Shown: in pieces, positions 1 to 40,123 of the stretch | Layout of the letters: every line of letters begins with the position of its first letter | Numbering within the stretch: the stretch's first letter is position 1 | Origin: a virus | DNA length: 40,123 nt | Reading direction: 5' to 3' (one strand) | Virus record (IMG/VR): IMGVR_UViG_3300031226_000005 | Coordinates: 1-40,123 of that record | Notes under the pieces: generated by a model | What the model was told of the DNA's origin: nothing | The model's input: only the letters and a program-made list of their open reading frames with translations | The model's database searches: none | Translations under genes and position numbers: made by a program

Positions 1-127
1 CGGGAAGCGCCGCGCTGGTCCGACGGAGCGAAAGAGCGCTTCAAAGCGGACTGGCAAGCGCAGTACGCCGGCGACGGGCCGGCTACTGGCGGAACGCCGA
101 TTCTCGAGGACGGCATGGCGTTCAACG
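1..127. repeat. Terminal direct repeat, left copy (circular junction)
   Basis: Bases 1-127 are identical to 39997-40123. The repeat lies inside the portal gene, which reads through it in frame. A length of exactly 127 matches the largest k-mer commonly used by short-read assemblers, so it most likely marks a circular contig rather than a biological terminal repeat. Confidence 0.95.
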
Positions 128-939
128 CATCCTCTGTGACGCCACGCGATGCGCAGTACGTGGAAGCGCGCAAGCTGACACGGGAAGAGGTCGCCGTCGC
201 CTATCACGTGTCGCCCGTGATGATGGGCGTCATCGACGGAACGACGATCAGCAGCGTGATGGAACTGCACAAGATGCTGTATCAGGACACGCTACCGCCG
301 TGGCTGACGCAGATATCGCAGGACATTGAATGTCAGCTGCTGTCCGACGTCGACGCTGCCGGATACATGAACGGCAGCGTTTTTGTTGAGTTCAACCTGA
401 AAGCGAAGCTTGCCGGCTCGTTTGAGGAACAGGCGCAAGCGCTGCAATCTGCGGTCGGTGGACCGTGGATGGTGCGCAACGAAGCGCGTGCGATGAACAA
501 CCTTCCCGCTGTCGACGGCGGGGACGACCTCATCGTGCCGCTGAACGTCGTCACAGGTGGACTCGCGTCGCCGAACGACACTGCGCCGAACAATCCGTCA
601 AACGAGGAATCGAACGGGCAGCTGCCGAAAGCGGCACTCGTCGAAACGCTGCGCCGGTACTTCGTTCGGCAGGGTCGCGTCATCGCGTCAAAGATCGGGG
701 CGGGCGCTTCCGCAGTTGCCGATCTGCTCGACAGCGCGCGATGGGACGCCGAGCTGTTCGCTGACTTGGCGGCGGCCGGCGTATCTGGGTCTGCCGCAAC
801 TGGAATCAACATGACGACCAGCGTCGACCTGGCCGGCGTGCTGCAAGCACCGGAACCGAAGACTGCCGCAGCCGTGCTGTTCGCCGGCTATGCCGACATG
901 CGCGCTGAGCAAATCGCCCGCGATTGGGAGACGTCATGA
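1..939 (+). CDS. Portal protein, C-terminal part (continues from 39343-40123)
   Basis: Open from base 1 without a start. It is the 3' part of the gene that begins at 39343, because bases 1-127 equal 39997-40123 and the frame is kept across the junction; the joined protein is about 530 aa. HK97-family portals form the dodecameric DNA channel at one capsid vertex and bind the terminase. Visible portal traits are the YHVSPVMMGV stretch (about residues 29-38 after the ATG at 115), a wing/stem region rich in helices, and a C-terminal Ala-rich tail. The ATG at 115 is internal and not the real start. The stop overlaps the next start (ATGA at 936-939), indicating coupling to the protease. Family assignment is firm; domain limits are estimated. 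Confidence 0.93.
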   Translation, partial: REAPRWSDGAKERFKADWQAQYAGDGPATGGTPILEDGMAFNASSVTPRDAQYVEARKLTREEVAVAYHVSPVMMGVIDGTTISSVMELHKMLYQDTLPPWLTQISQDIECQLLSDVDAAGYMNGSVFVEFNLKAKLAGSFEEQAQALQSAVGGPWMVRNEARAMNNLPAVDGGDDLIVPLNVVTGGLASPNDTAPNNPSNEESNGQLPKAALVETLRRYFVRQGRVIASKIGAGASAVADLLDSARWDAELFADLAAAGVSGSAATGINMTTSVDLAGVLQAPEPKTAAAVLFAGYADMRAEQIARDWETS

Positions 940-1763
940 AATTCAAGTCCTGCCCTGCGTTCAAAGTCAGCGACACGTCTGCCGATGCCGGCACCTTCGA
1001 AGCGATCGTTTCCGTGTTCGGCAACGTGGACAGCGTCGGAGACGTCGTCATGCCCGGCGCGTTCACGGACACGCTCGCCGACTGGAAAGCGTCCGGCGAT
1101 CCCATCCCGGTGCTGTGGTCGCATCGCATGGACGATCCGCGATTCTCGATCGGGACAGTGCTCGACGCTGCCGAATTGGAGCCGCACGACGCGCGGATTC
1201 CCGAGTGGGCCGACGAATGGCTCAAAGAGCACGGCGGACTCTGGGTCAAAGGTCAGCTGGACACGAGCAGCGACGCCAGCGACGTAGCTGCCGCAGCGCG
1301 CAAGCTGCTAAAAGGCCGGCTGGTCAAGCAATTCTCTTACGCCTACGACATCGTTGACGCCGGCTGGGGAACCGTCGGCGGTCAAGATGCGTACGAGCTG
1401 CGCAAGCTCGGCATCCATGAGATCTCGCCGACTCAGATCGGCGCGAACAACCTCACTCAACTACTCGGCGCGAAGGCTGCCGCACTGGTCGCCAACGCTA
1501 CGGACTTGGCGAGCGATCCTGCCCGCCGTCTGGTGTCCGGCATGGATACAAAGGAACTCTGCGAAGCCATCGCGTATTTCAGCAAGGCACTCGCGGAACG
1601 CAGTACGACGGGACACGTTACCGACGCATCCGACCGCGGAACGGTCAAGGGCGAGGAGCCTCCGCAGGCCAAGCCCGAGGAACCCGCACGACACGAAGAT
1701 CTGTCGATACGTCTCCTTTCCCAACTCAAAATCCTTGAATTGGAAACGGAGTGCGCATCATGA
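936..1763 (+). CDS. Prohead protease, HK97 gp4 / U35 family
   Basis: A 275-aa serine protease that matures the prohead by removing the N-terminal delta domain of the capsid protein. His63 in the LWSHRMDDP motif and Ser134 in QFSYAYDI are the expected catalytic residues of the U35 (PF04586) fold, and the N-terminal GNVDSVGDVVMPGAF segment is characteristic. I chose ATG 936, which overlaps the portal stop (ATGA) and has GGGAG upstream; a TTG at 924 in the same frame is less likely. The last 80 or so residues (from about 165) are a low-similarity tail with acidic and Pro-rich character. It sits directly before the capsid gene, with which it also overlaps by ATGA. Confidence in function is high. 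Confidence 0.93.
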   Translation: MKFKSCPAFKVSDTSADAGTFEAIVSVFGNVDSVGDVVMPGAFTDTLADWKASGDPIPVLWSHRMDDPRFSIGTVLDAAELEPHDARIPEWADEWLKEHGGLWVKGQLDTSSDASDVAAAARKLLKGRLVKQFSYAYDIVDAGWGTVGGQDAYELRKLGIHEISPTQIGANNLTQLLGAKAAALVANATDLASDPARRLVSGMDTKELCEAIAYFSKALAERSTTGHVTDASDRGTVKGEEPPQAKPEEPARHEDLSIRLLSQLKILELETECAS

Positions 1764-3070
1764 AAGACAACATTCGCAAGGCGATTCTCGCCGAACTGAA
1801 GGCGGCCCGCGACATCGCGGACGCCGCGGAAGCGGCCGATCGGGACCTCAACGGCGAGGAACGCGCGAAGGTCCAGACCCACGTGAAGACCGCCTCCGAC
1901 CTGAAGGCGCGCGGGGAAAGCAGCGATGACCTCAGCAAGCAGCTGGGCGACCTCGCGGACGGTATCGGCCTCAACGAGCCGACCGGAGACAAGCCGGAGC
2001 CCGACCAGTACAACAAGCTGGCCGGCCACGGCAAGAGCAACGCGAACCACCGCAAGGGCCTCGGTCAGTCGTTCGTGGACTCGTCGGAATTCCAAACGCT
2101 GATCAAGAGCGTTCCGAACGGCCGGTTTGGCGAAAAGGCACACGTCCAGTCGCAGCCGTTCGGCGTCAAGGACCTGCTCACCGGCGTCAACCGGACGACC
2201 AGTGCGGGTGCGCTGCTCACGCCGGACCACCTCGGTTTGCAGGACCCGTTTTATCAGCGTCCGCTGACGATCCGGGACCTTGTCACGCCGGGTTCGACCC
2301 AGACGGACACCATCGAGTACGTCAAGCTGGTCAGCGTCACGAACAACGCTGCCCCGGTCGCGGAAGCGTCGACGACAGCAGCGATCGGCTCGGGCAGCCC
2401 GGCCGTCACCACAGCGCAGGGCGGTGTCAAGCCCGAGTCCGCGATGGTGTTCGAAAAGTCGACGACGAACGTCAAGACCATCGCGCACTGGATTCCGGCA
2501 ACGAAGCGGGCACTGTCCGACGCCGGGCAGATTCGCACGCTGATCGACGCGTTCCTGGTGTACGGCCTCGACGAGGAACTGGAAGACCAGATCGTCTCCG
2601 GCTCCGGCTCCGGCGAAAACCTCCTGGGTATCGCGAACACGTCCGGAGTGCAAACGCAGGCGGCACCGTCCGGCGGAGACACCGTTTTCGACACGACCCG
2701 CAAGGCACGCACGAAGGTCCGGATCGGTGGACGTGCGAACCCGACTGCGTACGTGTTCAACCCGGCCGACTGGCAGACAATCGACCTGCTGCGGGACGGC
2801 AACGAGCGTTTCTACGGCTCCGGCCCGTTCGGCATGTCCACTCCGCAGTTGTGGGGTCTGCCCGTCGTCGAGTCGGAGGCCATCGCTGCCGGCACTGCGT
2901 ACGTGGCGGACTGGAAGTGGGCGGTCCTGTGGGACCGGGAGCAGGCATCGGTACAGGTCACGGACTCGCACGCGGATTTCTTCATTCGCAACCTCGTCGC
3001 GATTCTCGTTGAGCTGCGCGCCGCGTTCGGCATCCTGCGCCCGTCCGCGTTCGTCAAGATCACCCTCTGA
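1760..3070 (+). CDS. Major capsid protein, HK97 fold
   Basis: A 436-aa protein of the Phage_capsid family (PF05065). Residues 1 to about 98 are Lys/Glu/Asp-rich and predicted coiled, matching the scaffold-like delta domain that the neighbouring protease would remove; the NANHRKGLGQSF region (about 94-105) is a plausible cleavage area. The mature part shows TTSAGALLTPDHLG, a PLTIRDLVTPG segment, the ATKRALSDAGQIRTLIDAFL spine-helix region and GSGSGENLLGIANTSG, all typical of HK97-fold capsids. ATG 1760 overlaps the protease stop and has ACGGAG eight bases upstream; the GTG at 1751 is rejected as start because it overlaps that site. No separate scaffold gene is seen, as expected with a delta domain. 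Confidence 0.95.
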   Translation: MKDNIRKAILAELKAARDIADAAEAADRDLNGEERAKVQTHVKTASDLKARGESSDDLSKQLGDLADGIGLNEPTGDKPEPDQYNKLAGHGKSNANHRKGLGQSFVDSSEFQTLIKSVPNGRFGEKAHVQSQPFGVKDLLTGVNRTTSAGALLTPDHLGLQDPFYQRPLTIRDLVTPGSTQTDTIEYVKLVSVTNNAAPVAEASTTAAIGSGSPAVTTAQGGVKPESAMVFEKSTTNVKTIAHWIPATKRALSDAGQIRTLIDAFLVYGLDEELEDQIVSGSGSGENLLGIANTSGVQTQAAPSGGDTVFDTTRKARTKVRIGGRANPTAYVFNPADWQTIDLLRDGNERFYGSGPFGMSTPQLWGLPVVESEAIAAGTAYVADWKWAVLWDREQASVQVTDSHADFFIRNLVAILVELRAAFGILRPSAFVKITL

Positions 3071-3387
3071 TGGCGGCCGGGGTGACCGCACGTTGCCCTG
3101 TCTGCCGAAGCCTCCACGCTGCATGTGGGCCAGCAACGGCGGTCACCCCGGTTGACCCGCATACCGCGGCAGTACGACGGGAGAACCCGATGGCTGAGCT
3201 TCAGGAATACCGCTACGTCGTCAACGGCATGACTATCACCGCGCTGCTCGACGAGCAGGACGCTAAGCGGCTGAACGCGGTACCCGTCACGCTGGACAGC
3301 GCAGGCGCAAGCGACGTCGTGACCGTTGCCGGCAAGGCCCGTACCGCGAGCAACGCGGCACGGACGCCGACCAACAAGGGCCGGTAA
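3070..3387 (+). CDS. Small protein after capsid, possible Zn knuckle
   Basis: Reads 105 aa from ATG 3070 (TGATG overlap with the capsid stop) or 65 aa from ATG 3190, which has a much better ribosome site (GGGAG at 3179-3183). The long form carries C9-x2-C12-x3-H16-x2-C19, a possible zinc knuckle, and a threonine/proline-rich linker. The shared part has MAELQEYRYVVNGMTITALL, a small beta-rich segment followed by LDEQDAKRLNA. Small proteins of this kind often follow the capsid gene in actinophages, but their role is not known to me. The Cys/His spacing argues that the upstream part is really coded; the strong internal site suggests that two products may be made. Confidence 0.7.
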   Translation: MAAGVTARCPVCRSLHAACGPATAVTPVDPHTAAVRRENPMAELQEYRYVVNGMTITALLDEQDAKRLNAVPVTLDSAGASDVVTVAGKARTASNAARTPTNKGR

Positions 3388-3391
3388 GGCT

Positions 3392-3910
3392 GTGGACCCG
3401 CTAGTAACTGCCGCGGAACTGGGCCTGTATCTACAGCGCACAGTGGACCCGGACGCTGCCGCGCTCGCCGTGGCGTCAGCGTCCGGGATGATCCGCGATA
3501 TCTGCGGCTGGTCAATCAGTGCCGAAACGGTGACGCTCGTCCTCGACGGTTCCGGCACGACGATTCTGAATCTGCCGACGCTGCGACTCGTCGCAGTCTT
3601 CGAAGTCCGGCTCTGGGGCGTCGCACTCGATCCGTCCGAGTACTCATGGACGGAGCGCGGGCAGCTGTATCGCGCTGCCGGCTGGCCGGCCGACTTCCGC
3701 GCTGTCGCAGCTGACGTGCAGCACGGATACGAGCAGACGCCGGACACGGTGCGCGCCGTGGCGCTGAGCCTGGCTGGTGCGACAACGACGAATCCCGGCG
3801 GCACGCTCGTATCGAAAACAGTCGGCGCAGTCACGCACGCATACCGGGACGCGCCCGCTGTCCTGACTGAACTACAGGAATTCCAGCTGAGCGGCTACCG
3901 GCTGCCCTGA
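3392..3910 (+). CDS. Head-tail connector (adaptor, Ad1-like)
   Basis: A 172-aa protein in the adaptor position directly after the capsid genes. The N-terminus has the typical AAELGLYLQRTVDPDAAALAVASASGMIRDICGW helix pair, in pieces matching HK97 gp6-like adaptors that bind below the portal, followed by a beta-rich core (ETVTLVLDGSGTTILNLPTL) and the C-terminal LTELQEFQLSGYRLP helix. The start is GTG 3392, four bases after the previous stop; the longer frame upstream lies within the previous gene and is Arg-rich shadow sequence. The protein would close the head between portal and stopper. The stopper is displaced downstream to 5925 by the fibre cassette. Confidence 0.83.
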   Translation: MDPLVTAAELGLYLQRTVDPDAAALAVASASGMIRDICGWSISAETVTLVLDGSGTTILNLPTLRLVAVFEVRLWGVALDPSEYSWTERGQLYRAAGWPADFRAVAADVQHGYEQTPDTVRAVALSLAGATTTNPGGTLVSKTVGAVTHAYRDAPAVLTELQEFQLSGYRLP

Positions 3911-3929
3911 TCGGAACGGAGCACCACTA

Positions 3930-4451
3930 ATGCAGGAAAGTTCGGGCGCTACCGGTCTGGTCGTCGTCACACTCATTGGCGCGGACGGCCGGATTAAGTC
4001 GCAGCAGACGGTCAAGAATCTGATCACCGACGCGGGCGACCAGTATCACGTGAAGCGGATCGCCGCCGGAGTGGTGCCGCTGGCGTCTGCGGACGTCACG
4101 AAAGTGACGGGCATGAAATTGGGCACCGCCACGACTGCGGCCAGCAAGTCCGGATCAGGCGCAGCCCTCGGGACGTACGTCGCCGGCAGCGCTGTCGTGT
4201 TCGATACCGGTTTCCCGACAACGGAAAACCTCGGTGGCGGGCTCGGCTGGACAGTGACGTATCAGTGCACGTTCGGGGCCGGCATCGGCACATCCGCAGC
4301 GCTGACAGAGGTCGCGCTGGTCACCGACGCGGCAGCAGACGCAACGAGCGTCGCGGCAAACACTGTCGCTCGGGTCGTGTTCGCTGCGACACCGAAGGGC
4401 GCGGCAGACACGCTGGCCGTCGGCTGGGCACACAAGCAACTCGGGTCCTAA
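3930..4451 (+). CDS. Phage structural protein, fibre-associated family
   Basis: A 173-aa protein with a strong ribosome site (GGAACGGAG). It shows the features of a widespread phage structural family of unclear role: an N-terminal beta strand plus NLITDAGDQYHVKRIAAG, then TGMKLGTATTAASKSGSGAAL, then a repeated beta pattern ending ARVVFAATPKGAADTLAVGWAHKQLG. No membrane segment or signal peptide is seen. It opens a cassette (3930-5915) of fibre-like genes inserted between adaptor and head-closure genes. It could be a head decoration or fibre-linking protein; the sequence alone does not decide. Confidence 0.72.
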   Translation: MQESSGATGLVVVTLIGADGRIKSQQTVKNLITDAGDQYHVKRIAAGVVPLASADVTKVTGMKLGTATTAASKSGSGAALGTYVAGSAVVFDTGFPTTENLGGGLGWTVTYQCTFGAGIGTSAALTEVALVTDAAADATSVAANTVARVVFAATPKGAADTLAVGWAHKQLGS

Positions 4452-4463
4452 GGGGGAAGCGCA

Positions 4464-4736
4464 ATGCACACACCAACGCTGGGCAGCGTCGTCATCGTCG
4501 GGGTGGACCCGGAACTCAACAACGAGTCTGACGTGTGTCCCGCTGTCGTCACGCTCGTCGTCGGCGCGAACGTCAACGGCGGTTGGGACGTGAACGTCAA
4601 GACCGTGCCGGACGCTGAGGGCGGCGGCGAGTGGAAAGAGTCCGTGCGGCTGTTCGAAACCGAAGAGGACGCGCGTAATACCGGCATCGCGATTTCCGGG
4701 TACTGGCCGCCGGAGCCTGAGGTTCAAAGGGGGTAA
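4464..4736 (+). CDS. Small hypothetical protein in the fibre cassette
   Basis: Encodes 90 aa from ATG 4464, well preceded by AAGGGGGAAG. I do not recognise a named family. The protein is acidic and mostly beta in pattern: VVIVGVDPELNN, CPAVVTLVVGANVNGG, WDVNVKTVPD, then a helix around EEDARNTGIAISG and a terminal YWPPEPE. It lies 12 bases after the preceding structural gene and 6 bases before the glycine-rich fibre gene, so it is surely part of the same operon. A structural or fibre-assembly role is inferred only from position. Confidence 0.7.
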   Translation: MHTPTLGSVVIVGVDPELNNESDVCPAVVTLVVGANVNGGWDVNVKTVPDAEGGGEWKESVRLFETEEDARNTGIAISGYWPPEPEVQRG

Positions 4737-4742
4737 GTCTCG

Positions 4743-5915
4743 ATGCCGCTCAAGGCTGACTGGACGAACACGGACGACTCGCACGACTCGCATCCGCAGG
4801 CACACAACGACGTAGCGACACGACTCAACGCGCTGTCTAACGTCGACAACACATCGGATGCCAACAAGCCGGTATCCACTGCGCAGGCCACGGCCGATAA
4901 CCTACGGGTGCTCAAAGCCGGCGACACGATGACGGGACTGTTGACGCTGCCGGCAGGCGCGGGCGACACGGGCGGCCTGAAGATCGGCACGGACGTTAAC
5001 CTCTACCGGTCGGCCGCGGATGTCCTCAAGACTGACGATGCGCTGACGGTGACGGGGACGCTGTCCGCTCCGAATCTGCCGTCACTGGTGGACGTGCAGA
5101 TCTTCACTGCGGCCGGCACGTGGACCAAGCCGACCGGAGCGAAGTCGGTGCGCGTGTTGTGCGTCGCCGGAGGAACAGGCGGCGGCTCTGGTCGCCGGGG
5201 CGCTGCCGGCACGGTCCGGCAAGGCGGCGGCGGCGGCGCGTCCGGCGGTGCGACGCGGCAAGAGATTCCCGCGTCCGCGCTACCTGGCACGGTTGCCGTG
5301 ACTGTCGGATTGGGAACGACGGGCGGCGCAGCCGTCACGGCGGACAGCACAGACGGCAACGCGGCTGCGGCGGTCACGACGTCGAGCACGTTCGGGACGT
5401 ACCTGAAAACGGGCACGAGTCAAAACGTGCCGGCCACGCAGGGCGGCGGCACGGGCTCGGGCGGGGTCGGAGCCACGGCCGGCTCGGGCACGGCAACGGG
5501 GGTTGCTGGCGGGTCGGCCTCAGGTACCGGTGGGGCCGGCGGCGGCGCGGGTACTGGACAGACAACGGGCACACCGGGCGGCGGCGGCTCGGGCGGTGGC
5601 ATCACGTCCGGCAACGTCGCGAACAATGGCGGCAACGGCTCGAATCTCACCATCACGTCATCGGCAACGATGGCGGGCGGCATCGTCGACACCACGCTTC
5701 CCACCACGGCGATCTCGCAGCCCGCCAACTCGGGACTGCCCGGTCATGGCGCGGGCGGCGGCGCGGCATCCATCACCCAAGCGGCGCAGGCCGGGGCCGA
5801 TGGCGGCCTGTACGGCGGCGGAGGCGGCGGCGGCGGTGCGTCGCTGAACGGATTCGCCAGCGGCAAGGGCGGCGACGGCGCAAACGGAATCGTCATCGTC
5901 ACGACCTATTTCTAG
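4743..5915 (+). CDS. Glycine-rich tail fibre / receptor-binding-like protein
   Basis: A 390-aa protein. Residues 1-60 resemble fibre attachment segments (DSHPQAHNDVATRLNALSN, VDNTSDANKPVSTAQ). Residues 60-115 hold the LKAGDTMTGLLTLPAG motif typical of trimeric fibres. From about 120 there is the VQIFTAAGTWTKPTGAKSVR motif, which leads into a long glycine-rich domain (about 145-380) like those of phage host-recognition tips. The DNA is therefore locally repetitive (GGCGGC runs at 5160-5260, 5520-5620 and 5815-5840). It sits unusually early, between adaptor and head-closure genes, so it may decorate the neck or head as well as the tail. Ribosome site AAAGGGGG before ATG 4743 is strong. Confidence 0.82.
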   Translation: MPLKADWTNTDDSHDSHPQAHNDVATRLNALSNVDNTSDANKPVSTAQATADNLRVLKAGDTMTGLLTLPAGAGDTGGLKIGTDVNLYRSAADVLKTDDALTVTGTLSAPNLPSLVDVQIFTAAGTWTKPTGAKSVRVLCVAGGTGGGSGRRGAAGTVRQGGGGGASGGATRQEIPASALPGTVAVTVGLGTTGGAAVTADSTDGNAAAAVTTSSTFGTYLKTGTSQNVPATQGGGTGSGGVGATAGSGTATGVAGGSASGTGGAGGGAGTGQTTGTPGGGGSGGGITSGNVANNGGNGSNLTITSSATMAGGIVDTTLPTTAISQPANSGLPGHGAGGGAASITQAAQAGADGGLYGGGGGGGGASLNGFASGKGGDGANGIVIVTTYF

Positions 5916-5924
5916 GGAGCCGCG

Positions 5925-6761
5925 ATGAACGGATTCGGCGTTGCCACTTTCGGTTCCGGCACATTCGGCGATCCCGCCGACGTCATCGCGCTGAGTTTCA
6001 CAGACACGGCGACAGTCACGGACACGGCAGTGTCCCGGTACCGGCGAGTCCTGCTCGACACAGCCGGCGCGGCAGACACGACGAGCGATCACGCGAGACA
6101 CGTGCTCGTCGACGCTGCCGGCAGCAGCGACCAAGCGCTGAGAGCGATTCTGCGGGTCGTAATCGAGCTGGCCGGGACTTCGGACAGCGTCAAGCCGCGG
6201 CGCGGCCAGCGACTCGCTGAGGCCGCGGACAGTGCCGGCGCGGACGACGCGGCAACGTTCGTCTGGCAGCGACGGCGCAGCATCGTCGACGAGGCCGGCC
6301 CGCACGATGCAGCAGAGCACGGCTGGCAGCGACAACGCAGCTTTGCCGATCGAGCCGGCGCACGCGACACGTTGAGCCTCAACGAGGTGCCCGCAGTCGT
6401 CGCCGTGTTCACCGCCTGGGCGGGCACGCAGTTGGGCAATGATCGGATTGTCGTCCGCGATGCTCCGCTGATCGTCGATCCGCGGCACGGCAACCGGGAA
6501 CGGGACTGGAGTCAGGCCAGCGCGGTAGTTGTCGACGGGTGCAGCGTCCAGCCGTTCGGGGCGACAGAAGTAGCGGCCGATCGGGAATTCACGGCGACGC
6601 ATATGCGCCTGATCGCACCGCCGGGTATCGCGTTGGCGGCGGTCAGTCGGGTGATTTTCGACGGGGCCACGTACGAAGTCGACGGTGAGCCTGCGAAGTG
6701 GCGAGATCTGGACGGCCGGCCGAGTCACGTTGAGGCAGCGCTAAAGCGACTTGCCGGATAG
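5925..6761 (+). CDS. Head-closure (stopper) protein fused to a repeat-bearing fibre-like N-terminus
   Basis: A 278-aa protein with two unlike halves. Residues 1 to about 150 start with GFGVATFGSGTFG, as in fibre proteins, and then carry about six degenerate repeats near 18-22 residues long built on a [LVI]xDxAGxxD core (for example LLDTAGAADTT, LVDAAGSSDQA, SIVDEAGPHDAA). Residues 155-278 match the head-closure/stopper pattern of actinophages: DWSQASAVVVDGCSVQPF, REFTATHMRLIAPPG, VIFDGATYEVDGEPAKW and SHVEAALKRLAG. The stopper seals the head after packaging. The fusion probably arose when the fibre cassette entered the head-completion genes. GGGAGCCGCG precedes ATG 5925. Stopper assignment about 0.8; the repeat domain function is unknown. 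Confidence 0.8.
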   Translation: MNGFGVATFGSGTFGDPADVIALSFTDTATVTDTAVSRYRRVLLDTAGAADTTSDHARHVLVDAAGSSDQALRAILRVVIELAGTSDSVKPRRGQRLAEAADSAGADDAATFVWQRRRSIVDEAGPHDAAEHGWQRQRSFADRAGARDTLSLNEVPAVVAVFTAWAGTQLGNDRIVVRDAPLIVDPRHGNRERDWSQASAVVVDGCSVQPFGATEVAADREFTATHMRLIAPPGIALAAVSRVIFDGATYEVDGEPAKWRDLDGRPSHVEAALKRLAG

Positions 6762-6769
6762 GGGGACGC

Positions 6770-7165
6770 GTGACGACATTCGGCGACGCAGAGGCTGCGG
6801 TCGTAGACATCCTCGTTGCGGCAGACGGGCTCGAAAACGTCAACGTGGCAACGAATCTGATCGGCTACAGCACTGGCCGATGGCTACGCGTCATCCGTAC
6901 CGGCGGCATCCCAACGATGTGGATGCGTGTTGATAATCCCGTGATCGAAGTCGCTGCGTACGCGGCCGACAAAGGCGAAGCGCTGGACTTGGCGAACGCC
7001 GCGCGCGCAGCGATTCTGGCGGCCCGCGGTCAGTACGTCGGCAACGGGCTCGCACTGTATGACGTCGTGGACAACGACGGGCTTGCCTGGTCGCCGGACG
7101 AGCAGAATCCCGCGCTGGCCCGCTACGTGTTCGCGCTGGCGCTCGTGACGAAACCTCGACCGTGA
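6770..7165 (+). CDS. Tail terminator / head-tail joining protein
   Basis: A 131-aa protein starting at GTG 6770, with GGGGGAC upstream. The pattern GYSTGRWLRVIRTGG, then DNPVIEVAAYAADKGEALDLANAARAAIL, then LAWSPDEQNPALARYVFALALV is that of the tail-terminator-like proteins of actinophage siphoviruses, which cap the tail tube and join it to the head. It follows the stopper by eight bases. The stop overlaps the region before the next small gene. A second tail-completion protein lies at 7413, so which of the two is the true terminator cannot be fixed from sequence alone. Confidence 0.8.
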   Translation: MTTFGDAEAAVVDILVAADGLENVNVATNLIGYSTGRWLRVIRTGGIPTMWMRVDNPVIEVAAYAADKGEALDLANAARAAILAARGQYVGNGLALYDVVDNDGLAWSPDEQNPALARYVFALALVTKPRP

Positions 7166-7176
7166 AGGCGGCAACT

Positions 7177-7416
7177 GTGGACCTTAACGCGAATCCGCCG
7201 CCGCATTGCGACCAGGCGGTCCTGCACGCTCTGGGCGAATGCGCATACTGCGACGAGCGCCCCGACTGGCAGGCACTACGGCAGCTGTGGGGAATCGCCT
7301 TCACGGGACATCCGCCAGCGGATCGGGAAGTCGCGTGCCCATCGGACGCGCGCCGACCGGGCGGCGTGAATCAAATTTGGCCGGGCAATCAGGCTCAGGC
7401 GAAGGCGGCAACATGA
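7177..7416 (+). CDS. Small Cys/His protein within the tail-completion genes
   Basis: A 79-aa protein with C11, C22-x2-C25, H45 and C54 in a compact arrangement (GECAYCDERPDWQALRQLW, then AFTGHPP and ACPSDARR), suggesting a small zinc-binding fold. Proteins of this look occur in other actinophages at a similar spot, but I know of no assigned function. I chose GTG 7177 because the site GAAGGCGGCAAC just upstream is the same 12-mer that precedes the next gene at 7413; a GTG at 7162, overlapping the previous stop, is possible. It overlaps the following gene by ATGA. Confidence 0.75.
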   Translation: MDLNANPPPHCDQAVLHALGECAYCDERPDWQALRQLWGIAFTGHPPADREVACPSDARRPGGVNQIWPGNQAQAKAAT

Positions 7417-7793
7417 GCGTGTTCTCTGACTTGCGCGATGCGCTGGTTGACGATCTGCCGGAATTGAATGTGTCGCCGTCGTGGCCGGACACGCTGACTC
7501 CGCCGTGCGCGTTCATCACGCCGCCGTTGTCCGACGAGTACGTCAAGCAAGGCCCGATGTTCGGCGAGCACACGATTGCGCTGGACCTGGTGTTGCTGGT
7601 CGCCCACAACGACGCGGCAACGGCGCTCGGCGCACTAGAAACCATGGTCGAGTACGCACTTTCCCAAACCGCCGATTGGACGCTCACGAGTGTGGACGCC
7701 CCGGCACCGACGACGGTCAGCGAGAACGGCGCGGAATATCTCGCGTCGGTCATCCACCTCAGCAAGCCCGTACGAATTGGAGTAGGACTATGA
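7413..7793 (+). CDS. Tail completion protein
   Basis: A 126-aa protein starting at ATG 7413 inside the preceding stop (ATGA). The N-terminal SVFSDLRDALVDDLPELN helix, the TPPCAFITPPLSDEYVKQGPMFGEHTIALDLVLLV strands and a final EYLASVIHLSKPV strand fit the alpha/beta tail-completion or tail-terminator proteins found just before the tail tube gene in siphoviruses. It overlaps the tube gene (ATGA at 7790), so the two are probably made in coupled fashion. The family is recognised by pattern and position; no catalytic residues are expected. Confidence 0.77.
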   Translation: MSVFSDLRDALVDDLPELNVSPSWPDTLTPPCAFITPPLSDEYVKQGPMFGEHTIALDLVLLVAHNDAATALGALETMVEYALSQTADWTLTSVDAPAPTTVSENGAEYLASVIHLSKPVRIGVGL

Positions 7794-8209
7794 GTGCAAT
7801 CGGTACCCGCCTTTTGACTCTGACCGTGGATGGCACCGACGCCACGGCCCAGGTGTCCACATGCGTGATCAAAACGGGAGAGACAGATTCGGACTTCGTG
7901 TCGTTCGCGGACGCTGCGGCCGGCGGCGGTCGGGAATACACGCTGGCGCTGACGTTCGTGCAGGACCCGGCGACGGGCACCCTGTGGGATCAGGTCTGGG
8001 CGCACGCCGGCGAAGAGGTCCCGGCGATCGTCAAGCCGTTCGGGAACGCGACTGCGACGTCCAGTCAGCCGCATTGGAGCATGACGGCGATCGTGTCGGA
8101 GCCTGACGGCGACCTGCTCGGTGGCGAAGCGGACGCGTCGCCCAGCAACCGCTTCGTGACCGAGGTGGAGTGGAAGCTGACCGCCAAGCCCACGAAGGTT
8201 GTCGCGTAA
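7790..8209 (+). CDS. Major tail tube protein
   Basis: A 139-aa protein likely to form the tail tube. The segments TRLLTLTVDGTDATAQVSTC, REYTLALTFVQDPATGTLWDQVW, AIVKPFGNATATSSQPHWS and SEPDGDLLGGEAD are typical of short actinophage tail tube proteins, which share the gpV-like beta barrel. GGAGTAGGACT precedes ATG 7790, which overlaps the previous stop. It is followed by an HK97-gp10-like protein and then the chaperone pair and tape measure. That order (tube before gp10-like) differs from HK97 but is seen in some actinophages. Confidence 0.83.
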   Translation: MSAIGTRLLTLTVDGTDATAQVSTCVIKTGETDSDFVSFADAAAGGGREYTLALTFVQDPATGTLWDQVWAHAGEEVPAIVKPFGNATATSSQPHWSMTAIVSEPDGDLLGGEADASPSNRFVTEVEWKLTAKPTKVVA

Positions 8210-8592
8210 TGGGTTCCGGCCCCGCGACGTATCTGAAGATCACCGGTCTTGAGGCCGTCGAGCGTGACTTGGCGAACATCGGCGTCAAGCTGTCTGACTT
8301 GGACTTTGCCGGCATCGCCAGCGAGGGGATGCGGCTCGCCGCCGGGTTCGCACCGAAGCGCAGCGGCAAGCTGGCCGCTTCCATCAAGGCCAGCAAAGCG
8401 AAGTCGCGCGCGACGATCCGGGCCGGCGGAACACGCATCCCGTACGCGGCAGCGATCAACTACGGCTGGCGCAAACGCAACATCGAGCCGGCGGAATTCA
8501 TGCAGCGCGCCGACGAGGTGCTGCGCCGCCGCGTGCCGGCCCAACTAGAGGCGCAGTTGCGCCGCATCATCGCAGGGCAGGGGATGGCATGA
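8209..8592 (+). CDS. HK97 gp10-like tail/neck protein
   Basis: A 127-aa protein starting at ATG 8209 (TAATG overlap with the tube gene). Its SEGMRLAAGFAPKRSGKLAASI helix-turn and IPYAAAINYGWRKRNIEPAEFMQRA segment are hallmarks of the HK97 gp10-like family (PF04883), which takes part in head-tail or tail-tube assembly. The protein is strongly basic (many Lys and Arg in KASKAKSRATIRAGG). It overlaps the chaperone gene by ATGA. An upstream in-frame start exists but lies inside the tube gene. Confidence 0.82.
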   Translation: MGSGPATYLKITGLEAVERDLANIGVKLSDLDFAGIASEGMRLAAGFAPKRSGKLAASIKASKAKSRATIRAGGTRIPYAAAINYGWRKRNIEPAEFMQRADEVLRRRVPAQLEAQLRRIIAGQGMA

Positions 8593-8972
8593 CTGTGACG
8601 GAACGCGAGCCGATCAAACCGACGCTGGACGTGCCGTTGACGCACGCCGTGGAAGAGTTGACCGGCTTCGAATCACTTCAGATTGAGCGCCGCTTCAACA
8701 AAAAGCTAGAAGAGTTGGGCGGCGTCGGTCTCACCATCGGTGTCGTGTGGGCGTACGAGAACCGCGACGGGCAGAAACGCAACTGGTCGTCTGTAGAGAA
8801 CATGACGTTCCGCGAACTGACCGGCTACTTCGCTGCGGAGCCCGAGGACGTCAACGAAGCGGAGCCGGACAGTGAAGCGGGAAAAGACGACTCGCCCGAC
8901 AGTCCGCAGACGATGACCTTGCGGCGTGGTGCATCGGCACGGGCTTCGGGCCCGAAGTCTATTACGGACTGA
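8589..8972 (+). CDS. Tail assembly chaperone, short form (gpG-like)
   Basis: A 127-aa product if read without frameshift. Residues 20-85 (THAVEELTGFESLQIERRFNKKLEELGG, then MTFRELTGYFAAEPED) form the helical chaperone part, which would hold the tape measure protein during tail assembly. After residue 99 the zero frame runs on as Arg/Ser/Thr-rich sequence with no sign of conservation until 8972, as expected for readthrough past a slippery site. It lies directly before the tape measure gene, as tail chaperones do. The longer frameshift product is given separately. Confidence 0.85.
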   Translation: MTVTEREPIKPTLDVPLTHAVEELTGFESLQIERRFNKKLEELGGVGLTIGVVWAYENRDGQKRNWSSVENMTFRELTGYFAAEPEDVNEAEPDSEAGKDDSPDSPQTMTLRRGASARASGPKSITD

Positions 8973-9028
8973 CGCTGGCGCAGCGTTCCGCATTCGCTCG
9001 GGCGGTCAATCGCGCCAACAAAAAGTAG
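8589..9028 (+). CDS. Tail assembly chaperone, -1 frameshift fusion (gpGT-like)
   Basis: The -1 frame opens at the slippery heptamer at 8879-8885 and runs to TAG at 9026-9028 without a stop. It encodes DDDLAAWCIGTGFGPEVYYG and LTLAQRSAFARAVNRANKK, which reads like a true protein and resembles the C-terminal extension of actinophage tail chaperones. The fusion would be 146 aa: 99 codons in the zero frame and 47 in the -1 frame. A fixed ratio of short and long forms is needed for tail assembly in well-studied siphoviruses. It ends nine bases before the tape measure start. Confidence 0.83.
8879..8885 (+). promoter_or_regulatory. Programmed -1 ribosomal slippery site GGGAAAA
   Basis: The heptamer reads G GGA AAA in the zero frame of the gene at 8589 and allows re-pairing as GGG AAA in the -1 frame, the classic X XXY YYZ form. 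The -1 frame is open through the site to 9028 and codes for the expected chaperone extension. Confidence 0.85.
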
Positions 9029-9037
9029 GGGGCCGTC

Positions 9038-10918
9038 GTGGCTGGCGCTATCAAAATCTCGATCCTGGCGAACGCAAAAGACGCGATCACCAATATCAAC
9101 AAGACCGGCAAGGCCGCAGACGACCTCGGGAAAAAGACGAAAGGCGCGGGCGGCGGACTGAAGACCCTTGCGGGGGCGGCGGTAGCGGCCGGGGGCGTGG
9201 CACTCGTCGGCGATGCGCTCCGGGACGGCGTCAAGGAGGCCGGGGCGTTTCAGGACGCGGCTAAGCAGACCACGGCAGCACTGAAGTCCAACGCGAACTT
9301 GCACGGGCTGACCGCCGAGCAGGTGCAAAAGTCCAGTGCCGCGCTGGAATCGCTGACCGGCGCGAAGGTCGACGAGAACGACGCCACGCTGGCGGCGAAC
9401 AAGCTGATCCGCTCTGGCGTCACGTCGCAGGCAGACTTGGACCGGGCGTTGAAAACGTCCGCAGACGTCGCCCTCGGGTCCGGCAAGGACATTGGCAGCG
9501 TCTCCACGGCGCTGAGCAAAGCGCTGGCGAACCCGCTCAAGGCTTCCGGCGCGCTCGGCAAGGCTGGCGTGGTGCTGTCGAAGTCGCAGCAGGACTCGAT
9601 CAAGGCGATGGTCAAGACCGGCAATACGGCCGGCGCGCAAGGGCTCATCATGGATGCGCTCGAAAAGAAGTACAAAGGCGCGTCCGAAGCTGCCGGCACC
9701 GGGCTTACCGCGGACATGGGACGCGCGCAGGATGCGATAGCGGACGCTAAGCGGGACATCGCCACGGCACTGCTGCCGGCGCTGTCGAAGCTGGCGACAG
9801 CGTTCGCGAAGAATCTGCCCAAGGCGATCGCAGTCATCGTGCCGGTGTTCAACAAGCTGGTCGCGCTCGTCCAGAATCCCGCATTCCTTGCGCTGGCCGG
9901 GGCGGTCGGAGCGATCGTCATCGGAATGAAGGCGTACAGCGGAGTCATGGCTGTCGTGTCGGCGGCTACGAAAATCTGGGCAGCCGTCCAATGGCTACTC
10001 GACGCTGCGATGGCCGCCAACCCGCTTGGGTTGATCATTATCGGCATCGTCGCGCTGGTCGCTGCGATTGTGTGGATTGCCACGAAAACGACGTGGTTTC
10101 AGACAATCTGGAAAGTCGTCTGGGGAGGGATCAAAGCTGCCGCGGTGTGGGTGTTCAACTTCCTGAAGACTTACTTCGTGACGATGTTCAATTTCTACAA
10201 GGCGATTTTCTGGAAAGGCGTTGCCGCTTTCAAGGCCGTCTGGTCTGGCATCACGTGGCTGTGGAGCAAAGCTGTCGCGGTGTTCAACGCTGTCAAGACA
10301 GCAGTTGCCGCGGCCGTCAACTGGGTCGTGACGAAAATCGCGGCATTCATCGTCGGCGTCAAAGTCGTCTGGGCGCGCATCATGGGGCTGGTCGACAAGG
10401 CCATTGCGTTCAAGGATCGGATTATCGGAGTCTTTCGAGGCTGGCTCAACTGGATGCTGGGTCTGCCAAAGAAAATCATCGATGGCCTGCTTGCCGGCCT
10501 CAAGGCAGGTTGGGAAAAGGTCACCGGGTTCTTTAAGGATGCGATCGACCTGATCCCGAAAGGCATCCGTGACGCCCTCGGGATCAGCTCACCGTCAAAG
10601 GTGACGCGTGACCTTATGCGGAAGACCGGAGACGGCGCGATTCTCGGCCTGAAAGACAGCATTCCGGGACTGCGCAAGACAGTGGGAACGGTGTCCGACG
10701 TCATCTCTGGCGGCATCGCCACGGACGCGGCCGTCAAAGTACGTGCTGAGGCGACAGTCGGCAAAACAACGGCTGGTACTGCCGGCACGGCAGCGCCGAT
10801 CACCATCAACGTTTCCGTTGCCGCGGGCGTCAATCCGGCAGAGGTCGGCCGGCGCACTGTCGCGGCAATCGAGGCATGGCAGCGACGTACCGGACAGCAT
10901 CGATTGCTGCCGGCATAA
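9038..10918 (+). CDS. Tape measure protein
   Basis: A 626-aa protein starting at GTG 9038 behind TAGGGGGCC. Residues 1-120 are Ala/Lys/Gly-rich helices. The middle (about 245-460) holds hydrophobic helices that could span a membrane during DNA entry (ALAGAVGAIVIGMKAYSGVM, LIIIGIVALVAAIVWIAT). The C-terminus has the GLPKKIIDGLLAGLKAGWEKVTGFFKD and ISSPSKVTRDLMRKTGDGAILGL-type motifs shared by many tape measure proteins. It sets tail length; at roughly 0.15 nm per residue, a tail near 94 nm is inferred. No lytic transglycosylase or peptidase domain was recognised in it. Confidence 0.93.
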   Translation: MAGAIKISILANAKDAITNINKTGKAADDLGKKTKGAGGGLKTLAGAAVAAGGVALVGDALRDGVKEAGAFQDAAKQTTAALKSNANLHGLTAEQVQKSSAALESLTGAKVDENDATLAANKLIRSGVTSQADLDRALKTSADVALGSGKDIGSVSTALSKALANPLKASGALGKAGVVLSKSQQDSIKAMVKTGNTAGAQGLIMDALEKKYKGASEAAGTGLTADMGRAQDAIADAKRDIATALLPALSKLATAFAKNLPKAIAVIVPVFNKLVALVQNPAFLALAGAVGAIVIGMKAYSGVMAVVSAATKIWAAVQWLLDAAMAANPLGLIIIGIVALVAAIVWIATKTTWFQTIWKVVWGGIKAAAVWVFNFLKTYFVTMFNFYKAIFWKGVAAFKAVWSGITWLWSKAVAVFNAVKTAVAAAVNWVVTKIAAFIVGVKVVWARIMGLVDKAIAFKDRIIGVFRGWLNWMLGLPKKIIDGLLAGLKAGWEKVTGFFKDAIDLIPKGIRDALGISSPSKVTRDLMRKTGDGAILGLKDSIPGLRKTVGTVSDVISGGIATDAAVKVRAEATVGKTTAGTAGTAAPITINVSVAAGVNPAEVGRRTVAAIEAWQRRTGQHRLLPA

Positions 10919-10932
10919 AGGGAGGCATCGCG

Positions 10933-11427
10933 TTGACGACTCGTCTGCGTCGAGCAGCTGGCCGCGTTCGTCGGATTGCACGATTCGACGTGCTCGGCTT
11001 GCTGCGCGCGTTGAGCAACCACGGGCGCGGCTATCCGTTCGCGACGAATCTGTCACTCGTGTCGATCCCTATCGGGCTGCTCGCTGTCATCATCGGGCCG
11101 GAAATCAGCCGCGGATTTACCGCCGTGTTCGGCAATCGTCCCGAGCCGATCTACGTATGGGGCGTGCTGCTGCTGCTCGGCGGCGGAAACGTCGCTGTTG
11201 GCATCGGGCAACGGCTGCCATCACGAGAACGGGCCGGCCTGTACGTGCTCGCAGTCGCATACGCGTTTTACGGGATCAGCGTCATCGTCGGCCTGGGCTG
11301 GGGCGGGATGGTTACCGGCCCGGTGTTCGTCGTTCTGGCGCTGTCCTGCGTCATGCGGGCACGCGTCATTCTGGCCGCCGCGAAAGCGCTGCAAGTGCTG
11401 ATCGGTCGGGACGGTAGCGGTGACTGA
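10933..11427 (+). CDS. Membrane protein after the tape measure gene
   Basis: A 164-aa protein from TTG 10933, chosen because AAAGGGAGG (10916-10924) lies just upstream; an ATG at 10876 in frame lies inside the tape measure gene. After a basic N-terminus (RLRRAAGRVRRIARFD), three or four hydrophobic stretches follow (LVSIPIGLLAVIIGP, YVWGVLLLLGGGNVAVGI, LYVLAVAYAFYGISVIVGL, VFVVLALSCVM). It could be a holin-like or tail-associated membrane protein; no family was recognised with confidence. It overlaps the next membrane gene by eight bases. Confidence 0.72.
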   Translation: MTTRLRRAAGRVRRIARFDVLGLLRALSNHGRGYPFATNLSLVSIPIGLLAVIIGPEISRGFTAVFGNRPEPIYVWGVLLLLGGGNVAVGIGQRLPSRERAGLYVLAVAYAFYGISVIVGLGWGGMVTGPVFVVLALSCVMRARVILAAAKALQVLIGRDGSGD

Positions 11428-11788
11428 CCTGGCCGATCTGTTCGTGCGCGCGATTCCCATCATGCTCGGCGGCGGTGCCGTCCAGCTCACCATTTATTTC
11501 CTGAAACGCCGGCAGGAGATGCGCGCTGCCGACGTCGCGGCCACAAAGACGGCAACGGATACGGACGCTGTCATCGTGGCAAGCGCGGAAAAGAGCCTGC
11601 TCATGTCGGATCAGGCACGAGATCGGGCCGTCAAGCGCGCTGAGCAGCTGCTGACCGACCTGGAACGGGCAGAGTCTGAGCTGGCCGCCATGCATGTCGA
11701 GACGCGGGAGTTGCGCGTTGAGGTGGCAGCGCTGCGGCGCGAGGTTGCCGGCCTGCGGACGCGCCTCGGGATGGCTAGCGAGTCGTGA
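11420..11788 (+). CDS. Membrane-anchored coiled-coil protein
   Basis: A 122-aa protein from GTG 11420, overlapping the previous stop. Residues 8-27 (VRAIPIMLGGGAVQLTIYFL) form one membrane segment near the N-terminus. Residues 50-118 are a long heptad-like coiled coil (AEQLLTDLERAESELAAMHV, VEVAALRREVAGLRTRLG). Such layout fits spanin-like or holin-accessory proteins, but the gene is far from the endolysin, so the role is open. It is the last gene before the integrase and a 228-base regulatory gap. Confidence 0.72.
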   Translation: MTDLADLFVRAIPIMLGGGAVQLTIYFLKRRQEMRAADVAATKTATDTDAVIVASAEKSLLMSDQARDRAVKRAEQLLTDLERAESELAAMHVETRELRVEVAALRREVAGLRTRLGMASES

Positions 11789-11819
11789 AAATCGTGTCAG
11801 TCTGCAATGGACGGTACCC

Positions 11820-11857
11820 AAGATCGTTCCTGTACCCGTCGGTACAAAAATGATCTT
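11820..11857. promoter_or_regulatory. Nested inverted repeat between tail genes and integrase
   Basis: Outer arms AAGATC (11820-11825) and GATCTT (11852-11857) enclose inner arms TGTACC (11831-11836) and GGTACA (11841-11846) with a CGTC loop. The hairpin lacks a T-run, so it may be a weak terminator of the membrane-protein operon or a protein-binding dyad. Confidence 0.5.
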
Positions 11858-11921
11858 CCTCGGAGCGCATAACCGCAGCTAGAGTGGCATGTGAGCGCAC
11901 CGAGATGTTCTCGATGAATGA

Positions 11922-11959
11922 CATCACTTGTGATGGAATTTCACGACTTGTCATGAAAT
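11922..11959. promoter_or_regulatory. Tandem dyad repeats upstream of integrase
   Basis: A perfect dyad, CATCAC-TT-GTGATG (11922-11935), is followed by a second dyad, ATTTCA/TGAAAT (11938-11959). The 14-base stretches at 11926-11939 and 11946-11959 agree at 12 positions and are spaced 20 bases, two helical turns. This arrangement is expected of an operator or of integrase/excisionase arm sites. Confidence 0.5.
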
Positions 11960-11976
11960 GGACCCTCGGAGCGTGC

Positions 11977-11989
11977 CTACCTTAGGTAG
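11977..11989. promoter_or_regulatory. Short palindrome before the integrase start
   Basis: CTACC-TTA-GGTAG ends 27 bases before the integrase ATG. A 10-base direct repeat, CCTCGGAGCG, occurs at 11858-11867 and again just upstream at 11964-11973. Either could be bound by a regulator; no sigma-70-like promoter could be fixed with confidence here. Confidence 0.35.
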
Positions 11990-12016
11990 TCGGCCGCTCA
12001 CCGAGAGGAACATTTC

Positions 12017-13174
12017 ATGCCCATCGACCGCGCACGCATCGATGTGTCCATACGCCGATGGATCGACTCGCTTCGACCTCACAGGCCCAGCACGTCATCG
12101 CTCAAAGCGAAGCGCATCGTTACCGATGCGCTCTTGCGCGCTGCCGCCGTGGACCGCGTTCTCTATCTGCGCGACCTTCGGCGCTATCACTTCGACGCAA
12201 CGATTGCCGACCTCGCGGAAGGGCTCGGGGCAGCTGAAATAGAACGACGGCGTTTGCTCGCCGAAGCGAATCCATCTACAGCTCAGCGTCAGCGCGTCGA
12301 GATATATCCCGCTGGCGGACCCCGCTCCGGACGCTCACCGGCAACGCTCGTCGCTGATCGTCGCCACTTGCGTCAGTTCGTGGAGTACTGCCAAGCGAAC
12401 AACTGGATAGCACAATCGTTCCGACCCTTCCCTCCCAACGACAAAGGCACCGGCAGGACAGCCGACGGGCACGACGACGCTCCCGAAAACCGGCCTGTCA
12501 TCGCTTACAACGACTGGCAAGGGCTGCTGGATACGGCCGGAAGCATCCATCCGCGAACGAGAATCCTCGTAGCTATGGGGCTGCTTTGGGGCCGACGCGT
12601 ATCCGAAGCTGCGATGCTCCAATGGGGGCACATCAATTCCACGGCCGGCCCGGTCGACCGGGCCGGCCTCGCGCTGTCATACCGGGCGGCAGAGGTGAGG
12701 CCCGGCCAGGCGGTCATTCGCAACGTCAAGCGACGCCGGACCATCGCAATTCCGATCGGCGCGCCCATGCAAGTCGAGCTGGACCGCTGGCGGGAATGGC
12801 TCGAGAAGTCACACAATCCGCTACAGCTGGATTGGTACGTTGTGCCGCCGCGGGTTCAGGCAAGCGTGGGCGGGTTCGTGCGAGTGCCGCACGAATGGCC
12901 CGTGGTGCCGGCAAAGCGGGCTACTACCGTGGCGCTGATTAAGGACGTGCAACGCACGTTGACTGCCTTCGGATGGCGGGATGTCAGACGCGAGGGGATG
13001 CACACCCTTCGCCGCTCCGTTGCTGTGCACCTGGACGGTATCGGCGAAATTGCGGCAGCACAGGCACTGCTCGACCATATGCACAGGTCGACAACCGAGC
13101 TGTACACACTCAATCGCGCGGGTGAATCTGAGCTAAACGCCCTCATGTCGCGCGACAGTCCGTACGAGCGTTAG
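12017..13174 (+). CDS. Tyrosine recombinase / phage integrase
   Basis: A 385-aa site-specific recombinase. The catalytic set is complete: Arg194 (GRRVSEA), Lys238 (NVKRRRTIAIP), His329-Thr-Leu-Arg332 (MHTLRRS), His354 (LLDHMHRSTT) and the nucleophile Tyr363 (TTELYT). Residues about 105-150 are the core-binding region (LVADRRHLRQFVEYCQANNW), preceded by an unusual 100-residue N-terminal region rich in Arg. It would integrate and excise the genome. The location is odd, between tape-measure-linked membrane genes and the distal tail genes, with a 228-base repeat-rich region in front and a hairpin behind, as if inserted as one unit. The attachment site is not identified. GAGAGGAAC precedes the ATG. 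Confidence 0.92.
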   Translation: MPIDRARIDVSIRRWIDSLRPHRPSTSSLKAKRIVTDALLRAAAVDRVLYLRDLRRYHFDATIADLAEGLGAAEIERRRLLAEANPSTAQRQRVEIYPAGGPRSGRSPATLVADRRHLRQFVEYCQANNWIAQSFRPFPPNDKGTGRTADGHDDAPENRPVIAYNDWQGLLDTAGSIHPRTRILVAMGLLWGRRVSEAAMLQWGHINSTAGPVDRAGLALSYRAAEVRPGQAVIRNVKRRRTIAIPIGAPMQVELDRWREWLEKSHNPLQLDWYVVPPRVQASVGGFVRVPHEWPVVPAKRATTVALIKDVQRTLTAFGWRDVRREGMHTLRRSVAVHLDGIGEIAAAQALLDHMHRSTTELYTLNRAGESELNALMSRDSPYER

Positions 13175-13186
13175 CGGGCATTGGTC

Positions 13187-13218
13187 GGCTCGCCGCTAAC
13201 AAGAGAGGGCGGCGAGCC
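13187..13218 (+). promoter_or_regulatory. Strong hairpin with a ribosome-binding site in its loop
   Basis: Perfect 10-base arms GGCTCGCCGC (13187-13196) and GCGGCGAGCC (13209-13218) flank a 12-base loop that contains AAGAGAGG. The next start codon, GTG 13221, is three bases after the right arm. No T-run follows, so it may limit integrase readthrough, process mRNA or present the ribosome site to the tail gene. Confidence 0.6.
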
Positions 13219-13220
13219 CG

Positions 13221-13739
13221 GTGATCGAAAAGTATGACTTCCGCAAGGTGCACGTTGAACGGCAAGAGATGGCGAGCGCGCGGCTCGGCGAGTTCATCAT
13301 CGGGGAATCCCGCATCGGCTTCGCCAGCGCGCAATGGGTCGTCATCCCGACGGCGAGCTTTGAATACAGCATGAATTACGACCCGGACGAGCACGGCGTT
13401 CTGATCTACGGATCGGAGACGGGGACGCTATCGATATCGTCTATCGGATCGTCAAGCTTTGTGCCGCCCGTCCAGCCGGGCGACAAAGTGCGCGTGCGCT
13501 ACGGGTCACGGACTGTCTTTACCGGCATCGTCGATACGACTAAGACGCAGCGTACGTCGACGTCGGCGCTGCCCAAACGCTTCCGGGTCGACTTCAGTGC
13601 GACGCTCGTCGGCGTGTACGCCGTGGCTCTAAGCAAGACAGTGTGCTACGGCGACTTGCCGGCAGAGACGGCGTATAAGCGAATCCGGCGATGGGTGAAG
13701 ATCACTAACCTTTACATCGCAGACGAGGAACCGGGGTGA
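13221..13739 (+). CDS. Minor tail / distal tail protein, N-terminal-type module
   Basis: A 172-aa protein from GTG 13221. The first part has the beta pattern of distal-tail or baseplate-hub proteins of actinophages: SFEYSMNYDPDEHGVLIYG, GTLSISSIGSSSFVPPVQPG, then DKVRVRYGSRTVFTGIVDTT. It ends in a short helix, LPAETAYKRIRRWVKITN. In comparable tail proteins such a helix usually leads into a further domain, but here a stop follows and the next gene starts seven bases on. It may therefore be half of a hub protein split in two (see 13747). Assignment as tail protein is by pattern and position. Confidence 0.72.
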   Translation: MIEKYDFRKVHVERQEMASARLGEFIIGESRIGFASAQWVVIPTASFEYSMNYDPDEHGVLIYGSETGTLSISSIGSSSFVPPVQPGDKVRVRYGSRTVFTGIVDTTKTQRTSTSALPKRFRVDFSATLVGVYAVALSKTVCYGDLPAETAYKRIRRWVKITNLYIADEEPG

Positions 13740-13746
13740 CGCAGCG

Positions 13747-15303
13747 ATGGCGGTCGTAGTTCTCGAACGGGATCACTACTGGCCCGGTGCCAACATCCCG
13801 ACTCCACAAAGCGCAGAGGGTGCGGAGTGCTCATGGAATAACGCGTTTGTCCATGAGCTGCCGCCCGGCCCGTTTCCGTTGTGGCAGGGTCCGGGGTGGG
13901 ACGCCGACCGGCCGACGGACATTCAACAGAACGGCGGATATACGGTAGTTTTCAACATCGTCGGTGAGGGGAAATCGGTCGATTTCTATTGCCGTTCCTC
14001 CAAGGTCGGCAACGTCATGACACTGTGGGCACCGGGTCATGACGAGGAACGCCAGGTGGTGAGCGGCTACACGTTCCCGTGGGTGGCCTACTCGGGCGCG
14101 ATGCCTTATCACTGGCCGCCTGATACGGCCGGTTTCCACGGCGGAACGTCGGCGATCCGGCATACCCTCACAGCGGGCGTCACGTATTACCTCGAGATCG
14201 GATCATCGTCCTACGATGGCGACGCGCCCAGCGGTACCGGGTTCGATCAGGATTTCTGGCTAGAGACGTACTACACGCCCGTCCCGAACAACGACCATCG
14301 CGCTGACCCGTATGACGTCATCATTTGGGATGACGGAATGACGTATCACGCGGTGCCGGTGCTGAACACGGACTACACACAAAGCCGCACTGGTGGCACG
14401 GACGATCCCAATGTGGACCCAACGTTGGGGTGGACGGCCTGGTGGAAGTACGTACCAACGAAAGACGGTGCCATCGACGTCTCATGGGCGGTCATCCCGC
14501 AACAGTTTGACTGGTTCCGGCTAGACGTCTGGCGCAAAAACAGCGGTGACTCCGCTCCCGTGTTGCTCGCCTCGTCCGACCATCAGCCGAGCAATATCAC
14601 CGTGACCGGGCTGCACACTGACGACAACATCTTTTTCCGCATCGGCAGCCGCAATCCGGAATGGAACATTGATCCGGGCTCTAGCGGCAGCCAGCCGGCG
14701 GCGCAGAAATACCAGCTTGAGGTCACGGGCGCGAAGTCGAAAGTACAGCTGCCGACCCCGGCACCGGGCAGCGGCGGGGACGGCGACGGCGCGCCAGCGG
14801 CGGACTCCCCTAGCGATTCGGCGACGGACACGCCGGCGTCAACGAAGACTCCGAGTGCGACGAATCCGGCGGACGCGAAGGAAAAGACCTGCTCGACGGT
14901 GCTCGACCTGATCCGCGAATTTCAGGCCAAGTCCGGCTACGCCGTGCGGATCGTCGGCGCATCCTCGATTGAGCTAGTCGATCCGAATCAGAGTCTGCCG
15001 GCAGGGTTCGTCAACGGGCAGGCGCATCGCTACTTTTCGGAGACTGAGCAGGACTTAGCGGCAGATTCGAGAACGCTTCGGCTCAACGCTGGGCTGATGG
15101 ACCTGAACGCGACCGGTGAGCTGGTCGCCGATGACGTCGGCATTGTCACGTCGGGCTGGCTGATCCCGCGACGGCTCCCGTTCCCCGGCTTGGGCGTGGC
15201 TCCCGTCAAGGCCGTCCGCTACAGCTTCACTCCGGACGGATTCCGGGCCAGCGTCGAATTCGCTTTCGAGGACGTGCCGCTGGCGGCACGCCGAATTCCG
15301 TAG
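13747..15303 (+). CDS. Minor tail protein with inserted beta-sandwich-like region
   Basis: A 518-aa protein. Residues 1 to about 330 are Trp/Tyr/Gly-rich and beta in pattern (WPGANIPTPQSAEGAECSWN, YTVVFNIVGEGKSVDFYC, GVTYYLEIGSSSYDGD, ITVTGLHTDDNIFFRIGS), resembling adhesin or carbohydrate-binding modules of the pre-peptidase or jelly-roll kind. Residues 335-385 are a Pro/Ser/Asp/Thr linker. Residues 385-518 (TCSTVLDLIREFQAKSGYAV, then SETEQDLAADSRTLRLNAG, VRYSFTPDGFRASVEFAFED) look like the C-terminal part of a tail hub protein whose N-terminal part may be the gene at 13221. A host-binding role is inferred. The gene is intact. Confidence 0.7.
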   Translation: MAVVVLERDHYWPGANIPTPQSAEGAECSWNNAFVHELPPGPFPLWQGPGWDADRPTDIQQNGGYTVVFNIVGEGKSVDFYCRSSKVGNVMTLWAPGHDEERQVVSGYTFPWVAYSGAMPYHWPPDTAGFHGGTSAIRHTLTAGVTYYLEIGSSSYDGDAPSGTGFDQDFWLETYYTPVPNNDHRADPYDVIIWDDGMTYHAVPVLNTDYTQSRTGGTDDPNVDPTLGWTAWWKYVPTKDGAIDVSWAVIPQQFDWFRLDVWRKNSGDSAPVLLASSDHQPSNITVTGLHTDDNIFFRIGSRNPEWNIDPGSSGSQPAAQKYQLEVTGAKSKVQLPTPAPGSGGDGDGAPAADSPSDSATDTPASTKTPSATNPADAKEKTCSTVLDLIREFQAKSGYAVRIVGASSIELVDPNQSLPAGFVNGQAHRYFSETEQDLAADSRTLRLNAGLMDLNATGELVADDVGIVTSGWLIPRRLPFPGLGVAPVKAVRYSFTPDGFRASVEFAFEDVPLAARRIP

Positions 15304-15315
15304 GGGAGGGAAGTC

Positions 15316-15612
15316 ATGAGGCACTGGGCGTACGGCGAAGTGCTCGACGATGACGACTTGGACTGGCTGGCCGATCATGTCATTGACGTCTACTCGTCGA
15401 CGACGGAGCGCAGCGCTGCGATTCCGGCACCGCACAACGGACAGCTGGCGTACGTATCGGGAGACGGCTTGACGATGTTTTCCGGTAGCAGCGGCGGCAG
15501 CGGCGGGACGTGGAAAAAGCTAGTCACCATCCCCGGCGGCGGGACGACCGGGCAGGCGCTGATCAAAGCGTCCGGGACGGACTATGACGTGACGTGGGGG
15601 ACACCGTCATGA
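15316..15612 (+). CDS. Short tail fibre-like protein
   Basis: A 98-aa protein from ATG 15316 with GGGAGGGAAG upstream. The SSTTERSAAIPAPHNGQLAYVSG segment and the terminal GGTTGQALIKASGTDYDVTWG are both common in phage tail fibre or minor tail proteins, the latter usually at the end of a fibre stalk module. It overlaps the next gene by ATGA. Too short to be a full fibre; it may be a baseplate plug or a fibre adaptor. Confidence 0.7.
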   Translation: MRHWAYGEVLDDDDLDWLADHVIDVYSSTTERSAAIPAPHNGQLAYVSGDGLTMFSGSSGGSGGTWKKLVTIPGGGTTGQALIKASGTDYDVTWGTPS

Positions 15613-15929
15613 CGGATGAATTGGACGATCTGGCCGCCGAGCCGGACGACGACGCAGCGCCGGCGGACGACGTCGATCACGGATGGGCCGACGCTGACAC
15701 ATACGACGGTCCGTGCGTCGGCGGGCCGTACGCAGGGCGGACAGCGTCGAGCAGGTTCCCGCGCGGCTTCCTGCTCGTCGACAGGCCGAACGGGCGCGCG
15801 TGGGTGTACGCGTATGCCGGCAATGTGTTCATGTGCCAGGGCGAAGCGTCGCCGCTGGACGAGGCCGGCCGCTGGACTGCCGCGGAAGGCGGCGACTACG
15901 ACGTCATTGCGTATGACGAGGTGCCGTGA
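15609..15929 (+). CDS. Conserved-type small acidic protein near lysis genes
   Basis: A 106-aa protein from ATG 15609 (ATGA overlap; GGGGGA site). The first 30 residues are very acidic (DELDDLAAEPDDDAAPADDVD). The rest has YDGPCVGGPYAGRTASSRFPRG followed by FLLVDRPNGRAWVYAY, a beta-rich segment that I believe occurs in other actinophages without an assigned role. It is between the last tail gene and endolysin, so it could be structural or lysis-related. Confidence 0.68.
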   Translation: MTDELDDLAAEPDDDAAPADDVDHGWADADTYDGPCVGGPYAGRTASSRFPRGFLLVDRPNGRAWVYAYAGNVFMCQGEASPLDEAGRWTAAEGGDYDVIAYDEVP

Positions 15930-16720
15930 TGACAACGAAGGCGTACGAGAACGTCAAGACGCTGTGCCGCGGGATCGAGCACATTTTCCCGTCCGCTGTG
16001 TGTTCCGGGATCGTCGGAGACACGCGGCATAAGCAGCGCAAGCAAGGGACGTATCACCTGAGCCGGCAGGATAATCCGGCGGGCACGTACTCGGTGATCC
16101 GTCCCGACGACAAGGCCGGCAACGGGCCGGACGACGCTGCCGCCGCGTTTGATATCAGCATGAATCGCACAGACATGGCGCTGGCGACGTCGCGGCTGAT
16201 GCGAGTCTGGGCGAACGGCAGCGATCCGCGACGCAAGTATCTGAACGCCTTCAACGGCTGGACGGGTACCGGCGACGCGCAGCGCTTCGACATGGTGACG
16301 CATCGGTCCGGTTGGGCCAGTCCCGATCACAAGTGGCACTTGCACGCTGAGATACGCCGGCTGTATGTCCTCAATGCAGCGATGGTCAAGGCTGTTCTGT
16401 CTGCGTTGAGCGGACAGAACGTGCCGGCGTATCTCGCGAGCATCGGCGTCACGGCGCGGCCGGTCGCGCGAATCAGCGTGCCGGGCTATCCCGGTCGGGT
16501 GCTGCGCCGGACGGACAGTACGAAGTCCGATCCGGCCGTGCAGGTGTGGCAGCAACGGATGCTTGCGCGCGGTTGGAAAACGATCGGCAAAGCTGACGGC
16601 CGATTCGGGCCGAGACTGGAAAGCTGCGTCCGGCGATTCCAGAAATCCTGCAAGGTCCCCGATGACGGCGTTATCGGCCCGAAGACCTGGCCTCTGCCGT
16701 GGACCCGCCCGCTCGGCTAG
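15929..16720 (+). CDS. Endolysin: M15-like peptidase plus peptidoglycan-binding domain
   Basis: A 263-aa lysin. The N-terminal domain (about 1-150) has the layout of metallopeptidases of the M15/VanY type: His43 in GTYHLS, Asp75 in AAAAFDIS and His137 (with His139) in DHKWHLHAE as likely zinc ligands, implying cleavage of stem-peptide bonds. Residues about 199-258 match a PG_binding_1 domain (DPAVQVWQQRMLARGW, FGPRLESCVRRFQKSCKV, DGVIGPKTW). No signal peptide is present, so export needs the holin at 16976. ATG 15929 overlaps the previous stop (TGATG); GAGG is upstream. It ends where the leftward Tad2-like gene ends. Confidence 0.85.
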   Translation: MTTKAYENVKTLCRGIEHIFPSAVCSGIVGDTRHKQRKQGTYHLSRQDNPAGTYSVIRPDDKAGNGPDDAAAAFDISMNRTDMALATSRLMRVWANGSDPRRKYLNAFNGWTGTGDAQRFDMVTHRSGWASPDHKWHLHAEIRRLYVLNAAMVKAVLSALSGQNVPAYLASIGVTARPVARISVPGYPGRVLRRTDSTKSDPAVQVWQQRMLARGWKTIGKADGRFGPRLESCVRRFQKSCKVPDDGVIGPKTWPLPWTRPLG

Positions 16721-16944
16721 TCCAGCTCAACGACTGTCCAATCTGACGCGCGCATGTCATCGGCGGTAGGCGTGTACGCGATGTGCGAGTGATCTCCAGT
16801 GATCACTACGGCGTGCCCGAAGCGAAACGTAACGCCTCGTCCCGGAAGGCCGGGGCGAGTGACCCGGCGGCCTTTCGATCCGCGCCCGCGCAGACTGGCC
16901 ATCGCTTCCTCGTACGTCATGCCGCTGTCCGTATCGGTAATCAT
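16717..16944 (-). CDS. Tad2/DUF2829-like small protein (possible anti-Thoeris)
   Basis: A 75-aa leftward gene between endolysin and holin. It has the DUF2829 layout: MTYEEAMASLRGRGSKGRRV near the start, a short beta centre (GVTFRFGHAVVITGD), then YTPTADDMRASDWTVVE at the end. Proteins of this family include Tad2, which sequesters the Thoeris signal molecule. The start is ATG at 16944 (minus), with GGGAGAAA on that strand upstream. It faces away from the holin start (16976) and ends over the endolysin stop, so it is antisense to the late operon and probably a moron. No promoter was located. The family call is by motif order only. Confidence 0.6.
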   Translation of the reverse strand: MITDTDSGMTYEEAMASLRGRGSKGRRVTRPGLPGRGVTFRFGHAVVITGDHSHIAYTPTADDMRASDWTVVELD

Positions 16945-16975
16945 GACTTCGCTTTCTCCCGAAAGGGGAATCGTA

Positions 16976-17275
16976 GTGGACGTCAACCCTGTCGACGTCG
17001 GGCTTGCCGCGGCAGTGCTGCCGCCGGTCGTGGCGCTGATCAATCAGCGGCGCTGGCCGGCACAGTTGAAAGGGCTCGTCGCGCTGGCGGTGTGCCTGCT
17101 CTACGCGACGCTGGCCGTCTGGCTGCGCGGCCCGATCGTATTCTCGGCGTGGCGCGACGCTGCGCTGACTGTTGCCGGCACGGCGTTCGCCGCGTACCGG
17201 CTGTGGTGGCAGCCGTCCGGCATCGCGCCGGCCGTCGAAGCGGCGACGAGCGTGAACGGATCAGGCGCGGCCTAG
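16976..17275 (+). CDS. Holin-like membrane protein
   Basis: A 99-aa protein from GTG 16976 with a strong AAAGGGGAA site. Three hydrophobic segments are seen: VDVGLAAAVLPPVVALI, LVALAVCLLYATLAVWL and AALTVAGTAFAAYRLWW, followed by a short hydrophilic tail. Placed directly after the endolysin (with only the leftward Tad2-like gene between), it is the best holin candidate. The larger frame upstream of this start is antisense to the Tad2-like gene and is not used. Confidence 0.75.
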   Translation: MDVNPVDVGLAAAVLPPVVALINQRRWPAQLKGLVALAVCLLYATLAVWLRGPIVFSAWRDAALTVAGTAFAAYRLWWQPSGIAPAVEAATSVNGSGAA

Positions 17276-17440
17276 TCCGTGGTGCGGACAGTCGGCGCGC
17301 GTTTCCATGCGGACCCAGCCGTTACCCATCGATACGCCGTAGAGCCGGCCTAGGCCCTTCCACGCATACGGGCAGAGGCAATCGGCGGTGTTCAGCCATT
17401 TCAGCCAGCGGGCCAGACTGTCCGCGTTCGGTGTGCTCAC
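17261..17440 (-). CDS. 59-aa Cys/His protein, leftward
   Basis: A short leftward gene starting at GTG 17440 (minus). It encodes C21-x-C23, the segment WKGLGRLYGVSMGNGWVRM and C51-x-H53-H54, a likely tiny zinc-binding fold. I recall proteins with this GRLYGVSMG core in other actinophages, but no function. Its end overlaps the holin end by 15 bases, tail to tail. In-frame stops lie four codons upstream of the GTG, so the start is well bounded. Too short for most ORF callers at a 60-residue cut-off. Confidence 0.65.
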   Translation of the reverse strand: MSTPNADSLARWLKWLNTADCLCPYAWKGLGRLYGVSMGNGWVRMETRADCPHHGLGRA

Positions 17441-17494
17441 AAACTTGCCAGCCTAGGCGCAGCGACATGCAGCGCGCAGGCGCTTTCGGAAATT

Positions 17495-17525
17495 GAGCCG
17501 TCACCTTCGGGTGACGGCTCTTTTT
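17495..17525 (+). terminator. Rho-independent terminator of the late operon
   Basis: Perfect 11-base arms GAGCCGTCACC and GGTGACGGCTC with a TTCG tetraloop, followed directly by TTTTT. It ends rightward transcription after the lysis genes and separates late from early genes. Confidence 0.93.
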
Positions 17526-17695
17526 GTCGTTCCGACGTGCCGCTGCGCAGCGTTGCGGGCCGGCAATTCCAGTTTCTCGAAAACGCCTACGCGTTCACGT
17601 CTGCCCGCCTAACGTTCCCAACGAATCCACTCACCCGACATTCCGCAGCCGTCCGAGGTGATCGCACGTGACAACGACACGCACGCCGACTCGTC
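17526..17695 (+). other. Intergenic stretch before the early operon
   Basis: This 170-base stretch between the terminator and the first early gene should hold the early promoter, but no convincing -35/-10 pair was found by eye. A 29-codon open frame from GTG 17658 is likely spurious. Confidence 0.4.
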
Positions 17696-18088
17696 TTGCC
17701 CGCGCGCCGTAACGGTGGCGGGCTCGTTCCCGTCCAGCAACGGCTGACGGAACAGCAGCTACAAGATCTCGTGATGGCGATGTGCCGCGCACTCGGCCTG
17801 TACGCCTATCACACGTACAACTCACGCAAGTGCGCGCCTGGTTTTCCCGATCTCGTCATCATCGGCGAACGGGTCCTCTGGCGTGAACTCAAAAGCTGGC
17901 AGCCGTCGAGACGGCCGACCAGCGCGCAACTGAAGGTCCTATCCGGACTCTCCCATGCCGGCCAGGATGTCGCCGTCTGGCGGCCCGCCGATTGGTTTTC
18001 CGGCCGTATCAAAGCGCAACTCATGGCGATCCGCCATCGACCGCCGAAACGGGGCGACTACCGTGCATCGTCCACTACCGCACAATGA
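17696..18088 (+). CDS. VRR-NUC nuclease (Holliday-junction-resolvase-like)
   Basis: A 130-aa nuclease of the PD-(D/E)XK superfamily. The core is Gly49-Phe-Pro51-Asp52 (APGFPDLVII) followed by Glu64-Leu-Lys66 (WRELKSW), with an upstream helix carrying Glu and Gln (TEQQLQDLVMAMCRALG). A later SAQLKVLSGLSHAGQDVAVWRP stretch is typical of VRR-NUC domains, which cut branched or single-strand junctions during replication and recombination. The start is uncertain: TTG 17696 is the only in-frame choice that covers the whole domain, but its ribosome site is poor. It is the first gene of the early operon. Confidence 0.83.
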   Translation: MPARRNGGGLVPVQQRLTEQQLQDLVMAMCRALGLYAYHTYNSRKCAPGFPDLVIIGERVLWRELKSWQPSRRPTSAQLKVLSGLSHAGQDVAVWRPADWFSGRIKAQLMAIRHRPPKRGDYRASSTTAQ

Positions 18089-18356
18089 CGATCAGCTGCC
18101 GCTGTTCTACGAGCCGGCAGCTGCCGAACCGCCGAAGCCGCGACGTCGTCCGATCGAGCCGGATGCTGCGCGGTACCAACGATTCAAGCCGAAACGGCGC
18201 ACGCTCTGCATGGATTGCATCCGCGACATTCACGCGCGCGGGATAGCTGTCGCGCCGCTGCCGCAAGTCGCATCCTGGCGACGCGTCACGGGTTCCGGCG
18301 ACGTCGACTTGCTGTGTGACAAGCATCGCCGCGTCCGAAGCGAGGCCGGCCGATGA
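18063..18356 (+). CDS. Small Cys/His protein, early operon
   Basis: A 97-aa protein from GTG 18063, overlapping the nuclease gene by 26 bases; CGGGGCG lies upstream. A Pro/Arg-rich N-terminus leads to C49-x2-C52, His57, then C85-x2-His88, so a single zinc site is likely (TLCMDCIRDIHARG, then LLCDKHRRV). Function unknown; DNA or protein binding is plausible given the basic charge. It overlaps the next gene by ATGA. Confidence 0.72.
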   Translation: MHRPLPHNDDQLPLFYEPAAAEPPKPRRRPIEPDAARYQRFKPKRRTLCMDCIRDIHARGIAVAPLPQVASWRRVTGSGDVDLLCDKHRRVRSEAGR

Positions 18357-18535
18357 CTGCTGAAAAGCCCGATCTCAGCGAGGAACTGCGGCGCATGGCG
18401 GACGAGCGTATCGCGCGACTGCGCAACAAGCGACGTGTCCGGGCAGCGATGAAAGCTGCGCGCGACATCGGATTGCAGCGCCGGCACGCCGCAAAGATGG
18501 CCCGCATCCGAGCACAGAAAGGAAAGGACACGTGA
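18353..18535 (+). CDS. 60-aa basic helical protein
   Basis: Starts at ATG 18353 within the previous stop and is preceded by GAGG. It is almost wholly helical and strongly basic (LRRMADERIARLRNKRRVR, then AAKMARIRAQKGKD). No family recognised. It may bind nucleic acid or simply bridge the coupled genes on either side. Confidence 0.65.
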   Translation: MTAEKPDLSEELRRMADERIARLRNKRRVRAAMKAARDIGLQRRHAAKMARIRAQKGKDT

Positions 18536-18798
18536 TGACTGCTGCCGCCCCGTTGGTGTTTGCCGACGCCTACGACATGTCCCGACCGGGCTCGCCGTTC
18601 AGCAACGGATTTGAAGGCGAGACATGGATGGTGGCATGGTGCGAATCCTGCCAACATCGTTCCGACTGCGCGCTGCTCGACGTCGCGTATCTGGGGCGGA
18701 CGCCGTCTGAGTGGATCGAGCTAGATCCGCTGTCGCTGCGAAACCGGTATTTCTGCAAGGCGTGGATTCTCGATACAGACACGTGCGGGCAGCCGTGA
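18535..18798 (+). CDS. Small Cys-containing protein, early operon
   Basis: An 87-aa protein from ATG 18535 behind a very good site (AGAAAGGAAAGGA). It contains FSNGFEGETWMVAWCESCQH, then DCALLDVAYLGRTPSEWIE and YFCKAW, giving C-x2-C, C and C as possible metal ligands. This layout is common among small actinophage proteins without known roles. It overlaps the Cas4-like nuclease gene by four bases, which suggests a shared pathway. Confidence 0.7.
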   Translation: MTAAAPLVFADAYDMSRPGSPFSNGFEGETWMVAWCESCQHRSDCALLDVAYLGRTPSEWIELDPLSLRNRYFCKAWILDTDTCGQP

Positions 18799-19778
18799 GT
18801 GTGTCGCGGGACGAACTTGCCGCGCTGATCGCCGACATTCGCGGTGCCGGCAACGCTACGGATACGGCCGTGGCGACGCTTGCGCCGCTCAATCCGGAAC
18901 CGCTCTGCCGACTGTGCATGAAAGCGCTCGACGTCCGTGACGTCGACGTTGGGACGCACGCAGAGTGCGAGCCGGTCCGTGACGTCGGAGCGCTGCCGGC
19001 CCCGGCCCTTGCTGAGCTGTCCGCGGCACTGGTCGCGTACGAGCAGAGCCGGGATCGGTCACGACAGACAACGATCGGGCCGTCAGAGGTCGGCGTCGCA
19101 TGTGATCGCAGACTCGGATACATCCTGCGGAACGCTCCGAAACAGCCAGACGAGCAGGTCAAGTGGGCTCCGATGCTCGGTACCGCGATGCACGCTGTCA
19201 ACGCGGATGCGCTGACTCTGGCAAACGAACGGCTCGGACGCGTCCGCTGGCTCGTTGAACGGCGAGTGGAGCCGATGCCGGGCCTGTTCGGCAACACGGA
19301 CGCGTACGACACGGACACGGACACTGTCACGGACTGGAAAATCGTCGGGAAGTCCACTGTCGAAAAGGCGCGGCGGAACGGACCCAGCGAACAGTACGTA
19401 GTCCAAGCGCACGTCTACGGCCGTGGCTGGCAACGGCTCGGGTATGACCCGAAGTGGGTGCGGATTCTCTATCTGCCGCGCTGGTCGCACAGCATCGCTG
19501 ACGCGTACGAGTGGACAGCGCCGTATTCGCGGCTCGTCGCAGAGAAAGCACTCGCCCGGCTGCGCGCTGTCGACGAGCGGCTAACGACACTCGACGTCGC
19601 GACACATCCCGAACGCTGGGCGGACGTCGCGGCAACGCCGACGAGCGACGCGTGTCATTGGTGCCCGTATCACCGACGAGCGCGGCAGGCTATCGACTTT
19701 CACGGATGCTCCGGCTACCAGTCAAAGCCCGCCCAGGCCGTCAACGATTATCTGGACAGTCTGCCAGCTTCAACCTAG
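18795..19778 (+). CDS. Cas4/RecB-like exonuclease with N-terminal Zn knuckle
   Basis: A 327-aa nuclease. An N-terminal knuckle (C38-x2-C41, His55, C58) precedes the nuclease core: C103 in GPSEVGVACDRRLGY, His133 in GTAMHAVNAD, Asp169 in GNTDAYD, Asp180-Trp-Lys182 and the QYVVQAHVYG motif. These match PD-(D/E)XK RecB/Cas4-type enzymes. C287-x2-C290 and C305 near the C-terminus could complete a 4Fe-4S cluster with C103, although the last spacing is longer than usual. It likely trims DNA ends for recombination or replication, beside the SSB-like gene. No CRISPR array is present, so an adaptation role is unlikely. Start GTG 18795 overlaps the previous stop. Confidence 0.83.
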   Translation: MSVSRDELAALIADIRGAGNATDTAVATLAPLNPEPLCRLCMKALDVRDVDVGTHAECEPVRDVGALPAPALAELSAALVAYEQSRDRSRQTTIGPSEVGVACDRRLGYILRNAPKQPDEQVKWAPMLGTAMHAVNADALTLANERLGRVRWLVERRVEPMPGLFGNTDAYDTDTDTVTDWKIVGKSTVEKARRNGPSEQYVVQAHVYGRGWQRLGYDPKWVRILYLPRWSHSIADAYEWTAPYSRLVAEKALARLRAVDERLTTLDVATHPERWADVAATPTSDACHWCPYHRRARQAIDFHGCSGYQSKPAQAVNDYLDSLPAST

Positions 19779-19797
19779 AGAGAAAGGCCAGTCCCCC

Positions 19798-20550
19798 GTG
19801 ACGATGACAATGGAGAGTCTGCAAGTCTCAACTATGGCGATCAGCGTGCAGACGCTGACACTTGGCAAGCGGCAGGTGACACTATCCATATTCCGGCAGT
19901 TTGTTAAGGACAACCTCATCGCCTACGACGGAACGCTGCGCGGTCGGCCGATCGGCTGGGTGAACTACCACCCCGACAAGGAATGCGCCGACCTTCAAGA
20001 CGATGATCACTGGCATGTCGTTTGGACACCTGACGAAGACCTAGTCAGAGTGTCCAATGTCGAGCGCCTGCCAGCCGCAGGATTCTTTCACGCGTTTGCA
20101 GGAGACGATCTAATCTGGGCTAGCGCGCGGGAAAGCTGGTTCCAAGGAAGGAGGTCGCGCAACCTGTCGGAGGGCTCGCCAGTGGGCTTCGGCTATCGAC
20201 ATGACGTCGATGTGTACGGTCTGCCAACAGACGCAGCGGTGCGCCTGAGTCGCATTAGCCGAATGGTCCGAGAGTATGCCGCTGGCGACGACGAGTCGCA
20301 GAAGTGGTTCCATCCCGCTCAGATTCCTGGGCTTGAGGGTTCTGTCGGCTGCTGGATCTCGGCTTCCGCCATGCGACGTGCCCTGGTGCACGTCGGCGAT
20401 GAGCTTGCAGACTCGGGTTCCGACAGACCTTCCGGCTTTTGTCTAGACCGAGTCGATCGGGAAGTCGAAGCTGAGGCAGCAAGACGCCAACGGCATCGCA
20501 ATATCCGAGAGTCCATCGGTGACATGCCGCAGCTATTCATTGCGGTGTGA
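19798..20550 (+). CDS. Unrecognised protein with atypical base use
   Basis: A 250-aa protein from GTG 19798 with AGAAAGG upstream. No family recognised. The N-terminal 70 residues (VQTLTLGKRQVTLSIFRQF, GTLRGRPIGWVNYHPDKE, HWHVVWTPDEDLVRV) look like a compact alpha/beta domain; the middle is Arg/Asp-rich; the C-terminal third is helical and ends with RRQRHRNIRESIGDMPQLFIAV. Codons such as AGA, TCT, CTA and ACT are more frequent than in the flanking genes and GC looks lower, suggesting recent gain. It lies between the Cas4-like nuclease and the SSB-like protein, so a role in DNA metabolism or defence evasion is possible but unproven. Confidence 0.75.
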   Translation: MTMTMESLQVSTMAISVQTLTLGKRQVTLSIFRQFVKDNLIAYDGTLRGRPIGWVNYHPDKECADLQDDDHWHVVWTPDEDLVRVSNVERLPAAGFFHAFAGDDLIWASARESWFQGRRSRNLSEGSPVGFGYRHDVDVYGLPTDAAVRLSRISRMVREYAAGDDESQKWFHPAQIPGLEGSVGCWISASAMRRALVHVGDELADSGSDRPSGFCLDRVDREVEAEAARRQRHRNIRESIGDMPQLFIAV

Positions 20551-20588
20551 TCCTGCAACATTCAACCAACAGAACGGAGTACTACCGC

Positions 20589-21212
20589 ATGTCCATTTGG
20601 GATGACCCCGCGCTACAGGCACCGCCCGAGGCCGACTATGTCCGGCTGGACAAGGTCGGCGACGGCTTTGACGGGCGCGTCGTCACTGTCACGAAGCAGA
20701 CCTTCGACGATGGTTCGGCCGCCCCGCAGGTCACGTTTCTCGACGACAGCGACGGCGAAACACGCAATTGGACGGCCGGGCAGATTGACAGCAAGCGCAA
20801 GCTGGCTGAGCTGAGGCCCGAGGCCGGCGACCATATCAGCGTGCGATTTACCGGCACGACCGGCAAATTCAAGCACATCACTATCACAGTGAACGCGCGG
20901 AACTATCAGCAGCCTCCGGCCCCGCAAGGTTTCTTCACTCACAACGCAACGGCTCCGGCGACGCCGCCGCGCGGCGCAGCGGACGCAACGGTCGTCCAGT
21001 TGCCGACGTATCAGCCTGCGCCGCCGCCCGTGTACGCGACGAACACGCCGAACAGCGGGCCGGGCAACGGCAACGGGTACGCCACCGATCCCGGTCCGAC
21101 GAACACAGCGGATGCGCCGCCGACCGGGGTCGACCCGAACGTGTGGGCGCGCATGGATGACGGACAGCGTCGGCAGCTGCTGCAAGTCATGGGCGGCGTT
21201 CCGGCGTTCTGA
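20589..21212 (+). CDS. SSB-like DNA-binding protein
   Basis: A 207-aa protein from ATG 20589 with ACGGAG upstream; an earlier in-frame start lies within the previous gene. Residues about 13-105 form a beta-rich, OB-like core (ADYVRLDKVGDGFDGRVVTV, PQVTFLDDSDGETRNWTAGQ, GDHISVRFTGTTGKFKHITI). A long Pro/Ala/Gly/Asn linker follows (about 108-185), then a short conserved tail, DPNVWARMDDGQRRQLLQVM. The layout of OB core, disordered linker and tail resembles phage single-strand-binding proteins, and the next gene is the primase-helicase. The exact family is unsure. Confidence 0.68.
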   Translation: MSIWDDPALQAPPEADYVRLDKVGDGFDGRVVTVTKQTFDDGSAAPQVTFLDDSDGETRNWTAGQIDSKRKLAELRPEAGDHISVRFTGTTGKFKHITITVNARNYQQPPAPQGFFTHNATAPATPPRGAADATVVQLPTYQPAPPPVYATNTPNSGPGNGNGYATDPGPTNTADAPPTGVDPNVWARMDDGQRRQLLQVMGGVPAF

Positions 21213-21219
21213 CAGCGAA

Positions 21220-21259
21220 GCGGCCCCGTCGGTACAAGGAGTTAAACCGACGGGGCCGC
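21220..21259 (+). terminator. Perfect hairpin between SSB-like and primase-helicase genes
   Basis: Arms of 14 bases, GCGGCCCCGTCGGT (21220-21233) and ACCGACGGGGCCGC (21246-21259), flank a 12-base loop that contains AAGGAG. No T-run follows. It could be a T-less actinobacterial terminator or attenuator, or an RNA-processing signal. Downstream CCTCC (21264-21268) could pair with the loop. Confidence 0.6.
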
Positions 21260-21311
21260 GTGTTCCTCCCCGGATTCGCAGCAGCCGACTTTGAGTGTAG
21301 GGGGCGCAGCC

Positions 21312-23678
21312 GTGAGTGGTGCGACGTTTGACCCGGATGCGGTGCGGCGATGGCTGCGCATCCTGCACGGCGACAGTCCCGGCCGAATCCACGTGGCATC
21401 CACCGTGGCATGGTCCGGCCCGTCGTTTCCGACGAGCGACGTCGACGCGGCGGTAACGCGCGTCGGCGAGCTGGACGTAATCGGGCCGTTGGGTATCTAC
21501 GTACGGATGACGACGCTGCGCGCTGCGTTGCCGCGCGGTGCCCGCGGCGGCGTAGCGGACAGTCTGGCACTGCCGGCACTCTGGGCGGATATCGACATCG
21601 CCGGGCCGGCCCACAAGGATCAGAATCTGCCGCCGGACTGGGACGCCGCAGAGGATGTCGTCTGCGCGACTGAGCTGCCCGCCCCTACGTTGTGGATCGA
21701 CTCCGGACACGGCGCATATCCGCTCTGGTTGTTGGATGAATCGTGCGTGCTCAACGATGACAACCTGGCGGACGTTGCCGATCTGTCCGCGAATTGGCAG
21801 CGCGTGATAGCGGCCGGCTCCGCAAAGCTGGGCTGGCATTACGGCACGGGCGTAGGGGATCTCGCACGGGTGCTGCGGATTCCGGGCACAGTCAATCGCA
21901 AGGCCGGCGACGAGCGGATGTGCCGCATCGTGCCGGATTCCGTGACGGATACGCGGTACAGCCTCGCGGCGCTGTTCGAATGGTGCGCCGACGCGATGGC
22001 AGCGCTTGAGGTTGGTCGCCCGCCCGATTACGACCAGCCGCGGGCCGGTGACCTCGGACGGGCCGGTCCGGAAGGCCGGACCGTGTCGCAGCGTACCGCA
22101 GGCGAACTGTCCCCAGGGGATGACTTCATAGCGCGGGCGACGTGGGCGGAAATTCTCGAGCCGCACGGCTGGCGACTCGTCCGCACGCGTGGCGATATCT
22201 GCGACTGGTGCCGGCCCGGCAAGGCTGCCGGCATTTCCGCGACAACGAACGCGCTGGGCACGGATCGTTTCCACGTGTTCACGACGTCGACGGAATTCGA
22301 GACGACGAGCTACAGCAAGCTGGGCGTACTGGCAGTGCTGGAGCACAACGGCGACCACAGTGCGGCAGCGTCCGCGCTGCGTGCCCGCGGCTACGGCGGC
22401 GCGACGGGTTGGGAGAACGACCGGCAGCGAATCGAGGATTACCTAAGCGGGCTCACAGATTCGCTGCCGGCAACGGTGACGCGGCAGGAGGCGGGCCGGC
22501 TAGGCAGTGATCTCAGCCTTCCTCCGGTCGCCGGCCCTGAAGGTGTCATTCAACCAGACGCTGAGGCGCTGGACGCTAAGACGCTGGCGGAGTTACGGCA
22601 TCGGCAAGAGGTTGCCGCGGAAGCGCGTCGGCAACAGGTCAAACGGGAGGCGCGCAAGTTGGTCGATGCCGAAGAATTCGCGCTGACGTGGCGGGAACCG
22701 CCAAGCAAGCTGACGCTTGTCGACGAGCTGGCGGAGCCGGACGAGCCGACCCGGTACCGGGTCGGGAAGCTGCTCCCGGTCGGCGGCAACGCGGTGCTGA
22801 CGGCAGCGTTCAAAGCGGGCAAGACGACGTTGTGCAACAACCTGTTGCGGAGCCTCGCGGACGGCGACAAATTCCTCGGGCGCTTCGACGTCGAGCGGCC
22901 GGACGGACGCATCGCGGTATTCAACTACGAAGTCAGTGACGGTCAATTCCGGCATTGGCTGCGCAGAATCGGCATCGCGAATCCGGATCGGGTGTGCGTG
23001 TTGAATCTGCGCGGTTTCCGGATGCCGATTGTGCATTCCCTCGTTGAGGACTGGGTCACGAAATGGCTAATTGAACACGACGTACGGGTGTGGATTGTCG
23101 ACCCGTTCGCGCGGGCAATGGTCGGCTCCGGCGACGAGAACAGCAACATGGACGTGGGCGTCATGCTGGACACGCTGGACGTCATCAAGGGTCGGGCCGG
23201 CGTCGGTGAGCTGATCCTGCCGACGCATACCGGTCGGATCGAGCAGGCTGCCGGCATGGAACGTGCCCGCGGCGCTACGCGGCTCGACGACTGGGCCGAC
23301 GTCCGCTGGCTGCTGACCGCCGATGAGCAGAGCCGGCGGTTCTTCCGGGCACACGGCCGGGACGTTGAGGTGGACGAAGAGCTGTTGACGCTGGACCCCG
23401 ACACGGGCCGGCTCACGATGGGCGGGCACGACCGGCGCGGGATGGCGGCCAAGGATCACAGCGGCGAAGTCGTCGACTGGGTCCGCGACCATCCGGGGCT
23501 CGGCTCCAATGAGATCGCCGATCTGATGGGACGCAATCGCAACCGGACGCTGGCGGCGCTCAACGCTGCTGTCGCGGGGCACCAGCTCTACCGTGTCGAG
23601 GCTCCGGGCGGGCGCGGTAAGCGGCTGCACTACGTCACGGGGACGGTCCCGACGATGGGCGGGCAGAGCGATGACTGA
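21312..23678 (+). CDS. Primase-helicase fusion (AEP-like primase plus RepA-type ATPase)
   Basis: A 788-aa replication protein. The N-terminal third looks like an archaeo-eukaryotic-type primase: Asp93/Asp95 in LWADIDI, His133 in DSGHGAYPLW, and GDLARVLRIPGTVNRK at about 182-197. A middle region (300-370) holds CDWCRPGKA. The C-terminal half is a RecA-fold hexameric helicase: Walker A AAFKAGKTTL near 500 and Walker B VWIVDPFAR near 593, then PTHTGR and GATRLDDWADVRW. The last 70 residues form a winged-helix-like segment (HPGLGSNEIADLMGRNRNRT). It would start and drive phage replication with host polymerase. GTG 21312 is chosen for the GGGGGC site; TTG 21291 is an alternative. Confidence 0.88.
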   Translation: MSGATFDPDAVRRWLRILHGDSPGRIHVASTVAWSGPSFPTSDVDAAVTRVGELDVIGPLGIYVRMTTLRAALPRGARGGVADSLALPALWADIDIAGPAHKDQNLPPDWDAAEDVVCATELPAPTLWIDSGHGAYPLWLLDESCVLNDDNLADVADLSANWQRVIAAGSAKLGWHYGTGVGDLARVLRIPGTVNRKAGDERMCRIVPDSVTDTRYSLAALFEWCADAMAALEVGRPPDYDQPRAGDLGRAGPEGRTVSQRTAGELSPGDDFIARATWAEILEPHGWRLVRTRGDICDWCRPGKAAGISATTNALGTDRFHVFTTSTEFETTSYSKLGVLAVLEHNGDHSAAASALRARGYGGATGWENDRQRIEDYLSGLTDSLPATVTRQEAGRLGSDLSLPPVAGPEGVIQPDAEALDAKTLAELRHRQEVAAEARRQQVKREARKLVDAEEFALTWREPPSKLTLVDELAEPDEPTRYRVGKLLPVGGNAVLTAAFKAGKTTLCNNLLRSLADGDKFLGRFDVERPDGRIAVFNYEVSDGQFRHWLRRIGIANPDRVCVLNLRGFRMPIVHSLVEDWVTKWLIEHDVRVWIVDPFARAMVGSGDENSNMDVGVMLDTLDVIKGRAGVGELILPTHTGRIEQAAGMERARGATRLDDWADVRWLLTADEQSRRFFRAHGRDVEVDEELLTLDPDTGRLTMGGHDRRGMAAKDHSGEVVDWVRDHPGLGSNEIADLMGRNRNRTLAALNAAVAGHQLYRVEAPGGRGKRLHYVTGTVPTMGGQSDD

Positions 23679-23696
23679 GGCTCTGAACTGCACTAG

Positions 23697-23867
23697 TACC
23701 GACCGATACCAATGCAGTATCAGATACCGGTCGGTGGCGGGAGCGGCGTCGACCGGTATCGGGACCCCTAAAGGGGGGTCCCTGATACCGCTCGTCGCCT
23801 GCGCTTCGCTTTCCCCCCGCCAGGGGGCCGGAACCACAACCTTTATCAATTTCCCGAATACCGGTCG
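23697..23867. repeat. Iterated inverted and direct repeats: candidate origin or operator
   Basis: The core ATACCGGTCG is at 23724-23733 and 23858-23867 and inverted at 23750-23759, with partial copies at 23697-23710 and 23784-23790. GATACCGGTCG (23723-23733) pairs with CGACCGGTATC (23750-23760). ACCGACCG (23698-23705) pairs with CGGTCGGT (23728-23735). A separate hairpin has arms GGGACCCC (23761-23768) and GGGGTCCC (23775-23782). A less GC-rich stretch follows at 23836-23857. It lies just after the primase-helicase gene. A 68-codon frame (ATG 23671 to 23877) spans the region but looks unconvincing. Confidence 0.55.
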
Positions 23868-23873
23868 TCCGTC

Positions 23874-24569
23874 ATGATCGCCGAACAGTGCCGCAACGGC
23901 CGGGCCTGCGTCGGCTACGACCGGGCGACACGACGATCCGGACTGATCCCGCTGGACGGTCCGCTGTGCTCCGGCTGCCTCGGGCGCGGCCATGCCGACA
24001 TCGCCGCGTTGCCCGGCGACTATGCCGCGCTGGCCGCCCAGACGGTTCCGGCCCGCGGTGCCGCGACGATCGGCCGCGTCTCCGGCGGCGACACAGACGC
24101 CCCGGTGCCGGTCGCGCTGGGCGTCGACGCGGTCCAGCGGGACATCGTCTGGACGCTGACGACGTGGGAGCCGCCCGTTCGGGAAGCTGCCCGCCTGGCC
24201 GGTCCGCCTGCCGGGCGGGTCCGGGACGGCTGGGCCGTCACGACAGCCGCGCAGGTGCTCGCCCCGCGGGTCCAGCTGCTCGCTGCGCTGCCGGCAGCGT
24301 GGTGCTACGCAGACGGGCTGGACGCCGGCCCGGTGCTGCGCGACGGGGTCTACGCGCTGGACCAGTTCCGGGCACTGCACGAACGGGCGCAGCGCATGAC
24401 CGGCAGCCGGAGCGCGACGCGGCGGCAAGCCGGCGCGTGCTCCGACTGCGGCGCGGAAAACGCGCTGATACGCGATGACGACTCCGATACGGTCCGCTGC
24501 AATCGCTGCGGCCGACGCTGGACAGCGGACGATTACCGCAACCTCGTTGAGCTGTTGATCGTTGCCTGA
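23874..24569 (+). CDS. Zn-ribbon protein, replication region
   Basis: A 231-aa protein with two likely zinc sites: C6, C12, C32-x2-C35 at the N-terminus (PLCSGCLGRG) and C-x2-C with a second C-x2-C at about 188-215 (ACSDCGAEN, then RCNRCGRRW). The middle is Ala/Leu/Arg-rich and helical. Proteins with this double-ribbon layout are frequent in actinophage genomes near replication genes; I know no function. ATG 23874 lies just downstream of the repeat cluster, so its expression may be tied to that region. Confidence 0.75.
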   Translation: MIAEQCRNGRACVGYDRATRRSGLIPLDGPLCSGCLGRGHADIAALPGDYAALAAQTVPARGAATIGRVSGGDTDAPVPVALGVDAVQRDIVWTLTTWEPPVREAARLAGPPAGRVRDGWAVTTAAQVLAPRVQLLAALPAAWCYADGLDAGPVLRDGVYALDQFRALHERAQRMTGSRSATRRQAGACSDCGAENALIRDDDSDTVRCNRCGRRWTADDYRNLVELLIVA

Positions 24570-24599
24570 CTGTCGATGATCTTCGAAAGGAAACCGGCG

Positions 24600-24848
24600 A
24601 TGACCTGCACAAACGACTGTCAACGGCCGACTCCGACGCAGGCCCATTGCGGGGCGTGTCATCACACGTTCGGCGGCGTCAGCGGCTTTGACCGCCATCG
24701 GCGGGACGGCCGGTGCCTCGATCCGGTGTCGCTCGGGCTGTCCGAAGTCAAGCGCGTCTGGCGCTGGCCGCTGAGCCCAGGTGCCGCAGCGCGCTATAGC
24801 CGCGGCGCTGTGACGGCCGAAAGTCCGTCGACGGGTACACGACCCTAG
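24600..24848 (+). CDS. Small zinc-finger protein
   Basis: An 82-aa protein from ATG 24600 behind CGAAAGGAAA. A single finger C17-x2-C20...His33...C39 is seen (AHCGACHHTFGGVSGFDRHR, then DGRCLDP), a type widespread in actinophages. The C-terminal 30 residues are not conserved-looking. The stop lies within a repeat shared with 24972-24996. Confidence 0.75.
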   Translation: MTCTNDCQRPTPTQAHCGACHHTFGGVSGFDRHRRDGRCLDPVSLGLSEVKRVWRWPLSPGAAARYSRGAVTAESPSTGTRP

Positions 24849-24996
24849 GCCGGGGCTGTTTCGTCGCTTCACGCTGGACGCCATCAGCGGCAACGAGCGT
24901 CCAGCGTGCCGGGACGGACGCGGCGACGGACACGAGGGGCGTAACCGTGCCGGGCGGATCGTCGTTGGACACGTCGACGGGTCTACGCCCCTGGGC
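24826..24996. repeat. Imperfect direct repeat pair and inverted repeats before the ParB-like gene
   Basis: The 25-base stretches at 24826-24850 and 24972-24996 agree at about 20 positions. Between them, perfect 12-base arms CACGCTGGACGC (24870-24881) and GCGTCCAGCGTG (24897-24908) form a hairpin with a 15-base loop. AGGGGCGTA and TACGCCCCT form a wider inverted pair, the latter overlapping the second direct copy. No gene is seen from 24849 to about 25071, so this is a regulatory or partition-like region. Confidence 0.5.
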
Positions 24997-25071
24997 GACG
25001 ACGGATCGGTAAGCGCCATCATGAGGAAATGGCGAAGGCGACGATCAACACCAATGGAAGGAATGGATCAA

Positions 25072-26355
25072 ATGGCATCACGACTGGCAGGCGTTCATGC
25101 ATTGGCCGCCCGGTGCCGCAAGGTCGGCTGGAAAGTGACGCAGCCGAGCAGCGCGAACGGCGGATACCGCGTTATCTGCGCGGACGGGCATATAGAGCTG
25201 CTGCACGGTTCCTACTCGGATCGTAATGCGATCCGGTCGGTCACGAAGTCGCTGAACGAGCACGGGCTAGCCGCGGCGGAGGAAGCGGCAGCGGCTGCGC
25301 ACGAACAACGCCGGACCGCGCGGCTCGCCGCGGGACGCAAGGCCGCGGACGCCAAGGCTGAGCAGCTTGCCCGCCAAGCGTCCATGCTGAATCGCGCTGC
25401 CGGCCCGTATGGCGAGCCGGAGGAAATCCCGCTGGACTGGTTCCTCGCGGAACATCCCGCGATGTGGATGCGTCCAGCGGTCATCACGCCGGCCATCGCG
25501 GCAGCGCTGCTAGAACGGAACACGGACAACCGGCCGCTGCGCCGCAAGACCATCGACAACTATAAACGAATCATCATGTCCGGGCACTGGCACTTGACGC
25601 ACCAGGGCATCGCGATGGACACGCGCGGCGTACTACAGGACGGCCAGCATCGGCTACACGCGTGCGTCGAGTCTGAGCAGAACATCGTCGTGCCGTTCTT
25701 TGTCGGGATGCCCGTCGAGAATTTCAAAGCCATCGATGAGGGGCGGAACCGTTCGGCGGGCGACCTGTTCGCCAAGGTCGGTGAGATCGACGTCAACCTG
25801 CTACAGGCAACGGTCCGGCTCGTCGCAGCGACGCGGGAGCCGTACCCGCGGGCGTTCCTCAGTCAGAAAACGACGAACGAAACGCTGTACGACTCGTTCA
25901 AAGGCGATCCGGAGCACTTGCGCGCTGCTGTCCAGTGGGGACGTGCCCGCGCGCAGCAGTCAAAGATTGTCGCGTCCGCGTTGGCGACGTCGCGGTATCT
26001 GCTCGTCGAGGCGAACGGGCAGGACAACGACTATGTAGAGGCGTTCTCGTCCGGGCTGCTGACCGGCACGAAAGGCGACAGCAGGGTTCTGCTCGACGAG
26101 GACGACCCGCGGCTACAGCTACGCAAACAGCTACAGCTTCGGCGGGAACGCGGGCAGCGCACGGCGGCGATCGAGCAAACGGGACTCATCCTCTGGGCGT
26201 GGAATAACGTCGTGTCCGGCCGGCGAGCTCGGCACGTCAAGTGGGTGGATTTTCAGAACGACGTGCCGGCCATCACGGTGTGCCGCAGCAGCGGACGCAG
26301 CGCCAGCGCGCCGCCGGAGTTGCTGCGCGGCGAGTTCGCTGCGCGGTACAGCTGA
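25072..26355 (+). CDS. ParB-like DNA-binding/nuclease-fold protein
   Basis: A 427-aa protein. The region about 150-235 has the ParB/Srx-like signature often found in phages: PLRRKTIDNYKRIIMSGHW, then VLQDGQHRLHACVES (Asp190-Gly-Gln-His-Arg) and KAIDEGRNRSAGDLF. The N-terminal 100 residues are Ala/Glu/Arg-rich helices, and the rest is helical. It could act in regulation, partition or DNA processing; the repeats at 24826-24996 just upstream might be its targets. The start is not certain: ATG 25072 has AAGGA nine bases upstream, and 25063, 25054 and 25021 are in frame. Confidence 0.75.
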   Translation: MASRLAGVHALAARCRKVGWKVTQPSSANGGYRVICADGHIELLHGSYSDRNAIRSVTKSLNEHGLAAAEEAAAAAHEQRRTARLAAGRKAADAKAEQLARQASMLNRAAGPYGEPEEIPLDWFLAEHPAMWMRPAVITPAIAAALLERNTDNRPLRRKTIDNYKRIIMSGHWHLTHQGIAMDTRGVLQDGQHRLHACVESEQNIVVPFFVGMPVENFKAIDEGRNRSAGDLFAKVGEIDVNLLQATVRLVAATREPYPRAFLSQKTTNETLYDSFKGDPEHLRAAVQWGRARAQQSKIVASALATSRYLLVEANGQDNDYVEAFSSGLLTGTKGDSRVLLDEDDPRLQLRKQLQLRRERGQRTAAIEQTGLILWAWNNVVSGRRARHVKWVDFQNDVPAITVCRSSGRSASAPPELLRGEFAARYS

Positions 26356-26612
26356 TGAGCAGGCCGGACGGGACGTGCTGCGACTGGCCGGGCTGCGATC
26401 ACGCGACGGAGGGCGAAGGCTGGGCGGTGCAACTGCGCTGTGTGCACTGTCTGCGTGAGCAGTACATGCCGGCAGTGATGGAAGTCAGCGCGGGCATTGC
26501 TCCGTGCGTGTGGTGCGGCTGCACGTCGACACCGATGCGGCCGGACGAGTATGCGGCAGCGCTGACGAAAGCGAGGGCCGCCGTGGGACGAGAATGCGCC
26601 GATGATGGCTGA
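26355..26612 (+). CDS. Cys-rich small protein (multiple Zn sites)
   Basis: An 85-aa protein from ATG 26355 (TGATG overlap). Eight cysteines are ordered C8-C9, C14, C29-x2-C32, C51-x2-C54-x-C56 (CCDWPGCDHAT, LRCVHCLREQ, CVWCGCTSTP), suggesting two small zinc sites. No known function. It overlaps the HTH gene by 11 bases. Confidence 0.72.
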   Translation: MSRPDGTCCDWPGCDHATEGEGWAVQLRCVHCLREQYMPAVMEVSAGIAPCVWCGCTSTPMRPDEYAAALTKARAAVGRECADDG

Positions 26613-27021
26613 CGAGCTGGCCGCCTGGCCGTTTCCGGGAGACTCGCCCGTCGTGCGTGCCCGGCGGGTCGCGCTGGCGTACCGTGCCCGGCTCGCGGAA
26701 GTCGATCCGGCAGGCTGCGCAGCGATTGACAAGCGCGTCAACCGGTGGGGGCAGAGCTGGGCGGCACCGAGTGAACACTTCGACTTGGATGATTGGATCA
26801 GCGCGCGGGATGCGGCACGGCTCGCCAGTGTCCAAGTTAGCCGGATAGGGAAGTGGCGCCGGGCTGGCCGGCTGCCGGGCCGGCTCTGTACGCGGCTGTC
26901 CCGGACGCGGCTTACTAACGCATCGGCGCGGCACACGTGGGAATACCAGGTACGGGATGTGTTGAATCTGTCGACGAGCGTGCGGGCAAGGGGGGAGAGA
27001 CGAGATCATGACGGACACTGA
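26602..27021 (+). CDS. HTH DNA-binding protein
   Basis: A 139-aa basic protein. Residues 64-92 (DWISARDAARLASVQVSRIG, then KWRRAGRL) form a MerR/excisionase-like helix-turn-helix, followed by an Arg-rich segment and a C-terminal YQVRDVLNLS that fits the usual wing and helix. It is a candidate regulator or excisionase. ATG 26602 overlaps the gene before, and a second ATG follows at 26605. It overlaps the next gene by 14 bases. Confidence 0.72.
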   Translation: MMADELAAWPFPGDSPVVRARRVALAYRARLAEVDPAGCAAIDKRVNRWGQSWAAPSEHFDLDDWISARDAARLASVQVSRIGKWRRAGRLPGRLCTRLSRTRLTNASARHTWEYQVRDVLNLSTSVRARGERRDHDGH

Positions 27022-27547
27022 ATACGTCGAGACGATAGCGGGCGCTGCGGTAGCGCTCAAGGCGATGATGTTCGATGACGGCGAGGCGGTCAGCTTCGCG
27101 CTCGCCGGGCTCGGGGAGATTGAGAAACGCAGCGACTATCCGGCGATTGAGCACGCGTTGGCATTGTGGACGGACATGCTGTGTAATCACATGTTCGCGG
27201 GGAAGATTCCGCACAACATCGCTGTCATGGGCGCAACGATGATCCGGCTCGACGCAGGGCAGCGCACAGACTTCGTGCTGGGCTCCGCACAGGCCGACAT
27301 GGAAGTACCGGCGGCGTTTCAGTGGGCGGGACAGGTCATCTCTGCTCGCATATCGCTCGATCGGCCCCGATTCGAACGGCTGTGGGACGAGGCTCCGTGC
27401 GAGTCCGAAGCGTTCGGCCAGCATGTACTCGCAGTGCTGACGACGTGCGCTAGGACCATCACTAGAACGAAACGCGGCTACGCGCTCGAGAACGTAGCGC
27501 ACCGTTCGGATTGCGCACGCAGCAAGGGGGACGGTGAGGAAGCGTGA
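27008..27547 (+). CDS. Unrecognised helical protein
   Basis: A 179-aa protein from ATG 27008 with GGGGGAGAGACG upstream. No family recognised. It is mainly alpha helical with regular hydrophobic positions (YVETIAGAAVALKAMMFDDG, PAIEHALALWTDMLCNHMF, VPAAFQWAGQVISARIS) and a Cys/Arg/Lys-rich tail. It overlaps the Zn-ribbon gene by GTGA. Confidence 0.7.
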   Translation: MTDTEYVETIAGAAVALKAMMFDDGEAVSFALAGLGEIEKRSDYPAIEHALALWTDMLCNHMFAGKIPHNIAVMGATMIRLDAGQRTDFVLGSAQADMEVPAAFQWAGQVISARISLDRPRFERLWDEAPCESEAFGQHVLAVLTTCARTITRTKRGYALENVAHRSDCARSKGDGEEA

Positions 27548-28170
27548 GTTATACGTGCCCGGCGTGCGGGTCGACGAGTCAAAGCGCGGACGACGAGCGG
27601 AATCGCTATTGCGGTCGCTGCCACCGGTTCGAGGACGACCTTCAACTTCACGAATTCCCGCGCGACGATTTCGAAGGGAACGGAGTGCACGTGCTCAGCA
27701 CTGCTGAGCTGGCGGCTGAACTGGAGGCGTATCTCAGCGCAGTTGACGAAACTGTTGACGCTGTCACGGATCAGGAGATAGAGGAACGGCTACAAAAGAC
27801 TTTGGCGGCGGTAGGGATGACGACATCGGAGGATGCTGACGTGAGCCACGTTCGGGTGACGGAGACTGCCGCCGGCACGGTAGACGGGCCGCTGGTGATC
27901 CGGATTCTCGGCATCGGGAATCAGAAAACGCCGTTTGACGGGCAGTGGTTGACGGAGTACGACCCGAGCCGGGAAGGCGTCGATCCGGACGGCAACCCGA
28001 TGGTGGCGCACGTGCGGACGTCAGCTGACAAGTCGCAGGCGCTGCGCTTCAACGGCTGGGTTGAGGCGCACGCGTTGTGGTGCAAGGAAACCGGGCACGT
28101 TCGTCCGGACGGGCAAAAGGATCGGCCGTTGACGGCGTTCGCAATCAGTATCGAGCCGGCCGATGACTGA
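27544..28170 (+). CDS. Zn-ribbon protein with C-terminal phage domain
   Basis: A 208-aa protein from GTG 27544. C5-x2-C8 and C23-x2-C26 form an N-terminal zinc ribbon (YTCPACGST, RYCGRCHRFE). A helical linker follows. The C-terminal part has RILGIGNQKTPFDGQWLTEY, then PMVAHVRTSADKSQALRF and AFAISIEP, a pattern I associate with a small conserved domain in actinophage and bacterial proteins of unknown role. It overlaps the next gene by eight bases. Confidence 0.74.
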   Translation: MSYTCPACGSTSQSADDERNRYCGRCHRFEDDLQLHEFPRDDFEGNGVHVLSTAELAAELEAYLSAVDETVDAVTDQEIEERLQKTLAAVGMTTSEDADVSHVRVTETAAGTVDGPLVIRILGIGNQKTPFDGQWLTEYDPSREGVDPDGNPMVAHVRTSADKSQALRFNGWVEAHALWCKETGHVRPDGQKDRPLTAFAISIEPADD

Positions 28171-28351
28171 CGACGGTGTCCGCTCGCCGAACTGTCCGCT
28201 GTGCAAGGCACCACCCACCTTTCGGATGGATCGCCAGTGTTTCTGCGGTAGCGAAGACTGTCCCGTGTTCACCTGGGATGCGATGGGCGATCCCGATGAA
28301 TTCTTCGCGACCGCGAAGCTGATCAGCTTGTCGCCCGATGAGGGGAATTGA
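28163..28351 (+). CDS. 62-aa Zn-ribbon protein
   Basis: Starts at ATG 28163 inside the preceding gene. Five cysteines, C11-x2-C14, C26-x-C28 and C33 (NCPLCKAPP, QCFCGSEDCPVFTWD), make a compact metal site. The CPVFTWD ending is common among small actinophage proteins. Function unknown. Confidence 0.72.
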   Translation: MTDDGVRSPNCPLCKAPPTFRMDRQCFCGSEDCPVFTWDAMGDPDEFFATAKLISLSPDEGN

Positions 28352-28363
28352 AAGGAGCTGCAT

Positions 28364-28552
28364 GTGGCCTACTACGAAACGGGCCTCCTGGCCGATCCCA
28401 ATTTTCGCCGTGAGCGTGCCCGCAAGGCGGCTACTTCCCGTACGACCATTGCGCATCACGTCGCGGCGATTGTAGAGCGTGCCGATGAACTGACCGCCGA
28501 GCAACGAGCCGCGTTGACAAGGGCCGTGCGGCTGGCACACGAGCAGGAGTGA
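28364..28552 (+). CDS. 62-aa helical protein
   Basis: GTG 28364 follows AAAGGAGC, a very good ribosome site. The sequence DPNFRRERARKAATSRTTI, then HHVAAIVERADELTAEQRAA and LTRAVRLAHEQE is helical throughout and basic at the start. Similar short proteins occur in other actinophages; the role is not known. Confidence 0.7.
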   Translation: MAYYETGLLADPNFRRERARKAATSRTTIAHHVAAIVERADELTAEQRAALTRAVRLAHEQE

Positions 28553-28564
28553 GGGGGAGAATAC

Positions 28565-29230
28565 GTGACGAGTCAGGCCCCGATCGGTCATGTCGCGATG
28601 CCGGCACGTGTTGCGGCGTTGCCGCGGAACAAAGTCGGCTATCCGATCCCGTGGTTTGTCGCGACGCTTGAGGACGGTACGCGGGATTTTCGCGTCGCGA
28701 GCGCAGACCTCATGGTCAACGCAGTAAAACAGCAGCTGTGCTGGGTGTGCGGGCAGCAGCTCGGCTCGTACGTTGCGTTCGTCATCGGTCCGATGTGCGC
28801 CGTGAATCGGGTCAGTGCGGAGCCGCCGGCGCATCGGGACTGTGCGCTCTACTCGGCGATGGTCTGCCCGTTTCTCAGTCACCCCGGAATGCGCCGCCGG
28901 GAAATAGACGTTGCTGAGCCTACGATCACGCCAGCCGGCAGGCCGCTCATGCGCAATCCCGGCGTGGCGCTCGTGTGGATTACGCGCTCGTACCGGGTCG
29001 TTAAGTCGCCGGGCGGCAACAAGGGGATTTTGTTCCGGATCGGTGATGCGACGGAAACGGCCTGGTTCGCCGACGGTCGTAAAGCGACGCGCGCGGAAGT
29101 GCTGGCGAGCATGACGAGCGGGCTGCCGGCCCTGCAAGAGGCGTGTCAGCTGGACGACGACCCGGACGAGTCGTTGCGTGACCTGGACAGTGACTACCGG
29201 CGCGCGTTGGCGCTGGTTCCTACGTCGTAG
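28565..29230 (+). CDS. Conserved-type Cys/His protein
   Basis: A 221-aa protein from GTG 28565 with GGGGGAG upstream. The centre holds C59-x2-C62, C78, His90, C93 and C101 (QLCWVCGQQLGS, FVIGPMCAVNRVS, EPPAHRDCALYS), a likely zinc-binding module. The C-terminal half has a beta region, ALVWITRSYRVVKSPGGNKG, then FRIGDATETAWFADG. I recall such proteins as conserved in actinophages, without a proven role. Confidence 0.75.
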   Translation: MTSQAPIGHVAMPARVAALPRNKVGYPIPWFVATLEDGTRDFRVASADLMVNAVKQQLCWVCGQQLGSYVAFVIGPMCAVNRVSAEPPAHRDCALYSAMVCPFLSHPGMRRREIDVAEPTITPAGRPLMRNPGVALVWITRSYRVVKSPGGNKGILFRIGDATETAWFADGRKATRAEVLASMTSGLPALQEACQLDDDPDESLRDLDSDYRRALALVPTS

Positions 29231-29245
29231 AGAAAGGACTCTGCA

Positions 29246-29437
29246 TTGACAACGACGACGCCTGAATCTCGAGCCCAAATCGCATACACCGCATACGGCC
29301 GGGCAGTCGGTTTCCAAAATCATCTCGGCGAGCCGCTGCCGACGTTCGCTGAGCTGCCCGCTAACGTCCGCAACGGATGGATAGAAGGCGCACGGGTGAT
29401 TTGGGAGCTGGCCACGACTGGCAAGGCAACACTCTAG
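29246..29437 (+). CDS. 63-aa protein
   Basis: TTG 29246 lies behind AGAAAGGAC. The sequence SRAQIAYTAYGRAVGFQNHL, PLPTFAELPANVRNGWIEGA and RVIWELATTG is helical and resembles short actinophage proteins of unknown role. Start codon type lowers certainty somewhat; no other in-frame start covers the conserved-looking part. Confidence 0.68.
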   Translation: MTTTTPESRAQIAYTAYGRAVGFQNHLGEPLPTFAELPANVRNGWIEGARVIWELATTGKATL

Positions 29438-29439
29438 CT

Positions 29440-29910
29440 ATGGATCTCGGGCTGAGTGGATTGGCGCTGCCGCCTGTTCTGCCGGACGAGCCGCTGCCGG
29501 TAGGTATGCGCACTGTCGAGCAGTGTGGACCCGACGTAGCAATCTACGTCGGGGACACGATGTGGTACGACCAGAACGGCGCGCCGCTGCTCGGTTCGCT
29601 TCGGGAAGTGGCCGAGTATGTGCTATCCGTACAGGAGGCTCCGGGCGGGTCGCTCAGAAGTCAAATATTCTACTACCCGCGCGTACGCATCGTGGTGCAA
29701 ACGACTTATCTCGGAATCGACATGAGCACTGCGCTGGGCGGGCCGTATCCGCTGGTGTGGGAAACGATGGTCGCGGCAGTCGATCGGATGATGATTTTCG
29801 AACAGTGGCGGTACGCGACACGGGCCGCGGCTCATGCCGGTCATGAGCGGGTCGTCGCGACGTTGCGGGATCAGCAGTCTGAACGCTGGCGACGCAGGGC
29901 GGGGCTATGA
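29440..29910 (+). CDS. Unrecognised 156-aa protein
   Basis: ATG 29440 is two bases after the previous stop, with only AAGGC as ribosome site, so translation may be coupled. The protein is mixed alpha/beta (VEQCGPDVAIYVGDTMWYD, LLGSLREVAEYVLSVQE, VRIVVQTTYLGIDM) with a C-terminal Arg-rich helix. No family recognised. It overlaps the following gene by four bases. Confidence 0.65.
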   Translation: MDLGLSGLALPPVLPDEPLPVGMRTVEQCGPDVAIYVGDTMWYDQNGAPLLGSLREVAEYVLSVQEAPGGSLRSQIFYYPRVRIVVQTTYLGIDMSTALGGPYPLVWETMVAAVDRMMIFEQWRYATRAAAHAGHERVVATLRDQQSERWRRRAGL

Positions 29911-30218
29911 TGCCGGGCTATCCAACGGTCCGATACGGGGGCAGCGACCGGCCGAGCAAAGCTGAGCAGGCCGCAACGCGATGGCACCGGCAGCAGCATC
30001 CGGCGTCGCGCGCTGACTGTTGGTGTTGTTGCCGGCCGTGCCGGACGGAGAATCCGCATCACGCGAGAGCGTGCGCGGCGATGGTCGCGGACGTCGAGGC
30101 CCGGATCAGGGCATCCGTGCGAGAGATGCGTGTGGAGACCAAGCGCGGCAGGGACAGGTCAGGCCGGTTCGCGCACGTCCCGGCGCAGTCTGTGGGGTGG
30201 ACAGACCCTGTCGGATGA
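29907..30218 (+). CDS. Cys-rich basic protein
   Basis: A 103-aa protein from ATG 29907. A dense cluster, CWCCCRPC, is followed by HHARAC at about residues 38-56, so a metal site is likely. The C-terminal part (VEARIRASVREMRVETKRGR) is helical and basic. No function known. Confidence 0.62.
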   Translation: MMPGYPTVRYGGSDRPSKAEQAATRWHRQQHPASRADCWCCCRPCRTENPHHARACAAMVADVEARIRASVREMRVETKRGRDRSGRFAHVPAQSVGWTDPVG

Positions 30219-30337
30219 CGAATTTCCGGAAACGGTCCCGCGCTGCGAACCGACCCAGTTACCGTGTCAGCAGTAGGGCGGAGTCTGCTCGGGGGACGGC
30301 ATCGCTCGGGGATGAACTGGTCCTGACGCGGCACTGA
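30215..30337 (+). CDS. Possible 40-aa basic peptide
   Basis: ATG 30215 overlaps the previous stop (ATGA) and the frame ends at 30337. The product is Arg/Ser-rich (MTNFRKRSRAANRPSYRVSS) and unlike known families. Overlap supports it; otherwise it could be chance. Confidence 0.35.
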   Translation: MTNFRKRSRAANRPSYRVSSRAESARGTASLGDELVLTRH

Positions 30338-30394
30338 GGGCGAACCAGGAGCTCTGCCCTTTGTGCCGCGTTGGCCGTTTCCGGAGCGTGCACT

Positions 30395-30763
30395 GTGCCG
30401 AATCGGCCGCTAGAGAAATGCAGCACGCCGGGATGTCCCGGCCGCACCGCTGCGGGTGGACGATGCGGACGCTGCCGGGGCGGCAGGCTGTTTACGGGCC
30501 GTACCGACGACGCATCCGAGGTCTACACGCGTCGTCCGTGGCGCGCCAGGCGGCTGGAATACCTCGCAGCGCATCCGTTCTGCACCCTCTGCGGCGTTGC
30601 CGCGACGGTGCCGGATCACTACCCGAAAAGCCGGCGTGCGCTCGTCGCTGCCGGTGTGGCCGATCCGGACGCTGACGAGCGGCTACGACCGTTGTGCGCT
30701 TCGTGTCACAACCGGTCGACAGCGGGCCGGCAGCCGGGCGGATGGAATCGAGTGGGCTCATGA
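30395..30763 (+). CDS. HNH endonuclease
   Basis: A 122-aa protein from GTG 30395 with CCGGAG upstream. The N-terminus has a small Zn site (C9, C14, C24-x2-C27) as in HNH proteins of actinophage packaging modules. The core shows C63-x2-C66, Asp74-His75 (VPDHYP) and C101-x2-C104-His105-Asn106 (LCASCHNRS). Such enzymes act with the terminase during DNA packaging, usually in cos-type phages. Here the terminase genes begin only 3.6 kb further on, past the PLP/methyltransferase pair. It overlaps the next gene by ATGA. Confidence 0.87.
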   Translation: MPNRPLEKCSTPGCPGRTAAGGRCGRCRGGRLFTGRTDDASEVYTRRPWRARRLEYLAAHPFCTLCGVAATVPDHYPKSRRALVAAGVADPDADERLRPLCASCHNRSTAGRQPGGWNRVGS

Positions 30764-30984
30764 GCGGCGCGCTCGTCGCTGTGCTGGTCGTTGCCGCGGT
30801 GCTCGCGTACCGGGCCGGCAGCAGACATCGGGCGTTCAGCCTGGCGCGGGCTGACGTGCGGGCACAACGCGGCAAGCTGCGTGCGGCGCGGCAGGCACGC
30901 ACCGCGCTAGGGCGCATCGCACTCGCCGGCTGGACGCTGCTGCTCGTCTGCGTCGTTGTCGCCGCGCTGGTGTTTGCTCTGTAG
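30760..30984 (+). CDS. Two-span small membrane protein
   Basis: A 74-aa protein from ATG 30760 (ATGA overlap with HNH). Residues 3-16 (GALVAVLVVAAVLAY) and 53-74 (IALAGWTLLLVCVVVAALVF) are membrane segments, with a basic helical loop between them. No family recognised. Its 3' end overlaps the end of the leftward gene at 30907. Confidence 0.62.
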   Translation: MSGALVAVLVVAAVLAYRAGSRHRAFSLARADVRAQRGKLRAARQARTALGRIALAGWTLLLVCVVVAALVFAL

Positions 30985-31593
30985 CCGGCGGATGTACGTC
31001 GCCGTTTCGTCAGGCGTGGTCGGGATGTCCAGCTTCCGCAGCGCTGCGACGTCGGCCTGGCCTGCCGGCAGGCGTTCCGCGACAGCCACGGTCATGTCTC
31101 GCAGCGCTGCCATGACGGGGCCGACAAGCGCGGGCATCGGGCCTTCCTGTCCGGCCACGAGGGGCTTTGCGCCGCGTCTGCGGTGGATGCCGTACACGTT
31201 GCCGCGGATGTCTACCGCGCTGGTGTCGCGCGACTCGTACGAGCCGGGTATGTCGGCAAGCGACCGCGTCCGGGTTCGGTGCTGCTCAGGTGTCAGCTCT
31301 GTGTTTGACCAGCTTTCGACGAACAGTGCGAATCCGAAGAAAGCCTCATCCGCGATGATGGCGGCAAACTCCGCATCGCTGGCTATCGCATCGGCGAGAT
31401 GCCGCAGATACTCGCCTACCGGGTTCCCTAGGTGCGTTGGCAGGGGGTCCAGCCCGAGCACGGCCTTGCCGGACGGCAGCGGTAGCCAGCGCAACTCAGC
31501 GATGACGGCCGGCTGATCCCATCCGCGGGCGTTCACGCCCTGCTCAATCTTGCGCAGCAACTGCGTAACGACAGCGCGGTCCGGAACTCTCAC
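30907..31593 (-). CDS. Unrecognised 228-aa protein, leftward
   Basis: Starts at GTG 31593 (minus), inside the stop of a 32-codon leader frame (GTGA). The N-terminus, QLLRKIEQGVNARGWDQPAV, resembles a segment I have seen in actinobacterial proteins of unknown role, followed by a helical region (VGEYLRHLADAIASDAEFAAII) and a tail rich in Arg, Gln and Asp. It is opposite in direction to its neighbours and overlaps the membrane gene by 78 bases tail to tail. It may be a moron of host origin. Confidence 0.65.
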   Translation of the reverse strand: MRVPDRAVVTQLLRKIEQGVNARGWDQPAVIAELRWLPLPSGKAVLGLDPLPTHLGNPVGEYLRHLADAIASDAEFAAIIADEAFFGFALFVESWSNTELTPEQHRTRTRSLADIPGSYESRDTSAVDIRGNVYGIHRRRGAKPLVAGQEGPMPALVGPVMAALRDMTVAVAERLPAGQADVAALRKLDIPTTPDETATYIRRLQSKHQRGDNDADEQQRPAGECDAP

Positions 31594-31688
31594 GTGTGGA
31601 GCAACGAGCAGGCGACGTCGGGGTTATGGGCGGAGGCGGGGGCGATGGGCTGGCTGGTCGCAGCAGTGGTCGCATTGAGGTCAGTCAT
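31590..31688 (-). CDS. Possible 32-aa leader peptide, leftward
   Basis: ATG 31688 (minus) opens a short frame whose TGA overlaps the GTG start of the 228-aa gene (GTGA). The product is Ala/Thr/Pro-rich (TDLNATTAATSQPIAPASA). The overlap suggests translational coupling, but no ribosome site is clear. GTCATGAC (31684-31691) is a palindrome over the start. Confidence 0.38.
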   Translation of the reverse strand: MTDLNATTAATSQPIAPASAHNPDVACSLLHT

Positions 31689-31899
31689 GACGTTGACGGG
31701 CAAGGCATCGATGCTCGTGGCGCGGCTCATCGACGACGGTGACGGGTAGGGATGTCCGGATAGATCGATGGATGGTCCCGGTGCAGCCCGCGTTAGGCGA
31801 CATTTTCCACGTGCAGGTTAATCGAGCTGTCGCGATGCTTCGCAGCGCTACCGATCGAGAAACAACGATACTTCGCACGGTTCCGATCGGAGTATGCCG
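31689..31899. other. Divergent intergenic region before the PLP gene
   Basis: This stretch lies between the leftward leader and the rightward PLP gene and should hold promoters for both. Repeated CCGATCG occurs at about 31853 and 31882, and ATACT/AGTAT form a loose inverted pair next to the PLP start. No clear -35/-10 pair was identified. A packaging (cos) site is possible here or nearby but could not be seen. Confidence 0.4.
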
Positions 31900-32808
31900 A
31901 TGACTTCGCGCTTGAAACCGCGCACAGACAGACGAGCCGATCGCAGCGCTGCTGTCGTCGACGCTGACGAACTGACTCCCGTCCAGTGGCACAGCAGCAT
32001 CGCGTACAAACGCGACGATCTATATCTCCCGTTCGCGGACGTCGACTTAAACGGCGGCAAAGTCCGGCAAGCGATCAAACTCGTTGAGGCGAACCTGCCC
32101 GCCATCCGCAAGCGCTACGGCTCGACACTGCTGACAGCGACAGGCGTGCACTCCCCGCAAGGGCTGATCATTGCCCGCGTCGCTGCGCTGTTTGACCTGT
32201 CGTGCGTGCTGTTCATCGGCGCGACGTCCGTCGCCCGTGCACTGACCGGGCATCCGATGTTGCGCGCCGCTGTCCAGCTGGGCGCGACACTCGACGCGTC
32301 CGCGCGCGTCGCGTACGAGCCGGCCCTAGCCAAGGCCGTCGACAGCTGGCGCTCCGCTCACAGCGGAGCCGGCTTCCCGATCCGTTTCGGGATGAACCTC
32401 GACAGCGACCCTGCTGCGATCGTCGGCAGTACGGCAGCACAGTGCGCGAACATCCCGGACGATATCCATACCGTCGTCATCCCGGTCGGGGCCGGCATCA
32501 CTGCCGCGGGCATTATCACAGGCTGCCGGACGCTGCGCCCGGCCGTCCAGCGCATCGTCTGCGTCCAGATTGCAGGCTATGACCGTCGACCTGTCATCGA
32601 TCGGATCACGCCGTACCGCGATTACGAGTTCATGTCATCGCGCGCGTATCAGTACGCGACGCACGTGCGCCGGTACGTCGCGCCGCGCTTCCCGCTGGAC
32701 CCGATTTACGAAGCGAAAGCGCACGAGTACATGATCCGCCGCATCCCGATCGAACGGGAACACACTTTGTTTTGGGTCGTCGGAGACTCCGGCTATGTCC
32801 GTGACTGA
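31900..32808 (+). CDS. PLP-dependent enzyme, ACC deaminase / cysteine desulfhydrase-like (fold type II)
   Basis: A 302-aa protein; ATG 31900 is chosen because GGAG lies seven bases upstream (ATG 31894 is too close). Motifs fit fold-type II PLP enzymes of the ACC deaminase/D-cysteine desulfhydrase group: the likely Schiff-base lysine in DLNGGKVRQAIKL (Lys54), the TGVHSPQGLIIARVAALFDL region corresponding to the SNQ substrate loop, and the phosphate-binding VVIPVGAGITAAGIITG (about 193-208). The YKRDDLYLP start is also typical. It overlaps the ParB-methyltransferase gene by 14 bases, so the two are probably made together. A role in DNA base modification with an amino-acid-derived group is my inference; metabolic roles are possible. 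Confidence 0.8.
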   Translation: MTSRLKPRTDRRADRSAAVVDADELTPVQWHSSIAYKRDDLYLPFADVDLNGGKVRQAIKLVEANLPAIRKRYGSTLLTATGVHSPQGLIIARVAALFDLSCVLFIGATSVARALTGHPMLRAAVQLGATLDASARVAYEPALAKAVDSWRSAHSGAGFPIRFGMNLDSDPAAIVGSTAAQCANIPDDIHTVVIPVGAGITAAGIITGCRTLRPAVQRIVCVQIAGYDRRPVIDRITPYRDYEFMSSRAYQYATHVRRYVAPRFPLDPIYEAKAHEYMIRRIPIEREHTLFWVVGDSGYVRD

Positions 32809-34339
32809 CCGCCCATCGTCTGACGTCGACAGAAAGAGCAACATGCCGCAAAGCGCCGTCATCGTCGAGCAGCTGCAATCCCTCGCCGTGCCGATCGACA
32901 ACTTGCAGGAAGACCCGGAGAACGCCCGGCGCGGCGACGTCGCCGCTATCCGCCGATCTCTGAACGTGTTCGGGCAGCGCAAGCCTGTCGTTGTGAAGCG
33001 GACCGGTGTCGACGCGGCCGGCCGCCCGACCGGCATCGTGATTGCCGGCAACCACACGTTTCACGCAGCGTGCGACTTGGAGTGGTCGCACATCGCCGCT
33101 GTGTTCGTCGACGACGACGAAAGCACTGCCCGCGCGTACGCCCTCGCGGACAACCGGACGGGCGAACTCGCGACGTGGGATGACGAGCAGCTGTCCGCGA
33201 CGCTGCGCGCACTGGACGCCACGGACTTCGACATGGAAACGCTCGGCTGGTCCAACGATGACCTCGCTGCGCTGCTGTCTGCCGGACCGTATGACGACGA
33301 CAACGACAGCGCTGACAGCTCAGCTGCCGATGACGACGACGCTGCGGCACCGATCGAGCCGCTTGTGTTCCCGAATGAAACGATCGTCGCTGCCGCATTC
33401 GAGCACTTCCGCGCGTCCGGCTATCCACTTCCGAACGTCCCGCGCTACGCAGCAATGCAGGAAATCAACGCGCTCGCCGCGACGGACACCGTGAAGCTAC
33501 TCGGGACCAACGTTGCGTACCACGTCGCAGACAAATACCAGCCGCACCGATTCTCGACGCGCGTCCAGAAAATGAAGACACCGCTCGAAGTCTTCGAATC
33601 CGACGCCAGTCTTACGCACGCGTTCCGCCTCACGCTGGAAGACCGCCCGATCTCTGACGGCTCGCTACGCAGCGCCATGAACTTTGTCCACGGTGCACAG
33701 ACGGCCGCGCAGTTTCGGCCGGGCTTCGCACTCATGATGTATCGCCGCTTCGCCCCGGCCGGCGGCACAGTCCTCGACACATCGACAGGCTTCGGTGGGC
33801 GCCTCACCGGCTTTTTTGCGTCGCACTGCGAGACGTATATCGGCATCGATCCGAACACTGTCACGTCTGCCGGCAACACCGCGCTAGCCAACGACTTGTG
33901 TCCCGCGGACAAAACAGTAGAGCTGCACTGTCTGCCTGCTGAGGACGTGCCACACGAAGCGCTTGCCGGCCGTGCGCACTTCGCGTTTACGTCGCCACCG
34001 TACTTCGCCAAAGAGCTCTACAGCGACGAGGCGACACAGTCCTGCGTGCGCTACCGCAGCGCCGAAGACTGGCGCACAGGCTTCCTCGTGCCGATGCTGG
34101 GCCTACAGTTCGTCGCGCTGCTGCCCGGCGCATACTCGTGCGTCAACATCGCGGACGTCAAGCTAGGCAGCGAGACACACCCGCTCGTGCAATGGACGAT
34201 CGATGCCGCACTTGACGTCGGATTCACGTACGAGCGCACGGAAGAATTCCCGCTGTCGCGCGTGCCGGGACGCGGCGAGCAGCTGGACGCCTTCGAATCC
34301 GTCATCGTGTTGCGCCGTCCAGAAAGGAAAACGTCATGA
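32795..34339 (+). CDS. ParB-domain / DNA methyltransferase fusion
   Basis: A 514-aa protein. Residues 28-125 form a ParB/Srx-like domain (NARRGDVAAIRRSLNVFGQR, IVIAGNHTFHAA with Gly85-Asn-His, and ARAYALADNRTGELATW). An acidic linker (165-187) follows. The C-terminal part is a SAM-dependent methyltransferase: motif I VLDTSTGFGGRLTGFFAS at 325-342 with YIGIDPN, and motif IV Ser399-Pro-Pro-Tyr402 (FTSPPYF), as in N4-cytosine or N6-adenine enzymes. ATG 32795 has GGAGA eight bases upstream; ATG 32843 is an alternative. It overlaps terS by ATGA. It may protect phage DNA, or take part in a modification with the PLP enzyme. Confidence 0.85.
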   Translation: MSVTDRPSSDVDRKSNMPQSAVIVEQLQSLAVPIDNLQEDPENARRGDVAAIRRSLNVFGQRKPVVVKRTGVDAAGRPTGIVIAGNHTFHAACDLEWSHIAAVFVDDDESTARAYALADNRTGELATWDDEQLSATLRALDATDFDMETLGWSNDDLAALLSAGPYDDDNDSADSSAADDDDAAAPIEPLVFPNETIVAAAFEHFRASGYPLPNVPRYAAMQEINALAATDTVKLLGTNVAYHVADKYQPHRFSTRVQKMKTPLEVFESDASLTHAFRLTLEDRPISDGSLRSAMNFVHGAQTAAQFRPGFALMMYRRFAPAGGTVLDTSTGFGGRLTGFFASHCETYIGIDPNTVTSAGNTALANDLCPADKTVELHCLPAEDVPHEALAGRAHFAFTSPPYFAKELYSDEATQSCVRYRSAEDWRTGFLVPMLGLQFVALLPGAYSCVNIADVKLGSETHPLVQWTIDAALDVGFTYERTEEFPLSRVPGRGEQLDAFESVIVLRRPERKTS

Positions 34340-34794
34340 AACCTGGGCCTGCACCCAAGCCGACCGTGCTCCGCCTGCTGCACGGTGATCAGCCGTGCCG
34401 GACAAATCTGGACGAGCCGAAGCCTGCGCCCGGCAAGCCGGAGTGCCCGCCGGAAGTGTCGGACGACGTTCGCGCAATTTGGAATTACACGCTGGACCAT
34501 CTGATCGTCATGGGCGTCTGTACCGGCGCTGACCGGGATGCGCTGCTCGCCTACTGCGAGGCCGTTGCCGCGCATCGCAAGGCATCCGCGCTGCTCGCCA
34601 AGTCGCCGCCGCTAATTCAAGGCCATCGCGGCGTCATGGTTCGCAACCCGGCTCTGGCAATCCAACGCGACAGCGCTGCCGTGATCCGCGCGTACGCGCA
34701 TGAGTTCGGCCTCACGCCGGCTGCCCGTTCCGAAATTCGCATGGGCGGCGCAGGCTCCGGCCAGGGTTCTGCGGAACGCTACCTGACGGGCTAG
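34336..34794 (+). CDS. terS: Terminase small subunit, P27 family
   Basis: A 152-aa DNA-recognition subunit of the packaging motor. MKPGPAPKPTVLRLLHGDQP at the start, followed by PECPPEVSDDVRAIWNYTLD, and the helical YCEAVAAHRKASALLAKSP and NPALAIQRDSAAVIRAYAHE segments are diagnostic for P27-type small terminases. AGAAAGGAAAACGTC precedes ATG 34336. The gene ends 19 bases before a palindromic terminator, and terL is 1.3 kb further, separated by a leftward cassette, so the two terminase genes are not on one simple transcript. Confidence 0.92.
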   Translation: MKPGPAPKPTVLRLLHGDQPCRTNLDEPKPAPGKPECPPEVSDDVRAIWNYTLDHLIVMGVCTGADRDALLAYCEAVAAHRKASALLAKSPPLIQGHRGVMVRNPALAIQRDSAAVIRAYAHEFGLTPAARSEIRMGGAGSGQGSAERYLTG

Positions 34795-34813
34795 TCGCCG
34801 ATCGGGCACACGG

Positions 34814-34843
34814 AAAAGCCCCGGCATCGATGCCGGGGCTTTT
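34814..34843. terminator. Bidirectional terminator between terS and the leftward cassette
   Basis: A perfect 30-base palindrome with 15-base arms (AAAAGCCCCGGCATC and its complement), with A-run and T-run ends on both strands. It can end transcription from terS and from the leftward genes at 34862-36025. Confidence 0.92.
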
Positions 34844-34861
34844 CAGGGCGGAACGCGCGCT

Positions 34862-35002
34862 CTAGCGCATCCAAACCTTGCCGGACATGGCGCACAGCGG
34901 CCACCCCGGCAGTTGCTGATTCTTATGCCGGAACATCCGTCCATCCTTCGTGATGGAAATGAAGCGGTCGCAGCTAGGGCATACGCGCGATTCGTCAGCC
35001 AT
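34862..35002 (-). CDS. 46-aa zinc-binding-type protein, leftward
   Basis: ATG 35002 (minus) opens a 46-aa frame below the usual size cut-off. C8-x2-C11, His26 and C37 (RVCPSCDRFISITKDG, MFRHKN, PLCAMSGK) form a likely single zinc site, and the layout resembles short actinophage proteins. It is the last gene of the leftward cassette, ending 19 bases from the bidirectional terminator. Confidence 0.62.
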   Translation of the reverse strand: MADESRVCPSCDRFISITKDGRMFRHKNQQLPGWPLCAMSGKVWMR

Positions 35003-35005
35003 CCG

Positions 35006-35581
35006 TCACGCCCCCTCTGCCGGCAGCATCCGGACGTTGCGATACGGCAGCGCATCGCCGGCAACGCTGCCGCCGCCTTCCCATTCGATGAAGCCGCTGC
35101 TGCCGAACGGGTCGGGTCCGCGATGCGGACTGCGCTTGCCATTCGAAAGCGTGTGCCCGCTGGATAGTCCGCAATCCGTTGCGGACGGATCATGCCCGCC
35201 CGTGACGTACATCGCGTCACACGTGCGGCGTCCCTGCCCGCGACGATTCGCAAGGAAGTCGTCGACAGTGCTCGTGAGCCAACGCGGCTGCCGACGACTT
35301 ACCGGACGTTCGTCGTCCGGATCGTCCGCGGCCGGCGCGTATCCGCGCGCCACGTAGCCGCGCCACGTTGGCGGCGCGATGCCGGCACGCTTCGCAGCTT
35401 CCGCGCCGGTGAGCAGCGGATCGTCGGACGCTGCCGTCCATGCGTGCTTGTTCGCCGCGGGGCTGACTCCGTCCGGGGCTGGCCGCGAAACGCGGATGCC
35501 GCAAGCGCACGTGCCCGTTTCGATGCCGGCAGAGGACATCATCGGATGCCGGTAGCTTGCCTCGTGTCGATGCTGAGTCAT
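35006..35581 (-). CDS. HTH (excisionase-like) protein, leftward
   Basis: A 191-aa protein; ATG 35581 overlaps the preceding stop (TGATG). Residues 56-120 make an AlpA/Xis-type winged HTH (LLTGAEAAKRAGIAPPTWRG, YVARGYAPAADDP, PRWLTSTVDDFLANRRGQGR), followed by a Gly/Ser/Pro-rich tail with C, H and D. It may be the excisionase or a regulator of the leftward cassette. An N-terminal CAC motif is also seen. Confidence 0.72.
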   Translation of the reverse strand: MTQHRHEASYRHPMMSSAGIETGTCACGIRVSRPAPDGVSPAANKHAWTAASDDPLLTGAEAAKRAGIAPPTWRGYVARGYAPAADDPDDERPVSRRQPRWLTSTVDDFLANRRGQGRRTCDAMYVTGGHDPSATDCGLSSGHTLSNGKRSPHRGPDPFGSSGFIEWEGGGSVAGDALPYRNVRMLPAEGA

Positions 35582-35811
35582 CAGTTTTCGTTTTCCTTCC
35601 GCGCGTCTTGCGGGCCAAACGCGAGCATGAGATCCGCGACGTTGCCGTACACCTCGTTCTCGTCCGTGCCGGCTGCGACGAGCTGAGCTACCGCGTACAT
35701 GTGCGCACGCGAGTGGCGCTCCTGTGTGTCGCGAATCGCGAAGTTGTAGGCGGAGCGGTAAGCGCGGGTGTAGTGCTCACGAATCTCCGACTCTTTTTCC
35801 GTGTCGCTCAT
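35581..35811 (-). CDS. 76-aa helical protein, leftward
   Basis: ATG 35811 (minus) has AAGAAAGAGG nine bases upstream, which decides the start. The sequence SDTEKESEIREHYTRAYRSA, YNFAIRDTQERHSRAHMYAV and NVADLMLAFGPQDARK is helical and mixed-charge. No family recognised. It overlaps the HTH gene. Confidence 0.68.
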   Translation of the reverse strand: MSDTEKESEIREHYTRAYRSAYNFAIRDTQERHSRAHMYAVAQLVAAGTDENEVYGNVADLMLAFGPQDARKENEN

Positions 35812-35815
35812 GTGC

Positions 35816-36025
35816 TCATGCCTCTTTCTTCGTGTAGCGGTAGACGATCGCGGACAGTCGGACGCGCACGAATCCGCTCCCGATGCCGACGCGTGCCCAC
35901 TCTCCGTCAATCTCGCGAACGAATCCGCGCGTGATCTGCCCGCTGTCGCGGAATCCGACGAGCCAGCCGATCTCGGGAAGCCCGTCGAAGCGCGAACGCT
36001 GCAAGTCCTTATCCGTCCGATTCAT
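35816..36025 (-). CDS. 69-aa beta-rich protein, leftward
   Basis: First gene of the leftward cassette, from ATG 36025 (minus) with GAGGGATAGCG upstream. The stretch IGWLVGFRDSGQITRGFVRE, then WARVGIGSGFVRVRLSAIVY suggests a small SH3- or Tudor-like beta barrel. No named family. Transcription would start at the promoter at 36072-36101. Confidence 0.68.
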   Translation of the reverse strand: MNRTDKDLQRSRFDGLPEIGWLVGFRDSGQITRGFVREIDGEWARVGIGSGFVRVRLSAIVYRYTKKEA

Positions 36026-36071
36026 CGCTATCCCTCAATCTTCCGTGTGCGCACGCGCGGACCAAGAGGCA

Positions 36072-36101
36072 ACATTAGCACGCAGCGTTGCAAAGTGTCA
36101 A
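36072..36101 (-). promoter_or_regulatory. Sigma-70-type promoter for the leftward cassette
   Basis: On the minus strand, TTGACA (36096-36101) and TAATGT (36072-36077) are separated by 18 bases. The -35 box is perfect and the -10 box fits the loose actinobacterial TANNNT form. It lies 47 bases before the ATG of the first leftward gene. Confidence 0.72.
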
Positions 36102-36117
36102 CGAGGGGGCGAGGACG

Positions 36118-38010
36118 ATGCCTCCTAAGAAACGACGACGTGGCGAACGCATCACGTGGCTGGCCATCGGGCAGCAGCAGCCGTCACCTCCGGACGGAGA
36201 CGTCGTTGAACCAGATGCCGCACCGGAGCCCACCGCTTCGCTGCCGGCACCGGACCCGCCGACGCCCATAGAGACGCAGGCACCAGCCCCGCGGCGTCGC
36301 CTCCACGGGGGTTCCTCACCTGCGAAGTCGGCGGGTCCGGTCTGCGGCCACACCTGGGCCGGCCAGCGTTGCGACGAGCGCGGCGAGCATGTCTGCGCTA
36401 CCCGCGTCGCGCACGTCTGCGGATTCTTCGCCGAAGTGCTCGTGCACACAAAAGGCCGCTGGACGCACCAACCGTTCGTGTTGGCGCTCTGGCAAGTTGC
36501 CGGCATCATCGCTCCGCTGTTCGGCACTGTCGTTTTCTCCGACGAGGCCGGCACGTACGTCCGCCGGTACCGCATCGCGTGGATAGAGCTGGCCCGCAAA
36601 AACGGCAAGAGTGAATTACTTGCCGGCATCGCGCTCTATCTGCTCGTCGCAGACGACGAGGGCGGCGCAGAAATCTACGGCTGTGCCCGTGACCGCGACC
36701 AGGCTCGGAAGGTCTTCGACGTCGCGGAACGCATGGTCAAGCTGTCGCCAGTGCTGTCGCGCCGACTGAAGATCTACTCAACTGCGAAGCGGATCGTCGA
36801 CGAGCGAACAGGCTCGTGGTACGAGATCGTTGCCGCGGACGCTGCCGGCAACCTCGGGCACAACCCGCACGGCGTCATCATGGACGAGATCATCGCCCAG
36901 CGGGACGGCGGCCTCTGGAATGCGATGCGTACCGCGATGGGCGCGCGGGATCAGCCGCTGATGGTCGCTGCCACCACGGCCGGCGACGACGCACACAGCT
37001 TCGCTGCCGCGGAACACGCAGAGATGCAGCGCATCGCAGACGATCCGGCACGTGCGCCGCACGTGTTCGTCTACATGCGCAACACGCCTGCGGACGCTGA
37101 TCCGTGGGATGAGGACAACTGGCCGATAAGCAATCCGGCTGCCGGGACGTTCCTCAGCGTGCAGACGCTGCGCGACGAAGCGCTAGAAGCGCGCAACGAT
37201 CCGAGCAAAGAGAACGCGTTCCGGCAGTTTCGGCTCAACCAGTGGGTGTCGCAATCCAGTCGATGGATGCCGATGCACTTGTGGGACGCCTCGTGCGGCG
37301 ACCTGTGGCTCAACCCGACATGGGGCCGCGACAAGCTTGCCGGCAGGGAATGCTTCGCAGGCTTCGACCTGTCCGCGAAGTTCGACCTCACCGCGTGGTG
37401 CCTCGCTTTCCTACCCGAGGATGACAGCGCTCCGATCGACGTTCTCTGGCGATTCTGGCTGCCAGAGTCCGGAGTGGAAAAGCTGGACAAACTCAATGAC
37501 GGGAAGTTCACGCGCTGGTCAAAGCAAGGCTGGCTCACCGTCACGGAGGGCAACGTCATCGACTATGACCGCGTCATCGCGGACATCGGGCAAGATGCCG
37601 CGGACTTCGCCATCCGCGGTGCCGACTGTGACGAGTGGTCCATGTGGCCGATCATCAACCGCGTTGCGGACGTGTGCGGCTTGGACGCCGAGCACGGCGA
37701 AGTCGCCGCCTACCGAAACACGTACGAGCGCATGTCGCCGGGCATGGATGAGGTTATCGGCCTCGTGAAAAACGAGCGCTTCGCTCATCATGGCAACCCC
37801 GTCGCCCGGTTCTGCTTTGACCGCTGCACAGTGCGACGCGCGCCGTACGATCCGAACCTCGTCCGGCCGTCCAAGCCGGAACGTGGAGCGGACCGGGCAC
37901 GCATCGACGCTGTGCCGACCGCGGCGATGGCGGCGAACGCCATGCGCGGCTACGCTGCCGGCCCGATGCGGGTCAGCGCGTACGAGGACACCGGCCTGAT
38001 GGTCATCTAG
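36118..38010 (+). CDS. terL: Terminase large subunit, HK97-like
   Basis: A 630-aa packaging motor ATPase and nuclease. After a Pro/Ala-rich N-terminus (to about 75) there is a Cys/His cluster (CGHTWAGQRCDERGEHVC, then HVC) as in other actinophage terminases. The ATPase has Walker A ARKNGKSELL near 160 and Walker B GVIMDE near 255, with TTAGDD as the coupling motif. The nuclease begins at GFDLSAKFDLTAW near 415, whose Asp residues bind metal. ATG 36118 has GGCGAGGACG upstream; an in-frame TTG at 36088 is rejected. Its stop overlaps a leftward gene. Its own promoter is not apparent. Confidence 0.93.
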   Translation: MPPKKRRRGERITWLAIGQQQPSPPDGDVVEPDAAPEPTASLPAPDPPTPIETQAPAPRRRLHGGSSPAKSAGPVCGHTWAGQRCDERGEHVCATRVAHVCGFFAEVLVHTKGRWTHQPFVLALWQVAGIIAPLFGTVVFSDEAGTYVRRYRIAWIELARKNGKSELLAGIALYLLVADDEGGAEIYGCARDRDQARKVFDVAERMVKLSPVLSRRLKIYSTAKRIVDERTGSWYEIVAADAAGNLGHNPHGVIMDEIIAQRDGGLWNAMRTAMGARDQPLMVAATTAGDDAHSFAAAEHAEMQRIADDPARAPHVFVYMRNTPADADPWDEDNWPISNPAAGTFLSVQTLRDEALEARNDPSKENAFRQFRLNQWVSQSSRWMPMHLWDASCGDLWLNPTWGRDKLAGRECFAGFDLSAKFDLTAWCLAFLPEDDSAPIDVLWRFWLPESGVEKLDKLNDGKFTRWSKQGWLTVTEGNVIDYDRVIADIGQDAADFAIRGADCDEWSMWPIINRVADVCGLDAEHGEVAAYRNTYERMSPGMDEVIGLVKNERFAHHGNPVARFCFDRCTVRRAPYDPNLVRPSKPERGADRARIDAVPTAAMAANAMRGYAAGPMRVSAYEDTGLMVI

Positions 38011-38207
38011 GGTGTCTCGCCTTCCGCCGGCTCACCCAGGATGAATCGGGGATCGCTGTGCGCTTCGATGTGCGCATCGGCGGCATCGTCGGCAGCGCTG
38101 ACTTTGGAGCCGTTCGCCTGAAACGGCATAGCGCACTTCGTGCAAATCAGCATTAGGCCGCCGTGCTTCCATCCGTGAATCGTGATGTCCGCGCGTGTGA
38201 TCGTCAC
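38007..38207 (-). CDS. 66-aa CxxC protein, leftward
   Basis: GTG 38207 (minus) has GGAG seven bases upstream. The sequence has LMLICTKCAMPFQANG, one C-x2-C, and an acidic Ala/Asp/His-rich second half (DDAADAHIEAH), with the terminal HSDPRF. It may bind metal. It ends in overlap with the terL stop and follows the YkgJ-like gene in one leftward run. Confidence 0.65.
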   Translation of the reverse strand: MTITRADITIHGWKHGGLMLICTKCAMPFQANGSKVSAADDAADAHIEAHSDPRFILGEPAEGETP

Positions 38208-38776
38208 GAGTTAGCTCCGGACGCGGGCGGGTCCTTTGAGATCTGTCCGCATCCGCGAACGAACAGCACGGGCTCGCCGGATTCGAGCAGCGCGCGCCGT
38301 CGTACGTCACGCGCGAGCCGTTCGTCTTCACTTCGCCGCCGGGCTTCGCGCATGATCTGCTCGGCTCGTTCCGGAGCCTCTTTCCACGGTCGACGAACAG
38401 CCGCAGCTTCGGCGTGCTCGCCTGCGATGTCGTGCGCGCGGGCAAGGTACTCGTACGTTTGCGCATCCGTCAGCAGCGGCCGGCCGTCCAGCGGCATACA
38501 GCCGTAGCTACAGCGCAAGCCTTCCGCGACGCCGTACAGGCGGCAGATCATCGGCCGGACAGCGTAGACGCTGCACCTGTGCAGCATCGTCAGAGCTGAG
38601 CACACCGAAGGCGCGGACGACACAAAGCCGTTAGGGATGCGCACGCCGGTTTTCTCGATCCGCACATGCTCTAGCGACGTCATCGCAATACGGGAACAGG
38701 AATCCCAACACGCGCCGATACAGTCGACTTTCGGTAGATCGGCATACAGCGCGTCTAGTTCGTCTTCGCGCGTCAC
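38204..38776 (-). CDS. YkgJ-like metal-binding protein, leftward
   Basis: A 190-aa protein from GTG 38776 (minus), overlapping the previous leftward stop (GTGA). Cysteines C19, C23, C27, C59, C68, C78, C89 and C93 are spaced as in the YkgJ (Zn/Fe-chelating, CxxCxxCC-like) family: VDCIGACWDSC, SVCSALTMLHRCSVYAVRPM, ICRLYG. The C-terminal half is a long basic helix (EAPERAEQIMREARRRSED). Members are found in many phages; their substrates are unclear. Confidence 0.75.
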   Translation of the reverse strand: MTREDELDALYADLPKVDCIGACWDSCSRIAMTSLEHVRIEKTGVRIPNGFVSSAPSVCSALTMLHRCSVYAVRPMICRLYGVAEGLRCSYGCMPLDGRPLLTDAQTYEYLARAHDIAGEHAEAAAVRRPWKEAPERAEQIMREARRRSEDERLARDVRRRALLESGEPVLFVRGCGQISKDPPASGANS

Positions 38777-39036
38777 GGGTCGCCCGAGCAGCGACGCATA
38801 GCGACTCGTTCCGAGTACGGCTGTTCGCAGTAATAGCAGACGGGTCCCGTGATCAGCAGCAGATTTTCTGTGTCGAGCATCGGCGTTTCCACGCCTGGCG
38901 TCGCCCGGAACACGACGCCCCACGTCCACAAGTGCGCGCCGGACCTCGGGTCAAAGTCCGGGACGCGGTCGACCTGATCCTTCTGAATCTCGACGACTTG
39001 GCCAGTGCTCGTCCATGCCCGCTTCGGTTCATCCAT
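38773..39036 (-). CDS. 87-aa actinophage-type protein, leftward
   Basis: ATG 39036 (minus). The sequence HLWTWGVVFRATPGVETPML, then DTENLLLITGPVCYYCEQPY and RVAMRRCSGDP resembles a small conserved actinophage family. C-x2-C plus a later Cys suggests metal binding. The ribosome site is weak. It is the first of three leftward genes, and no firm promoter was seen in the 72 bases upstream. Confidence 0.7.
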   Translation of the reverse strand: MDEPKRAWTSTGQVVEIQKDQVDRVPDFDPRSGAHLWTWGVVFRATPGVETPMLDTENLLLITGPVCYYCEQPYSERVAMRRCSGDP

Positions 39037-39108
39037 GCCACCGCACGTTACCCGGTGCCGGCTCCTTGATCCGTTAACGACTCATCACCCGAAAGAGGTA
39101 CAGCGCTC

Positions 39109-39318
39109 GTGTGGTCCCGCTGGCCGACGCGTAAGCGCGTCCTCATCAACATGATCGACGGGCGTGCATTCGACGCGATTCTCTACGCCAAGCGCGGCCC
39201 GTTGCTCGAATTGCGTGACGTCCAGCTGCTAGAGCCGGGCAGTGACAACCCAGTCCCGATCGACGGCGCTGTCGTTGTGGAGCGCCCGCGCGTCGCATTC
39301 ATCCAAGTTCGCACGTGA
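39109..39318 (+). CDS. Small conserved protein between terL and portal
   Basis: A 69-aa protein from GTG 39109 behind AAAGAGG. VLINMIDGRAFDAILYAKRG, PLLELRDVQLLEPG and VPIDGAVVVERPRVAFIQVR form a small beta barrel pattern, as in short actinophage proteins placed before the portal gene. Function unknown; a packaging or portal-assembly role is inferred from place. The portal starts 24 bases downstream. Confidence 0.75.
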   Translation: MWSRWPTRKRVLINMIDGRAFDAILYAKRGPLLELRDVQLLEPGSDNPVPIDGAVVVERPRVAFIQVRT

Positions 39319-39342
39319 GACAGGGGACGGAGGCGCGACCCG

Positions 39343-40123
39343 ATGGCGTTTGTAGTGACCTCCGGTCAATTGCAGGCTGTGGAGCGACGTGCTGAATACT
39401 CGTCATACAGTGCCGCATCCGTTGCGCTGTCACCGACGCTGGTCATGACGTACGGGCAGCTCTGGAAAGCTCAGCCTGCTTTGCGTTCCGTGACAAGCTT
39501 TCTGGCACGTAGCGTTTCGTCACTGCCGATCGACCCGTATCGGCGGCTCGGCGGCACCGATCGGGAAAAGGCGACGGATCACCCGCTGGCCCGACTGCTC
39601 GACCAGCCGATGGGGATCGGTAGCAAGTGGACTAAGTACCGGCTGTTCAACACGCTCATGCATGACCTGACGGTGTTTGACAGTGCGTACTGGCTGAAAA
39701 TGACTGGCCCGACTGGTGAGCGCAACGTCCAGCCGATCCCGCCGACCCGGATCACGCCGCGCGGGGGGAACTTTTTCGCCCCGGAAACGTATCGGATTGC
39801 CGGCAACAACGGGCATCGCGACGTCGACCCGGATCAGGTCGTCCACTTTCATGGGTACAACCCGGACGATCACCGTGTCGGTTGCGCTCCTGTCGAGACG
39901 TTGCGGCAGATTCTCGCAGAGGAATATTCCGCGAGCATCTACCGCGAACAGATGTGGCGCAACGGTGCGCGCGTCGCTGGGTATCTGAGCCGGCCGCGGG
40001 AAGCGCCGCGCTGGTCCGACGGAGCGAAAGAGCGCTTCAAAGCGGACTGGCAAGCGCAGTACGCCGGCGACGGGCCGGCTACTGGCGGAACGCCGATTCT
40101 CGAGGACGGCATGGCGTTCAACG
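39343..40123 (+). CDS. Portal protein, N-terminal part (runs through the contig end into 1-939)
   Basis: ATG at 39343 follows a purine-rich GGGGACGGAGG site. The frame stays open to the last base and continues at base 128 of the window, giving a 530-aa HK97-type portal (Phage_portal family). The piece shows typical portal segments: LWKAQPALRSVTSFLARSVS near residues 41-60, a DHPLARLLDQP segment, and a DPDQVVHFHGYNPDD motif followed by the GCAPVETLRQIL helix. It acts at the unique capsid vertex, between large terminase (36118) and protease (936), the usual order. The gene looks intact once the circular junction is restored; truncation here is only a consequence of linearisation. Confidence 0.93.
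   Translation, partial: MAFVVTSGQLQAVERRAEYSSYSAASVALSPTLVMTYGQLWKAQPALRSVTSFLARSVSSLPIDPYRRLGGTDREKATDHPLARLLDQPMGIGSKWTKYRLFNTLMHDLTVFDSAYWLKMTGPTGERNVQPIPPTRITPRGGNFFAPETYRIAGNNGHRDVDPDQVVHFHGYNPDDHRVGCAPVETLRQILAEEYSASIYREQMWRNGARVAGYLSRPREAPRWSDGAKERFKADWQAQYAGDGPATGGTPILEDGMAFN
39997..40123. repeat. Terminal direct repeat, right copy (circular junction)
   Basis: Exact copy of bases 1-127. Removing one copy gives a unique circular length of 39,996 bases and restores a full portal gene. Confidence 0.95.

Follow-up and report, generated by a model that had tools for sequence, protein, structure and literature searches.

Does a PLP enzyme whose gene overlaps that of a methyltransferase-like protein in a phage genome work together with that protein, and if so, on what? 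The question is raised by a 40,123-base virus record from IMG/VR, here called the window. An initial annotation, made from the letters alone, had proposed the pair as a candidate DNA hypermodification system. The features referred to below are as follows.

30371-30763: HNH gene (PHROG 589, E 7.5e-16)
30694-30984, plus strand: first ORF separating the HNH gene from the pair
30907-31593, minus strand: second ORF separating the HNH gene from the pair
31894-32808, plus strand: fold-type II PLP enzyme, 304 aa if translated from the first ATG, 302 aa if from the second, at 31900
32053-32067, plus strand: Schiff-base lysine motif G-G-K56-V-R, aligning with GGNK of E. coli DcyD
32149-32160, plus strand: H-S-P-Q loop, residues 86-89; SPQ also in Ackermannviridae PLP enzymes, SNH in DcyD
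32707-32718, plus strand: Y272-E273-A-K275 motif, with E273 the presumed partner of the pyridine nitrogen
32795-34339, plus strand: ParB/Srx-SPPYF methyltransferase (MTase) fusion, 514 aa
32870-33310, plus strand: ParB/Srx-like N-terminal domain, about aa 26-172 (PHROG 723, E 2.9e-34 over aa 26-182)
33371-34336, plus strand: class I methyltransferase-like domain, about aa 193-514 (conserved family A3; class I MTases by Foldseek)
33776-33805, plus strand: SAM-binding motif I, D328-T-S-T-G-F-G-G-R-L; D328, G332, G334, G335 and R336 invariant
33992-34006, plus strand: catalytic motif IV, S400-P-P-Y-F, invariant in 27 homologues
34336-34794: terS (PF05119, E 1.4e-20)

The two genes and their products

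An exact 127-bp repeat at the ends of the window (1-127 and 39997-40123) and a portal gene that spans the repeat junction point strongly to a complete phage genome of ~39,996 bp, and claims of absence therefore carry weight. It encodes terS, terL, portal, protease, capsid, tape measure, exonuclease, primase/polymerase and an integrase-like gene. The PLP and MTase ORFs, whose GC3 is phage-like, lie directly upstream of terS; they share bases 32795-32808, confirming the 14-base overlap first read from the sequence, and the MTase gene in turn overlaps terS by 4 bases. The pair had been placed between the HNH gene and terS, and both of these genes were correctly recognized, but two ORFs intervene on the HNH side. 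The description of the pair as an inserted accessory unit fits the gene order. Near the pair, the genes at 30907-31593 (minus strand) and 27008-28170 (plus strand) have no above-cutoff family match; the product of 27544-28170 is weakly similar to zinc-ribbon and nucleotidyltransferase proteins.

The assignment of the first product to the fold-type II PLP enzymes held up. It matches Pfam PALP above the cutoff (E 8.4e-10) as well as PHROG 3650 (E 6.2e-27) and 7093 (E 4.4e-12), and it possesses the catalytic lysine, the SPQ loop and a glycine-rich loop. Its AlphaFold2 model (pLDDT 90.7) finds as best PDB folds D-cysteine desulfhydrase (Foldseek top match 4d99, E 2.9e-11) and ACC deaminase, and a profile search also puts these two enzymes nearest among solved structures. 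In an alignment of 30 homologues, Arg40-Asp41-Asp42, Gly54, Lys56, Arg58, Tyr272, Lys275, Ala276 and Trp294 are invariant. The lysine was earlier numbered 54 because a different ATG had been taken as the start; GGAG lies 7 nt before the second ATG, a better spacing than for the first, and 31900 may be the true start of the gene.

Of the original description as ACC deaminase-like, the fold survives but the family does not, since the protein scores 31.1 bits with TIGR01275 against a curated cutoff of 289.4. On this score, and because it falls in a separate clade, the possibility that it is an ordinary cellular ACC deaminase or DcyD was rejected. With these families (TIGR01275, TIGR01274) it shares fold type II and the GGxKxR lysine motif; it differs in its DNA-modification context and at position 273, which is Glu or Asp in all of the phage members examined and Thr in E. 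coli DcyD and in another cellular protein resembling DcyD. Carbanion chemistry, for example decarboxylation, is favored when the PLP pyridine nitrogen has an acidic partner, and the residue found in the phage proteins is compatible with chemistry of the decarboxylase type.

In the second protein, a linker (aa 165-183) modeled with low confidence follows the ParB/Srx-like domain. With Pfam ParB_N the window protein scores 16.3, below the cutoff of 26.3, whereas its relative in locus L011 scores 27.7. The C-terminal domain carries the signature of amino (N6-A/N4-C) DNA MTases, namely motif I (consensus DxSxGxGGRL in 27 aligned homologues) and a [DNS]PP[YFW] motif IV on a class I fold. Motif IV sites of the SPPY kind act on exocyclic amines; (D/N/S)PPY and SPPYF-like motifs are also used by RNA and protein (glutamine) MTases. 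Some relatives reach or pass the cutoff of PF01555 (N6_N4_Mtase) but the window MTase does not, its profile matches in the PDB are marginal, and its Foldseek neighbors include the tRNA enzymes Trm11 and CmoB. A ParB/Srx domain before an amino-MTase is also found in the ParB-fused phage DNA methylases (PHROG 498/723, many actinophages), from which the window protein is set apart by its distinct SPPYF MTase family and by its partnership with a PLP enzyme.

Recurrence of the pair, its fusion and its two PLP subtypes

We refer to the PLP subtype of the window as PLP1 and to its sister subtype as PLP2. A scan of viral contigs with the window PLP protein alone yielded 3 relatives, each of them beside the same MTase family: L008 (divergent, with the MTase-family gene beside the PLP gene), L009 (T4-like, gene order PLP-GNAT-MTase) and L010 (T4-like, MTase-PLP). 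A PLP1 profile scan yielded 140 relatives, of which 80 were kept. The SPPYF MTase lies within about 6 kb of the PLP gene in 28 of 88 PLP1 loci, a raw set that includes a few duplicate loci as well as Ackermannviridae and phage-collection records; with stricter cut-offs and scan loci only, it is near PLP1 in 23 of 80, on the same strand in 22. Ten PLP1 contigs longer than 40 kb were searched whole and seven encode the MTase (G004, G005, G006, G009, G013, G014 and G021), while in the other three (47-62 kb, probably fragments) it was not found. Plasmid sequences were searched also, with no match.

The MTase family is broader than the PLP clade. The window MTase domain, used as a single-protein pattern against viral contigs, proved too specific and matched nothing, but a profile scan succeeded. 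Among the 80 MTase-centered loci, 4 contain PLP1 and 6 have any PLP enzyme of the family within 6 kb of the MTase; for whole MTase contigs the PLP1 figure is 4 of 27. In isolates the family is rare, with 10 of 50,697 phage records matched by the window domain and 25 by the L010 protein. Because many phages carry the MTase without a PLP gene, the MTase is the base component and the PLP enzyme a frequent partner, and the MTase can work by itself, perhaps as a plain methylase.

Two loci, L093 and L098, resemble the window in their ParB-MTase gene and lack PLP1; they carry another fold-II PLP enzyme of ~235-260 aa, PLP2, that matches PHROG 7093. An isolate search with PLP2 returned 3 records, and viral contigs hold at least 560 relatives. 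Among the best 80 of these at least 560 loci, which include many close relatives and are thus not all independent, an SPPYF MTase occurs within 5 kb in 66, always on the same strand and usually as the adjacent gene, and within 300 bp in 54.

The association extends to a single polypeptide. In the Erythrobacter phages R6L and ZS04 a PLP domain of the PLP2 subtype is inserted inside a ParB-DNA-methyltransferase, so that the domain order is ParB, MTase motif I, PALP with an intact GGTK, and motif IV as SCPPY. The fused protein exceeds the Pfam cutoffs both for PALP (40.1 bits; cutoff 35) and for N6_N4_Mtase (35.0; cutoff 26.7). The two proteins are

L178:2326-4764: ZS04 fusion protein, 812 aa, annotated as a DNA methyltransferase, the PLP domain between motifs I and IV being unannotated
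L177: R6L fusion protein, gp1, with the same arrangement, from a cultured phage

The published annotation of the R6L protein is DNA modification methylase, with mention of a CcrM-like domain, and the passages of the genome paper that deal with this protein make no mention of a PLP domain (PMC5463345). Microcystis phage Mae-JY30 instead encodes ParB, MTase and PLP separately, in three genes that overlap one another and immediately precede the terminase region. We found no description of a PLP/DNA-MTase pair in the open-access literature.

The trees bear on the relationship between the two subtypes. In the PLP tree, the Ackermannviridae PLP falls together with PLP1 and PLP2 in a single phage clade of 37 rows (support 100/99), inside which it groups with PLP1 (95/99). 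This clade is sister to the DcyD-like enzymes and lies apart from other cellular fold-II enzymes. The MTase tree of 71 rows requires at least 14 switches among the labels PLP1, PLP2 and none, 6-7 being forced for each of the two PLP labels, and the PLP1 loci L009, L066 and L070 are nested in an MTase clade otherwise paired with PLP2. PLP1 and PLP2 have substituted for one another beside the same MTases, and since one replaces the other in this way, it can be argued that they share a job.

The co-occurrence of PLP and MTase is strong; it recurs whatever the type of phage and is seen in unrelated uncultured phages. The initial annotation had proposed looking for both families together in other phages, and they are found so in PLP1 loci, in the best PLP2 loci and in the natural fusion.

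A proposed pathway and its rivals

The known PLP-tailored phage bases start from 5-hydroxymethyl-dU (5-hmdU). In work on thymidine hypermodification, PLP-dependent decarboxylases and acetyltransferases are said to sculpt amino acids on 5-hmdU, and acetyltransferases occur near PLP/MTase loci as they reportedly do near 5-hmdU genes. The Ackermannviridae PLP, which is listed among genes for 5-hmdU transformation and hypermodification (PMC6336734), is homologous to the window enzyme and like it in the SPQ and YExK...LFW motifs. Its system (ViI type) comprises the PLP enzyme, kinases, pyrophosphorylase-like transferases and a dUMP hydroxymethyltransferase; the PLP partner in the window is by contrast a putative DNA MTase with an exocyclic-amine site. 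No match to the thymidylate-synthase fold of dUMP hydroxymethylases (PF00303) was found in the complete window genome, and PHROG scans of most window genes, many of which belong to no family, gave none for a 5-hmdU DNA kinase or an amino-acid:DNA transferase. Since it lacks a thymidylate-synthase-fold gene, the phage does not itself supply the 5-hmdU route, and membership of the pair in such a pathway was rejected.

A second point of comparison is the CmoA-CmoX-CmoY carboxymethylcytosine system, in which a DNA-MTase homologue installs a non-methyl handle that is tailored further, often with ParBc neighbors (PMC12783734). The scheme proposed below is similar in that a phage DNA-MTase homologue, with a ParB domain, would install a non-methyl handle for later tailoring. 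CmoX, a C5-MTase, carries SPPC together with an Arg for carboxy-SAM, whereas the window protein has SPPYF and a PLP partner; neither a CmoA nor a ligase was seen with the window pair. CmoX-type carboxymethylation was rejected, the motif being invariably SPPYF and not SPPC.

There is good support for joint action of the PLP enzyme and the MTase-like protein, with DNA as the most probable target. Because the pairing, once in the form of a fusion, recurs across unrelated viruses, the pair probably decorates viral DNA bases with an amino-acid-derived group, and the original proposal of DNA hypermodification gains from the co-occurrence, from the fusion and from the grouping with the Ackermannviridae PLP. 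We consider it rather likely that the two proteins act on DNA as an installer and a tailoring enzyme. In the pathway that we infer, from its DNA substrate to the order of its steps, they would be successive enzymes of a hypermodification that does not pass through 5-hmdU. The ParB/Srx domain would bring the MTase-like domain to phage DNA, where its SPPY site would modify an exocyclic amine (N6 of adenine or N4 of cytosine) with a group taken from SAM. Rather than methyl, this group would most likely be 3-amino-3-carboxypropyl, the amino-acid portion of SAM. Next, the PLP enzyme would form an aldimine with the alpha-amino group of the adduct and tailor it, the likeliest reaction being decarboxylation, which would yield an amine; larger relatives may decorate the product further by means of an AspH-type oxygenase and a GNAT acyltransferase. 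The purpose would probably be protection from host nucleases.

The particular chemistry, aminocarboxypropyl transfer followed by decarboxylation, is put forward tentatively and is itself doubtful, and none of the sequence features tested predicts aminocarboxypropyl transfer. Similarly speculative is the idea that uncultured marine phages widely possess a novel class of DNA base in which aminocarboxypropyl, placed on the exocyclic amine of adenine or cytosine, is decarboxylated to a cationic aminopropyl group by a PLP enzyme adjacent to the MTase homologue or contained in it, with optional AspH hydroxylation and GNAT acylation. If the pair does work without 5-hmdU, amino-acid chemistry on DNA would have a second route, independent of the first; the proposal, if true, would also contribute an enzyme family for site-directed DNA functionalization and account for the presence of this gene pair in many uncultured viral contigs.

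The order of the steps might be reversed, with the PLP enzyme converting SAM or a free amino acid to a modified cofactor, such as decarboxylated SAM or another SAM analogue, that the MTase-like protein transfers to the base. We think this unlikely. To our knowledge, no PLP enzyme of this fold acts on SAM as a donor maker, and the 5-hmdU pathways, to which the closest characterized phage PLP relatives belong (PMC6336734), are thought to tailor groups already bound to DNA. Nevertheless, there is a precedent for such donor synthesis in CmoA, which supplies carboxy-SAM to CmoX, with ParBc neighbors (PMC12783734), the physical fusion in R6L would permit channeling, and where no PLP gene is present the MTase could in that case just methylate.

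Still less probable is plain m6A or m4C methylation by the ParB-MTase, with the PLP gene a linked but separate metabolic gene of the D-cysteine desulfhydrase/ACC-deaminase type, an alternative that the initial annotation had kept and that recurrent pairing and fusion now make unlikely. The similarity of the relatives to N6_N4_Mtase, the nearest solved structures of the PLP enzyme and the many phages with the MTase alone would all be accommodated. Yet PLP genes pair recurrently with three types of MTase (SPPYF, SCPPY and HsdM, the last in a single Bacteroidales MAG), PLP1 and PLP2 are exchanged beside the same MTases, the two activities are naturally fused, and the PLP score is far under the DcyD/ACC deaminase cutoff. 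That RNA or protein rather than DNA is modified seems very improbable, for the Trm11 and CmoB structural neighbors, the use of similar motifs by RNA and glutamine MTases and the action of AspH-type oxygenases on protein elsewhere are opposed by the ParB/Srx fusion, the N6_N4 DNA-MTase partners, the hsdM/hsdS linkage in Bacteroidales and the CcrM-like match reported in the passages on the fused R6L protein (PMC5463345).

Accessory neighbors of the PLP gene

Several other genes cluster with the PLP gene. An AspH-type 2-oxoglutarate oxygenase does so in 18 loci with PLP1 and in 20 with PLP2, in larger phages; a GNAT gene does so in 11 loci and a second N6_N4 MTase in 16. In L009 (4901-7304) and similar T4-like loci, the oxygenase, which has an unassigned N-terminal domain, and the GNAT flank the PLP gene. 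The second N6_N4_Mtase homologue (L010:3861-4529 and 15 further loci) mostly has S(P/L)PDISQ in place of SPPY. A C-terminal extension of the L095 MTase resembled a GNAT by eye but was set aside, since it gave no Pfam match.

In a Bacteroidales MAG, two separate PLP1 copies (within L172:7884-11667 and L173:1748-4375) lie directly upstream of a type I hsdM-like gene (TIGR00497, E 8.5e-47, below the curated cutoff), which in L172 is followed by hsdS (PF01420); at a third Bacteroidales PLP1 copy, L174, hsdM is absent. Finally, a third, divergent fold-II PLP protein (L165:6330-7142) adjoins an SPPYF MTase.
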